Assembly (NCBI GenBank): GCA_000697355.1
Contig: JNEN01000861.1
Coordinates: 228,389 to 292,388 of the forward strand
Source of the DNA: Syncephalastrum monosporum B8922
Lineage: Eukaryota; Mucoromycota; Mucoromycetes; Mucorales; Syncephalastraceae
Length of the DNA: 64,000 nt
Reading direction: 5' to 3'
The stretch's first letter is position 1. Each line of letters starts with the position of its first letter. The translations under genes and the position numbers were made by a program. The notes beneath the pieces are model-generated. The model was not told the origin of the DNA and searched no databases. It saw only the letters and a program-made list of their open reading frames with translations. Below, in pieces: positions 1 through 64,000 of the stretch.

Positions 1-1
1 G

Positions 2-1236
2 GATACGCTACCTTTGAAAGCAAGCTTGCAAGGCGCACACGTGCTGCTATGTATCATGGCTGTCTTCGCTGCCATGACATCCGCTCAACAAGACGAGGCG
101 ATTCATGTGCCGACCCCTCTCGAGCGAACCAAGCCCTTGGACCTATCACACGTCCCTTCGCTGCCCATACGACCCGTCGGCTCCGGCGTATGTCAGGACG
201 CCAAGTGCGACGGCACCGATGACGACATGTGTTTTGAAAGCTGTGGCAATCCACCCAAACCAGACGACCATTATGGCTGTCGGGATCCTCACCAGTGGGC
301 ATTGACCTTTGATGACGGCCCGAGCACGTACACAGACCATCTGCTTGATATCCTCGACCAGTATCAGGTCAAGGCTACGTTCTGCATGATGGGCGCGCAC
401 GTTGCCAAATACCCCGCCACCGTCAAACGTGCCTATGAGGCCGGCCACCAGATTGTATCGCACACCTACTCCCATCCGCATCTCATGAGTCTGACCAACG
501 AGCAGATCGTGCAAGAGCTCCAGACGACCGAGGATGCTATTATCAGGGCCACTGGCGTTCGTCCGCGTTACGTACGTCCGCCCTTTGGCGAAGCCGATGC
601 CCGTGTCAAGGGCATATTTAGCGCGATGGAGTACAAGACACTCTTGTGGAACGTGGATCCGACCGATTACGACGTCTACCAAAAGGAGAATGCCTCCGAA
701 ATTATACTGGATTCCTTTGTGCGAGCTGCGCAGGGCGTGAAAACCGGGCTGAATGCTCATGATGATCCAGGTTTCATCAGTCTGCAGCATGGTAAGTCAC
801 ACACACACACACATGCTCGTCCGTGATTTGTTTTCTTGCGAGGTCCGTCGCCGTCCACTCACATCGTTTGCCTGTCGCAGACCTTTATGATGTATCCATT
901 GCCCAAGTCCCTCGTATCATTCAGCACCTGACAAAGGCGGGTTTTACATTCCAGACATCGGCTGCTTGCCTCCAAGACCCAGCCGGCGCGCATGACCATG
1001 TTTTTCTTGGTGATGGAGGAGACAAAGTCCAAGAAGTACGGGCGGCAACGACCAAAAGCCAAAATGAAGCGTCCAGAAGCGCCGAAACGCCTCCCATGAG
1101 TCCAAACAGCCAAAACACGGCTGATGATCAGCACGTTCACTCCCAGTCAGGTCAAGCATCCTTCCTTCGATCCCTGAATACGCAATACTACCTTTATGAG
1201 TCTCTTTTTGTTCTTTTTGTCTCGTTACTCTTGTAA
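2..1236 (+). CDS. Chitin deacetylase, probably GPI-anchored (5' partial)
   Basis: Predicted to remove acetyl groups from cell-wall chitin outside the cell. Exons 2..791 and 881..1236 join in frame. The NodB polysaccharide-deacetylase motifs are visible: TFDDGPS (metal Asp pair), SHTYSHPHL (metal His pair), RPPFGEAD, and a late LQHD that is completed across the intron. The protein ends in a short hydrophobic tail (about the last 16 residues) after a Ser/Thr-rich stretch, as in GPI-anchored fungal deacetylases. The reading frame is open to the window edge. The first in-frame ATG, at 56, leaves only a fragment of a signal peptide, and the codon at 14 is TTG, so the true start probably lies upstream of the window. 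Confidence 0.9.
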
Positions 1237-1361
1237 AAAGTGCATACGTAAACGTGTATGAACACTATTGCTTTTTGTATCTAGTTAAGAAAATAGCTAG
1301 CTAAATACCCTTTCCGGATCAAATAATGATAATACAAACATGCCATCATCTATCTTTTCTC

Positions 1362-2640
1362 TTAGAGCTCGTTGTGTGCTCGCAGTTTGTTTTGGTAGAC
1401 CGGCATCTTGATATCTTTGGGCAGGCCAAATCCATAAGAGCCCCATGCCAATGTCGCATAGTAGTCTTCCAGCAGTTTGACGCCTTCATCTTCTTCAGCA
1501 GCACCAATAGCCACGTGGAACGGAACCAAATGCTGATGCAATGGGTTTGCTATTAGTTGGACAGAGCATAAATAAACGTAAGAAATGTACCTCAGCAGTT
1601 GGATGGCAGTTTCGGAAATCCTTGTGCTGTGATAATGTATTGCATGCTTCTTTCCGAGCAGAACCCTAGATACACAACTGTCAGACGTCTACCCCATGTA
1701 TATATATATATATATATATGTAGACTTATGCTTGCTTACCACCATGCCACATGCGTATTTCTCCATGTCCTTATCAAAGTCGACCACAAACTGGGGCGAA
1801 GGCTTGTTACCATAGGTCCACAAGCCTCGCAGGTTGTGTACAGCGCTGCCACTACCGATAATCACGACACCCTCCTCACTAAAAAAAGCAGGCAATAAAT
1901 ACACGCTTCGTTTGCTTTCCAGGCTTTTGGGATTACCGAAGAGGCGCGAGGGCTTCACCCATCTTGGTATGCAATGCCATATCCTCGTGACCAAAGGTAG
2001 ATACTTCAATGATAGGGATATCGGGGTTAGACCGCATGGCGCGCTTCAAAGGCACCCAAACGCCGTGGTCATTGCCGTAACGAGTGCCTGATGCATTGAG
2101 ACCGGCTTTTTTCAGGAGACCGACCACACGTTCGGCCACCTCGGGTGAGCCTTGATGGTCCCAGGTTTCTTCGTAATAGCGCTGGGGGAAGTTGTAAAAG
2201 TCGTAGATAAGCTCGGGCTTTTCTGAGGTGTCCACTAGAAATATAGACATATGGACAGCACGGTATGAGTCTTCAGTCCAAGGCCATAAACCGCCTTATC
2301 TTACCTGAAATGCCCGTTCTGCCGGCGCCTTGCCAGTGCGCGCTGATAATCACGATCGCCTTGGGCTTGAGCTCATTCTTGAGGTACTTGCCGAACCAGT
2401 TATAGAAATCGCCCGGCATTTCCTTGTCGTCCAGCAAATTGGGACCTGCATAAACAAAAGTAAGCGTCTGGACTAGCCCCTTCTATCGTGCATAAAAGGC
2501 TGACCTCCGTGCGAGATGTAGAAAACAGGTGCTTTTTGCGTCATTGTCACTGTAGAGTAGTGGTAATAGCGATGAGAGGTAGCAGCAGCAAGAGGAATGG
2601 TAGCGATGAGAGGAGCAAGTCGTCGGAATGCACGATGCAT
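1362..2640 (-). CDS. LigB-type extradiol ring-cleavage dioxygenase (DODA family)
   Basis: A non-haem Fe(II) class III extradiol dioxygenase of the 4,5-DOPA dioxygenase family, which opens catechol rings. Exons, in transcription order: 2640..2505, 2445..2305, 2234..1937, 1878..1740, 1665..1591, 1532..1362; total 319 codons plus stop. Family features are the N-terminal FYISHGGPNLL (metal His), IISAHWQ, a central YGNDHGVWVPL, and a C-terminal HVAIGAAEEDEG segment. Starting at ATG 2640 gives a basic, hydrophobic leader resembling a mitochondrial presequence. Starting at ATG 2544 (MTQKAP) gives 287 residues, closer to the usual family size. A TTTATAAG element near 2680 fits the upstream start. The substrate cannot be read from the sequence. 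Confidence 0.88.
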
Positions 2641-3151
2641 ACAAGATGCATTTTTCTCAGGGCGAAAAAATGGACGCTTATAAACAAGGTCGCGGGTTCG
2701 CCGGACAGCGCACGGATGAATTTCTAGCCGCCCACATGCTGAGTAATATTGGAGGCAATTCATGCAATTGTTGGCTCACTCACCAATCAAAACTTGACCC
2801 CGTTGATCAGCCTTCGTTGTGTTGCCCTCATCCAGCAAACACACCTGTCAGCCTCGCGAGATATTCAAGGTCTTTACTTTGCATGGTACAGTATCAGCAC
2901 TGCCTTATTTTGGATGCAGTGAACTCTGCATCTTAGTGGCAGGGGACGCCTCATTGGTACCTGGTCACTGCCACGGCATAACACGGTCGATGCACGTTAC
3001 CCTTTTTTGGTGGTCTCTTGCTGCCCGTTGTTTATGTACACTTGTGGCACGAACAGTTTCACGGTTTAGGAGCTGTAATAAAAAGAGAGACGTTATAGCT
3101 TTTTGAAACCTTTCTCCTTTCCTGATCTTTGACATTGTATTAGAGCATAAT

Positions 3152-3959
3152 ATGACCCTAAAAGTCATCGGTGCAGGGTTGGGCCGAACAGGTACAATGA
3201 GCCTGCAGGAAGCACTTCAGATCCTGGGGTATGTACCGGCGTGTGGTCTACCACCGTGCTCTTTGTTATCTTCTCTCGAGTTAACTCGGCGCCGCATAGG
3301 TTGCGGACGCACCATATGCGCGATCTGGTGGCAGACACAAACCAGGACCCTGGCATCTGGCTCAGGGCTATGGAAGCTGCAGATCATCCAGATGAGTGGG
3401 ACAAGGTACATACATAAGCAGTAGAGTCAAACGTAAGCACCAACATATATGTATGTAGGCATACGAGGGTTATGAAGCCGCAGTGGATTGGCCCACGGCG
3501 CCTTTCTACAAAGAGCTCATGGAAAAGTACCCAGAAGCTAAGGTGATCTTAACCGTCCGCAGCCCAGAGTCCTGGTATGACTCCATGAACAAGACTGCCT
3601 TCGAGCGACAGAGAACTCGCCATCAAAGAGTGTCTACGCCTCATCAACAAGAAGCCTTTCGCATGATGAGGTCTGTGATGCTGGATGGCCGTGTCGAGCA
3701 CTATGCTTTGAGCGCACCAACCACCAAGCAGGAAGTGATGGATTTGTTTGTGAAGCATAATCAGCAAGTCATCGAGACAGTGCCGGGCGACCGGCTTCTG
3801 GTGCTCCAGCTCGGAGAAGGCTGGGACAGGTTATGTCAGTTCCTCGGCGTACCCATACCAGACGCCCCCTACCCTTGCATCAACCAAGCTAAGGCTTTTA
3901 TCAAAATGACGAACGCCATTGATCAAGGAAGCGGACAAGCAACGACTGTAGCCAAGTAA
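3152..3959 (+). CDS. P-loop sulfotransferase-like protein (Sulfotransfer_4 type)
   Basis: Exons 3152..3228, 3300..3405 and 3459..3959 encode 227 residues. The N-terminus carries the PAPS-binding P-loop-like segment GAGLGRTGTMSLQEAL. The middle has DWPTAPFYKELMEKYPEAKV followed by LTVRSPESWYDS, the usual second nucleotide-contact region. The C-terminus has PGDRLLVLQLGEGWDRLCQFL, also typical. Fungal members of this family are common, often multi-copy, and their substrates are mostly unknown; it may not be an active sulfotransferase. No signal peptide or membrane segment is seen. Confidence 0.85.
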
Positions 3960-4149
3960 AGGCAGGCAGAAAAAGAGAAAGCGTATACGAATGATTTCAA
4001 TAAATTGTATTTACAAAGGATAAGATGAACCTATAAACAAATTGCGCAAATAAAGCAGCAAACGATAGAGCGTAGGATATGACTATGTAGAGTAAGTGGG
4101 GGGGGTGTTGTGGGGAGGGGAAGGTAGTATGATAATAGCATGGCATGGG

Positions 4150-6095
4150 TTATACATGAGCAACGGGCTGCTCAGGAGGAAACGAATCATCCTGGGCGGT
4201 TGGCTCTTCACTCCCACTCATGGATTCATCTTCTGCAGCATCGTGATGCCTTGGCCGTATACTACCGAAGCGCCGTTGGAACCGAATCAGCTCGCCCGTC
4301 AGCATATCCATGATCTCCATCGACGTCTGCTCCTTTTTCGACCGGGTGGTATTACTGCTGCTGCTTTCACCAGTCGTTTCGTTCATCTGATCGAGCGTTT
4401 CTTGCGCGACACTCTTTTCACGGTACAGTGCTTCGGAATTTTCACCTGGGCCATCCTCAGCCGTCAAGGGTTCCTCCAACGGGATCGTGCTGGCACTGCT
4501 CAGAGAAGAACTGGGTCCCTTTTCTGACTTGTCCGGGATCACAATAGCACCAGGCTTCCTGCCACGTCTGCTGCTCTCTTTGGTGCTGGTATTTTCCGTC
4601 AGGGGCGCGGTGCCATCAGCGATGTCCATCTTTTGGACTTGAGGTGAGCCGTTGCCGGCGGTGGTGGTAGCCATTTCGACTTGGATGGAGCTGATATACT
4701 CGAGGATCTGCTTTGCACGCTTATTCATCTCGGAGATGGTCATGCGTGCAGACGGATAGCGCACCTTTGCAGGCGGGGATGACTCGCGGGCGCACTGCGA
4801 GAGCTTGTCAAAGATGGATGTGCTGATCTCAGGCTCGATGGGCGTCTCGTCACCGGCCTGGCTGGAGGGTTGCGGAGTGGAAGTGCGAGAGCGTGATTTG
4901 GCAGCTGTGGCAGCGCGGCGAGCAGAAGTAGCGCTTCGGCGAGAGGCAGGCTTAGGTCGCTTTGGCTCCTTCGTGGCTCGATTAGAATCGTCAGAGCGGC
5001 TTCGTGTGGCGGCGGGGCTTTTCGGCTTCGCTGCCGCCGTAGCCGTAGGAGTCGTCGTAGCCGGGGTAGGCCGTTCATCTGAGGTAGGCAGGGAGGAAGG
5101 CGTGTCTGGGGAGGTACCGAGCATGGTTTGCGTAACCGAACCTTGTTCATGTTTAAGGTCTGGCATCTCCGAATCTGAGCCCTTCTCATCCTTGGCTGCT
5201 GTATCACGGTCGCTGTTACTGTTACTGTTGTTGTTGTTGTTGTTGTTGTTGTTGCTGTTGTTGCTATCCTGTGCAGACGTGGCTTTTTCTTCCTCCTTTT
5301 TCTCACTTTCCGAAGTTGCTTCCTCCTTGGGTGACTCCGGCGGCGATTCCGATTCTATACGGTCAAGTGGGAATTCCAATGCGCTTCTGGCAGCCAAGAC
5401 ATCTTCCAACGACATGGACGCCTCGCGGCTGTTGAAGGTCATGCGCTTCTTTGTAACTCGCTTGTCACCATCCAAAACGGTCGTGGAAGAGGCATTGTAA
5501 GCTCGCCTACCCCTTTAACGAGAAGCAGAAACGAAACGAGCATGAGGATGAGCTTATGTTTTTTCCGTAGGTAAAAAAAAAACAGCAAAAGACTCTACGT
5601 TACCTCGTGACCTTTTTGGGAGCGTGGTTTTCAGGTTTGCACTGCTCGCAATAGTAGTGCTCGGGTATATCTTGTTCCCCCAGTCCCATACACTCACAAT
5701 GCTGCCACACCTCGCATTGATCACATTGCACCATGAGACCAACATTATCTAAGCAGACACGATCAGCATACGCTCACACCGTAGCTCATTCATCACTTAC
5801 GGCTTTCTTGGCAGATACAACGGGTCACTGATCCCGAATCGGTACTTTCTTCGTCTGAGGGGGTCTGTGATGGAGGCTCTTGCTGTTGCTGTTCTTCTTG
5901 CTGCTGCTCTTGTTGTTGCTTCTGCTGCTGCTGCGATCGACGTGGTTTCTGACGCCGTCTACCACCGTAGCCAGCTCGACCCCGTTTCTGCGCGGCTAAT
6001 GAACGAATGCGGGTCAGTTTCCATACGGGTAAAGTAACCGGCCTGAAATCGAGCAGAGGGGAGACATGTCGTTCAACTGAAAAAGACTTACCCAT
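4150..6095 (-). CDS. CTI6: PHD-finger protein, Cti6-like Rpd3L histone deacetylase subunit
   Basis: Exons 6095..6092 (only ATGG), 5995..5801, 5748..5604 and 5506..4150 give 566 residues. The N-terminus is basic and Gln-rich. A PHD finger spans about residues 61-108: RCIC, then [18 protein letters not shown], then YYCEQCKPE, closely matching the Cti6 finger that reads methylated H3 tails. The long C-terminal part is low complexity, with Asn runs, Lys/Arg-Ser patches and Glu/Ser stretches, as expected for a scaffold in the Rpd3L complex. The 4-nt first exon is inferred because ATG-G joins in frame to the acceptor at 5995; the alternative is a start inside the intron at 6095 read-through. Codon repeats near 5225-5255 and 5885-5930 encode the homopolymers. 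Confidence 0.8.
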
Positions 6096-8972
6096 GCTAA
6101 ACTCTCGTTTGAATTTAGGGTTCCAAAGTCAATAGAAAGGTGTCCGTTGGTCACTGAAAGAGGCGTTCAACTCTGTGAATATGGCACACACCGCACAGAA
6201 AGAGAAGTGGACAAAGCACAATACTTTTTTTTTTTTTTTTCACAAACAAAAATATGAGGAAAAGTTGCAGGATAAATTCAGTCCCCGCCCATCCACTGTC
6301 GCTTCGGCTTATCGTTTTGCATGTCTTCAGAATCGACGCTGGTTTTGCATTGGTGAGTCTAAATAGACGGTCTTTATGGAGTATCTGTTCCACGATACAT
6401 TTGGACTGGTAATAGTAGTATATGTGTGATATTCTCCCATCTGAATTAGCTGAACATGTTGGATACAGAAAGGAAGAAAGACGCAAATACAGCTGGGTAC
6501 CCTGCCGACTTACTGGGCAGCACTAAATTCGAAGTTGGTGCTACGCATGAAATATGCTTCTTTTTTGATTGTTCTCTTTTGCTACTGGCATTTATTGGCA
6601 GCCATCAAAATGCTCGTTATAGCAGTGCGTTGGTTATATCCATACGACTGAAATACGTCGATGATTCCGCTCAGTTATTTATCTGAAATCAAAATGCACT
6701 GGTGAGGAATGTCGAATCGACACGTACGAAAATAAACTTAACATCTTTTGCGATGCTTCTATACCTTTATTGCGTATCCTTAATAAGCCGCTGCTCGTAA
6801 AGGTCTGAATTCGTAGTCAAATGTATCGCTGTTTAACCTCTTTCAATGCTTTCATTACCGTTTAAGCTCGCTGACCGCAAATCTGACTTCAGCCCGCACG
6901 AACATGAAGATACACACGCGGCTGACCGTACTCATTCCGATTTGCTTCTGTCTCATTTTATCAGCGGTGCATCTACAGAGCTTGAAATGGGCGTGCCTGG
7001 TTAGATTTATGCTTCGATGCGATTACATACATCATATATTAATTCAATATGAGTATATATAAGTTGTTAGTATTAAACATCATCTTGGGATGTATAGAAC
7101 AGAAGAGGACACTCCTATGTGTCCTTTGAATTTTCTGTGAACATAGACGGAAAACCAATGGTTCCTGACGTTGTAGCAGTCATAACAGGTATAGCGAATA
7201 AGGAAGTAGGATGAAGAATTATATGTGTACTTTGTTAAATATTAAAATTACATACCTCGTTTAGCCAAGGGAGCCAGAGATAGAGCCGCAGCTACTTTTG
7301 GAATATCAACAAAAAGCTCACTGCTGGCACCAGTCATATCAAGAATGAGCCATCTGAACTTTATGCAAGATCAATGCTATCGGTGTGGTTGATGTTCAAG
7401 AGCCTAAATGATTGCGATTGTATAGGTAGCGCAGCGTAAAATTTTGCTCTGGTTGCTGGGATTATAATTATATGAGAGTCGGTAAGTAGCCTGAGAAGTA
7501 AAGTCCAAATGAAAACATAAGGAATGTACCGAATTGTGAGTTCTTCTATGGTGGCGTCTGACCGCGATGTTAGCGTCTACGTACTTAGCAGTAAGGCCAG
7601 TAGATTAAGATTTATGTGGTCATTTTGACACTAACTCAAGAAGCACGTAAAACTCAACCACGCCTCATAGGGGGGGGGGTTTGGACACTTTTACCTGTAA
7701 CATACCGTCAGTGCATCACCGAAAGACGAGGAAGTAGTTCCGGAAACATTAGATTTACGCACTAGTTATATCGATGACACGATCTTGTGCGTGAAAAACA
7801 CTAGATTGTCGTCTTTGTCCTCAGGATGGGACTTCCTCCATTGAGCAAGTGTTGGCAAACCATGAATAAATAGGGGTAAAAACAATAAGAATTGGGGAAG
7901 ATGTGATCAGCTTTCATGTAATTTAAGTAAGTTGCGTACTATAGCTACCGCCATTATTATAGCCACTCCCGAGTATTATATTTTTCCCTAGTCTATATTC
8001 CTTATACCCCTTTACGAACGTAACAAAGGTAGAACGTAGATGTCTACAGCACCATACATGTATACTTTATATCTTAAGGACACTAAGAGCTGCAATAAAA
8101 CATATGTATTCACCAAATCCAGCATTTATACAAGTTGCTTTTATATATCTTATTTTTTTCTGTTATTACAGATGCAGACGAAAAGATTCTTTCCCGCAAA
8201 AGAAACACAGGTTTTTTGAAGCATATTGTTGAATGAGATGTGACACACTATATATATATGACTTGCTTTTTACATGTATGTGGAGGTAAGTAGTCACTTG
8301 ATCTATTGATTTCAGGTACATATCAAGTAAAATACCTTTTTGATCTGCGAGACGCATTCACGTACATAGGTGAGATCACAAGGTATCACAGACAGAACGT
8401 AGCGCGGTTAATATGGAAGCATAGCCACAAAAAGATAGGTAGACTTTTTTGTGCGTTGATTGCGCAACCGAGGACAAGAGCATAAGGCATACGTGATAAT
8501 TGTGGCGCTGGAAAGACAGCACGCCAAGCGTTGGAAGCTGTGACAGAAATAATATGGAAAAAGAAGAAGGCGACATCAAATCAGAAAGCTTCTTTCTATA
8601 AATAGCAATGGTAAAAATAATGGACCTGACGGACTGGGGAAGGACAATAGATCACAAAAAAAAAATAAAGACAACACCAGAGGTTTAAAAAAAATAATAA
8701 CAAAAGTCTTTTCGAACAGTAAGTACGGCAGTGGCCGGAGTGGAGGTGAAAAGACAATGAGCCAAGACTTTTTGCAATAAGCAGCGTGGCACAAACTGCG
8801 GGCGGGCCGAACGAGCCCCTAAAAAAGTTCGGGCCGGTCCCCTTTCTTTTCCTTCTCTTTTCTTTTTTTATTGAAGGACTCTCCTTTAAACAGATCCTTT
8901 TTATATCGAGTACAAAGCCGGCTGACTCTAGTCTTATACAAACAATACAGCACACAGCAAGACAGAACCAAA
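6096..8972. other. Gene-free AT-rich region, about 2.9 kb
   Basis: No coding exon chain with plausible family residues was found on either strand. Open frames are short and compositionally random. The stretch has a T(16) run near 6225-6240 and a G(9) run near 7672, and it contains the promoters of both flanking genes. I see no terminal repeats or transposase remnants by eye. Confidence 0.6.
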
Positions 8973-10762
8973 ATGAGCCGTGACCAGCACAGTGGGTTTG
9001 CAGCCGACTCTCTGCACTCGCCTCCACCTACGCGAGCGAACTGGGACTCGCGTGAGGAACCTACAACCGACATTCCTCTCCACGACACTTCTTCCCCTCA
9101 CGTCCAGTTCGCGCCTAAATCACCCTCCGTTATTCCCTCGCCCATCTACAATTCCCCTTCCGCCATGGCATCTCCTTCTCTTCAGTCTCCCATGCCTTTG
9201 CATTCACTTTCCACGACCCACGCACCTTCAGCAGGCGGTCCTCGCAATTTTGCACAGGACACCTTTGCAAGGAATAATGCTGGGGGCAGCAGTATGAATA
9301 CACCTATTCCTGCTATGGGTGATGAAAAGACGGCTGTCGAGACACGCGGTGATATGGGCTACGACATGTACAACAAGGCGTCAGACACGTCCACTTATTA
9401 TGGTAACGCAAAGAACGGCTTGCGGTCGGATGGGTTTATGCGCCTGGAGAACAACGATGATGACGAGCCAAATCCATCTCAAGACAATAGTAACTACAAC
9501 GCCGCGCGCGGCTACCCACCACCACCACCCCACATTCCACCCCAGCAGCAAAATCCATACCCGCCTTATATCCAACCTGTTGAAGACAAGCGGGGTCTGC
9601 TGACGCGGGCCCTGCTCGGCCCTGTCAGACGGCCCTGGTTCAGCTGGCTCTCTGGCGTTGCTATGCTTATCGTCTTGGTCATCGAACTCGTTAAAAACTC
9701 CCAGCTCACCGGAAGCGTCATCGAAACAAACCCTTTCAACGTCATGATTGGCCCAAGTTTCTCGGTAAGCATGCTCCACGTCAATCTTATGTGAACGCTA
9801 CTTACACTCGAGATTAGGTCCTCGTCAATATGGGCGCCAAGTTTACTCCTTGCATGCGCACCCTACCTGAATATTCCACTTCCTCACAGTTCAGCGGCTG
9901 CTGGACCGACACAGAATCATGTTCTCTCGAAGAAATGTGCGGTTTTGGTGGATTTGGCGGCAGCGCTCCGAACCAGTCGTTCCGTTTCGTCGTACCCATA
10001 TTTATGCACGCCGGTATCGTTCATTACGTAATGAACATGCTTTGCCACTTGCGGCTGGGTGCCGATCTCGAATGTCTTTTGGGTGCACCACGATACATTC
10101 TCCTCTACATGGCTGCCGGTATCTGGGGCTTTGTGCTCTCTGCCATGTTCAACCAAAGTACTTCGGGTACGTCGTGCTATATTTATCCCATTGGTATGGG
10201 TCGACTTATCCCCCTCCTTCTGCTTTGCATAGCATCCATGGGCTGTTCCGGTGCTTTGTTTGGTCTCATTGGATATATGTTCATTGATGTCATCGTTAAT
10301 TGGAAGACTATTCATCGCCCCATGGCCGAGTTAATGAAGCTATTAATCATGACGATCATTTCTCTTGTGCTGGGTTTGCTGCCAGGCTTAGATAATTTCT
10401 GCCATTTAGGTAAGTCTGCGCCACATTCCCCTTATGTATACCTCCTCATCATGCCATGACTAGGTGGCTTCGTCGTGGGCCTCGTGATGGGTGCCTTCCT
10501 TGCTCCTATGCGACCCGGCACATCGGTGCGTGGCAAATGGTTCACTTGGGGTATCCGTATTGTCGCGTTTGTCCTCTTGATCATCATGTTTGCCGTCACC
10601 ATTAACGCGTTTTACACCGCAAATGACCCGGCTGAGGTAAGAGAGTACAAACATATTTTTTGGGAAAAAACAAAGACAGCAGTGTACTCAATGGCCGAAT
10701 AGATTTGCCCCAATTGCAAGTATCTCTCGTGTCTGCCCGTGAGGAATTGGTGCGATATGTAA
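8973..10762 (+). CDS. Rhomboid-family intramembrane serine protease
   Basis: Exons 8973..9764, 9818..10166, 10233..10409, 10464..10636 and 10703..10762 encode 516 residues. The first 210 or so are hydrophilic and disordered (Ser/Pro/Asn-rich, PPPPPH run). The membrane part follows: a first helix near residue 225, FMHAGIVHYVMNML with the conserved His pair, GCSGALFGLIGY with the catalytic Ser at about residue 386, and CHLGGFVVG with the catalytic His at about 438. The C-terminal CPNCKYLSCLPVRNWCD tail is typical of this fungal rhomboid group. It should cleave transmembrane substrates within the secretory pathway or plasma membrane. The catalytic dyad is intact. Confidence 0.92.
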
Positions 10763-11161
10763 CCAGCACCAATCACACCATGTGGCATTTCCTCTACCAG
10801 AACTCTTGTTCGACTATGGATAAAAATAGATGCCAAGTAAATACGCCTCTTTGCATAAACAAGAGGCTTCGTACGATGATGATGAGACCCTTGTAAAATA
10901 CAAAATATTTTTTTAAAGGAAAAAGCACGTTCGGACGGAACAGGCTATATTACTCATTTTCTCATAAATGACTGAGCGATGAAATACATTGCAGACTCGG
11001 TTAAAGAGGAACAAAGAGCGCGCGAGCTGATGAAATCTATCAGATTGTAATAATCAGATAGAAGAGGTTGAAGAGCAGACATAAAGCAAACCGGCATGGC
11101 GGATATTTCATATAAACATGCTCGATCCTCCGATGGTCACACAGAAACACTTGAAAATCAG

Positions 11162-11169
11162 GTATAAAA
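11162..11169 (+). promoter_or_regulatory. TATA box of the Cu/Zn SOD gene
   Basis: TATAAAAG lies 68 bp before the ATG at 11237, within a compact 470-bp upstream region that follows the rhomboid gene. Confidence 0.6.
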
Positions 11170-11236
11170 GCTGGTCTAAATCCACTAGCCCAAAGTCTCT
11201 ACCTCACTTTTCCACATTCGCACGTTTACATTCGCT

Positions 11237-11892
11237 ATGGTTAACGCTGTTGCTATCCTGAGCCAGTCTGCTGCCATCACCGGCATGATCAACTTCACTC
11301 AGCCCCATCCTGGTGCCCAAACTACCATCACCGCCAAGATCCACGGCCTTGAGCCTGGCAAACATGGTATCCACGTCCACTCACTCGGCGATATTTCGGG
11401 TGGTATGTACTTCTGTCGCTTCATGCGGTGCACGCGTTGACAGAATCGCTTACGCGTTCATAGGTTGTAACTCTACTGGCACTCACTGGAACCCTAAAAA
11501 CATGACGCACGGTGGCCCCGAGGACAAGGTCCGCCACGCCGGTGACTTTGGCAACGTGGTGGCGGATGGTAATGGCGACGTCGACTTCAACCTTCATGAC
11601 GACGTCGCCACGCTTTTTGGCCCAGAATCTATTATTGGGTAAGCTATTGAAAAATAAGCCTCGTGACACACCTTTTTTGACAAATTGAGGCGCAATTACA
11701 GCCGTGCTATTGTGGTCCACGCTTTGGAGGATGACCTCGGCCGCGGCGGTGATGCCGAGTCCAAGAAGACTGGTAACGCCGGTGGTCGCCTTGCTTGCGG
11801 TATTATTGGCAGTAAGTAGCACGATAAATGTCAAACTAGGCACGTCTCTAATCTTCTGTTTCACAGTTTCTTCGCTAGAGGACCTTGATTAA
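11237..11892 (+). CDS. SOD1: Cu/Zn superoxide dismutase
   Basis: Exons 11237..11402, 11464..11638, 11702..11811 and 11867..11892 give 158 residues, the usual size for the cytosolic enzyme. It converts superoxide to hydrogen peroxide and oxygen. Visible ligands and signatures are [10 protein letters not shown] (copper His pair), [15 protein letters not shown] and [15 protein letters not shown]. The signature [13 protein letters not shown] near the end holds a disulfide Cys and the active-site Arg. No signal peptide is present, so cytosol is likely. A TATAAAAG element lies 68 bp upstream, consistent with strong, inducible expression. Confidence 0.96.
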
Positions 11893-12094
11893 CCAAGGAA
11901 TGTGTTTGCAAACGGTTTAATGTACATGATAGAGGTGTATAAAAGAAAAAAATGAAGGAGGGAAACGACGTTGATATGTAGATTACCAGGTACATACACG
12001 CGTGGCGATCGATGATGTACAGTAAAATTCTTTTCCAATGTTATACATATTTTCTTTTTGCGTCGTATTTTATCCGATTCTGGTCTCGATGTGA

Positions 12095-13255
12095 TCAAAG
12101 TTCATTACCGACTGTAACCCAGTAATCGCGCAAATTGTTCTTGCGTCCGAAGATTTCGAGGTATTTGCCTGTTTTTGAACTTATTGTCAGTATCAAGATT
12201 AAACAATATATGAACCACCGATTTACCGTTGGGCACCAGCTCCTCGATGAGCTCATAGAGTTCCTCTGGCTTTTGACTTTGTCCTCTCCGTTCGGAGAAA
12301 ATGACATCCGATCCCACTGAATGCCGGCAGTTGGGTGGATCCTCGCCCTAGATGTTTATGTTATATGAGCCTTTGTACATCGTGTCTTTTCCTGTTTTCT
12401 ACCTTTTTGCCCACCAGACAAGTTTCTTTAGCATGCTGCAGGTAGTAACCGTGGCCCTTTGCCATACGTCGATTGACGGTCTGTTTTACCCAGGTAATAT
12501 CGTCTACATAGCTATTCACGATAAAAATTAGGGTGACGCATGAGTAGTATGCCCTAAACTTACTGGTAGCCCCACCGCTCCATGAGTTCAAAAGCTTTGG
12601 CATATTTGTTATTGATGACCCAGATGAATATGAAACCGTTCTTCTGCAGTTTTTGGATAGGGATTTCCTCAATGCAGATGTCGGGCAATTGTTGGTAACC
12701 AATGGCAACCTAACGAGAGCTTTAGTTCTTCCATATGCGTTAAATACGTCTATATGTTTCTTTGACATACACCGCGTGTGGGGGCGTGGGTAGCTAACTG
12801 CCACGGCGGGGCTGCGACGATCACGTCAAACTGTACTTCGGATGCAAGTGCCTATTATACAGGTTAAATTTGCCCAAGCTTTGCCATAACAGCTTATTTG
12901 TTGTACCTCCCAGTCGAAGGTCATGACGTTGGCCTTGATGGGAACACACCACTCCGGCGCCTCGAATTCCTCAAGGTCTAGAAGAAAAAGTATGTATCAG
13001 CCATGTCGCAGAAGAAGGAGCGTATATGTGGCATTTACCTTGTGGATCGAGTTCTTCGTCATTTTTGTTGTTTTTACCGGCTGCAGTGGATTCCTCGATT
13101 TGCGAGATTTCGGTTTGGAGGGCGTCGATCTGGAGTTGTAGCTCGATTTCTCTGCGCAATAAGTTCTTGAGGGTGGTATCGGTGACGGTCGATTCGTCAA
13201 TAGTATCAAGATCAAAACCAGAAACAGAGCTGGGAGATGCTTCCCGTGATGACAT
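12095..13255 (-). CDS. MT-A70 family methyltransferase-like protein with APPW in place of DPPW
   Basis: Exons 13255..13039, 12977..12907, 12851..12771, 12709..12564, 12511..12403, 12347..12227 and 12168..12095 give 272 residues. An N-terminal coiled coil (about 25-60) precedes an MT-A70 fold. Matching elements are the FDVIV strand, GFIFIWVINNKYAKAFELM, WVKQTVNRRMAKGHGYYLQ, HAKETCLVGK, SDVIFSERRGQSQKPEELY, and a final KYLEIFGRKNN...WVTVGNEL. There are no CCCH fingers, unlike METTL3/Ime4. The NRRMAKGHG-HAKETC segment resembles MTA1/MTA9-type DNA adenine methyltransferase subunits (from memory). The catalytic DPPW reads APPW at residues 110-113, so it may be an inactive partner subunit rather than an enzyme. 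Confidence 0.85.
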
Positions 13256-13833
13256 GTTATGGAAAGAAGGACAACAAACGGTTTCTGTGGGTGTATCAAA
13301 AATTGAGTGACAGCAGTGGGAAGTCGCGTTCTCGCGTTCCTATTTTTCACGCGTTGCACCCCGCTTGCCACCACCCGAGAGCTGAATGTCCGCAGATCCT
13401 TTGACGGTATACACGTCTTCCTTCTCAAGCCATCCATGGGCTCCTGCGTGTTTTCTTCGGAGTACATACTAGGACTGCGTGCAGTAGAGAGCTATATCTG
13501 CAGAGATCATGGTCAGGGCACAGGTATCACCACGGCGACTCATAGCGCCATTGCAGTGGGAGTATAGCCTAACGGTATAGACAATAGGCTTCTGTCTCGA
13601 GATTCAGCAAGCACTATCTAGGGCACATACCCTGTGAGTCTTTTTATTACCATACCCTAATGATAGTCTTAATAAAAGTGCGCCTGTGAGGGGACAAAAT
13701 CCAAGTCCATCAGGCTGAAAAAGCGGAGAATGGACAATCGACGCGCACGCGTCGCGTCTTTGTCTTTGGCTGCTGAATTTGCTCCTGTGCCTTTTTCTTG
13801 TTCTTTTCGTTTCTTCTCTTCTCCTCAGCTGTC
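13256..13833. other. Divergent promoter between the MT-A70 gene and ASF1
   Basis: A 578-bp non-coding interval between the two start codons. It becomes pyrimidine-rich just before the ASF1 ATG. No RNA gene is recognisable. Confidence 0.5.
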
Positions 13834-14599
13834 ATGTCTCTCGTCAACATTCTCAACATTTCCGTCCTCGACAATCCCGCGCCCTTTTCGCACCCGTTGC
13901 AGTTTGAGATTACCTTTGAATGCAACGCCGAGCTCAAGAATGGTACACTTCATCTTTTTGCTGGCTTATTTTTACCTTGATTGACCTTGCCCGTTGTAAA
14001 GATCTCGAATGGCGAATGATCTATGTTGGTGCGGCGGAAAGCAAGGATTACGATCAAGTTCTGGACTCCATCATGGTGGGCCCCGTGCCTGTAGGTGTGA
14101 ATAAGTTTGTTTTTGCGGTAAGGTGGAGGAAAGCGTGTGCCGAGAGAGGTTCATTAACGTGGGTGGTAATGGCAGGCGGATGCGCCCAAGATTGAGCTGT
14201 TACCTCAGCATGATCTGTTGGACTGCACTGTTATCCTTCTGAGCTGTCTCTACAACGACCAAGAATTTGTGCGTGTTGGATACTACGTGCACAACGAATA
14301 CGTCGATGAAGAGCTCCGCGAGAACCCGCCTGCTACTCCCAAGGTCGACCGCCTGCAGCGAAATATCTTGAGTGAGAAGCCCAAGGTCACCCGATACACG
14401 ATCAACTGGTAATCCTGGCTATCGCTGTCGAGATGGAGTATACTGATGATTTGAACCTTTATAGGTCTGACGATCCTACCCCTGCCGTATCCGACGCACA
14501 GCCTCCTTCGGAACAGCAGGTAATTAAGACAAGTGCACCATACATATCCGAACCCAACTCACCATATTAAAACATTACCAGGATATGATGGTCCAGTAA
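13834..14599 (+). CDS. ASF1: Histone H3-H4 chaperone ASF1
   Basis: Exons 13834..13942, 14002..14117, 14176..14408, 14465..14519 and 14582..14599 encode 176 residues. The conserved immunoglobulin-like core is complete. It has the N-terminal [37 protein letters not shown], the H3-H4 contact region [12 protein letters not shown], and [18 protein letters not shown] through [11 protein letters not shown] short acidic and Gln-rich tail follows, shorter than in budding yeast. It should deliver H3-H4 dimers to the CAF-1 and HIR pathways in the nucleus. The last exon codes for only five residues. Confidence 0.97.
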
Positions 14600-15441
14600 C
14601 AGGGTTAGTTATCTATCCAAATCACCCACCCCTTCCATTCAAATGTACATCTGCCAGCCTAAGCAACAATCCTATTTCATACACCTCTCTCAACAAATAA
14701 GCAAAGTGTGTGTTGGGAGAAAGAAAAAGAGACAAATCGCTACTGCACGTACGCCTCTGTGTGTGTCACCCTCGTGAAAGGCGTCTGCATGCAATAAAGC
14801 GGATGGTATGGCAACGTGTTGATCCATATTACCAATTCCATTTGATGCCCGCTCAACGAACCTAATTACGCGATACATACTTGTGTATACATGACATAAG
14901 ACATGTGCTTGACATAATTTCATATGTTTCCTCAATTATCACACCGTACTAGAAAGAGAGTTGGGAAGGTGAGCTTGCTGCAAAACCCAGTATTATGGTT
15001 GATATCCACAGGCACGTCCGATGCGTATACACATGTATCTAGCGGCACATCACCCGTTTTTAAGCATGTCAACAAATGCTATGTATGAGAGTGTGTAGAG
15101 GAGTCAAGGTGATACTTGGCGAACCTACACCAGGGTGATCGCATCAAATTGATTATTTCAACCGTCTCTTTCCTTTCTTTAGATGGTGTGACAGCAGAAG
15201 TCCCCCATGAGAGAACGAAAAAATGAAGTAAATAGGAAGTTCGTAGTATATTGGTATGCTATGACGTGGAATTGATACATGTGAAAGCGGCGTGATATAT
15301 AAAGATGGATGTGTTATGTGAACGTGTGTGCGAGCGTACGGGCGTGTGTGCGTGTGTGTATGTGTGTGTGAATGAACAACGACGATGGAATGATGGAAGG
15401 TTATCAAGAAAAGGAAGGGGAGCGAAAATGCTACAGTGATA
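14600..15441. other. Intergenic region with GT-rich microsatellite
   Basis: Shared 3' region of ASF1 and the convergent coiled-coil gene. It contains a GT/GC-rich simple repeat near 15322-15371. Nothing else recognisable. Confidence 0.5.
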
Positions 15442-17237
15442 CTATTTTTCCATGATGGCTTCGGGGCCGTGCCACAAATTGATCATTAATGCAGTAGTGA
15501 GGACAATAGTGAACCGACTCCAGCGCCAGACTGCGTAAAAGACACCTTGAAAGAGAGACATATCACCTTGCGCGGCATCCAAGGCAGCTGCGGTCGACTG
15601 ATAGTGCTTATGCCGCAAGCGGACAAGGTTTATATCGTCAGCTGACCGGCCGTGAGGGCTTGGATACAGGTCCTTGACGGCGTATACACTGCTTGACTGG
15701 GGGCCAAATAGATCATCCCAGGCATCACATTCCTCTGTGGATTCAAGGGAGCGTATTCTGTTTTCCATGGTTTCAAACGCGTTGCTATAAGTAGGTGCGG
15801 ATGCGGATGGTGCAAGACGGAGGGGTGTTTTGTCCTGCTTTTTGTTGGATGAAGGTGTTTGTTGTGTAAGGGTAGTCGAGAAGGCGGTCAAGGTGCTCCT
15901 GGCACTGTCGGGCGGTCCAGAAAAAGCGGCCATGCTGTGCTCGGTAAGCTGCGCGGCTACCTCACGCATGCGTGTTAGGGAGCAGCTGATACCGTCGTGT
16001 ACATCTTGTTCTTGTTTTTTCCAGGCGTTTTCGAGTTCGCCCATGAGGCTCCTCTGGACTTGTTGTGGCGACTGCAAGCTGGTGTCTCGGAAGTACGATC
16101 GTCGTGGTGATGGTCCGCCGCACTCGCTCGAAATGGGGGACCAGCATACGCCGCGGTCCCGCAAACGGCCGAGGATGACACGGTGCTCTTCGAGGCTGGT
16201 GGTGAGTTCCTCAATGTGTCTAAATTGGCGGTGGTAAGCAGCCTGGAGCGCTGCGTGACCTTCCTGGGTAAATTGAAGTTGCTCGTATTGATGGCGCAGG
16301 TGGTCCATGTCGGCGAGGGCACCGGCAAGTTTCGTTTCGATCGCTTGCTTAGCGGCTGCAAGCTGCGCATGATCAGATTCGAGCTGGGCAAGTTGCACGC
16401 TCAAGCGCTGAAGGTCTTCTTCAGGCTGGGAAGCGTCGTTGCGCACGGTCTTATCTTTTTTTGGGCTGTGATACTCCTGAATGTGATGCTCACGTTTTTG
16501 CTCGAGTTCCTGGATCTTGGACTCTGCACTGTCCAAATGGGCCCGCAGCGAGTCAATATCACGCTGCAGAAGCTCAGCCTGCCGATTATGATTACGTTTG
16601 GTTGCGTCGGACTCTGTGAACGTCCGATCGAGTGCCGTCTGCATCTCTCGATTTTTACGCTCCAGGGCCTCAATTATGGCTTCACGTGCCCGTTGTTTAG
16701 ATATTAGTCGCATGCCTTCGTCATCATCTGGCTCGTCTGTGTGCCGGTCGCTCGTCGGTGTTTTCAGCAGACCGTATTCTTCCTCAGGTGAAGGCGTGTG
16801 CATCGACGTCGCACGGACTTGGTCCAATAAACCTTCGTACTTTGCTTTCAACAGCTGGTTGTTTTCCAACAGGGACTTTCCGATTTCGGCAGCTAGTGCG
16901 AGGTCTGACAAGCGTAACAACAATGGCAAGTGAGCCAGTCTGTATCTGCATATGCATGCAGCTAAATATTACCTCGCTCCCTCTCACGAAGCGACGAATA
17001 CGCGTTCTTGAGCAATGTCGTCAACTCCTGCGATGATTTTTCCGCAACCCAGGAAAATGTGGACATGAAAGATGTGGATGACAACCCCCCTGGCGACATC
17101 GGTTCAGGCCATCCTGAACCATTTGTATCCGTCGCTTGCTGCTTCTGTGCGGACGAGCATTGAGTGGGTGTAGACAAGGAAGAGTGCAACAGGCTGTTGT
17201 TGTTGTTGAGACGGGGCGGTGGGTTGCGACGTAGCAT
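15442..17237 (-). CDS. Tail-anchored coiled-coil protein with CC1-box-like motif (candidate dynein adaptor)
   Basis: Exons 17237..16973 and 16904..15442 encode 575 residues. At residues 89-106 the sequence DLALAAEIGKSLLENNQL resembles the CC1 box (D-x-AAxxG-x-LLE) of BICD, BICDR, HAP1, TRAK and Spindly adaptors, which contacts dynein light intermediate chain. Long heptad-rich coiled coil runs to about residue 330. SLMGEL at about 374-379 fits the Spindly-type motif (L-hydrophobic-x-E-hydrophobic) that binds the dynactin pointed end, at a spacing similar to known adaptors. The C-terminus has a single hydrophobic helix (about 545-566) and a short tail, so it looks tail-anchored. Function is inferred from motifs only; other coiled-coil membrane tethers remain possible. 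Confidence 0.7.
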
Positions 17238-17706
17238 GTGTAATTTTTTGTTGTTCTGGAGGTAAAAAGGAAAGGGAATGGAAGTAGAAAAATAAAAGAA
17301 AAAAAAAAGGTTGATGAGTGGGAAGAAGAGATTACGGGAGAGAAAAAAGAAGGAAAATGCTTGTGAAAAAGAAGGAGGGCAAAGGGATTAGGTAGGACAC
17401 TCACTCACTGAAGAGAGAGAGAGAGGGAAAAAGAGAGAAAAAGAGAGGAGAAAAGGTGTCGGAGTCGTCTGCGCTTTCTCATGCACTCTTCTCTTCCCCA
17501 TGCGGCGCTGTGGTCAAGCCCTTATTAGGAATGTGCTCAAAAGACTCAAGCTCAGCAACGTCAAACAATAGTTGGGGGCAATCCATTTCTTTACACACAC
17601 AACACACACTCGTAGTTTGCTGTTGTGCAACGTCTTTTTATTTCTTGAGTGTATAGCTTTTAATTACAATACTCATTTAGCAACGTGAGCAAACATTAAT
17701 CCAAGA
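17238..17706. other. Intergenic, purine/pyrimidine-biased promoter
   Basis: Upstream region of the coiled-coil gene and 3' region of the RecQ gene. It is strongly GA-rich (17270-17460) on the plus strand. No gene seen. Confidence 0.5.
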
Positions 17707-20337
17707 TCATCTTGTTTGCTTGTGTGGCGTCGCTGCGTTCGGAAAGGGGCCGGTCTGCATATCGTCTTCGTCATCAGACACCACAATAACAGGTGCCGTC
17801 CTGCGACGCTTGGGTGCATTTTCTACCTCGCTTTCCTCCTCGTCTACCTGCCCAGATGCAGCCGTCGTTAGAAAGTCCAGCTTGATTTTGACGGGGCATT
17901 CGGCAGTGCCAACAATGGGCTTGCGGATATGGTGGAGTGAGGATGCCCGTGCGCCTTCGATGATGTACCTTGGAGGGGAGGTTGCCAGGTGATGTCAGCA
18001 AAATATAACGGCCCACATCCGCGTAAAGACCGACACTTACGAGATGTTGGCGTAGGCTGTAAAATGGAAATCCTCCGCAAGGTAGCCTTCAATCACCAAG
18101 TGGTTGACAATTCTCTCTAAGTCAAAGTCACTGAACTCCTTTTTGGCAGGCACTTCTGCGTCCGGGTCATCTTTAATTGATTCTGCCTTGGCTGCCTTTA
18201 GACCGCGGCCACGCCAAAGCTGAATCAGCTTCAGCATGGTCACTCGTTCCTTGGCACTCCTCAAGCGTCGGCACAGACGTACGAGCGTGATAGCCTCTAG
18301 TGTGATATCCTTCGTTACCACCCGCGCCCCATCGTTGCTTGTGCGAGTGCAGTTGTCACATTGGCCACAAGGTTTGTCAGGCGTGATTTCGTTCACCAAT
18401 GTATCGGCGAGTCCGTTGGATGTAATGGATGGATCGAAGGAGAAGTACTTTTCGAAAAATATCTTCCGACATAAGCGAAAGTCTTGTCCGTACCTGAGTA
18501 TGCTGTACACTATTACATCGAATACCGTGTGAATTCGATATCATTGAAATCCTTTTCTGTCTTTGCCCCTGCAGCACGTGAATAACTTACGATTTGATAC
18601 ACCCTGCACCTCCGTCACCACCATGGAGGACAATCTGGATGCTAAAGTCATCCTTTGAGTAAGCTAGCACGCGTGTATCCAAAGAGAAATTTCTGATTCT
18701 GACCATCTTGCCCTGGGAATAGAATCATGTGAGTCTAAAGCGATCATCTTCCGTTTCATATCAACCCAGCATACCTCTATAATAGAGTACACACTCAGCT
18801 CTCTCCCCGTCCCGACCTAACATCACAAACGTCAGTGATTTTTGAATTTGCACCGCGCCGGTTGGCGTCGTTACCTGCACGTCCGCTCTCCTGGTAGTAA
18901 CCCTCAATAGATTTTGACATGGAGTGGTGGATGACGAACCGAGTCTTGAGGTGGTTGATGCCCATGCCAAAGGCAATGGTGGCGACAATGACATGGATTT
19001 GGTTGTCCCGCCATTGGCGATGGATTTCTTCCTTGTCCTCCTATCGTAAACAGTGAGTATCTGCATAGAATTCAAACAAATGCGCACATAGTGCATACAT
19101 GTTCTAAATCTGCATGGTATACGCCACACCGAATCCTGCCTCTGCTTTCCTTGTATAGCCCGCCCGCCACTAGGTGTGTTTCTTTCTTTGTGAGACAGTA
19201 AACAATTCCAGAAGACCGCGGATAGTTGTTCGTGATCCACTTGGCCATATGCTGAATCACGGCGCCCGGCTTGTCGGGTTTTTCAAACACCTTGTACACC
19301 AGATTCGGTCCTGTTTATTTCGAAAGCATGCATGCGAGCGCGTGTTTGTAAGTATTATAAGCCTAAGTAGACCTGCTTTGTATACTTACGGTAGAGCGGT
19401 GCGCTGTACACGAGCGTGCCGTTCCGTCTCTGTGGAAGCTCGAGACCGAGGATACTAATGACATCTCTCATGACACGCCAGGGGCAGGTGGCAGTGAGCG
19501 CCATGATGGGAGTCTTGGTGAACACTTTCTTGATAAACACATAAGAATGCAGCCGTGTTTACGCCGATGCACAGCTTACTCGTAGAACATTTAACTGTTT
19601 GTAATCGGGCCTGTGGATGATTTCAGTTTTGTTTAGATCACAGCAACAGCAACCGGAGTCACATGGGCATGGACCTACCGGAAGTCGTGACCTTGCTGGG
19701 AACAGCAGTGGGCTTCATCAATGACGATGCGTGACAAGCGCCCAAGGTCATAAGCCTTATTAAGTTTACTCATGAAGCGCTTGCTTTTGGCGATTTTTTC
19801 GGGCGTAACATAAAGGAGCTTGAAGGAATCCTTCTCCTTCTGTGTCAACTGTGCCTGGATCCGGTCGACCACATTTTTCGGTGATGCTGCGGTCAGGAAC
19901 TCTGCACGAATGTCAGCCTCGTGCAGATGATATACTTGGTCTTGAATGAGAGAAACGAGCGGCGATACCACGAGCGTAAACCCTTCCTCCATCAGAGCAG
20001 GCAACTGATAGCACAGCGACTTGCCACCACCTGTGGGTAGGACAACAAAGATGTCGCGCTTGCGATCCAAAGCCGCATTAAGAATAGGCCGTTGCAACGA
20101 TCGAAACTCGCGTATATTCCAATGATCTCTGGCGAGTTGGTCCATGCGCTGAGTCCACGGAAAATGAGTCGACCCATAGTCGGGAAGGCTATCGTCGATA
20201 CCAGAGCTAGAATTCTTCTCCAGTTCTTCCACTTCTGTCAGCTCGAAAAAGAGATCCTGTCGGCGAGCTTCAAGCGTCGCAATGTGCTCATCAATAGCTT
20301 CAATCTCGTTCTGGATCTCCTCCTTTCGGCTTGCCAT
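17707..20337 (-). CDS. RecQ-family ATP-dependent DNA helicase, RECQ1-like
   Basis: Exons 20337..19679, 19610..19580, 19528..19390, 19310..19099, 19040..18875, 18816..18775, 18641..18591, 18509..18041 and 17968..17707 give 676 residues, close to human RECQL (649). An N-terminal coiled coil (1-45) resembles the RECQ1 oligomerisation region. The helicase core shows Walker [16 protein letters not shown] (about 101-115), [40 protein letters not shown] and [14 protein letters not shown]. The RQC zinc cysteines are in LCRKIFF and PCGQCDNC, followed by a winged-helix region and an acidic tail. The aromatic-rich loop reads SQQGHDFR where SQWGHDFR is expected. The role would be 3'-5' unwinding and branch migration in repair. 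Confidence 0.93.
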
Positions 20338-21356
20338 GGTCAAAAGTAAGAACCAAGACAACTATTTTTCGTTTATTTCTCGGTTTGAATACGCGCGTTT
20401 TAAGCATGAATCTCGCGTCGCGTCACACACCCAAGAACAATGCGTCTGCTCGTTATTTGTACACCTTTCACCCGTGAAGTACTCATAAGATAGAGGGTTG
20501 GTCTGTACTGTACTGTACTGTATAGCACGCCGCTTTCATGAGGTGCTATGACGTGTAGGTTCTTACTCCACCATATGCTATCAAGTCCCATCTTATAATT
20601 TATGATCAAGGTATAGGCCTGACATTTAACATCAACAAACACGTCTAGCATTCGAGCACTTAAAGAGAGGGTGGTTTCTCGCACAAGGTCTGTATTTGCG
20701 TCATCACTGGATGGCCCGTAATCATCATCGTCACCATATAATACATGACCTCGGTCATACGTATAGCCTAAAGACCCACTGTGATACTCAAACCCTCATA
20801 CGCATGTGTTGTACATACAGTGATTACATTCGAATTTTCGTCCCATGTATTTAGAGACGCCACCGGTCTGTGACATCCATTAAAACATAATCGCACTGAT
20901 ATACGTACAGTATGTGAGCTCATAATCTTAGTGCTGCTTCTGTATTATGTTATATACTAGAATACTTCAACAATGGGGACATGCGAGACTGAGCATATTC
21001 TCACATTCTGTAGAAGAAACTTCATCCTTCGTAAAACTTGTAGAATTTCAGAAATGGTGGTATGCTAAATACTATCTAATTGTAACTACCGTTATATGCA
21101 TACTTCATATATGGACAGAATAGAAATTGTTGCGGATTTTTGTGCATTATGCATCATTTTATTGGACAGAACAGGAGACAGACGGCAGACTTTTTGGTGA
21201 CCAATATTGAGCAATTAGATCAATCATATACAATAGGCTAAAGTTTAAGCAATGGCATTCATTCGGCCAGTAGGAGTAGTCAGGGAACAGGTATCATTTA
21301 GATGGGAGCAGGAGTATAAAGGTGCAAAAAACCAGAAAAATTAAAGAAAAGTTGGA
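20338..21356. other. Intergenic region, about 1 kb
   Basis: Upstream region of the RecQ gene. It contains a short GTACT tandem repeat near 20505-20522. No gene or RNA recognised. Confidence 0.5.
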
Positions 21357-21668
21357 TCAAAGTATGGTGCAGCAAACGCCTCTTTGGGTTGGAGCAAACG
21401 GATCGTCTTGTTTATCCAGCGGACCCCAGACAGAAGGCACTAGCGGGTCGTATGTTGCATTGCAAAAATCGAGCAAGCTGTCATACTCTCAATTCTCTGC
21501 TCACTCAGATTTACAAGTCATATTGAACACTTACTCTTTGGATGCTACGCTGACAGGTTCTCGCGGTGTGTCGAGTTGAGCGCGTAATCTTTGCGTGTAA
21601 TCCTCAATTTTCTTGAGTTTGGATTCCGTCAAATGATAACGAGTTCGTTTTTGGTTTGTCTTTTTCAT
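21357..21668 (-). CDS. Heterotrimeric G-protein gamma subunit
   Basis: A small two-exon gene (21668..21535 and 21477..21357; 84 residues). The N-terminal helix RYHLTESKLKKIEDYTQRL is the coiled-coil part that pairs with G-beta. PREPVS and a fungal DPLVPSVWGP...DDPFAP segment follow. The protein ends CCTIL, a CaaX box (CTIL) for prenylation with a preceding Cys suitable for palmitoylation, so it should sit at the plasma membrane with G-beta. The donor GTAAGT and acceptor CAG flank a 57-nt intron, and the frame is exact. Its likely role is pheromone, nutrient or trisporoid-type signalling; the particular pathway is not shown by the sequence. Confidence 0.93.
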
Positions 21669-21929
21669 TCTTCTTGGTGCTTGTGTGGATGTACGTATTT
21701 TTCTATGTGTGCTCGCAGGTATCGAAAAAAAAAGGAAAAGAAGAAGAAAAGGAAAAGAATGAGAGAAATCTCAAGGCAGCGAAATATCAGCAATAAGCAA
21801 AGTTAAGATTTTTGTCTGCATGAAAGTTGGACGAGAGACAGATTTGCTGTATACGGTTTCCTTGTTTTTGTATATTGTTGTATCCTGCAAAACTCGCCCA
21901 AATAAAATTTCCGTGGGAGTTTGCCATAT

Positions 21930-22694
21930 TTAATGCAGTCGATGTGGTGTCACCACCGTCACGACGATTATAATCACCAATACAAGCAAGAGACAGCTGC
22001 AGCATCCTAAGAAAGGCCATCGTCCTTCATAGCAGACGTTGCTCCAACTCGAAAGATACTTGCGATACCGGCGCGTTCGAGTTACAATTGGATCATCTTT
22101 GTGCTTGCCCTGTATTTGTTGCTCAAGGAGCCATATTTGCTGGTTCGCTGGCGCGTTTGCATGTGAGAAGGCCAAGTAGGGTAGATGTATCCTGGCAGAG
22201 TAAGGTGCATGGTAAGGTGGCGGAGGTGCGGGTGGTAGCGGTGGTGCGTGCAGGACGGCAAGCTCTTCTTCGTCAGATATTGGCGATGGTGAATAGGAGG
22301 GGGGCGGGGCCAACAAGGAGGGCATGCTGTGTACCGCTGTGTGGTGAGACGACGAGCGGTGATGGCTATCACTATTACACGTGTGTAGGCCTGATTTCCT
22401 GTATTGCTTCTCGTCGCTGATGGGCGGGGAGATCGTTCCCCCTTGGCCGCCACTGGGAAAGCCGCAGATATTGTAATCTGCTAGCAATGAATGCGGCTGC
22501 AGTGGTGTGTCTCCTTGCTGCTGCTGATCTTCCTTGTCGTCTATTGTTTGGACTGGGCTGCTTATTTGACCAAAGTCTCCCGACTGTCGGGAGGGGCTTG
22601 TCATGTTATCTAGAGTTACGTCGTGTGCGCCGACAAATGTAATAGAAACCGGACAAGGAAAGAGATCAAAAGCAAGAACAAGCTTCTGCTTCAT
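21930..22694 (-). CDS. Proline-rich single-pass membrane protein, unknown
   Basis: A single open frame of 254 codons. The first 30 residues may not be translated, because a second ATG at 22604 begins MTSPSRQ. The body is low complexity: a QQQQ run, Ser/His-rich segments, and PPPSYSPSP and PPLPPAPPPPYHAPY proline stretches with PPxY-like motifs that could recruit WW-domain proteins. It ends in a basic RTRRYRKY patch, CC, and a hydrophobic helix (LLLVLVIIIVVTVV) near the C-terminus, so it looks like a tail-anchored or type II protein. I do not recognise a family. Confidence 0.6.
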   Translation of the reverse strand: MKQKLVLAFDLFPCPVSITFVGAHDVTLDNMTSPSRQSGDFGQISSPVQTIDDKEDQQQQGDTPLQPHSLLADYNICGFPSGGQGGTISPPISDEKQYRKSGLHTCNSDSHHRSSSHHTAVHSMPSLLAPPPSYSPSPISDEEELAVLHAPPLPPAPPPPYHAPYSARIHLPYLAFSHANAPANQQIWLLEQQIQGKHKDDPIVTRTRRYRKYLSSWSNVCYEGRWPFLGCCSCLLLVLVIIIVVTVVTPHRLH

Positions 22695-23162
22695 ACACCT
22701 GTTATTTGGTTTTGATTGCTTTCTCTGTCACGCGCCCGGCATGACGGTTGTTTGCTTTGCCGAGAATCCATCAGTGATTGTGCCAGCGTTCCAACAAATC
22801 GTGTAAGGGATATTCCCTTTTTCCGCCGATTATTTATTTTGGCTGATGCTTCTCTGATCAGTAGAGCACATAAAGGAGAGCCGCTGCCGCAACACAAGTC
22901 AGTCAACACCTAGGGCCGCATTTACACTCGATACACGCGCTCTTATGAGTACCTAGTATGAATGAGAAAGAGACCTACAAGAAGAGGGAAAAGGAGGACT
23001 TCATGTTAATTTTGTGCCGCGAGCGGTCCGGCTGCATGAATGACAGATGACAAGCCGCCAATTTGACCCGACAATAATTTCGGTGGCTTTGTGGGGCTCT
23101 CCCACTTGCCATATTCTATCTCACACACATTTTTTTCTTCTACCCTTTTCCTAATTTAAAGC
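22695..23162. other. Divergent promoter between the proline-rich protein gene and MRT4
   Basis: 468 bp between start codons, no gene seen. Confidence 0.5.
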
Positions 23163-24101
23163 ATGCCCAAGAGCAAGAGATCCACCGTTGGTAAAGTCGC
23201 TCGAGAATAACTATGCAGCAGTCAACTGAGTGAACTTGGTTCTGTAGTTGCCCTGACTAAGACGGACCGCAAGGGCCAGGACGGTAAAGACAAGCTTATT
23301 GAAGACGTACGTATTGCATCACCACGATCTGCCTTCGATCAACGATCCCTGTTTGTTCCTTCCGTTGACTCACTATGGAATGGCTTATTCTCTAGATCCG
23401 CGAGAGTGCCGACAAATATGACTACATCTGGCTGTTCTCGGTGAAGGATATGCGCAACACATTCTTGAAAGACGTGCGAAACGACTTCAAGAGCACTTCG
23501 CGTATCTTCCTGGGCAAGAACCGGGTGATGGCCAAGGCACTCGGTACCACAGATGAAGAGGAATACAAGCCTGGTGTTTCAAAGATTGCCAACGTAAGTC
23601 AAGAGAGAGTATCAAGGAGGAAGGGTCGAGTCTCACGTACGAATGGATGGGTTAGAAATTGCACAAGGAAGTGGGTCTTCTGTTCACGAACAAGCCTTAC
23701 GATGAGGTCGTCGATTTCTTTGCGAAATATTCACAGCCTGACTATGCTCGGTCAGGCACCGTAGCAACCCAGACTGTGAGCCTCCCCGAGGGCCCTGTCA
23801 AGCGGGGTGTCGATCCAGCGCCGCACAACATGGAGCCTCTGCTCCGCTCTCTGGGTATGCCCACCAGTCTCGTTAACGGCATCGTCACCCTGCCTATCCC
23901 GTACACCATCTGCAAAGAAGGCGACACTCTTACCACAAACCAAGCACATCTCCTGGTAATAACCACCTTACAAATTCTAAAACTACTCCGCTCATCCGTT
24001 GCTTTTTCTAGAAACTGTTTTACTACCAACTCGCAGAATTCCGTGTCGATCTGCTCTCTTGCTACCATAATGGCGAAGTCAAGGTACTCAAGGACGAGTA
24101 A
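23163..24101 (+). CDS. MRT4: Ribosome assembly factor MRT4
   Basis: Exons 23163..23190, 23248..23306, 23396..23593, 23656..23955 and 24012..24101 encode 224 residues. The protein starts MPKSKRSTVVALTKT, and contains SADKYDYIWLFSVKDMRN, GKNRVMAKALG and the GLLFTNKPYDEV segment. It ends with the MRT4-specific PHNMEPLLRSLGMPTSLVNGIV and FRVDLLSC. It is a nucleolar paralogue of the stalk protein P0 that binds pre-60S rRNA and is exchanged for P0 late in maturation. It lacks the acidic P0 C-terminal peptide, which separates it from uL10. Confidence 0.95.
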
Positions 24102-24439
24102 TTCATATTATATACACCTACACACCGATTGAAAAAAGGGGTCTACATCTGTATCACAAAAAATAAAGGACATCATGGCATCAGCATCATTTTTCAAAAA
24201 GGAGACGTCTGTGCTGAATCGGTCTTGTGTGCGCAGTGTACAGGAGTAACCGGGTGGAATGGGGGGTTGTTAAGGCAAGAAAGTGAAAGAAAACGAGAGC
24301 GCGCGCGAAGGTTCCAGTATGGGAAAGTTCGTGCCGACCGTGATATGCTATACTTGTGCGTCTGTTCGGACAATGGGTTTTATCTGGGAAGTTAGATGTC
24401 CTCTCTCTTAGGGGCGAGGATCCGCGTGGCAGGGAAGCG

Positions 24440-25073
24440 ATGGCGGACGACCCTGTCGATTGGTCTCTAGTAACAGAACAGATGGAGGTACTCTGAGAGC
24501 AGGGGGGGGGGAAAGGGGGAAGTGCTAAAAAGACGAGGCTCATAACCATGTTAAAGATGCCACGTTATCCTCCCCAGCTCCTTACGCAGCCCGAGCTCAA
24601 GGCTGAACCCGGCGAGGGATCATTGGAGGTAGAGTGCTGACGTTGTGGTCCGGGCAGGCTTACAGCGCATGCTCTTTACCCACGACTTTGCCGATCGCCA
24701 GGCCTCCCCATTTCCCTCTCCCTTTCTTTCCCCAATTCTCGGAGCAGAATGCCCATATCCAAATCATGAATATGTATTTTCTTCTTCGACTAGGGGTCAT
24801 CTGCAGTGGATTGACATTAAGAAAAAGGGTGCCGCACGTAGTAGCATCATGCAGAAGGGCACGGTTTCTTTCTTTTTCCTGTGCGCTGATCCCTACATAA
24901 GTGTCACCTTATGTTTGACGTTTTCGTCAGTCTCTTGTGTTATGAAACCAAAACTTTCTTTTCGTCATTGTGACACGAAAATAGGTACGAGCATGTTGGG
25001 TGCAGTGCTTTTACAAGTATGCGCGCTTGCGCTCCGTTCATTATTCTCGGACGCATGCTCTTTTTCGGATTAG
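24440..25073 (+). CDS. Small uncharacterised protein (tentative gene model)
   Basis: Three segments join in frame: 24440..24487 (MADDPVDWSLVTEQME), 24578..24628 (LLTQPELKAEPGEGSLE) and 24666..25073, each boundary with GT and AG. The first two exons and RMLFTHDFADRQ look like real protein; the rest of the third segment may include an intron or non-coding sequence, so the 3' end is uncertain. An internal ATG at 24548 could give an alternative shorter start. I do not recognise a family. The model ends within 4 bp of the stop codon of the gene on the opposite strand. Confidence 0.4.
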
Positions 25074-25462
25074 TTCAGCTTTGTCAGCTTCTTAATATAG
25101 GCAAGTAGCTGATAGCTGACATGTCTGCACAGAGAAAGCGTCAGCAAATGCTAATAACGGTGGTAGTAAAGGTACAATGGGTGTCAGTACACTCTGCAGT
25201 TCGAGCCGATCGATCCCGCAGTTTGCGTGCTGCCGATCAAACTGATGCGTTGAGAGAAGGAAGGCGACAAAGCAATCGTACATCTCGATGAAGAGAAAAA
25301 GGAACAAAGAAACGTTATACTGACTCTTGGTCCATGAATGTATTCACCTTCCCCATGTCTAGGCATCTTTCGCAGCCCCTTGTTGACCGGGGTCTGATGT
25401 GCAGCCAAATTTTGGACGGTTGCATTTTCACCAGGTTGATTGACAAAGCAAATGGGAATTTT
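25070..25462 (-). CDS. Small uncharacterised gene, 5' exon not identified
   Basis: Three exons with clean splice sites and matching phase: 25462..25325, 25283..25191 and 25108..25070. The first encodes KIPICFVNQPGENATVQN and GLRKMPRHGEGEYIHGPR, the second MYDCFVAFLLSTHQFDRQ and HANCGIDRLELQS, the last LLAYIKKLTKLN and stop. A stop codon immediately precedes the first acceptor, so a start exon must lie further upstream; I could not place it. The paired cysteines could suggest a small mitochondrial CHCH-like protein, but the spacing is not a clear twin Cx9C. One intron is only 41 nt. Confidence 0.5.
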
Positions 25463-27249
25463 CTGAAAAGGTTAAGGCTTCCCTCCGAAATGTAAAGATG
25501 AACAATGGCGCCATGAATGACGAGCGCTGCTTGAAGTTACATCGCACGATCGTGACGTGCTGATCTCAACAGGTGCTGACTTTCCAAAAGCAATGCAAAT
25601 CCACTTTGTACCATATGCATGTAGCCTTGTCATTGACAGCTTAATTTCAAATGAATGCATCTCGCTATGCATGCATACGCAGGGCACCATTCAGGGTGAT
25701 GAGGGAAAAAATTTTTTTGTATTGTACTCCAAAAGGGTCCTTCTACACATATGTCGACCCACAAATAAAGCTCTATGGTGCCTTTCTCTTTTGTGTCCCT
25801 TTTGAGTGTGAGGAGCCAAGACTATCTCGATGGGAGTACTCCAGCACGAAAGGGAACCTGTATCCCGTGTGTTGTTGCAAAATGCATGCGCACGTTTGAA
25901 GGGAAATTCCACGTTTCGTTCAAGTTTGCAAGCGAAAGGAGCAGCGAGAATGACCTTGTTTGTGCAAGCACACGCAAAGGGATTGTTACCTTTCGTCGAC
26001 CACGCAAACAGGTGGTACAGGAGGGGATAAGCGTAGGTAGGGCAGACGGGTGCGCGGGTGAAAGAAGGAAGAGGGCAAGTGGTGAAGGAGAAAATATTTA
26101 ACATTCTAAAGGTAGAAGGCATGGGTGAAATACAAGGAATGGCGTGTGTGGAAAATGCGCGGATTGACAACCAAAGTGCGCGTAGTCCATGAATGGTTGT
26201 ACAAGAAGTGACGGTAACACAAATATAAGAGGTCGTTAAAGAGGAACATATGCATTGCATGCATATACGCGTGTCCTACCTGGAACCAACCCGCTGGACA
26301 CGAATGACATATAAATATGTATATATAGCACATACTGATCAGCGTTGTCCTTTCCCTACTTGAACAATATATACCACGATATCATCGTCACATTTTTATA
26401 ATGGGAGCTATATGTGACTTTGGCCAAATAGAAATAGAAAAATAGAAAGAGAGAAAAACGAGAGAGAGGGGGTGGGAGCAGCAGCTGAAGAGGGAGGAGG
26501 GGCAGAAAAGAACAAGTAAGGAGCAAACGCGCGTATAGTAAGTTACAATTCTGAAATCATTCGCGCTACGGGGTAGGAGGGTGGAGTTCCCCGGATCCAT
26601 TATGTACTTGTGCGAATTAAAGTGCCATGAAAAGTAAAAGACAGTGTCAATGCATCATATGCATTTGTGACACGGGTACATATGCGAGCACTTATTGTGG
26701 GGCATGGTGTTATTACCCTCTTATCAACAAATATAGAAGGTGATGCTTCAAGGAGATGATCCTTGGATGGGATGAAAGGGGATTGGGGGAGAAAGAAAGC
26801 GGTATAACATGGAGGGGAGCTCGAAATATTAATAGGGGACTTTGGTTAGTCTCGGATCGATCGTCTAGTAAAGTATATACGGTATAGATTAAAGTTCATC
26901 GGTTAAGGCTATTGCCAAAAGAAAAGGCGCATACTGTCTGTGATATTCTCGATTTTCAGTTTCCCCGTCGGAAGTTTCAGCTTCGACCGTTCTGCCTGTC
27001 ATATTGCATAATGCGTATTTCTTTTTTGTTCTTACGCCTCCTATCTATTGACAGGTGTTTCTAACAACGTGCGCGGATAATATATACAGGGTGTACTCAG
27101 GAGACAAAGGGTCCTCTGATTTATATAAAAGCAGATCACTGTCTTTCTGCACGGTTATTACTCATCGCTTTCTTCTCTGCTTTCCTTACTGACTTACATC
27201 TGCATTCTTTCTTCTCTACATTCACTCCCTGCTCTTTACTTTCGTAAAC
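25463..27249. other. Intergenic region, about 1.8 kb
   Basis: Contains promoters for the flanking genes. Several frames of 70-190 codons occur on both strands, but they have no domain-like composition and overlap one another. No RNA gene or repeat was recognised. Confidence 0.5.
27120..27130 (+). promoter_or_regulatory. TATA box of the Myb/SANT gene
   Basis: TTTATATAAAA lies about 120 bp before the ATG at 27250 and is followed by a pyrimidine-rich leader. Confidence 0.55.
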
Positions 27250-27984
27250 ATGGATATCAAAAATTTGCTTTGCACTCGCGCCCACGACGATGACACTATC
27301 CTTATTGACGAGTTCCCAAAGTCACCTATTTCCGTCGAGCCGACTTCGTCGTGCTGGTCCACCTATTCTGCTTCGTCAGCCTCGACGAGCAACAGTCCGT
27401 CTTCGTGCTATTCATCGCTTCCAAGCACACCTTCCTCGCCTACTACACCCACTGTCGCCGCACCGATGCGTCCTGTTCTTCGTCAACCGACGCCGCACCA
27501 CCATCACTCTGTGCAGCATCACCATCCGTATGCCCGACCTAGTTCTGCTAGCACCAACGGCAGCACTGGAAGTAACGGCAGCAGCAGAGTCACTTCTTCC
27601 GCAACAGGGAGCTCACGTCACACCACCCAAACGCGCACACCCTGGACAGCGGAGGAAGATTATTTGCTGCAGCAAGGTTATGCTCAGGGGCTCTCATGGG
27701 CCATGATCTCAGCAACCTATCTGCCACACCGTTCTCGCGGATGCTGCTGGGGCCGCTTCAAGACGCTCCAGACCAAGGCACTCGAGCAACGCGAATGGAC
27801 CAATACCGAGGAGCGAATGCTTATTCTCGCTATCAAGAAGCACTCGCACTTGTTCAATGAGGCATGGAAGTCTGTTGCTCAAGATATGGGTGATCGGTCT
27901 TGGAAAGAATGTGAATTCCGCTCGGCAAAAATTACCAGCATGATCCGCAAGAAGCAAAACCCCAGCAGCGCCAAGCACCTTTAA
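27250..27984 (+). CDS. Myb/SANT-type DNA-binding protein
   Basis: An intronless gene of 244 codons, unusual among these neighbours. Residues 1-125 are Ser/Thr/Pro/His-rich and probably disordered. Two SANT/Myb-like repeats follow: TPWTAEEDYLLQQGYAQGLS (about 130-174) and REWTNTEERMLILAIKKH (about 181-232), each with the regularly spaced Trp or aromatic residues. It is likely a nuclear transcription factor. A strong TATA element, a long untranslated 3' region and the lack of introns suggest a regulated, rapidly expressed gene. No closer assignment is possible. Confidence 0.8.
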   Translation: MDIKNLLCTRAHDDDTILIDEFPKSPISVEPTSSCWSTYSASSASTSNSPSSCYSSLPSTPSSPTTPTVAAPMRPVLRQPTPHHHHSVQHHHPYARPSSASTNGSTGSNGSSRVTSSATGSSRHTTQTRTPWTAEEDYLLQQGYAQGLSWAMISATYLPHRSRGCCWGRFKTLQTKALEQREWTNTEERMLILAIKKHSHLFNEAWKSVAQDMGDRSWKECEFRSAKITSMIRKKQNPSSAKHL

Positions 27985-29476
27985 AGCTTCCAACAACGAT
28001 CCTTTCAACCTCAAAAAAATGCAAACACTAAAGACACCACCGACACCAATTCGTTCACCTGACACAACCGATTCATCTGGCGTAATACGTACACCACACC
28101 CACCACACCCACATATCGAGTAAATACAGCAACCTGGGCCATCGTCTACTATTCCTTTTGTTTCTCGCCGATGACCTGTAGACCAGGTCTCGGCTAGAGC
28201 TGCCTACTATTATCTCACGTTTATAATCGCCCACAATCGCTACATAACCACCACACATCACATTCTATTGTTGACACGCGCCATTTCCTGAATCGTCTCT
28301 TGACACTATTCGATCCCCTCATACTCCTCTTTATCTTTACCTCCTCCTCGTATCCCTCTTATTACACCACCCTCACTATACACATGCGCACCTTCCTCCC
28401 TCTGACTTATTTATCCTCCACGCACTCCTCTGCCACGTATATATATTATGCTCCTTTGCTGTGAAAATGTATTTAGTTATCGTCATATAACCTATGCGTT
28501 CTTATGTTCGTTTGTAAACAAAGAGTTATTTTCTTCTGTCAAACTATAATCCTCTTTTACCTTGCAGCAATTTATGTATGTGCCGCGATCTAACCATTCT
28601 TGGTCATCCACAAGACTGAGGACAGAAATGGTACGTGGGACAGTTACTCATGCATTAAAATTTGTGTTTGAAGGTATCTCCCACTTTCTTCAAGGGGAAA
28701 GAACTGCTATGGACAATCTTTTATAAAATTGGCTCAGCAGTGCGTGGATGCCTCGTGCACAATCAAATATGACAACTGTCAACTAGATTATTTTTAAGCG
28801 CTTATTCTTCATAAGTTACAGTTTCTATAGTTTCTATACTGCCGAGGGAAAATCTTTGAGTCTCTGGTTTTCGTAAGCATGCTTTTATTTTTATTAAAGA
28901 TGCCCAGCATGCGTGCCTTCGTTTTTGGATTACATAGCTTTGAGTATCGCATAGGTAGGAAGGGTATCTATGATACGGTCTGGATTAATCAAATTTCATC
29001 TGCCATTGATACATATGCCGAATACTGCATGACAGAATCGGTCTTTGCAATCAGCTGATGAACCTCTGTATTATCCTATGGACACATATAGAACGATATT
29101 ATATGACATGATATAGTATGGTATGCATGACATATGTGCCACCATCAGACATCAAACCAAGTTTCCGGGAATACTTCTTCCTTTGTTTCATATTCAGTTC
29201 CGCACATGTTTCACGACTTTGGACTCCTGGCGTTACAAATTGCAAGCTCGTCATGTCCATCCAAAGCGAAATGGAGCAATGCCTACGTAGAGAATGCTCC
29301 ATTGAACATTCCATAAAGTGTGCTGATTGAGGAGTGAGCGGCGTTCTGATACGGGAATGAAATGGCCCAAAACAAAGTAGAGTGAAACATAATGCACAAA
29401 CAAGCCCTGTCATTGAGCTGTTTGTTTCTTTTTTTCTTTCGCTTGATATACTCGACTCTGGCTGGATCATGCAGCT
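27985..29476. other. Intergenic region, about 1.5 kb
   Basis: A long downstream region after the Myb gene, CT-rich at first (28250-28450) and then AT-rich. It holds the promoter of the receptor kinase gene. No gene seen on either strand. Confidence 0.5.
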
Positions 29477-32400
29477 ATGCTCGCCTTATTCCCATTACTC
29501 GTGTCTATTGTAGCCATCATCACAACACCAACAAACACCGCTTATCGTGCAGAAGCCCAGGCTCCTGTTATACCGATCTGTTCACCCAATAATCGTACGC
29601 ACAGCGCGCCCGTCTTTGCGATCATATCCCATGATTCAATCATCGCTACTTACTTCCACAATCCCGAACAAGCTGCTCGCGATACAGCTGCCATACTCAA
29701 TGTCCAAATCGAGTGGGACCGTCATGTCAACAACTCAGTTTCCACCATGGTGGACAACATTTATAGTGCTGTCCAAAATGTATGAAAAGGCTTCTGCGAC
29801 CTGTATGGATAGATCTATTCACAGTCCTCTCTCCTTTAACCTAGGGTGTTGACGGAATCATTACAACTATACCAAATGCCGAAGTAGCCGATGCTGCTCG
29901 GTATGCGAACCAGCAAGGTGTGCCCGTCATTGTATTCAATTCTGGCCTTGAGTTTGCGGCTGAAATAGGCCTCAATCGTGTCCTTCAGAATGACACCGAG
30001 GCCGGCATGATCCTTGGCCAGGAGCTACGATTGCGCAACTACTCGAATCCCTTGGCCGTGCAGCTTACGAGCAGTATTGACAACGTGGTCTACAATCTGC
30101 GGATGAATGGAATTTCTGACGCTCTGGGTGTGGAGGGTATACAACGCCTTGCTCTGTGGAACTACAACAATACCAATCAAGCCATCGAACAAGTGGAAAG
30201 TGCGCTCCTTGAAGGCAATTACGACTCCGTCATTTCGCTCGGCGGCACGGTATGTGCATTTGTCTTCAGTTATCAGATATAGACTGATGCTTCCATTCAC
30301 ATGTAGGTTGCGGTGGATATTGTATCATCGGCTGTGCTGGATATTATTCACAAGAAGCCGGGCGCACGTATGGGTACTGGACTTTTTGACCTTGGGTCCT
30401 TGAACATGAGCAACCTATTCTACTTCCATGAAGATACCTTTGCCATCTCGCAACTACCTTATTATCAATCCGCTATACCCGTCTTCCTCCTGTATATTCG
30501 GGTAAAGTACCGCCATTCCATCAAAGTATGATCTATTCACTCATGTCTGTTTGACTTTGATTGGCAGTATACAACTGGAAACGACCCGTTCATCAATCAG
30601 ACAATACCCACAGGTCCCAACCTCGTCACAAACTCCACTTTAAATGAAGCATTGGAAGCAGAGCGAGCTACGTTACTGCCGTTACAAGAGATTAGCGCAA
30701 GTGTCGGCGCTATTATTCCCAATGTCAATGGTGACACATACGAGGCCTCGCTTCTCGCAGGCATGTATGATCTAGCCCAGAAACTCAACTGGTCTATCGT
30801 CAAGGCAGACGAGGATCGTTTGACAGGTCCGTTCTTTATTATACTCCCATGTAAACTGTAAGCTGATGGAGCCCAAATATAGACAACGCGAGTTCATACA
30901 TCGATTATCTCCAGAGCTTTTCGGACCAGGGCGTACGCGGAATTATGGTGCAATCGAGCGATCCTTATGTTGCCGCGTATGCCCAGCAAATAAATATGGG
31001 AACGGGGACTCCTATATCCATGATTGGCTCTTTCTATGAGCCGCTTGATGTGAACCAGACTTTGTATGTCCAGTTGCAAAGAGAAACCACGACGCTAACT
31101 AAGATGTTTGCAGGACGTTTACGAATAACATTGTCTTGGATCGAAGGTCACTCGCATATTCTGTGGCAACCGAGCTGGTCGCAAACGATGTGATTAATCC
31201 CGTATGCATTGGTGAATCCAACGCTTGGGCGACAGGCGAGATCTGCTCGTTGGTGTGGCAATATTACCAGCAATTGACCCCAAACGCGTCAGCGTTGCCT
31301 CCTGAGACATTTTTCTTGCAAAATATCAACTCATCATCTTTTTCAACCATGGAGACCGACTTTCAGTCGATGATGCAATCCTTGCAAAGCTATGGGTATA
31401 ATCCGAAACTGCTCATTACCTTTTCCGAGCACGTGTTCAGCGCGATCAACTATGTAAGATCATACACAAGACCATCTATTGCGTAAATCTGACTTGTATT
31501 GAAGCGTATGTTGCGAGGCCTCATGAGCTCCGACATCCACTTGTATACGTCCTCTGACATGTTTGACCAGTATCAAGCTTACCTTGATGGCCGCGTGGCC
31601 AAAATGTGGTAGGTTGCAGAAAGTTGATTCAGAATGACGCATTCCAGCCCGCTTATGAGCTTCACTTAGGCACCTCAATGTTTTCTCATACGGATTTCTG
31701 GGTACACTCGATCTCTTACTTGCGAAAACCGTCGGTCATCGGCCATGGAGCTTTATGCAGTTAGGAGCACCGCTCATTGAGGACGTATGTCCAGCTGGAC
31801 AATATTATTTTGAGCTTGGAAGCACACCTTATTGCTTTGATGAACAGCAAGACATGACGGCGCTCTCGATTCAGTGTGAGCCCTGCCCCATCAACACATA
31901 CAACAACAAGCCCAACAGTGGTTCGTGCGAGGAGTGTCCTCATGGCACATACTCCCAAGGTGGAGCTACGGAATGTCTTTCCTGTGACGCGCCCGACTCA
32001 AACAGTACATTGTGTGCGGCCTACAAGGAGGAACGAAGCGATTACCAACGGCATCTATATTTATCCATATTTCTACCCATTGGGTTTATAATCCTTGGAG
32101 CCGTGATCGCTCTCTGTACATGGTGCTATATCCGCCACCGACGAAAGGATCAAGAGACGCTTGCCCACAACAGCTGGCTGCTATCACGCGCTGAGCTTTT
32201 ACGACCCTCAGTGAACCATTGGTCGTCCCTTCCTGATACTCCCTCTTCCGTGGTCGCTCTCAGTAGTATCCCTGATCAGATGAAGCCGCTTAACAACGGC
32301 GAGAGATCTCCTGCGGCGGCAGCGGGTTGTAGCAGCGGTCGACTGAACTTGAGGGAGAGGGAGAAAATACCGGATTCTGGGGAGACCCAACAACAACAAA

Positions 32401-35400
32401 TGAGTCGACGTCGGCGTCCATTTTCATCCATCCCGGAGGAGAGCCCTATCGAACCGGCGGTACACCCATTCGACTACAGTACGCGTCCGCTGCCTCCGCT
32501 TCCTCCGCTGCCGATGACACTCGAGGTACCGTCTATTCACAAGAGCACGTCGTACGAGCGTGAAGGGCCCGATTATTTTAGCATCAATGCAGCAGGCACC
32601 GCCGTCGACGAAAAGTCTGATAGCGTGCTCTATCACCCTCCAGGCGAAGATCGACTTGCACTGGAGCGAGCAGTGGGTTTTCAGTAAGTAATACATTATA
32701 CCAGTTGTACAGAAGCGTTGACACGTACCATGTATAGTCGTAACCTGCCCGTCATGGTCAAACAAATAGGATTCCGTCGTATCCATGTTGACATGAATAA
32801 GCTGCGCGAAATCGGTTTGATGAAGATGGCGCGGCACTCCAATTTAATCGAATTTATTGGTTTATGCATTGACGCACAGGGCACGTTCCTCGTTGAAGGT
32901 ACGTGATTAAATGACGTGATCTTGCAGCAAGTAGCTTACATTTTTGTGCGCAACAGAATATTGCAGCAAAGGATCTTTATCCGACGTACTGAAGAACCCA
33001 GACATTGAGCTTGCATGGATTTTCCGTTTTTCGCTTATCAACGATCTTATAGAAGGTATACTAGGAACACGGAAAAGACGCATTATCTTATATACACATC
33101 ATAGGCCTGCAATTCTTGCACCGATCAAAATTTTTGTATCATGGATGTCTCACCTCGCATGCATGCATGATCACAGGCCGGTGGGAGCTCAAGATTAGCG
33201 ACTATGACCTTGGAGCAGTACGGGACAGCCAATACGACCCCGCAATTCTAGCTGCAATCGAGCAGCAACAAGAGATCGTGCGCGTCATTCCTTCTAAACA
33301 AAAGCTGCTTTGGCTTGCGCCCGAGTCGTGCTACAAGCTCTTGCCGAATGTGTGGTGTACACGCCCGAGCAAGCGTGCTGATATCTACAGGTAAGTGGAG
33401 ATCTGGCTCCAATCAATCGCCACCTGACGTGATCTTGCAGTCTGGGCGTCATCCTCGGTGAAATTGTGAGCCGACAACCGCCTTGGTTCGGTCATGTACA
33501 GGAAGATGCGGACTCTTTCTTTGAACGCATTCAAGGGGACCCTACACTGGTCCCTGTGCCTGCCATTCCCGCCCAAGATGAGTATTCGGCCAAGGTATCC
33601 GATATTGCCCAGCACTGCACCCGACGCGAAGCGCTTCAACGACCATCCATTGCGTCGGTACGCAGCCGTATCAAATTGATTGATACACATCTGGCCGGCT
33701 CAGACAATGTCGTCGACAATTTGGCAAGCTTACTGGAAAAATATGCCAATGACATGGAGATGCTAGTGCGACGCCGCACAGCCAATTTGCAACAGCGGAC
33801 GCAAGAGCTGGAGGAGGAGCGAACGAGGGCAGAGAAGCTGATGGTGGACCTCAAAGCTGCAAAGGAAGCAGCTGAGGCAGCGGCGGCTTCTAAACAGGCA
33901 TTCCTAGCCAACATGTCACACGGTAAGCTCTGATTATCCCTATTAGCCTCCTACCGACCAGTTTTTACTTAATTCACTCAACATCACACTATATACAATA
34001 GAAATTCGGACACCCATGAATGCTGTTATCGGCATGTCACGTATCTTGATGGAGTCCAACTTGCCGGTAGATCTTCATGATTGTGCGGAAACCATTGAAT
34101 CATCTGGTAAGTAAACTATAAACGAGGGGAACATATCATAACTTCAAGTGCATTGTAGGCAATCATCTTATGGCCATTATTGATGATATCCTGGACTACA
34201 CCAAAATTGAATCCGGCAAGCTCCAGCTCGAGCACCGACCTATGGATCTGGTACGTGAAGCTAATAGAATACGCTCTTTCAAGGTCCTCACCTCTCTTTC
34301 CTGTAATATACAGACATATGTGGTGGAGAGTGCTTTAAAACTCGTGTCTCCCAACTTCATGGACAAAGACATGGTCCTTTGGTACAATATTGATCCAGAT
34401 GTACATGTCTCAGTTTATGGCGACGTGGTGCGTCTTCGACAGGTGCTTCTTAACCTGTAAGTTGCCCACTTAATATGTACCATGATGACTCATCTACTCG
34501 TTCAAGGCTCTCCAATGCACTCAAGTTCACAGCAAAAGGTTACGTCGTGGTGCATATTGGACGCGTAACGGAATCTACGCCGGAGTGCCCCCCAACGTAT
34601 GAATCAGTTGAAGAACAAGCGGTCAAGGATAACGATACACGGCAAGGGCATACTGGCTTTGAACATGAAGAGGAGCTACAGATCAGCGTCACGGATACTG
34701 GTATTGGTATACCTAAGGACAAGGCCGACAAACTATTCCAGACCTTCTCGCAAGTAGATGCCTCTACGACACGTAACTTTGGCGGTACCGGTCTAGGTCT
34801 TGCCATTAGCAGGAGGCTGTCGCGCATGATGGGTGGTGATATGGTAAGTCAATGCTGCAAGGGAGTGGAGTTATGGATATGCTGACAAGCTTTGTCTCGT
34901 GTAGTGGGTACTCTCGGAGGAAAACAAGGGCTCATCGTTCATCTTCCGCGTGCGTCTCGAGCAATTGCCTGAATCGCAAACGTACAGCGAAGCAAACCGT
35001 CTTCCGGAGTTACATCCAAATGGCTACGTGCTTGTAATTGCTGAGAACGAGTACAGTCAAATGGCCTGGCAAGATGTCCTACAGAGTGCAGGCATATCTG
35101 ATGTGCGTACGATGACATTTGCGGATGCCGAGACCTATCTGAAGGACAACCACGATAAGCTAGGACTGCTTGTCATTGACGAGGATCTTCAAACCCTAGA
35201 TCCTGATAGCCCCGCGTCTGGTAACAGCTTTGCCGTTCTCAAACACTTGGCGAATATTATGCCTGAGCGCTTGGATAGTAAACCTGTCCTGTGTGTCCGT
35301 GATATGAGAGCCCGCAATGACAGACAGGGCGATTCGCTTCAGGAAGACCACCTGTATGATCCTAGTAGCAGCATGGGTAGTGGCGGCGGTCGTCACCGAA

Positions 35401-36293
35401 CCGAGTCTATGCTGCTTCCCACGTCGGGCCGCAATCAAGTCAGCGATGAAGCATCACCAACGCCCGTGGAGGAAAGACAGGACCCATTCTTGAGTCTGAC
35501 TGTCCCTGAGATGAACGCAAAGCCTTGCGAGCCGGTGGTGCAAACTGTGACGAAACCAGTCAAGAACTCGAAACTGTTTGCGACGCTTTACAAGTTGGTG
35601 CATCCGGAACAGCTGGAAGAAGTAATGCGCAACAGGAAAAAGCGGTCCAATACCACGAGTAGCACCGCCTCATCGTTGCTGACCCCCGGGGCGAAGCGAA
35701 GCTCCTCGACGACGTCGACGGCTTCGGACCTCTCGGCCACGACGAAACCACTCGTGGAACGGATGACCAATGTGCGGTCGCTTCTTGTCGACGACAATCC
35801 GGTCAACCAAAAAGTAGTGACGCGCATGCTCTCGCGTCTTGGCGTGCATCCGGATATAGCACAGAACGGCAAGGAGGCGTGCGACAAGGTCTTTGCTTCG
35901 CAAGAAACGGATAAGCCCATTGACCTCATTTTCATGGATATCTGGATGCCCGAGATGAATGGACTGGAAGCAAGCAAGGAGATCCGAAAGCAACACGATT
36001 CCAAGGATAGTCCGTATATCATTGCCATGACAGCATGCGTGATGCCGGGTGATAAGGAAAAATGCATTGCGGCAGGCATGAATGGCTACGTGAGCAAGCC
36101 TGTGCGCAAGGACGAGCTCGAGGCCGCTATTCACACCTATACCCAGATACTCACTGCGAACGAGCAGCAGCAGCTCCGCACCTCGCCCCCCACCTGGCGC
36201 TCGGGTTCATTCTCAACCTCTGTTTCAGACCTAACGGTTGAAAGCGATGCGACTCATCTGGCTCCGCCTTCCTCTAATGACAGGCGGGGGTGA
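29477..36293 (+). CDS. Receptor hybrid histidine kinase: tandem PBP-like ectodomain, receptor-guanylyl-cyclase-like pseudokinase, HK and receiver
   Basis: Seventeen exons: 29477..29779, 29845..30249, 30307..30501, 30568..30826, 30883..31063, 31114..31453, 31505..31608, 31670..32683, 32738..32898, 32957..33055, 33105..33390, 33441..33922, 34002..34106, 34159..34250, 34314..34456, 34507..34843, 34905..36293. They give 1964 residues. Order: signal peptide (1-22); two sugar-binding periplasmic-binding-protein-like modules (about 45-300 and 330-620) with many N-x-S/T sites; Cys-rich GCC2/GCC3-like module (about 636-710); one membrane helix (about 725-750); Ser/Pro linker; protein-kinase-like domain (934-1190) with HGCL for HRD; helix [20 protein letters not shown] as in receptor guanylyl cyclases; HisKA NMSHEIRTPMN (His 1276); HATPase DTGIGIP and [13 protein letters not shown]; degenerate receiver (about 1530-1620); receiver with phospho-Asp about 1847. 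A membrane receptor feeding a phosphorelay. Confidence 0.93.
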
Positions 36294-36884
36294 AGATACA
36301 CCAGCTTACGACCGTAGCATAATGTTTGTATGATGTTGGTAATTCTGTTTATTATTTCGCTGAATTCTGTATACTGTATACTGTAATGTATAATCTTCGC
36401 CTTACACTTCAGCTGTATGATTCAGGATGAGTCTTTGTATAACGATGCACAGTGTGCCATGTGAGCAATGTGTCAAACGGGGTGATAATGAATGGCGCAG
36501 TTGGATGGCGCAGTATTACGCAATGGCAGAATTTCAGGTTCGACGACGGCAATCGAGATTAAAAAAAAAAAAAAACTGAAATATCATGGCGTCGAACGAA
36601 AATAAAATATACCGGGTGCCACTCTATTTTATCATTGAGCCATTCATACATGGTAGATGAATTGGTTGAGGGGCATCACACTGTTAGACATGGGGAATAA
36701 CAGCTAGGAAAGTCATATAACAAAAGATATTGTACGGTGCGACAGTGAGAGTGCGTGTATGTGTCATGCGGGGCGCAATTCCGAATCTGGTTGGGTGAGT
36801 TGGGGGAGGGGGGGGGGAGCAGCGCGAGTATATTAGAGGACAGAAGACGTACAGACAATCCTTCCTTTACTCGATCCATCCGTC
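36294..36884. other. Intergenic region with a tRNA-like degenerate element
   Basis: Between the receptor kinase and eEF1B-gamma. It contains an A-box/B-box pair at 36493-36547 followed by an A run (36561-36573), a G-rich stretch near 36805-36820, and CATC repeats before the next start codon. See findings. Confidence 0.4.
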
Positions 36885-38245
36885 ATGTCGTCCATCGGTG
36901 TAAGTGCTCCATCCACGCATCCATCCGTCCATCTGTCCATCCGTGCATACCATGCTGACCCTCTCGTTGCAATTCTGTAGACTGTCTTCACCTACCCCAA
37001 CAACCCCCGCGTTGCTCGTGCCCAGATTGCTGTATGTCCAATGTCAATGAGACACGATCAGCGAGAAAGTGACGCGCTAAACATGTACTTTAACAGGGTG
37101 CCTACTCTGGTGCTACCGTCAACACCAAGGAGTTCAACCTTCAGACCGACCGCACTGCCGAGTTCTTGAAGAAGTTCCCCATGGGCAAGATCCCCGCCCT
37201 TGCTGGTGACAAGGTCGACCTCTTTGAGTCTGCCGCCATTGCCTTCTACGCCGCCGCCCAGCAGGCCAACTCGCCCCTGATTGGTCAGAACCCTGTCGAC
37301 CAGGCCCTGATCCTCCAGTGGACCCTGTTCGCTGAGAACGAGATCTGCACTCCCGTCGGCCAGTGGGTCTACCCTCTGCTCGGCTACCGCCCCTACCTCA
37401 AGCCCGCTGTCGATGCCGGCATTGAGTCCGTCAAGCGCTCGATGAAGGCCTTGAACGACGTGCTCCTGACCAAGACCTACCTCGTCGGTGAGGACATCAC
37501 TCTGGCTGACATCAACGTCGTGACGGCCCTGGTCGTGCCCTTCACCACCGTCTTCGACAAGGAGTTCCGCTCGCAGTACAAGAACGTCCTCCGCTACTTC
37601 AACACCTGCGTGAACAAGCCGCAGTTCAAGCAGGCTCTTGGTGAGGTCAAGCTCTGCGAGACTCCCCTCAAGTACACTCCTCCCAAGAAGGAGAAGAAGG
37701 AGACCCCCAAGAAGGAGACTCCCAAGAAGGAGGCCAAGCCCGCTGCTGCTGCTCCTGAGGAGCCCAAGCCTGAGCCCAAGCCCAAGTCGGCTCTCGATGC
37801 CCTGCCCCCTTCGCCCTTGAAGCTCGACGAATGGAAGCGCATGTACTCCAACAACGACACTGACGTCGCCATGAAGTGGTTCTGGGAGCACTTTGACTCG
37901 GAGGGTTACTCCATCTGGCGCGCTGACTACAAGTACAACGACGAGCTCACCCTCGTCTTCATGTCCAACAACTTGATTGGTGGCTTCTATGCCCGTCTCG
38001 AGCGTGCCCGCAAGTACGCTTTCGGCTCCATGATCGTCTGTGGCGAGAACAACAACAACACCATCTCCGGTTACTGGATCATCCGTGGCCAGGAGATCCC
38101 CTACGAGATCTACGATGCCGCTGACTTCCCCTCCTACCAGTTCACCAAGATCGAGCCCTCGCAGTACGAGGAGAAGAAGGACGAGATCGAGAAGTACATG
38201 GCCTGGGAGGTCGAGGGCTTCGCTGATGGCAAGATCTTCAAGTAA
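36885..38245 (+). CDS. TEF4: Translation elongation factor 1B gamma
   Basis: Exons 36885..36899, 36981..37031 and 37097..38245 encode 404 residues. A glutathione-transferase-like N-terminal half (TVFTYPNNPRVARAQIA, FPMGKIPALAGDKV, VGEDITLADINVVTAL) is followed by a Lys/Glu/Pro-rich linker (PKKEKKETPKKE repeats, about 200-230). The conserved EF1G C-terminal domain (EWKRMYSNND, YSIWRADYKYNDELTLVFMS, GSMIVCGENNNNTISGYWI) ends EGFADGKIFK. It scaffolds the eEF1B nucleotide-exchange complex for eEF1A. Codon use is extremely biased to C/G-ending codons, which marks a very highly expressed gene and creates a long spurious antisense frame. Confidence 0.97.
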
Positions 38246-38390
38246 ATACGTTTTATTCTCTTCCTTATCTCTCTTATTGCAAATAAAAATCACTCGGATC
38301 GTCATGTACAGTACAAGCGCGTGTTTCTTATGAATGGTTTAATGCGGTGTCTGGTATGTTCATTGTATGTAGATATGGTATGGTATATAT

Positions 38391-40603
38391 TTACACAGTA
38401 GATGTTGCCTGTTTGCGCATTTCGATAACGGCAAACATCGTCGACGACTCTCGCGCGAAAAGATAAGTGCTTTCCTCCGTCGGCAGCTGATCAAAGGATG
38501 GTTGCCAGTAGTCTGAAAAGTATTTGGCAAAGACCTCGATCGAGTCAGGCTCGTCGAGCGGATTCCAAACGCCTTGGGCAATATCGCGCAAATCATGTAG
38601 CGTTGCAGCGAGGTCCTGCACGATATATCCTCCCAGTGGATTCGGATCGATTTTCTGGTCTAGCAAGCGGTGCAAGAACTGCAAAGACGCGTAGGCTTTC
38701 CAGCGCTGTACGAGCGTGACTCCTGTGCAGCGACACAGATACTGGGAACCCAACCATCAGATTTTTTTTTCTTTTGTGCATGTGCCTTGTCATGGAATGC
38801 ATTCATTTGAGCTTACCTTCTGCATGGAAATCACGGTGGCGACGTGGGTGACAAGAAAGCGCGTCTGACAATCATACGCTTGCCAGACCCACTTTTCCAA
38901 GATGAGCAAAATGATATCCGCAGCCTGCCTACACAGAGTGATGGCTAGATTGCCTGGGAAGCCTGGCGTGCTCTGCGACGGCGGCAGGAACGGATCCATC
39001 AGGACGAGCCAGTTCAGACAGAGCTCGACGAGAACGACGAACCCGGTCCGATCGGTCCAGGACCAGCGGACCGCGGGTGTCTTTGCCAGGATGGTCTCGA
39101 GCTTCAGTTTCTCGTCCAAATGTTCGTAAAAGCGTCGTAGCTGGCGCATGTGCTGGATCAGCTTGTTGAGATCACTTTCACCAGCTGGACCCGTTTTTTC
39201 AAGGAAGCTCTGCTCGATCTGGCGCCGCAACCACCGGACCTGGATGAGCTGTTGGAGAAATTCGGTCTGTTCAATGTCTTCTTGGGCACTCATGCCCTCG
39301 CAGAGGGAGGGCCGGTCAGGGTGCACGAGCGCAGCATCGATGGAAGGCCGGCCGCCATAAAGGAGCGGGACCTGGGTGTCCAGTAACCAGACTGCCCAAA
39401 ATAGGCGTTTATGGAGCTCGCGCTCGAGGGGTGGGGCGGAGGAGGGACAGGACATGTTGGGCAGGTGGAGCTGGAGACTAAACATCTTGGAGATAATCAC
39501 ACCGAGATTAACATAGGCCTGGCTGAACTGCAGTTTGTCGCACAGACGCATGGATTTGATGAGGTTCCAGAACAGGTTGAGGAGTGAGCAGTCGGCGAAG
39601 CGGGTTTGCTGCTGGAGGAAACCGTCGTCGTCGAGGTGGGTTGAGGGGACGAGTGGGACAGGAGTCGCAAAGTAGCCTTCAGGCTGGTGTAGGCAAGCAA
39701 ACAGGTTGGCGTCCATGCACAAGGAGGCTGCCAACTCGGTCGTACCCCGCTGGTGCTTGTTACCACCTGCGAGGCGACCCAACAAAGCGGGCGAGAGGAC
39801 CATGGTCAGCAAAGATGGACACGTGGCAGGTGCGGTTGTCATGTCGATGGGGACGTTGAAGTAGTGAGAAAGCGGCTTGTAAATGCCTGGCGGACGCGTG
39901 GTTTCCTGGACGACTGTGCTACTGGAACTGGTGCAGCTGGCGGAAGACGTCGCGCTCGTGATTATTTGCGTGCTGCGACCGTAGACGTCAGTCAGGGCCT
40001 TGGGGACCAGCGCAGCCAACTGAGACATGGTGCCGATATCAGTCATGATGCGCTTCTGGCCGTCGGGTGCAACTGTCACTTGCCAACCATAATCCATGGC
40101 GAGTCTTGTTACGTCGTCGACGGAGGTCTTTCATATAATTAACAATATAAGAGGAGAAAAATAACAGAAAGTTTTAGTGCCGGTCAAGTTTTTCGGTGAT
40201 CCTGATTGGTCAGTTACCTTTTGCACACCGTCCAAAAGGGATTCCACGCGCTTCGAGATATCGTCAATTTCTGTATAAACGTCGTCTCGGCGCTGCCTAT
40301 CCGAGATGTGGTCATAGCGCAATGTGCGATGCGAGTAGCTACAGTCGGCATTGTTCTTGACACAATTGGAGCACTTGGGTCGTTGCTCGTCGCACTTGAC
40401 ATGGCGTCGTCGACATCTGAGATTGGGTGTAAAGCAATAACAAAAAAGAAAAAAAAAGTGGGTGGGTTGAGTTTGTGTGTGTGTCTTCTGGGAAAGTAAT
40501 ATTATATTTACTCGTTGCACTTTTTTGATTCTCGGGTCGACTTGAATGCGGACGTATCCTCACCTAAGGCAGTGTCGGGCTGATAAGAGCGTTTAGGAGG
40601 CAT
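38391..40603 (-). CDS. Zn2Cys6 fungal transcription factor
   Basis: Exons 40603..40512, 40416..40218, 40127..38817 and 38741..38391 encode 650 residues. The zinc cluster is split by the first intron: KKCNE|CRRRHVKCDEQRPKCSNC and a last Cys in NNADCSYSH, giving the C-x2-C-x6-C-x6-C-x2-C-x6-C pattern. A linker and short coiled coil follow. The large middle part (fungal TF-MHR type) contains LNLFWNLIKSMRLCDKLQFS and RELHKRLFWAVWLLDTQ, with the KRLFW-hW-hD signature of that domain. The target pathway is unknown. It is transcribed away from a second Zn2Cys6 gene 419 bp away. Confidence 0.92.
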
Positions 40604-40820
40604 CAGTTGGACACGCTGTAGGTGTTTATTCCATATATAAAAAGTAACAGGCTCCCTTTCCCTCTCTTCTGGGTTGAGAGCAGAACAAACGGAAGAAAGG
40701 CCTTTGATGCACCTCAAAATGAAGTTGTTGCACAGACGAAACTAATAAGCTTTTCTCGAGTGTATTGCCAATCGTTCCCGGGGCGCGCTCACCCACTCGC
40801 CCGTTTACACGCTCGCATCG

Positions 40821-40984
40821 TCTTTTTCTTTTTCTTTTTCTTTTTCTTTGTCCTTGCCTTTTTCTCTTACTTCTCCTTTCCCTTTTCCTTCCTCTCACTC
40901 TCACTCTCACTCTTATACTTTCCCTTTCCCTTTCCCTTTCCCTTTCCCTTTCCCTTTCTCGTTCTCGTTCTCGTTCTCGTTCTT
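40821..40984 (+). repeat. Pyrimidine tandem repeats in a divergent promoter
   Basis: Three hexamer or near-hexamer arrays in succession: TTTTTC (40821-40849), CCCTTT (40919-40957) and CGTTCT (40958-40983), just before the ATG at 41022 of a Zn2Cys6 gene. All pyrimidines are on the plus strand, so this may be a nucleosome-depleted or H-DNA-prone promoter element, as well as a mutable microsatellite. Confidence 0.85.
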
Positions 40985-41021
40985 TTGCTCGCCTCTCTTC
41001 CTCTACAGTCCTAGCCTAGCC

Positions 41022-43018
41022 ATGTCACGTCCTTCCAAACGCAGACGACAGTGCGAAACCTGCATAAAGTACTCCCCCGTCATTGTGTGGTCCTCTCACT
41101 CGGAATCGCTGACTCTCGTCCTATTTCTCTTTCTGTCTTCCGTCTTATTGACATTAGCTGCCGATCGTCCCGGAAGCAGTGTGACAAAGGAAGTCCGTGC
41201 CGCAACTGTGCGGAAAACAACCGCAAGTGCTTGTATGCTGTGGAATTTCCGTACCCAACCCTGTCAGCCGAGGAGCAGGCGGCCGTGCTCGAACGTTTGT
41301 TGTACGAGACACGCGGCCGGTTCCAACTTTTGACAGCGTACGTTGAGCAGAATAACATTCAGGACTGGGAGTCACAGGTCGTCGTGGCCAATGCCCATCG
41401 CCACTTGCAGCGCAACATCCGCCTCGAGGCTGACTTCTACCACGCTATGCGCCGCTATACCGCTTCGTGGATCATCAACGTCGCCTCGCCCGGCCGCCCT
41501 GAATTGCGCCTTCAGGACCGTGTTTTCCAAGGCTTGTTTGACCGAAACGGCCGTATCCTCGAACTCATGGGCGAGCTGCCCCGCGAGACCATCCCATCCG
41601 CACCTCGCACGCTGCAACCTACTTATGACCTTCTGCCCATCGATTTAGCACGCGCCATGGTTTCGGTCGAAGAAGTCGAGATGATGATCGCCCTCTACAA
41701 CGACTGCTACTCCTTCTCAGCCATGCCCGACTTTATCTCGCCTCGCTTTGAGGAGAACGGCGAGTACGATCTGCTGCTCAGCTCGGTCATGACCCTCATG
41801 CTCTCCCACTGTGTCAATCTGCATGCCATGAAGGTCGATAACCACCAGGTCCTTTCGCATGCCTTCTATTTCCACACCATCGAGCTACGCGACCGCCGCG
41901 TCGCTGGCGGCATTGACATCATGGCGCTGCATGCGACCTTTAATATCATGCTCTACGAAGCCGAGAACGGGTATCTGGAACAGTGCGCTCGCTCACGGCA
42001 GTACATGACGATCATGATCGACGTTCTTCATACCAACTATGGAAACATGTCCGTATGGCAACAAAATTTGTTGCGACACTTGTTGTGGGCTATTTTCACC
42101 GCCGACGCTTCACAGCACAACATGCGCATGCAAGACCACGTGCTGTGCGCACCTTACATGCACGTCCACAAACAACGGCCCTCGGATCAATCCCTCCAGA
42201 TTGTTGACAAGCTCAAGGAGGAATACATCTACTACCGCTGTCGCCTCGCCGCCAATCTCCGCCATATTTGGCAGCTGTGTTACGGTATCGTTGCACCCGC
42301 TGTCGACGGCGCCCAGGTCAAACTGCTCGAAGACGAAATGTGGGACCTGTACTACGAGCTGCCATCCTGGATTACCGACGACGAAAAGGCCCTCGATGAT
42401 ATCGTCCTTACTGCCTGCAAAGGTTATGAATGCTTCTGTGACGAGCCCCATCCCCACCGCCGCACTCATCCCATCTGTCATCGCTCGCTGGTCGAGGTCT
42501 GGATGCGGCGTTTACGGTATCACTTTTTAGTCGAATGGCACGGTGCCTGGATCTACCTCTACCAAGTCTTCCTGCCCCGCCCGGGCAATGTCATCCAGCT
42601 GCCTTTCATGCGCTGCCTCGAACATGCCAAGCTGATGGTCGACGTGATGGACAAGTGGGCCGACGACCCCGATTTCTTTGACTGTTACTGCTATCCCTCT
42701 CTCCGATCCCTGCTCGTCGCTTCACACATCCACCGCTACCTGCTTCAATCCGAGCTCCTCGAGGTCCGCCAGAAGGGCTACCAACTCTTACTGCAGCTCT
42801 TCTCCATCATCCAGCGCTCCAATATTTATCACATGTACAAAGAAACCAGCTTCATCCTCGGTATTAAGTCCGCTTTCGCCGCCATTCGACACGACTACCT
42901 CCGTCCCATCCCCGTCACCCACGGACAGCCTGCCTTCCAACCTGTGCCCGACGCAGCGGGTCTCTTCTCCGCACCCACTGAAGCTGACCTCAATATGTTC
43001 TCCGCTGCCGCCTCTTAA
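41022..43018 (+). CDS. Zn2Cys6 fungal transcription factor
   Basis: Exons 41022..41068 and 41158..43018 encode 635 residues. The intron again interrupts the zinc cluster: the joined sequence is CETCINCRSSRKQCDKGSPC followed by RNC and a final Cys in NNRKCLY, which fits C-x2-C-x6-C-x5-C-x2-C-x6-C if the second Cys of CETC is the first ligand. The rest is a helical middle domain (ARSRQYMTIMIDVLHTNYGN region) with no transmembrane segments. The last residues are Ala/Ser-rich. The target is unknown. It lies head to head with another Zn2Cys6 gene but is not obviously its recent duplicate. Confidence 0.9.
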
Positions 43019-43394
43019 CTTGAGCAAAACGAGGCACCCATCCATAAAGTGATAAAAAGAACATCGAAGTGCTTGCGCTGCGTTCCTCACTTTCTTTTGT
43101 GGTGCCTTTTTCCGCCTATTTCACTCACCTGCATACCAATAAAAAAAAAAAGAACCTCATATACACACAGAATATGTTCCCGTTGTGTGACAATCGCTTA
43201 TGAAATGGTACTTTATCAATACTTCTGTTTTTTTTTCTTTGGTGTTGTATGGTATAGCTATGCAGAATGAGTAGAAGGAAAAGGTGGCAAAAGAGTAAGG
43301 GGGAAAGGGTGACCAACGTAAAATACATGCACAAAAAGGTAGGAAGAATAGGCTGCGTATATAAAGTGCGAGGATAAAAACTACATGGAGGATA

Positions 43395-44872
43395 TTATGC
43401 TTTTCCTTCACCGCCTTCTCCGGCTGGCGGCTCGTGGACGACGTTGATGCCAAAGTATCGCTGATTCTTGTAGACATTCCAGTAGTATTGCCAGATAAAG
43501 GAGATCACACAGAGCACGGCGACGAAGGCCAGCATGATGTAGACAGGCCGGTTCATGATGTAGGCATTATAATGGTTCGAGTTGCCGTCGTAAATAAGCA
43601 GGATGGCATTGATGAATCCGGTGTGGACAAAGAAATCAAGACCCAGCATGAATAGGTAAGCACCCGTAAAAGAGGTCGCGAAGATGATAATATAGCTTTC
43701 CAGCAGGAACACCAAAATTGCCATCACGACACCTAGCGCCACAATGAAGCAGACACGCGCGACTTTCTATAAGGAAACAGCAGGGTAAGTACACTCACAT
43801 ACTAGTTTAAACCACATGAACTTACGAGTTGGATGACCAGGTTCTCGCGCCATGACATAATGTACGTTGCGAGCCAAATGCCGCCCAGACCTGACAAAAA
43901 AAACAGACATCAATACGCGTCATTCGAAAGAAGAATAGATGACTTACTGCCAATGAAGTAGATGGAAAGGTAAAAGAAAAGCATAAATATGATGGCGCCT
44001 AGCAAACCTAGACCGATACTGACACAGATGTAGACGATCTCCTCATGGGGATAGCCCTGGATAGGTTCATTATTGACGAGACCGACCCAAGTCATGAAGG
44101 CTATTGTTGTTTGCATTGCATTGCATGGGTTAGAGAAATAATGAAAGGTATGCATATGCGCACAGACGCTTTCCACTCACTGAAAAGGACAAAGCCTGTC
44201 ATGGCAAGCGTGGGTCGGAAGAAGCGGTAGCCAAACAGCATGAAATAGAGACCGATGAGGATGCATACGATTCCGACAAAACCTTGCGCGACCGAGATTC
44301 CGTATCCATATGTATCTGTATAGGATGGTCATCATATTAGTCGTGCTCCTTCTTTCAAGTCATGTTAGAAGAAACGTACGCCACAAGTAATCACTCCAGC
44401 ATTGATCGTCGCACTTGACACCGTCGTCCCCATTATCTTCGCCAGACGAGCTTGTCTCGGTAGCCGTAGCGGTCGCTGTAACAGTTTTGGTGCGCGTTTT
44501 GACGTGCCCGTTGCCGCAATACACGGTCTGGGTCACGGTCTGCCACAGCTGCTTCAGTTTTGGATCGACGCTGGCCAGATTGACCTGAGCATCCGCGCTA
44601 TCGTCGTCGTTGTTGCATGCCGCGGCCCAGTCCATGTAAAGACTCAGCGTAGCTTGGACTTCTTGGTTATTGCGGCGCACAAGCACAGGCTTCTGAGTGG
44701 GGCTGGCGGAAGAAGGAACAAAGAGGGCAGGTGTTGTTTTGGTAGGTGTCGGTAAGGCGGCGTCATTCTCATTGTTGCCGTTGTAGTGAGGGAGGGCACT
44801 GCCGAGGGCTGAGGATGCCCACAAGCATAGAAACCAAGAGAGAAAGAGCAAACAAGGGGTGGTGCGTGTCAT
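43395..44872 (-). CDS. DUF4203 / TMEM198-like multi-pass membrane protein
   Basis: Exons 44872..44380, 44315..44181, 44100..43948, 43890..43826 and 43766..43395 encode 405 residues. A signal peptide (SWFLCLWASSALG) precedes a soluble N-terminal region of about 150 residues rich in Thr, with a pair of cysteines in KCDDQCWSDY. About seven hydrophobic helices follow, including GFVGIVCILIGLYFMLFGYR, which is typical of the DUF4203/TM7S3-TM198 family. It ends in a cytosolic Glu/Gly-rich tail. Likely in the plasma membrane or secretory pathway. Fungal function is unknown; animal TMEM198 is linked to Wnt-receptor signalling, which does not transfer here. Confidence 0.85.
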
Positions 44873-46247
44873 GGATAACGAGTAGACAAAGAGGAACCCC
44901 AATAATAAAACAATGAGAAAGTGGAAGAGACAAAGGTTTCGTGGAAAACAGGCCGTCTTTAAGACGCTCTCACCTCTTAAAGACAACACGACTCCATTGT
45001 TTTTGTCTTTCCACAATTGTGCCTTTTTGCTCCCTTCTCTCATTCTTGCGTACACGTATGAGTTATTTTTGGACGTGCCTCTCATCTCTTTTGCCTCTTG
45101 TGAGTGAGAGCACAGAAAAGACAGGTCTACATGATTTCCATTTTTGGTAATTGTTTTTGGCCGATTTATGGGTGAGGGTCCCAAGTGCGTCTTAGACGCG
45201 ATAACAAAAAAAGATCACCGAACAGAAATCACGGCAACAATATCACTAAATATCATAAATCTATTCCCTTGGAGCGCTAAAAAGCCAAACACTGATCTTG
45301 AGACAGATACTGTATCGAACCGAGAGCTGAAAGAAATTAATTACGGAACGAATGGCATAGTCTTTCTAATTTACATAGCCGACGTTATGCAACGAGAGTT
45401 TATTATTAAGGACGCCAGTGTGCGCCAAGATTTACATAGTTAAACTACGACTCGTCTTCACCGTGTCATGTGCTGACTCTCATATAAATAAGTACGACAA
45501 CGCTAAACGATCCAGGCCGTTTGGAACGCTTCTCAACTACGTCTGTTTGTGCACAGTGTATAAAAGCGCGATAATCTATTCCATCCATGTGCGCCTGTTA
45601 CGTGACATGGCCAATCGCGGAGCGACCGGACACTTTTGTAAGTTACATGACTTGTTCCGGCTTCTGTTCAATTTGTCTCGAATTCTTGTATGCTCCGTTG
45701 TGTTTTGTTATTTCTAAACAAGTAGTTGATTACAGTGCATCTGTATTCTTGAGACATTATTGCCTAAAGAAATAAACGGTCCGTAAAAGACATGTGCTTG
45801 AAGTATGCTTACTTCGATACAGGGAAACGCCTGAATGCTAGTTGTACCATGTGCAGCACATGGCAAGCCATGGGCTCATAATACAAATCATAATAGATCA
45901 TTGATGTAAACAAACTTGTCAATGATATTAGGATGGTGCGTATGCAGGTGTGGCGTGAGACGGTGCGACTACACCTCGATTGGCATCGTCATGTTTCTTT
46001 TTCGTTGAGGAGTACAAATCAGGTTTAGAAAAAAATACTTACTTTTGTGCTGCTATCTGTAATAGAGACACGCACGCACACGCAGGCGCAGATCGTCAAA
46101 TACGTCTGTTTTATTATGGCACTCCATGTAAGGTATTCCTTTACTCGTATATATATGTATTACAGCGACAGACTTCCCCCGATCATCAGAAAAAAAAAGT
46201 AACTATATTAAAAAGCAAGAATGAAGACAAGTTTAGCGTATCACATC
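44873..46247. other. Intergenic region, about 1.4 kb
   Basis: Shared upstream region of the DUF4203 gene and 3' region of hexokinase. A frame of 99 codons at 45144-45443 has no domain character and no splice partners. A (TA)n stretch lies near 46150. No gene seen. Confidence 0.5.
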
Positions 46248-48055
46248 TCATCTGGGATCAGGTACAGCTGCTTTGCGGCGGTCTTCCATTTGAGCCGCCA
46301 CGCAGGCAGTGAGTGCTGCGCCGACACCGCTACCATCTTTGGCCAGACCACACCGCACGCTCTTGCGAATATCCGGATGGTCGGGTAGTAGCTCTTTCAA
46401 CGCGGTGTAGAGCCTGCTCTCAAAAGACGGGTAGAACTCATACAGCGAGCCATCGATGCCAACGTCGGTACCAATGCTAGGCTTTACGTGGGTGTGTCGC
46501 ACAATGCCTGCAATGGCCGCGCCGGCGAGTCGGGCGGCACGCGTCCCCACAAGCTCGCAAATACGCTTAATGATGCGGCACTCAACGGTGGAGAGGTTGG
46601 GTAAGTTCATATTGGAATCGAGGACCTCCTTGGCGCGACTCAGTTCTGGTGCTCCATCAGCTTCAATGGCGGACATGTATCTATATAGTATATGAAAGAA
46701 ATAAGTAAGGAACCGTCAGTGTAAGACGTCAGGCAGGATAACTTGCGATGTCTCGAAGGCATAGTTTTGTGAAAGTTCGCGCGACCAAGACTTTGGGTTG
46801 TATGTTCCTCCCACAGGGGAGAACAAGAGCTCGCGGTCAATCATATCCAGCATGATGTTGCGCACAATCTCGCCAAGGTACATGCCCGACACCATCTTTT
46901 CAAATATTTGCTGGCGTGGGTTGATACTCTCTCGGTCCACTTTGCGATCAAATTTGGTCACCGGCAGAATAACGCGTTCGCAGTCAAAAGCACCAAACTC
47001 CATATTGATTATCATTTCAGGATGGGTCGTGGGCCCACCGTTCCACTTGCCAATGTTGTTGACCCGTTCGATGTACGCGCCGTTCGAGCCTGTGCCGAGA
47101 ATACAGCCCACGGTCGTATCGGGCTTCCGGTACGCATTCGAGAGCAGAGTCCCCACTATGTAGTGTGTTGTTGAGTCATTGCGGCTAAAGCAAAAAGAAA
47201 AAAAAAATATCATTCTGTACCTGTGTCGTTGACTAAAGCAGATACTTTGACGGGAAGGTTTTTGCGCAGAAAAGCATCTTGGAGGAGAAGCACTGGATCT
47301 TTCCCAACTGCACCCGAGCAGTTGAAGCCTTTTGTCCATGATTTTAATACGCCGCGGTTGATCTGCGCATAAAATGTTTCGTGAGTAAACAAATAAATGA
47401 ATCCTGTTTGTCTTTCCTCGAATGCAGACCTTGGATTGGTACACGGGAAATGAGAAAGTGTAGCCAAGATGGAGCGCCTCTTCGCGGTTGCTAAGGCCTT
47501 GTTCTGTCAAGAACTCGTCGACACAGTCTGCAATGTAGTCTGTCGTATGCACACCGTTGGCGTATCACGCGTGCCATGGTAAGTTCACATAAAAACATGG
47601 ATGCCCCAGATGTCCATCCTTACCGCACAAGTCTCGCATCGGCCCCGTCTTCAGCGTCTCGGTGAGCCTAGACTTGCTTGACTTGGTTTTATATTTCCCT
47701 TCACCTTCAAGCGTCACCAAGACGACTCGTAGATTCGTGCCTCCCAAATCCAATGCAAGGTAGTCACCCTTCTCTTGGCCTGCCATGTCAAAAAGTTAAG
47801 TCTGCACGGTTTGTATGGCGTAAGCGGTTTCCGACCTGTTAGGCGACCTTCCACAAAGGAAGGGATCATGGCGACTGTCTGGTGGTCACGGTCAAGACCT
47901 TTGCGCATCTCTGACATAAAGTGCTGGCATATTTTTTTGAGGTACTCAGGCGTGATGGTCAACTCATGTGAGAGCTGCTCAAGGTATGCTTCTTGCTCGG
48001 ATGTTCCACCCACTGGGCCTTGCAGCACCGCTGCTTCGGGAGGACCTCGTGGCAT
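46248..48055 (-). CDS. Hexokinase
   Basis: Exons 48055..47836, 47779..47624, 47539..47430, 47362..47221, 47155..46747 and 46680..46248 encode 489 residues, the normal fungal length. It phosphorylates hexoses in the cytosol. Signatures are LALDLGGTNLRVVLV (phosphate 1), LGYTFSFPVYQ, KGFNCSGAVGKDPV (sugar-binding region), VSALVNDT (catalytic Asp), GCILGTGSNGAYIE, NMEFGAFD, and C-terminal SIGTDVGIDGSLYEFYP with GSGVGAALTA. Intron 5 starts GCAAGT at 46746, a GC-AG intron; the junction restores FETSYMSAIEAD, which matches the family. Confidence 0.96.
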
Positions 48056-48202
48056 GCTGGTATTCGTGTGTGGTGGATACGGTGTGTGATAGTGAAATCA
48101 AGAAGAAAGAAGAAGAAAAAGAAAGCTGTGATCCGGGTCGCAAAAAATACTGATACATTTCATGCCAACAAATAATAAAAAAAGTTTATATATACATTCG
48201 CC

Positions 48203-49395
48203 TCACACGGGTGTACCCATGGGTTTAGTGATATCAAGCGTGTCGTCATTTCCGCTGATATCGGTTTCAAAAGCTTTGCGGACATTGAGATGCTTCTTAT
48301 CCTGCACCTTCCTGGCGCTCGTAAATATCTTCTCCTTGCGCATGCGAACTTCGTCAATGTATCCTCTGATAGCGGGTACTATATGTGATTGTGTCAATTT
48401 ATAGGATACGGTATCATGGGGGCGCGACGTACTATACTCGGACATTTCTGTAGCAGCCTTATGCTCGCCGAGGTTGAGCAATAATAACGTCTCAGCAGCG
48501 ACGTCGCTTTTTTCGTCACGCAGGCGATGCTCGAGATCGGTCAGACGCTGGAGTTCCATGACACTGTGTTTGATCCGCATGGATGTCTGTATCGGCTGTC
48601 GAAAACCTCGTCGACGCAGGAAAGGTTGGCCGCCCGTGGCAATGCATTGGTGGACAACCATGTATGGCTTGAGTTTGCGCACCCTGGATGGTTTGCGTGG
48701 TTTTTTGCGTAGCTTGCGTGGTCGTTCCAGGCGTGTGCTGCTTAGAACAGTTTCTGATGCAGGCAGCCGAGGCTTGGGATGACGTTGAATGGCTCTGCTG
48801 GGACGTATATCGCGTGCTGCATGGGCTCTTTTCTCCATCTTTTTGTTATGCGAGAGTTATCTGCATAAGTATGTGAGTGTGGGCGTTATACAAGCTTACA
48901 TCGGGGATGGTCTTGAGCTAGAAGAATAGGCATGAGAAAGTGTTGGCCGTCAGTAGGTCTCTCTTACTTTTTTTATGGCATGGGCTCTTGGACCGGCCTT
49001 GCCAGCTGCCAGCGCGTCGAGTCGTTCCTGGAAGACAGCGTTCGTCCGTGATTGTCTAATGATACGCAGAGCCTGCACGTTTAAAGTGTCAACAATCAGC
49101 TGTATCGCGGAAGGACACTCCACTGACTTGCTGTCCATCGTTGATGCACTGGAGGGTACGATGCCGAGACGTCTCGTGTTGGTGAAAGCGGAATCGCTCC
49201 CGGATCGTCTCTCGCAGAAATGATTGGTGCGATTCAGTTGTCTTCCGAGCCGATCGAAGCAGCGATCTGTACAAAGAAACAGTCTTGGGAGAAGGTCGTT
49301 CAGACACAATTTCAGGTAAAGCTGATGTAGCTTACTTCGTGTCGAATCTGGAAACGTAGGCGTGCTGGCAAACCCTGCCAGGTGGGTGCTGACAT
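48203..49395 (-). CDS. LYR-motif protein, Cup1-like type, probably mitochondrial
   Basis: Exons 49395..49336, 49283..49128, 49072..48968, 48917..48900 and 48838..48203 encode 324 residues. The joined N-terminus reads RLRFQIRHETVSLYRSLLRS: the SLYRSLLR is the LYR tripeptide followed by RSARK, ETIRERFRFHQHE and a conserved downstream F. LYR proteins bind acyl-carrier protein and act in Fe-S or respiratory complex assembly. The very basic C-terminal half (PRKLRKKPRKPSRVRKLKP) is not part of the usual small LYR proteins; longer fungal Cup1-like members exist. A possible extra intron near 48377-48435 was considered, but splicing it breaks the frame. Confidence 0.72.
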
Positions 49396-49588
49396 GACGG
49401 AAACAGGCCGTGTGTGTGTGTGGTGAAAGAGTACAAGAAGTGTCAAAAAATTCAAACGCCTTCCTATTCGGGTTCACTTGGTTCCCATCAATGGGGGAGG
49501 GGGATTGTTTGAATACTGTAATAGGTGTCTATAATCTTTCTATCTTTCAATCTATCTATATATCTGTCTGTCTCTCTCTCTATGTACA

Positions 49589-51005
49589 TTACATTATGTT
49601 ACAGCGCGGCTTGTCTTGGGGTATACCATCCAGCTCGTTCAGACGCTTCTTGCATTCTTCGCCAATCGATCCGCCCCGCTCAGCTGCCTTGCTGAGCCAG
49701 GTCCGTCCTTCGTCCATGTCTTTCTTCACACCGTGGCCCTGGAGATACATGTTGGCCAGGTTGGCCTGTGCCAGCTGGAAACCCTGCATCGCTGCCATGC
49801 GAAAGAATTCAGCGGCATTGTACGGGTTGGTCTCGACGCCATGCCCCTTCAAAAAGCGTAGTCCCACGTTGTATTGTGCTTCAGGCAAACCACGCATCGC
49901 CGCCTTTTGGAAATACTTGAATGCCTTGGTCTGGTCGAGGTCGACGACCTTGCCCGGTGTGGAGTAGTAGACGCCGAGCATAAAGTTGCACTGTGCGTTT
50001 CCTTTTTGAGCGCCTTTTTCGAAATATTGCATTGCTTTGGTGTGGTCCTGGTGTACGCCATAGCCGATGCGGTACATACGACCCAGCTCGACATAGGCAC
50101 TGTCGATCGAACGTGCTGCGAGTTCGTAGAGCTTGATAGCAGCCGGGACTTGGTCGGCCTGCGTGCGCATGAGGATAGACGCGAGGTTCATCTGGGCATA
50201 CGGGTGGCCCTTGCGAGCCAGTTCGGACAGGATGCGGACACCCAGGTCTTCGTTCTTTTCTGTGCCGCGGTAGCCGCGGTACACCATGTTAGCGAAGCTA
50301 AACGCGCCGCGGTCGTCGCCCGCATCCATAGCAGCCCGATATAACTCCAGCGCGACAGGTGCGCCGTATTTGCTACCCCTCAGTACAATGTTGCCCAACG
50401 CAGCCAGCTCGCCCGCAGATCCGGCCACTGCACACATATCCTGGCTTGTAAGATATCTCCACTTTTCATTTATTGTCTTAAATTGTACTTTACCTTTTGT
50501 CAAGTCGGCCAAGTCTACGTCTTTCCGATAGTGATCCAGCACGAGATTTACGAGTTCCTTTTGCTTTTCGATAGATAATGTGGTCTGTTTCTGCTTGATG
50601 AGCATCTCGAGGTGTTCTTCGGACGGCAAAAGGTCTACGTGGAGAGCCTGGTGAGTCTTTGAAGGCGGGAAAGCCCTGTCGTACGGACGTACCCTCTGCG
50701 GTCCTGCCTTCTAAAAGCTCACGAGGAGAAATCACCGGAGTCGGCCTACTCGCAAGCCAAATGAGCCAAGTGTGGTAAAAATGAAACTGTGCATGCTTTG
50801 CTTACGTCTTTGTCGCTGCTTCCTGCTGAAGGAAAGGCTCAAAGATGCCACCGATAGAATGTTGAACGGCTGCACTGGGTTGGCGCTTGACAGGCGCTCG
50901 TTTAGCATATGTGCGACGCGGATTGACAGCCGAGGCAGCTTGCAGACGGACGCGATGGTGGTGTGCCGACCTGACGCATTGCTTCAGTACGCGTTGGCTT
51001 GACAT
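49589..51005 (-). CDS. SEL1-like repeat protein with N-terminal presequence and C-terminal CaaX-like end
   Basis: Exons 51005..50806, 50745..50693, 50634..50494 and 50427..49589 encode 410 residues. Residues 1-35 are Arg/His-rich and devoid of acids, like a mitochondrial presequence. From about 170 there are six to seven SEL1/TPR-like repeats, for example AKGFKYFQKAAMRG-type units: KAMQYFEKGAQKGNAQCNFMLG and AAEFFRMAAMQGFQLAQANL (each shown in part). The last intron is 66 nt, a multiple of three and free of in-frame stops. The protein ends RCNIM, which fits a CaaX box. SEL1 proteins are assembly or scaffold factors, such as Coa7 or chitin synthase activators (Skt5/Chs4, which is also prenylated). 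The two signals point to different compartments. Confidence 0.85.
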
Positions 51006-51282
51006 GCCTCGGAATAGAACAAGTCAAAACTGAGCCACAACAATTTCATTCGCATAACCCTGCCTCTGTCTGTGTAACATTTTGGCCGGCTCTCACCCAG
51101 GTACTTTTTATTGCATTCCAAGTTTATATTGCTATTGCCAGAGGTCTTAACGATGGGGCCCCCACCAGCTGTTATGGTTTGTAACGCACGCATTGCAGGC
51201 GGTGCTTCACCGAAAAGTAGCCCCAGTCTTATGTAGAGGAAGCATGAGGGGCACTATGCCGGCTCTGCAGTCCTAGTCTCCT

Positions 51283-51627
51283 TCAAGTCATGTAGGTCGC
51301 GCCGGGAAAGTTTCGCATCCATCTTAAGCTACTTATACTTTGGGTGCTACAGATGGACGGTGGTTGCTTCTGTTTGATAAGGGGACGGCGATCGCGTTTT
51401 TTCCGTATAAGGTTAGGCACCCACGATTGGGTGGGATGGGAGGTTCTCACATTTTTGAATTCTCGCAAGCCCGGGATAAATTTGTTGAAGCACGTTTGTA
51501 AATGTGGTTCCTCTATGAGTTCCACCTGGTCTCGGCGTTTGTCAAACCATGGAGTTGATGTATCAGATTCGTCATATGGCTCGTTCCCCAAGCAGCTGGT
51601 GGGATAGCACTTTTGCACCCCATTCAC
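51283..51627 (-). CDS. Hypothetical small protein (weak)
   Basis: An open frame of 114 codons beginning MNGVQKCYPT, with a mixed, protein-like composition (EPYDESDTSTPWFDKRRDQV, then basic segments). It lies upstream of the SEL1 gene on the same strand and opposite the promoter of the small membrane protein gene. No family recognised and no splice partners found; it could be chance. Confidence 0.3.
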   Translation of the reverse strand: MNGVQKCYPTSCLGNEPYDESDTSTPWFDKRRDQVELIEEPHLQTCFNKFIPGLREFKNVRTSHPTQSWVPNLIRKKRDRRPLIKQKQPPSICSTQSISSLRWMRNFPGATYMT

Positions 51628-51680
51628 TTTTTTCTTTTTTGTCGAGCGTGTGTGTCACACGGGTGCTCACAATTCAACAG

Positions 51681-51703
51681 CAAAAAAAAAAAAAAAAAAA
51701 AAA
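51681..51703 (+). repeat. Poly-A run
   Basis: A run of over 20 A residues just upstream of the small membrane protein gene. It could be a nucleosome-excluding promoter element. Confidence 0.8.
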
Positions 51704-51857
51704 TTTGACCAAGTAACCCACCCACGCCTTTTGCTTTCTTCACCCCCTCTTTCTTTGTTCTTCCTATTTCTTTTGGGTTTTTATTTCTCTTCTCCTCTCT
51801 TTCACCGCGTTCAACAATATATGAGACGACCACCTCGTCTGCCTCTTGCTCTGAAGA

Positions 51858-52142
51858 ATGGTGGACCGCAGTATCTTTAGCCAAACGCCAGCGCTTTTGG
51901 GAGTCAGCATTCTTTTGCTTGATCTCGCCACAGTATACTATACCCTCACGTCTGGCCGCTCTGTTCCCTACAAACTCGGCTGGTCACTGACCGTCCTTCT
52001 CTTCCCAGTCGGCGGCCTCCTCCTCTACCTCCCGTTTGTCGCCATCTATGCCTGGGGCCAATGGTCAGACACCGCCACCTCCTTGGCAGCAGCAGCAGCC
52101 AAAGTCCACGACGCTTCCAGTCCTGTCGCGCAGCTCTATTGA
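51858..52142 (+). CDS. Small two-helix membrane protein with PLDc_N-like motif
   Basis: A single exon of 94 codons. Helix 1 is LLGVSILLLDLATVYYTL. The second, KLGWSLTVLLFPVGGLLLYL, has the W-x-hhhhhhPhhGhhhY pattern of the phospholipase D N-terminal helical hairpin (PLDc_N), which also occurs alone in small proteins. A short Ala-rich tail follows. The function is unknown. A poly-A/poly-T promoter lies upstream. Confidence 0.65.
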   Translation: MVDRSIFSQTPALLGVSILLLDLATVYYTLTSGRSVPYKLGWSLTVLLFPVGGLLLYLPFVAIYAWGQWSDTATSLAAAAAKVHDASSPVAQLY

Positions 52143-52771
52143 CAAAACCAAGCATAAGCAGTTCACCCCACACAACACTTATATCACGCAGACTCGCCTG
52201 TGCATTGTTGATACGAGATACCCGTTTTTTATCATCTTTAAAATGATTGACACCTATTCCACTTTTTTTTGGGGAGAAAAACTCATGTGAAATCTACGGA
52301 ACCGTGCCCCGCCATTGTTTACCGAGACCCAGCGGGAAGAAGCATCATCTACACATACAAACATTACCGACACGCTCACATACACATACACACACACACA
52401 CGTACCATTGTCTCTCTCACATACACATACCATTAGTTACACCCTCACCACGCACGCTCTCTTTCTTCTGCATGCACATATCATGCAGCCTTGGGTGTAA
52501 ACATAAGGCATAAACACACACACTACCAATCATCGGGTGAGCGGAAGCAAGCAAATGAGAAACGATGAACGTGAGGGAAGGATACAGACTGCGGACTCAG
52601 AAGAGGTGAAATGGCATGTTTAAGCTTGTATACAATTTGACGGGCATCCCCCCCTAAATGATGACGAGGAGTAAACGCAAGGGTTCCCCTTGGCTGTGGA
52701 ACGCACACGCGTTCTGCAGACCCGTCATCACCAGCCAGGTGGATGAAATATAAAGTTATATATAAAGGAGT
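52143..52771. other. Intergenic region with CA microsatellite
   Basis: Convergent 3' regions with CA-rich tandem repeats (about 52349-52430, pure CA at 52387-52401). No gene seen. Confidence 0.5.
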
Positions 52772-54069
52772 TTACTTTAGCAGGATACGCAAGCCCTCTT
52801 GCTTGGACTGTTGAGCCTTGGGGTTCGAGGGCGGCGCATAGGGCTGGCGTCGAGATGAGACACCATGTTTACGTATGATACGGTGGCGGTAGAGTTCAGC
52901 CACATCTGGGGATACAATGTGGCCGACGCCATGCAGCGGTTTGACAATAATAATACGACTGCCATCGCTGCGTTTCGCCAGTGGGGTAAAGTGGGTAGGT
53001 ATTTGAGAGGGAGGAATAGACGAAGAAGGAGGGGGTGAAGGAGGAGTCATGGCGGTAGTTGTTGAGGGTGTTGTCGAGTAGTTGGTACTACTACTGCTGG
53101 TGGTGGTGGTGGTGGTGGTGGTGGTGCTGATACTGGTAGTTGTTGTAGTGGTGCTCGTGCTGGTGGTGGAAGCGAGCGATGGTGAGAGGAGGAGGGGGTC
53201 CGCCTGCGGGTCCTCCAACGGCCCAGCGGTTGCTGGCACTTGTTGTGCTGGCGGTGCTGGTGCTCGACCTTCTCCACCTCCGCCTCCTGCTGCTGCTGCT
53301 GTTGATGATGATGATGCTGCTGTTGCTGCTCCTTTCAATGAATGGATCGCACCCTGCGCCTGCTCGAGCATTCTTAGATATTCGCGGATCCGCTCCACTG
53401 TAGCGTCCACACTGCCTTGATGGTTCTGTTGGTGAGCTGCCAGCATGGCCAGTCGACCTTGTAGCTGGTTGTTTTCACGCGCAACCTGTTCAGCGTGGCT
53501 CTCATTAGCATGCATCATACGATTTTATAAGCGGTCCCTACAGTGGCCAGGTTGGTGTGCATGTGACGGATGGTACGTGTGGCAAAGATATCCGACTCTT
53601 TTTGTCGAATGACTGCATTTTCCAGGCGGACCTGGATATTCACGTTGGATTCCTGGGCCTCGATCAGGTTCTCTTCAATTTCCACTAGATACATAAGGTA
53701 CATACAGACATGCATATGCAGGATGTTTAGCCGAACGGTAGTCCATAAAAAGGAAGTGAGCTTGGCGCAATATACTTACGGACTCGGTTTCCCGAAAGAC
53801 GCTATTAGGATATACACATTCCCCGAAGAGAGAGAGAAAAAAGACACGTAATAATGTATTTAGATACAAGATCTGACGGATGCACAAATGCACACATCTC
53901 GGGCGAAGGATCCCCCCCCCGACTTTTTTTTGCCCCTTACAATGTCTGTTTCGATGCCGTTCATCTGCTCGGCGAGCCCATCGATCTCGTTGCGGAAACG
54001 GCTCAGTTCATCCTTGGCCTGCTCCATCTCCCTGAGAAACACGAGTTGGTTGCCAGGGTCCGTGGACAT
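52772..54069 (-). CDS. Coiled-coil protein with Ser/Thr-rich low-complexity domain, unknown
   Basis: Exons 54069..53941, 53801..53780, 53684..53542 and 53500..52772 encode 340 residues. The first 190 residues are strongly helical coiled coil: FLREMEQAKDELSRFRNEID, EIEENLIEAQESNVNIQVRL and ARENNQLQGRLAML. A Ser/Thr/Pro-rich segment with ACC-codon repeats (about 53070-53165) follows. The C-terminus has a compact piece, GSRIIIVKPLHGVGHIVSPDV...ELYRHRIIRK, which could be a small conserved domain. The last intron is 41 nt. No family recognised; a scaffold or microtubule/kinetochore role is possible but unsupported. Confidence 0.65.
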
Positions 54070-54186
54070 TGTTGAAGACGTTGTTGGGCTGGAATAGGAT
54101 ACGCGTGGCTAAAGTAGGGTTAGCCTCCTTTGACGTGCATACGCTTGTGACACCACGATGATGATGTTCATCTCTCTCTCTTTCTG

Positions 54187-54218
<32 letters not shown>

Positions 54219-56093
54219 TGTGTGTATGTCCTTACTTGAGGCTTCTTTCTGAGGTGGAGGGTGCTAACAGATATTTCTATTATAAGCGGATATGAATTGA
54301 ATGGTACAAGGCGTATTACAAGCGTATACGTACCTTGGGAAGCTGGCAATGCACCGAATGCCTTTCGGGTATGGCGCTTTGCTTGTGGATCTGTCAACTC
54401 GCCTTTGCCGATGGGCTTCATCAATGAGCATGCAGTACGGTGCAACCAGTGCACAACGAAAAGTGTTGTTTTTTGCTGTTCCTTGGAGCAAACAAGTAGA
54501 ACGAAGGCAAATACAGGCTTCTTGTGTTTCTCTGTATAAAGGAAGGAAAGAAAGAAAATAAGAGAAAAAAAGGGAAAGATGTGCACAACGTCAAAGCAGC
54601 AGCATATATATAAAAAAGTGCCTCGTGCTACGCTTCCCCTTGCGTAGCAAGCATACAACCAAGCAAGATGCTGAGAATACACACAAACTAACCCCTCATT
54701 GGACGCCGCATGTCCCAGCACCGTCCATTCATAACTCACTCACCCCACGCCCAAATGCATTGTACGAGAGAGGAAACTCCCCAAATGAGGACGATGATGG
54801 TCCTCTACTGATCCTTTTCATGATACGGTAAACATGCAACAAAATAAGACCCATTTTTACCGCATTTAGTTCCCAGGTCCCCCATCCCCCAGTGGATTCG
54901 AATGAAATAACTTTTTTTTCTTTCATACTGTATTCACACACACACATACGCATACACTCGCTTACAAGCCTTGTTTTTTTGGGGGGTTATACAAATACTC
55001 TACTTTATTTTACTCACATATACACCAGTCAGTAGAGCAGACGAGTCATGCAGCAAAGACGTGCGTGCCTCTGTCAGTGCGTACCTTATTCTGTGTACAA
55101 TACAAACATATGAGTGAGGAGAATACTACGTCTTGTGAAAGACAAAACTGAGAGAAGGCAAGTAAAGAGGGGAGAATGAGTGCTGCGTACGTGTTATTGT
55201 ATGGTGATGCACATACGAACCATGCGCAAGCTGCCTCTAATGCGTTGAACTAAGGCAGGTCTCAAGAACTTTCATTACTCTTTCTGTTAGACTGGATCGG
55301 ACACGTATTTTATAATAGAGCTTCGGTTTGACCCGTGCTGGTATATACGCACGCTCACTCACAAAAATTTACATAACCTTAGTTGAAGCTGCAATTTGCT
55401 GAGGCAAAAAATGATTTCAGCAGGAAAAAAAGGAGGGGGGATGACCTGCTTTTTAAGACAGAACAGACAGGCAGAAAAAGAAGGCAATGGCCCAGACACA
55501 TACATAATTAGAGCGAGAGAGGGAGGATAGGATGGGGGACGTCTTCATTCCCTGTTAAACGTCGCTCGTATTTCATTGCCTCTCCTTTTTTTTTTCTGCT
55601 TTTTCTCATTTCCTTTCTCTTTTTAAACCGTATCTTTTTTTTTTCTTTTCTCATAATACCCGTCTTCTGTCTTTATTATTTTATCACCATCTTTGCTCGT
55701 GTTCTGCCGTGGCTTTCTTCTATCTCCACCCTTTTTTTGAATGCTTTGTTATGATTCTTGTGTGCCGCCATATATTCAGTAACAGTTTCATCGTAATTTC
55801 TCTTGCGTCTTTACTATTATCTGACCAAAGCAAGGTTCGCTGAGCAACCTACGTATCTTTTTTTTTCTTTTCTCTCTTTTTTTCCACTGCCTGTTTGCGT
55901 TTGTTGTTGCGTGTCCTTGGTTGAGGCTCGTTTTTTTTCTATTGCTCTTTGTCCATCCACATCTATCTGTCATTTACATAATCCCGCCTTTTTTCTTTCT
56001 TCCATTTTTTCTTCATTCCTCCCTCTCCCTTCCTCCGTCTCTTCGTCTTCCTCCTCCTTCAGATACCTAGTTCTCCTTGGTTTGTCACTTAAG
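54070..56093. other. Intergenic region, about 2 kb, divergent promoter
   Basis: Separates the coiled-coil gene from the copper-fist gene. The last 500 bp before the copper-fist ATG are a T/C-rich leader (55560-56090) with many T(8-9) runs. No gene recognised; a 243-codon frame on the minus strand is rejected below. Confidence 0.5.
54171..54226 (+). repeat. CT/GT microsatellite
   Basis: A (CT)n tract (54171-54200) runs directly into a (GT)n tract (54201-54226), in the promoter of the coiled-coil gene. Confidence 0.9.
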
Positions 56094-57244
56094 ATGGTAT
56101 TCTGCGACGGAGTCAAGCTTGCTTGCCTTTCTTGTATCAGGGTAAGCAGACAGGATCACAGGATACCCTTTAAAAATTGCAAGTACCTTACTCCTTTGTT
56201 TAGGGCCACCGCTCATCAAGCTGCAACCACCTTGATCGACCACTCCTTGAAGTCCGCAAAAAAGGCCGACCCATCAGCCAGTGTGCATATTGCAGAGACC
56301 TTCGCAAGACCAAGCAGATCCACGCCAAATGCGCCTGTACCAAAGGTAGGCACCAGAAGAGAGCCCAACCTAATGGTAACTGCTGCGGAGGAGCGTGCGG
56401 TTAACACTGTCCTATTACTTGAATCCTAGATATGTCGGGGGCCACCGCAGCGGTAACAGAAAACACAACCTGCAGTTCCACGACACAACAGATGCATGCG
56501 CTACAGGATCTGCTGACAGACTGTGATACCCGTCTTCATCATCATCATAATACGACGACGACAAGCACAGCAGCAGCTGCGGCCGGTGGCTGCCATGCAC
56601 GCGCAAATGCGGCCACACGCACCAAGAAAAGCAAACGGGTCAAATCAACAACACATCAATTCCATTCAGAACAACTACCACTGCAACAGCAGCAGCAACA
56701 GCAGTCAAGCTTTCCTAATTCTGCTTCTTTGGTTGGTCAGGATAACGTCACGATGCCCTCCACCACAAGCTGCACAGCAACAGCAACAACAACGAGATCA
56801 TCATCATCAGCATCATCTACAACGACCACCACGCCTGCAGTGTGTTCTGCTGGGTCGGGGGTGGTTGATGACTTCTCTGTAGAGATGTTTAGCAGCTTCG
56901 CCCCGCTTGAGCCGCTTTTCTTGGATCAGCTGACGCAGCCAGAGTACGGATGTAGCCTGCCGTCACCGTGTTGTGTACCAGCGAGCTCGGACAGCCCTTC
57001 AACAGGCGAATCGGTCATGGTGACCATCACGCCTCTGACGACGACTGCAAGGACAACCACAACCACAACCCGGATACTGACGTGTTACTGTGGTGATAAC
57101 TGTGTATGTCCCGGTTGCCTGGTCCATCCTAAGCAGCAACAGCAGCAACAGCAGGCAAAATCGAGCAGTCTTTATTACTCGTCTGATGAAGATGAAAAGT
57201 GCTACGGCGAAATGATTAATAGAACAGAACTATGCCGCTTTTAG
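56094..57244 (+). CDS. Copper-fist transcription factor, Mac1/Cuf1-like
   Basis: Exons 56094..56141, 56204..56345 and 56430..57244 encode 334 residues. The N-terminal copper fist is complete: MVFCDGVKLACLSCIRGHRS, CNHLDRPLLEVRKKGRP (the KGRP AT-hook-like element), QCAYCRDLRKTKQ and CACTK, with zinc- and copper-type Cys ligands. The middle is low complexity (poly-Thr, poly-Gln, Ser). Near the C-terminus (about 282-296) CYCGDNCVCPGCLVH fits the C-x-C-x3-C-x-C-x2-C-x2-H copper-sensing motif of Mac1 and Cuf1, which activate copper-uptake genes when copper is scarce. Only one such motif is seen. A long pyrimidine leader precedes it. Confidence 0.93.
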
Positions 57245-57446
57245 GCGTGTAATGTCTTCGGAAGCGGACCAGTGGCCCGTTCTCTCGTTCCACACATTCT
57301 CGTTCATTTACACATCACCGACTAATCGGTTGTGGTGGTTGTACATCACAGTTTTTGTGCCGTTTTGGCTTTTTCTTATTTTTTCTCTCTCCCTATTTCA
57401 CACTTGCTGGCTGTATACGTGCTCGTACAGTACTTCTTATCTTGGC

Positions 57447-59404
57447 ATGGGTGGCACCCACAGCACCTACTTTGACGCAACCCAACAAGGTATATGCCAT
57501 CAACTTGCTGTCTTGTTAGCCTGACACGTCGCGTTGCCTTCTCTTTTTCCTGACTTTCTCCTTTCTTTTCTGTTCTTCAAGCGGTGGACTACTCCCATTT
57601 CGTCAATGTCAGAGTGGTTGGAAAAGGATCCTTCGGCAAGGCAAGCACCATTTGTCAATGAAGGGTGAAAGTCTTTTAATAGACTGTACTGGATAGGTCC
57701 GCATGGTCGAGCATCGAAAGACACACGTTCTTTATGCGATGAAGTGTATATCGAAACGACGCTGTGTCAGGCTCCAAGCAGTCCACAACATTTTACGCGA
57801 ACGCGAGATTCTCGAGCAGATTGACCACCCCCTCATCTGTAATATGCGCTACGCCTTCCAGGACCGTGCTTATGTCTATATGGCCATGGACCTTATGTAG
57901 GGTTTTATGCTCTAGTATATTGCCATAGGTATTCATAATGGTGCTTTACTTAGGATGGGTGGCGATCTTCGATTTCATCTGTCACGTGCCAGGATTCCGG
58001 AACACGTTGCTCGGTTTTGGATGGCTGAACTGGCGTGTGCGGTTCGCTATTTACATGCTCAAGGCTTTGTTCACCGGGATATCAAGCCAGATAATGTCTT
58101 ACTGGATCAGGACGGCCATGTTCATCTGAGTGACTTCAACATTGCCTGCGCTCTTCCGCGTAAACGCATGCTCACCTCGCAATCAGGCAGCGCTGCCTAC
58201 TTCGGTTTGTTTTCTGATCTATTTTCAATGCCGCATTCTCTCACATATTCGACACAGCGCCCGAAGTTTTTAAAGGTACCGGCTACACCGAAGACGTCGA
58301 CTGGTGGGGTTTAGGGATGGTTTTTTATGAATGTGTTTATGGCAAGGTACACGCAAGAGACCGGCATCGAGAGATTCGGGCGTTACTCATGTATATCTAA
58401 ATATAGCGGCCCTGGGGCCCATGCGCTTCACAAGCAGAGCTGCAAAAGGCTGTTTGCCGTCGTAGCACCATCACATATCCCCAGCCCGACGACGGCGGCG
58501 AGCCCATTTCCTCTACATGCATCTCTGCCATCCGTGGGGTAAGTCTTTATACATGCACGAGCAACAACAAGAAAAAAGTTGACTGTCTCTCTCTCTCTCC
58601 CTCTAGTTTCTGGATCATGATCCGAAAAAACGGCTGGGCCATGGCACCAGTGGGTGGCAAGCCCTGCTGAATCACCCATTCTTCCATGGTATCGATTGGG
58701 TAGCCTTGGATTCCAAGCAGATGGAACCGCCTTTCCGACCTGCCACAGATCAACAAAATTTTGAAGCTATCCACGACTTGGAAGAGAACATTCTGGGGCC
58801 CCAAAATACCTTCCATGACTCTAGCTCGTATGGGCAGAATGACCATCCTCAACAGCAAGGCATGATTGACTGGCTCCTTCCCAGAACATCCGAAACGCCT
58901 CTTGTCGAGGGCATGGCACCCGACAAATACGAGCGCCTGCTCCGCCAGCTCGAGGAACGCTTCCGTTCATTTGATTACATGGTCTATGAGACCTACCAAG
59001 GGTTTGATGACCCCCAGAGGCTCACCGTCGGCCCGCCGCCTGACTGGGTGAAACCGGCTTTCCAGGGTGCTGATCAGGACTTGCTTCCCATTAAACACGT
59101 CAGTCTACAGCACGAGACGCAAGAGGGCAACCATCATGACACGTCAGAGACACAGTTGTCATCTCCTAGTCCCCTCCGCATGTCATGGCACACTGCCGAC
59201 AGTCACGCTACCCACACTACCACCAACAGCAAGCGCGGTAGCAATGCATCGGAGCTCGTGGCCAAGATGGAAAGCCCTGCGGCTGTCGAGGACAATCGCG
59301 CGAGCCGACGGTCAAGCGCTCAAAGTTTTCTTGAACGCCGCGAACGCGATCGACGACGCAGCTCGGCTCGATTAACGGGCGACGTTATTGCTACTACTGA
59401 ATAA
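57447..59404 (+). CDS. AGC-type protein kinase, YANK/STK32-like
   Basis: Exons 57447..57489, 57582..57640, 57697..57896, 57954..58204, 58258..58346, 58407..58538 and 58607..59404 encode 523 residues. It begins [10 protein letters not shown], a likely N-myristoylation site, as in human STK32. The kinase domain has [33 protein letters not shown] and LSDFNIA, with DFN in place of DFG, which is characteristic of STK32/YANK and not a defect. [20 protein letters not shown] and KKRLG follow. The long C-terminal tail (about 300 residues) is Arg/Ser-rich and has no YANK counterpart that I recall. Intron 2 is GC-AG (GCAAGC at 57641). Confidence 0.93.
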
Positions 59405-59578
59405 GATACCACACACATCCCTTCTGTTTCTTTTCGTTTTCCTTTCTCTTGTGTGTCTCTCATGAACTGTAAATAGAACGCACACGCATATAGGCACGCT
59501 TTATTTATATATCCATATCCACTTGCATGTACGCTCGCACATACACAATAAAACCACGCGTCCATACGACATTCCTCT

Positions 59579-62500
59579 TTACTGGAGAAGCTCCGCCATT
59601 TCATGTATCAAGGATGCCACGTCTCTTTCCTCGGTCTCATTGCTGTCGCTCGACTGCTGAATATATGTGTCAATCATCGACTGCAGCTGATTATATCTCT
59701 GTTCGTCTCCTTTTGTTGTACGTATAGGTATCTCATGACCTTGACTGAGTAACTCGGACAGTTCGGCAGCTACAAATCGACAATGCATAAGACGATCCAT
59801 GCTCCTTTTTCGAATAATAATGCGAAAACCTTACCTCGCTTCACAATTAGGGGGTCAATACCTGCAAGACTAGCGCACCATGCCCCGTAAGACTCGCTTT
59901 TTGCTTGGTGTCGCGGGATCACTTTGTACAGAAATACCACTTCTTCTGGTATGGTCACCCATCGGCTATCCTTTGTTGTAACCATGGACTCATCACGAGA
60001 GGCATCATGTCTGGCAGACGGAAGAGAGGGCAAAGCGGGTCTGTTCATGACCTCAGTGGTATAAAAGCTGATACCATGCTGCTCGCGCAGGATTCCATAC
60101 GTGACGAGCTCTGGGATGTATAAATATGGATAAAAGCGTAAGCATTTGTTTTGAATGATGTCCTATTCTTCATTTTTCTGACGTACCGTGAAAATGAGTG
60201 CTCACCAGGATCTTGGGACAATGAGGACCCTTGCATACAAAGTAGGCTAGAATAGCAGCGAGCAGACCCACACCGTCGCACGCGTCTGTTCCCTGCATAT
60301 ACGGTGTTTCATGATGTGTATGTATGAGATAACCATGGACCATAGTACCTACGAAGACAGCAGAATGTTTAATTACCTTGCCAAACTCATCAATTATCAC
60401 CAGACTCTTTTCTGTCGCTTCGTGGACGGCGTGCGCGAGCTGTTCAATATCAGACGAGAATGCACTTTGCATCTATGCAGTTCACCGAGAAACAAAATAA
60501 TCACGTTATATACGTATATAGACGCAATTCAAGGTCTAATACGTCATTTATGCATCTCACATACTTTGGCTACTGTCTCCATGGTCTGAATGCGGGTAAA
60601 AATACGATCCGTGAGGCCAAGCCTGGCTTCTTTTGCTGGTACGAAGCTATAGTGACGGGCAAAGCAATGAAATTTGAGCATACCGTGGTCTTTCAGAAGA
60701 TACCTGCCTTCCAACTTGAGCCATGTATACTATAAGAGCCGTCTAAAGTAAGACACATATTATCATGAGAACGTGTAATCGCTACTCGCACCACATTGAA
60801 TCTACCTGGCGCAAATACACACTCTTGCCAGAAAAGTTTGCACCCGTAAGAAGCAAGACGCTGCTTGGTCTCATGGATGTACTGCTCCTGTGGTCAAACT
60901 GATGCTCCGTCTCCATTACCTCTCGCGACTGTTGTAATGTTCCACGCATGGATTGGGCCGACGCATGGTTATGCGGAGTTTGCGCATCGGATGTGGCTGT
61001 TTCCAGTGGAACAGGAGCAAAGAAGCTCGAGTACCCACTTATACCGCTTTTATTGTCCGCATCGGCCGCGCTCTCGTTGTCTCCTGATTGTGTGCCAACA
61101 CCGCCCATCAACCAGGTGTCATTGGGTATAAATATATCGATGCATAGCTCTTGCAGAGGGTGCCTGGAAATAATGAGTATGTATCAGAACTAAATAGTGA
61201 GTCGTTTTTTACGCAAAGAATATTTGATACGCACCGACCCTCTTTGATTAGAAGGCTATTATCATCATCTGTCATTTGAGGTCGTACGTAATGTTGCTGC
61301 CGGGCCACTTTTGCCAGTGACAGCAAGCTATCGATTATGGCAAATCTTTAGGATACTGCGCTTTGACCTTTTTCTACATTTTACCAGTCCAGTTCTGCGC
61401 AGAGATCAGCAATCGTGAGCAGATCTAGGAAGTGCTCTGCGAGCTTGGATGATAGCTCTTGTACAATTTCGATTTCTTTATCTACAGAGTCTCTATTAAA
61501 GAGATGGAGTTATCTACGTTTTTCTTTGTGCTTGCCCATGATTTCAGCGTAGATATCACCCACCGACTGGTCGAGCCCTGCAGGCGCATTCGATTTAGCA
61601 TTATTTCATATATTTGTGTATTCAAAGTAGAGTACATACCTCTGGTTTTGTCTTCCTTGTAGTACATGTAGTCAGATGTTAAGAACTACATGCGTGTACA
61701 GTGAGCGTGATACAGAAAATTTTGGTAGGGCCACGTTTTTACCTGTAGCGAAGCACCTTCCCATCCGGGCTCCATGGTTACAAGACGGTTCTCGAATCTT
61801 CTTGGCACCGTAACAAGGTACCCTAACTGAGGAAAGTATACGACATTACAGGAAGCGCCGATACCGGGAGGAAGATCTCTGGCAACCTGCTCCGCTACTT
61901 CGAGCTATCTCAAAAAGCTGGTTAGTTTTGTCATTTTGTCTACCATTTGTGAAAGAACTCACAAGATAGTACTCTAGATTGCGGTACTGGTGCTTTAGTG
62001 TGTCTAGCTCCTAAAGTGGATAGATACATTAGTTTTATATATGCACTATGGCTCGATAGCTTGCCCCTTCAATGGTGTGACCTCATCGACGTTTTCATTA
62101 ATTATAACACGGTTCTCGTCATGGCTTTGCTTGAAGTTGATCTGAATATATCCATTGTATTTTTATGTGGTCCCGTTGATAGAGAGGTTTTGTATATAGA
62201 CCTACTTTGGCGTTGATTGCAGATCCTACTTTACGCAGGATGTCGAGCTTACACGCCAGTTGTATCTTTGCCGCAGACACCAGATCAGCTGCATCGCAAA
62301 TATTGCCTGCCACTGTTTATTTATGTACCTTTCTTATGATCGGCAGGTCGATTGTGAAGTACTTTTTGAGATGACCACGAATCTGTATGGCATAGAAGAC
62401 AAACTATGAAGGTTACCATGCAAGGGTTGTATTAGCCGTCGCATCCCTCGAAATCAACGTACACACCTGGAGGAACTGTTGCCACTCATGCGGGGGGGCG

Positions 62501-63989
62501 CTTTGCTCTCGAATATGCGATACTATGCGGGGTACATTTTTTATATGTTTCAGACATTCTCTGAGATTCTGCATCACTTCAGATGAGTCTTCCTCGGCAA
62601 AGAAACCAACAGAGCGATGTCGACAGTCGAGCAGTGCGATATCCATGGTAGGTCTCATGAGCCACTCTTGCAGTAGATGATGACCCATAGGGCTCATGGT
62701 TTGATCCAGCAAGCCTTGACAACAAGTAAACACAACAATTGAACCTTTATAGGAAACACCGAGCACTTTCGAAAAAAGCCCACTTACCGAAGAGGGACAG
62801 ACTCTCCTTGCCACGCTTTTGATGTATGCTTGGGTGAGCATCTTTCTCAAAGACGTGCAGGGACCTTTCCAGCTTATAAATTAGCATGATAACGTATTGC
62901 CTTGCGCAAATGTACCTATACGTATCCGTTGAGACTTGCATAAAGCTTCCTCTTTACAGCAGGAAACATGTATGAGCTTTGTGCGTGTAAGGAGTAAGTA
63001 GATGGACTCATGGCGTACATTTTCACTTTTCGAAGAACAATTGGTGCTGTACCGCGGTCTCCCCCATTTTCGTCTTCTGTATTTCCCATATCATGCTGCT
63101 CAAGGTGGCGCAGTAGCGTACCTGCGCAAGATATCTGAAGTCTATGAGTACGGTTACCTTCATTGGCAATACAGGTTTTCTACATACCATGGCACAACTT
63201 TCCCAGTTGATGTGACATGATAGCTGAAGATAAGCTTGGCGGCTCTCACCGTCATATGGATCTTTATAGGTCGTTTCCTCTGGCATATCAACGTCCATAT
63301 CTCTTGCCATAATGCTCTCGCCGTCTTCGCCGTCCTCCATTGCAGACTGGGAGCATGTTTTTTGAATACTCGCGTACCAATCCAACAAAGTGTGTTTCCC
63401 TCGCGCCAAATTGAACTCCTTGTGAGGCAATTTCTCGATTGATACGTCGTCTACACAAGAGATGTTGATAACTTGCAAGTCTCCGCATTGCTCACTGCAC
63501 ATACTACTTGTCATCATTTCTTCCACAATAGTCAAGAGGTCCAGGTTGTCGTCGCATAATATAATTTTCGTAGGCTCTACTTGCTCCATCACTATATATG
63601 AAAGTCAATTGCGATTTCAACAAAAAGGTACAACATAATATTGTCTTTACGGTGATGAATATCCTCAAAAGGTATGGTCTGAGGCACGTCTTCCACCAGG
63701 AAAAGCTCACGGTACTCGCCAACGTAGTAGGCACAGCCGATACGCTCGCTCATCTGGTAGGCCGTCATGACCACTGTGTGGTTTCGAGTAACACGCTCAC
63801 TCATGCGGGAAAGATCATCGCCTAGTTTAATAAGAATCTGATGCTGTCAGCAGAACATGATGCTATGATGTATAAGGCATGCTAACCATCTCTGCTAATA
63901 GCTTCAGTCGACATGGGTGTCCTGTCTATACGGGCGGACTCGCTTGTCACACCTGTACGCACTCCCAACAATGAGATGTTGTCCGTCAT
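59579..63989 (-). CDS. MSH5: Meiotic MutS homologue MSH5
   Basis: Twenty-three exons, in order: 63989..63887, 63821..63651, 63591..63188, 63134..63019, 62951..62916, 62864..62788, 62714..62463, 62382..62329, 62288..62206, 62141..62082, 62010..61963, 61904..61743, 61685..61640, 61577..61518, 61475..61385, 61327..61235, 61163..60806, 60742..60708, 60646..60565, 60472..60377, 60292..60187, 60110..59835, 59769..59579. Total 999 residues. MSH5 signatures: LKHIKNVPRI, HPLQEL, Walker A TGANFSGKSVYLRQ, ALIVYMAQVGSFVPA, SLVIIDEFGKG and LVSTHFH. With MSH4 it forms a clamp that stabilises meiotic crossover intermediates. Exon 17 adds about 90 residues before Walker A. The intron after 60708 is GC-AG. 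A start upstream of the window is not excluded. Confidence 0.92.
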
Positions 63990-64000
63990 TTATAGGGCTC

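Follow-up and report, generated by a model that had tools for sequence, protein, structure and literature searches.

The window analysed here, a 64,000-nucleotide stretch of the Syncephalastrum monosporum genome, carries a gene at 29477..36293 (+ strand, as are all parts of the gene placed below) whose spliced in-frame model has 17 exons and encodes 1,964 amino acids, the same length as the product proposed in the sequence-only reading. The ATG at 29477 and the stop ending at 36293 are both right, the spliced frame holds no internal stop, and every one of the 16 introns is GT-AG and 49-79 nt long. The product runs from a signal peptide through a sugar-type binding domain, a weaker second copy, a Cys-rich module, a membrane helix and a kinase-homology domain (KHD) to a signalling helix, HisKA, HATPase, a putative degenerate receiver and a receiver; matches to Peripla_BP_4, PK_Tyr_Ser-Thr, HisKA, HATPase_c and Response_reg all exceed the Pfam cut-offs. 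Upstream of the gene, an open frame at 27193-27984 reads by eye as a small Myb/SANT-type DNA-binding protein; on its other side, one at 37094-38245 (+) resembles, when inspected by eye, elongation factor 1-gamma, with a GST-like start and an EF1G end.

The N-terminal signal peptide (residues about 1-28, 29477..29560) is followed by the first periplasmic-binding-protein domain (residues about 45-335, 29609..30669, with introns 1-3 inside), which scores 63 bits against a Peripla_BP_4 cut-off of 35.1. Tandem binding-like ectodomains had been proposed; the first copy stands, and the second (residues about 347-622, 30703..31748) is weaker than claimed, reaching 18.5 of the 35.1 bits when scanned alone, with alternating alpha/beta elements at this position in the predicted fold of the relative P0119. 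Similarly, the Cys-rich module (residues 636-712, 31788..32018) does have nine Cys, but its Ephrin_rec_like score of 18.4 bits lies below the cut-off of 23.1, which the relative P0002 barely passes at 23.2 bits. The single transmembrane helix (residues 724-746, 32052..32120; hydropathy maximum 2.65 at 727-745) was borne out, as was the hydrophobic N-terminus, both from hydropathy only. N-glycosylation sequons number 14 in the 692-residue ectodomain versus 3 in the cytosolic 1,219 residues, and this excess before the membrane helix fits an ectodomain outside the cell with the remainder in the cytosol.

Where an animal receptor of this kind would have its cyclase, there is a HisKA domain (residues 1267-1331, 33892..34217, introns 12 and 13 inside; PF00512, 68 bits) with phospho-acceptor H1276 (33919-33921), an HATPase_c domain (residues 1378-1521, 34419..34961, introns 15 and 16 inside; PF02518, 93 bits) and a C-terminal receiver (residues 1795-1911, 35781..36131; PF00072, 87 bits) with acceptor D1847 (35937-35939). 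The complete set predicted at this position is thus present, all three above Pfam cut-offs and on one chain, as in a hybrid histidine kinase. A putative degenerate receiver (residues about 1542-1735, 35022..35603), which has no Pfam receiver match, is supported by beta/alpha alternation at residues 666-772 of the P0003 model. The Pfam scan found no cyclase domain (PF00211), GAF or HAMP in the window protein; the KHD occupies the stretch between membrane helix and HisKA where Sln1-type proteins carry HAMP. In the genome there are 2 HPt matches and 22 receiver matches, many of the latter being exon pieces of histidine-kinase genes, the window gene included.

The KHD (residues 934-1199, 32682..33690, introns 8-11 inside; PK_Tyr_Ser-Thr 83 bits, matching residues 935-1192) finds GC-A among PDB sequences at 1.2e-31 and LIMK1 at 2.5e-15, and GC-A outscores the next non-cyclase kinase by 53 bits; by fold, the KHD is level with several kinases. 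The alignment with GC-A continues from the KHD directly into the signalling helix (residues 1204-1244, 33703..33825), of which the sequence-only reading had quoted residues 1208-1227. Its proposal that KHD and helix are close to animal receptor guanylyl cyclases therefore holds on both this score and the trees described below, and its counter-case, a kinase-like part no closer to them than to other kinases, does not. On sequence similarity the KHD is of the receptor-guanylyl-cyclase (RGC) class. It is also a pseudokinase, dead by motif: in the window protein C1035 replaces the HRD Asp, and when 123 fungal rows (window included) were scored for motifs, none of the 117 scorable KHDs (6 were gapped) had all three of VAVK Lys, HRD Asp and DFG Asp, and the same holds for all of the six receptor-cyclase rows. 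The active site was broken differently in the two fungal orders, with HRD Asp in 0/26 and DFG Asp in 20/26 scorable rows of Mucorales, versus 46/91 and 0/91 in Mortierellales; DFG Asp is kept in 6/6 receptor cyclases.

The same order had been proposed for a search of other Mucoromycota, and it was found there. Residues 930-1335 served as query against candidates of about 1,080-3,440 residues, the 7,993 sharing most 5-residue words being scored, and the counts that follow are for the best 120 of 7,601 passing rows. Scores among these run from 593 bits down to 273, then 205 and 194; because these last two lack HisKA or KHD, the set with both looks exhausted within this search. All 120 names are, we assume, genera of Mucorales or Mortierellales. 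By hand count among these best 120 of 7,601, PF07714 and PF00512 occur together in 118 and all five domain types in 88, and Pfam annotation gives the PF00211 cyclase domain to none of the 120. In a BLAST comparison with eight window segments, segment order was kept in 123/123 fungal rows of the two orders, rows with few segments included, and 92 of the 123 hold all five main parts (first binding domain, KHD, HisKA, HATPase and receiver); gene models that were cut short may account for the rows with fewer domains. On these alignments, the receptor family is conserved in Mucorales and Mortierellales, two orders with soil and bread-mould fungi. Some members bear the database names ‘guanylate cyclase’, ‘RGC protein kinase’ or ‘histidine kinase’. 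Rhizopus, Phycomyces, Umbelopsis and Rhizophagus are all absent from the names of the best 120 of 7,601 matches, which may reflect loss in those lines or the limits of the search.

We propose that the gene encodes a cell-surface hybrid histidine kinase in which a ligand drives a dimer whose inactive kinase part and rigid helix hand the signal on to a His-Asp relay, a reading to which we give a probability of roughly 0.7. The domain layout, the RGC-class KHD, the His-Asp machinery and the conservation in two orders are read from sequence; the ligand, the dimer and the direction of control we infer. Outside the cell, a sugar or polyol would make the first binding domain close, and closure would shift the second copy, Cys-rich stalk and membrane helix of the dimer. 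The catalytically dead KHD, perhaps ATP-loaded, could relay this motion, in the manner of natriuretic-peptide receptors, to the signalling helix. That helix would run on into HisKA helix 1 and rotate or re-register the coiled coil, such that the HATPase phosphorylates H1276; D1847 would next receive the phosphate, followed by an HPt protein and then response regulators.

The linker fits such coupling. Among 123 rows, 115 have both motifs (8 lack one or both), and in 113 of the 115 the spacing from signalling helix to HisKA is exactly 57 residues, as it is in the window gene and, by hand count across one intron, in the genome's second copy. One exception, P0013, at +17, resembles a putative retained intron; the other, the Mortierella relative P0115, has +14, two whole heptads with a tandem LQARTAD, so that its linker differs in length by natural variation while the register of the coiled coil is kept. 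In the P0003 model, a monomer prediction whose coiled coil has a pLDDT of about 46-70, residues 320-408 form one unbroken helix from the signalling helix into DHp/HisKA helix 1. We read the fixed spacing as probable selection for coiled-coil register, although common descent alone could maintain it.

A rival view of the input is that the ligand is a peptide, a cell-wall fragment or a binding partner, with the binding-protein fold as a scaffold. Animal receptor cyclases bind peptides with the same type-I fold, the second copy is degenerate, and the site residue Q285 varies, being kept in 47/80 of 83 aligned ectodomains and, unconserved, in 31/62 of Mortierellales, where ligands may differ or be lost. 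Against this, the closest solved protein to the first copy is a CUT2 sugar-binding protein, and R187 (78/78), D264 (80/80) and T316 (81/82) are kept in the 83 ectodomains; R187 and D264 presumably correspond to the Arg and Asp lining the sugar site of ribose-binding protein. The ectodomain belongs to the Peripla_BP_4 family by its score above the cut-off and by these conserved putative sugar-site residues; its Pfam scan gave Peripla_BP_4/1 only, with no ANF_receptor (PF01094), the domain borne by the receptor-cyclase rows compared. We consider a non-sugar ligand somewhat unlikely, and hold to a sugar or polyol as the candidate signal.

Group X fungal histidine kinases have a kinase-related domain plus GAF, and are cytoplasmic. 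We take it that in this group the kinase-like domain and histidine kinase share one chain, as in the window protein, and that a Ser/Thr-kinase-related sensor domain is one of its features; we know of no binding-protein ectodomain in DhkG or group X. That our protein is an ordinary (Chk1/Mak2-type, DhkG-like) member of this group, its receptor-cyclase likeness incidental, draws on DhkG, which pairs an inactive ePK with HisK and has fungal orthologues (PMC1420674, available part), and on the listing of a Ser/Thr-kinase-related domain among sensor domains of the major fungal groups (PMC4965123, available part); as far as the available parts of both papers go, that kinase domain is not described as RGC class. 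We reject this membership as very unlikely: the window protein has no GAF match but has a signal peptide, membrane helix and binding-protein ectodomain, its KHD lies closest to GC-A by the margin given above, and histidine kinases with a stretch before HisKA that is GAF-like by eye (L006 and L007) exist separately in the genome.

In trees, the window KHD groups with receptor cyclases of animal type and separately from six other kinases. In a quick tree, for which 135 proteins were fetched, a hit-length filter dropped P0120, P0135 and P0130 (the non-cyclase kinase with the highest score) and long branches were flagged, the fungal rows lie on one side of a branch and the receptor-cyclase rows likewise (97 and 97). 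In a careful tree that took in P0130 and P0135 and reduced the fungi to 20 rows, the grouping stayed the same, these two groups carrying 100/97 and 98/94. The receptor-cyclase rows number 6 in the quick and 4 in the careful tree, and of the 6, two are without organism name, one is without a cyclase domain and two are identical where aligned. The fungal part splits into Mucorales and Mortierellales, and Mortierellales into two KHD subfamilies of 38 and 55 rows. Recent transfer of the gene from an animal to fungi could be argued from the Dictyostelium kinome paper, which in its available part terms the RGC kinase group metazoan-specific (PMC1420674), but both trees separate fungi from receptor cyclases, albeit with these few receptor-cyclase rows, and the split between the two fungal orders is as expected by descent; we reject such transfer as highly improbable.

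We suggest, tentatively and as the less probable side of the question, that the ancestor shared by animals and fungi already had a receptor body made up of binding-protein ectodomain, a single membrane helix, an inactive KHD and a signalling helix, the last serving as plug-in point, and that animals, which lost histidine kinases, kept a cyclase there while Mucoromycota kept a histidine kinase. If so, animal hormone-receptor cyclases would be re-plugged descendants of a two-component-type sugar sensor.

That annotation fused two adjacent genes, one for a membrane pseudokinase receptor and one for a histidine kinase, is extremely improbable and is rejected: the gene model is known here from DNA sequence alone, the annotated proteins of several relatives are shorter, 32 of the best 120 of 7,601 matches are missing one or more of the five Pfam domain types (hand count) and the ectodomain comes without a kinase match in 5/6 rows of another search, but the final third of the KHD sits together with the signalling helix and H1276 in exon 12 (33441-33922), and the five main domains occur in order in 92/123 relatives. 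Since KHD, helix and H1276 all lie in this exon, a splicing error cannot account for the join. Around 15 of the 16 introns, most of seven relatives align gap-free with the product across the splice junction; intron 5 falls in a variable loop, introns 1, 3, 6 and 11 show gaps in single relatives, and the sequence flanking intron 4 shows little conservation. These junctions, together with the segment order kept in all the fungal relatives, exclude chance.

Sugar-binding-protein sensors acting on histidine kinases are known from XylFII-LytS and Bacteroides hybrid systems, which pair a sugar-binding protein with a sensor kinase but are without a KHD or an animal-type membrane receptor; XylFII-LytSN entries are among the fold matches of our first binding domain. 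Animal GC-A/NPR1 shares, in the same order, the binding-protein-fold ectodomain, single membrane helix, inactive KHD and signalling helix, and differs in its cyclase, where the window protein has a histidine kinase and receivers, and in its ectodomain, which in the window protein is of the bacterial sugar-binding (Peripla_BP_4) family rather than ANF_receptor. Sln1-type hybrid histidine kinases (group VI) share the membrane receptor, a signalling helix before HisKA and the HisKA-HATPase-receiver series. They carry HAMP and no kinase domain, according to the available part of the signalling-helix paper (PMC1592074), in contrast to the binding domains and KHD found here. The same part of that paper finds the helix after a kinase domain only in animal receptor cyclases, and all fungal versions to be Sln1-like. 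DhkG already pairs a kinase-like domain and a histidine kinase (PMC1420674, available part), so this combination is not new in itself. What seems to be new is an RGC-class KHD, signalling helix and binding-protein ectodomain on a histidine kinase; the earlier statement that no receptor of this order is described agrees with the available parts of PMC5285503, PMC1592074, PMC12394161, PMC1420674, PMC4234259 and PMC4965123, none of which describes it.

Thus the KHD-signalling helix pair known from animal cyclases occurs, conserved, in fungi with another output. This natural domain swap would allow KHD-helix-enzyme coupling to be studied via a histidine kinase readout, for which the +14 linker of P0115 is a ready-made comparison. 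The finding further suggests that a family of cell-surface receptors, candidates for sensing nutrients or host signals, may exist in many soil fungi.

The source genome (27.5 Mb, 198 contigs) has a second gene of the same architecture at locus L028 on the minus strand of contig 42 (G000:C42), which matches the window protein in BLAST pieces of 28-64% identity. A receptor cyclase at another place in this genome was considered and rejected: there are two class III cyclase (PF00211) matches only, and because both look by eye like LRR-PP2C adenylyl cyclases, of the fungal adenylyl-cyclase design, no receptor cyclase was found beside the front end. Three similar histidine kinase loci (L001, L002 and L004, on G000:C154, C146 and C70) have a stretch before HisKA that we take, by eye, to be of osmosensor (HAMP-repeat) type, which suggests duplication of an osmosensor-type group in this genome.
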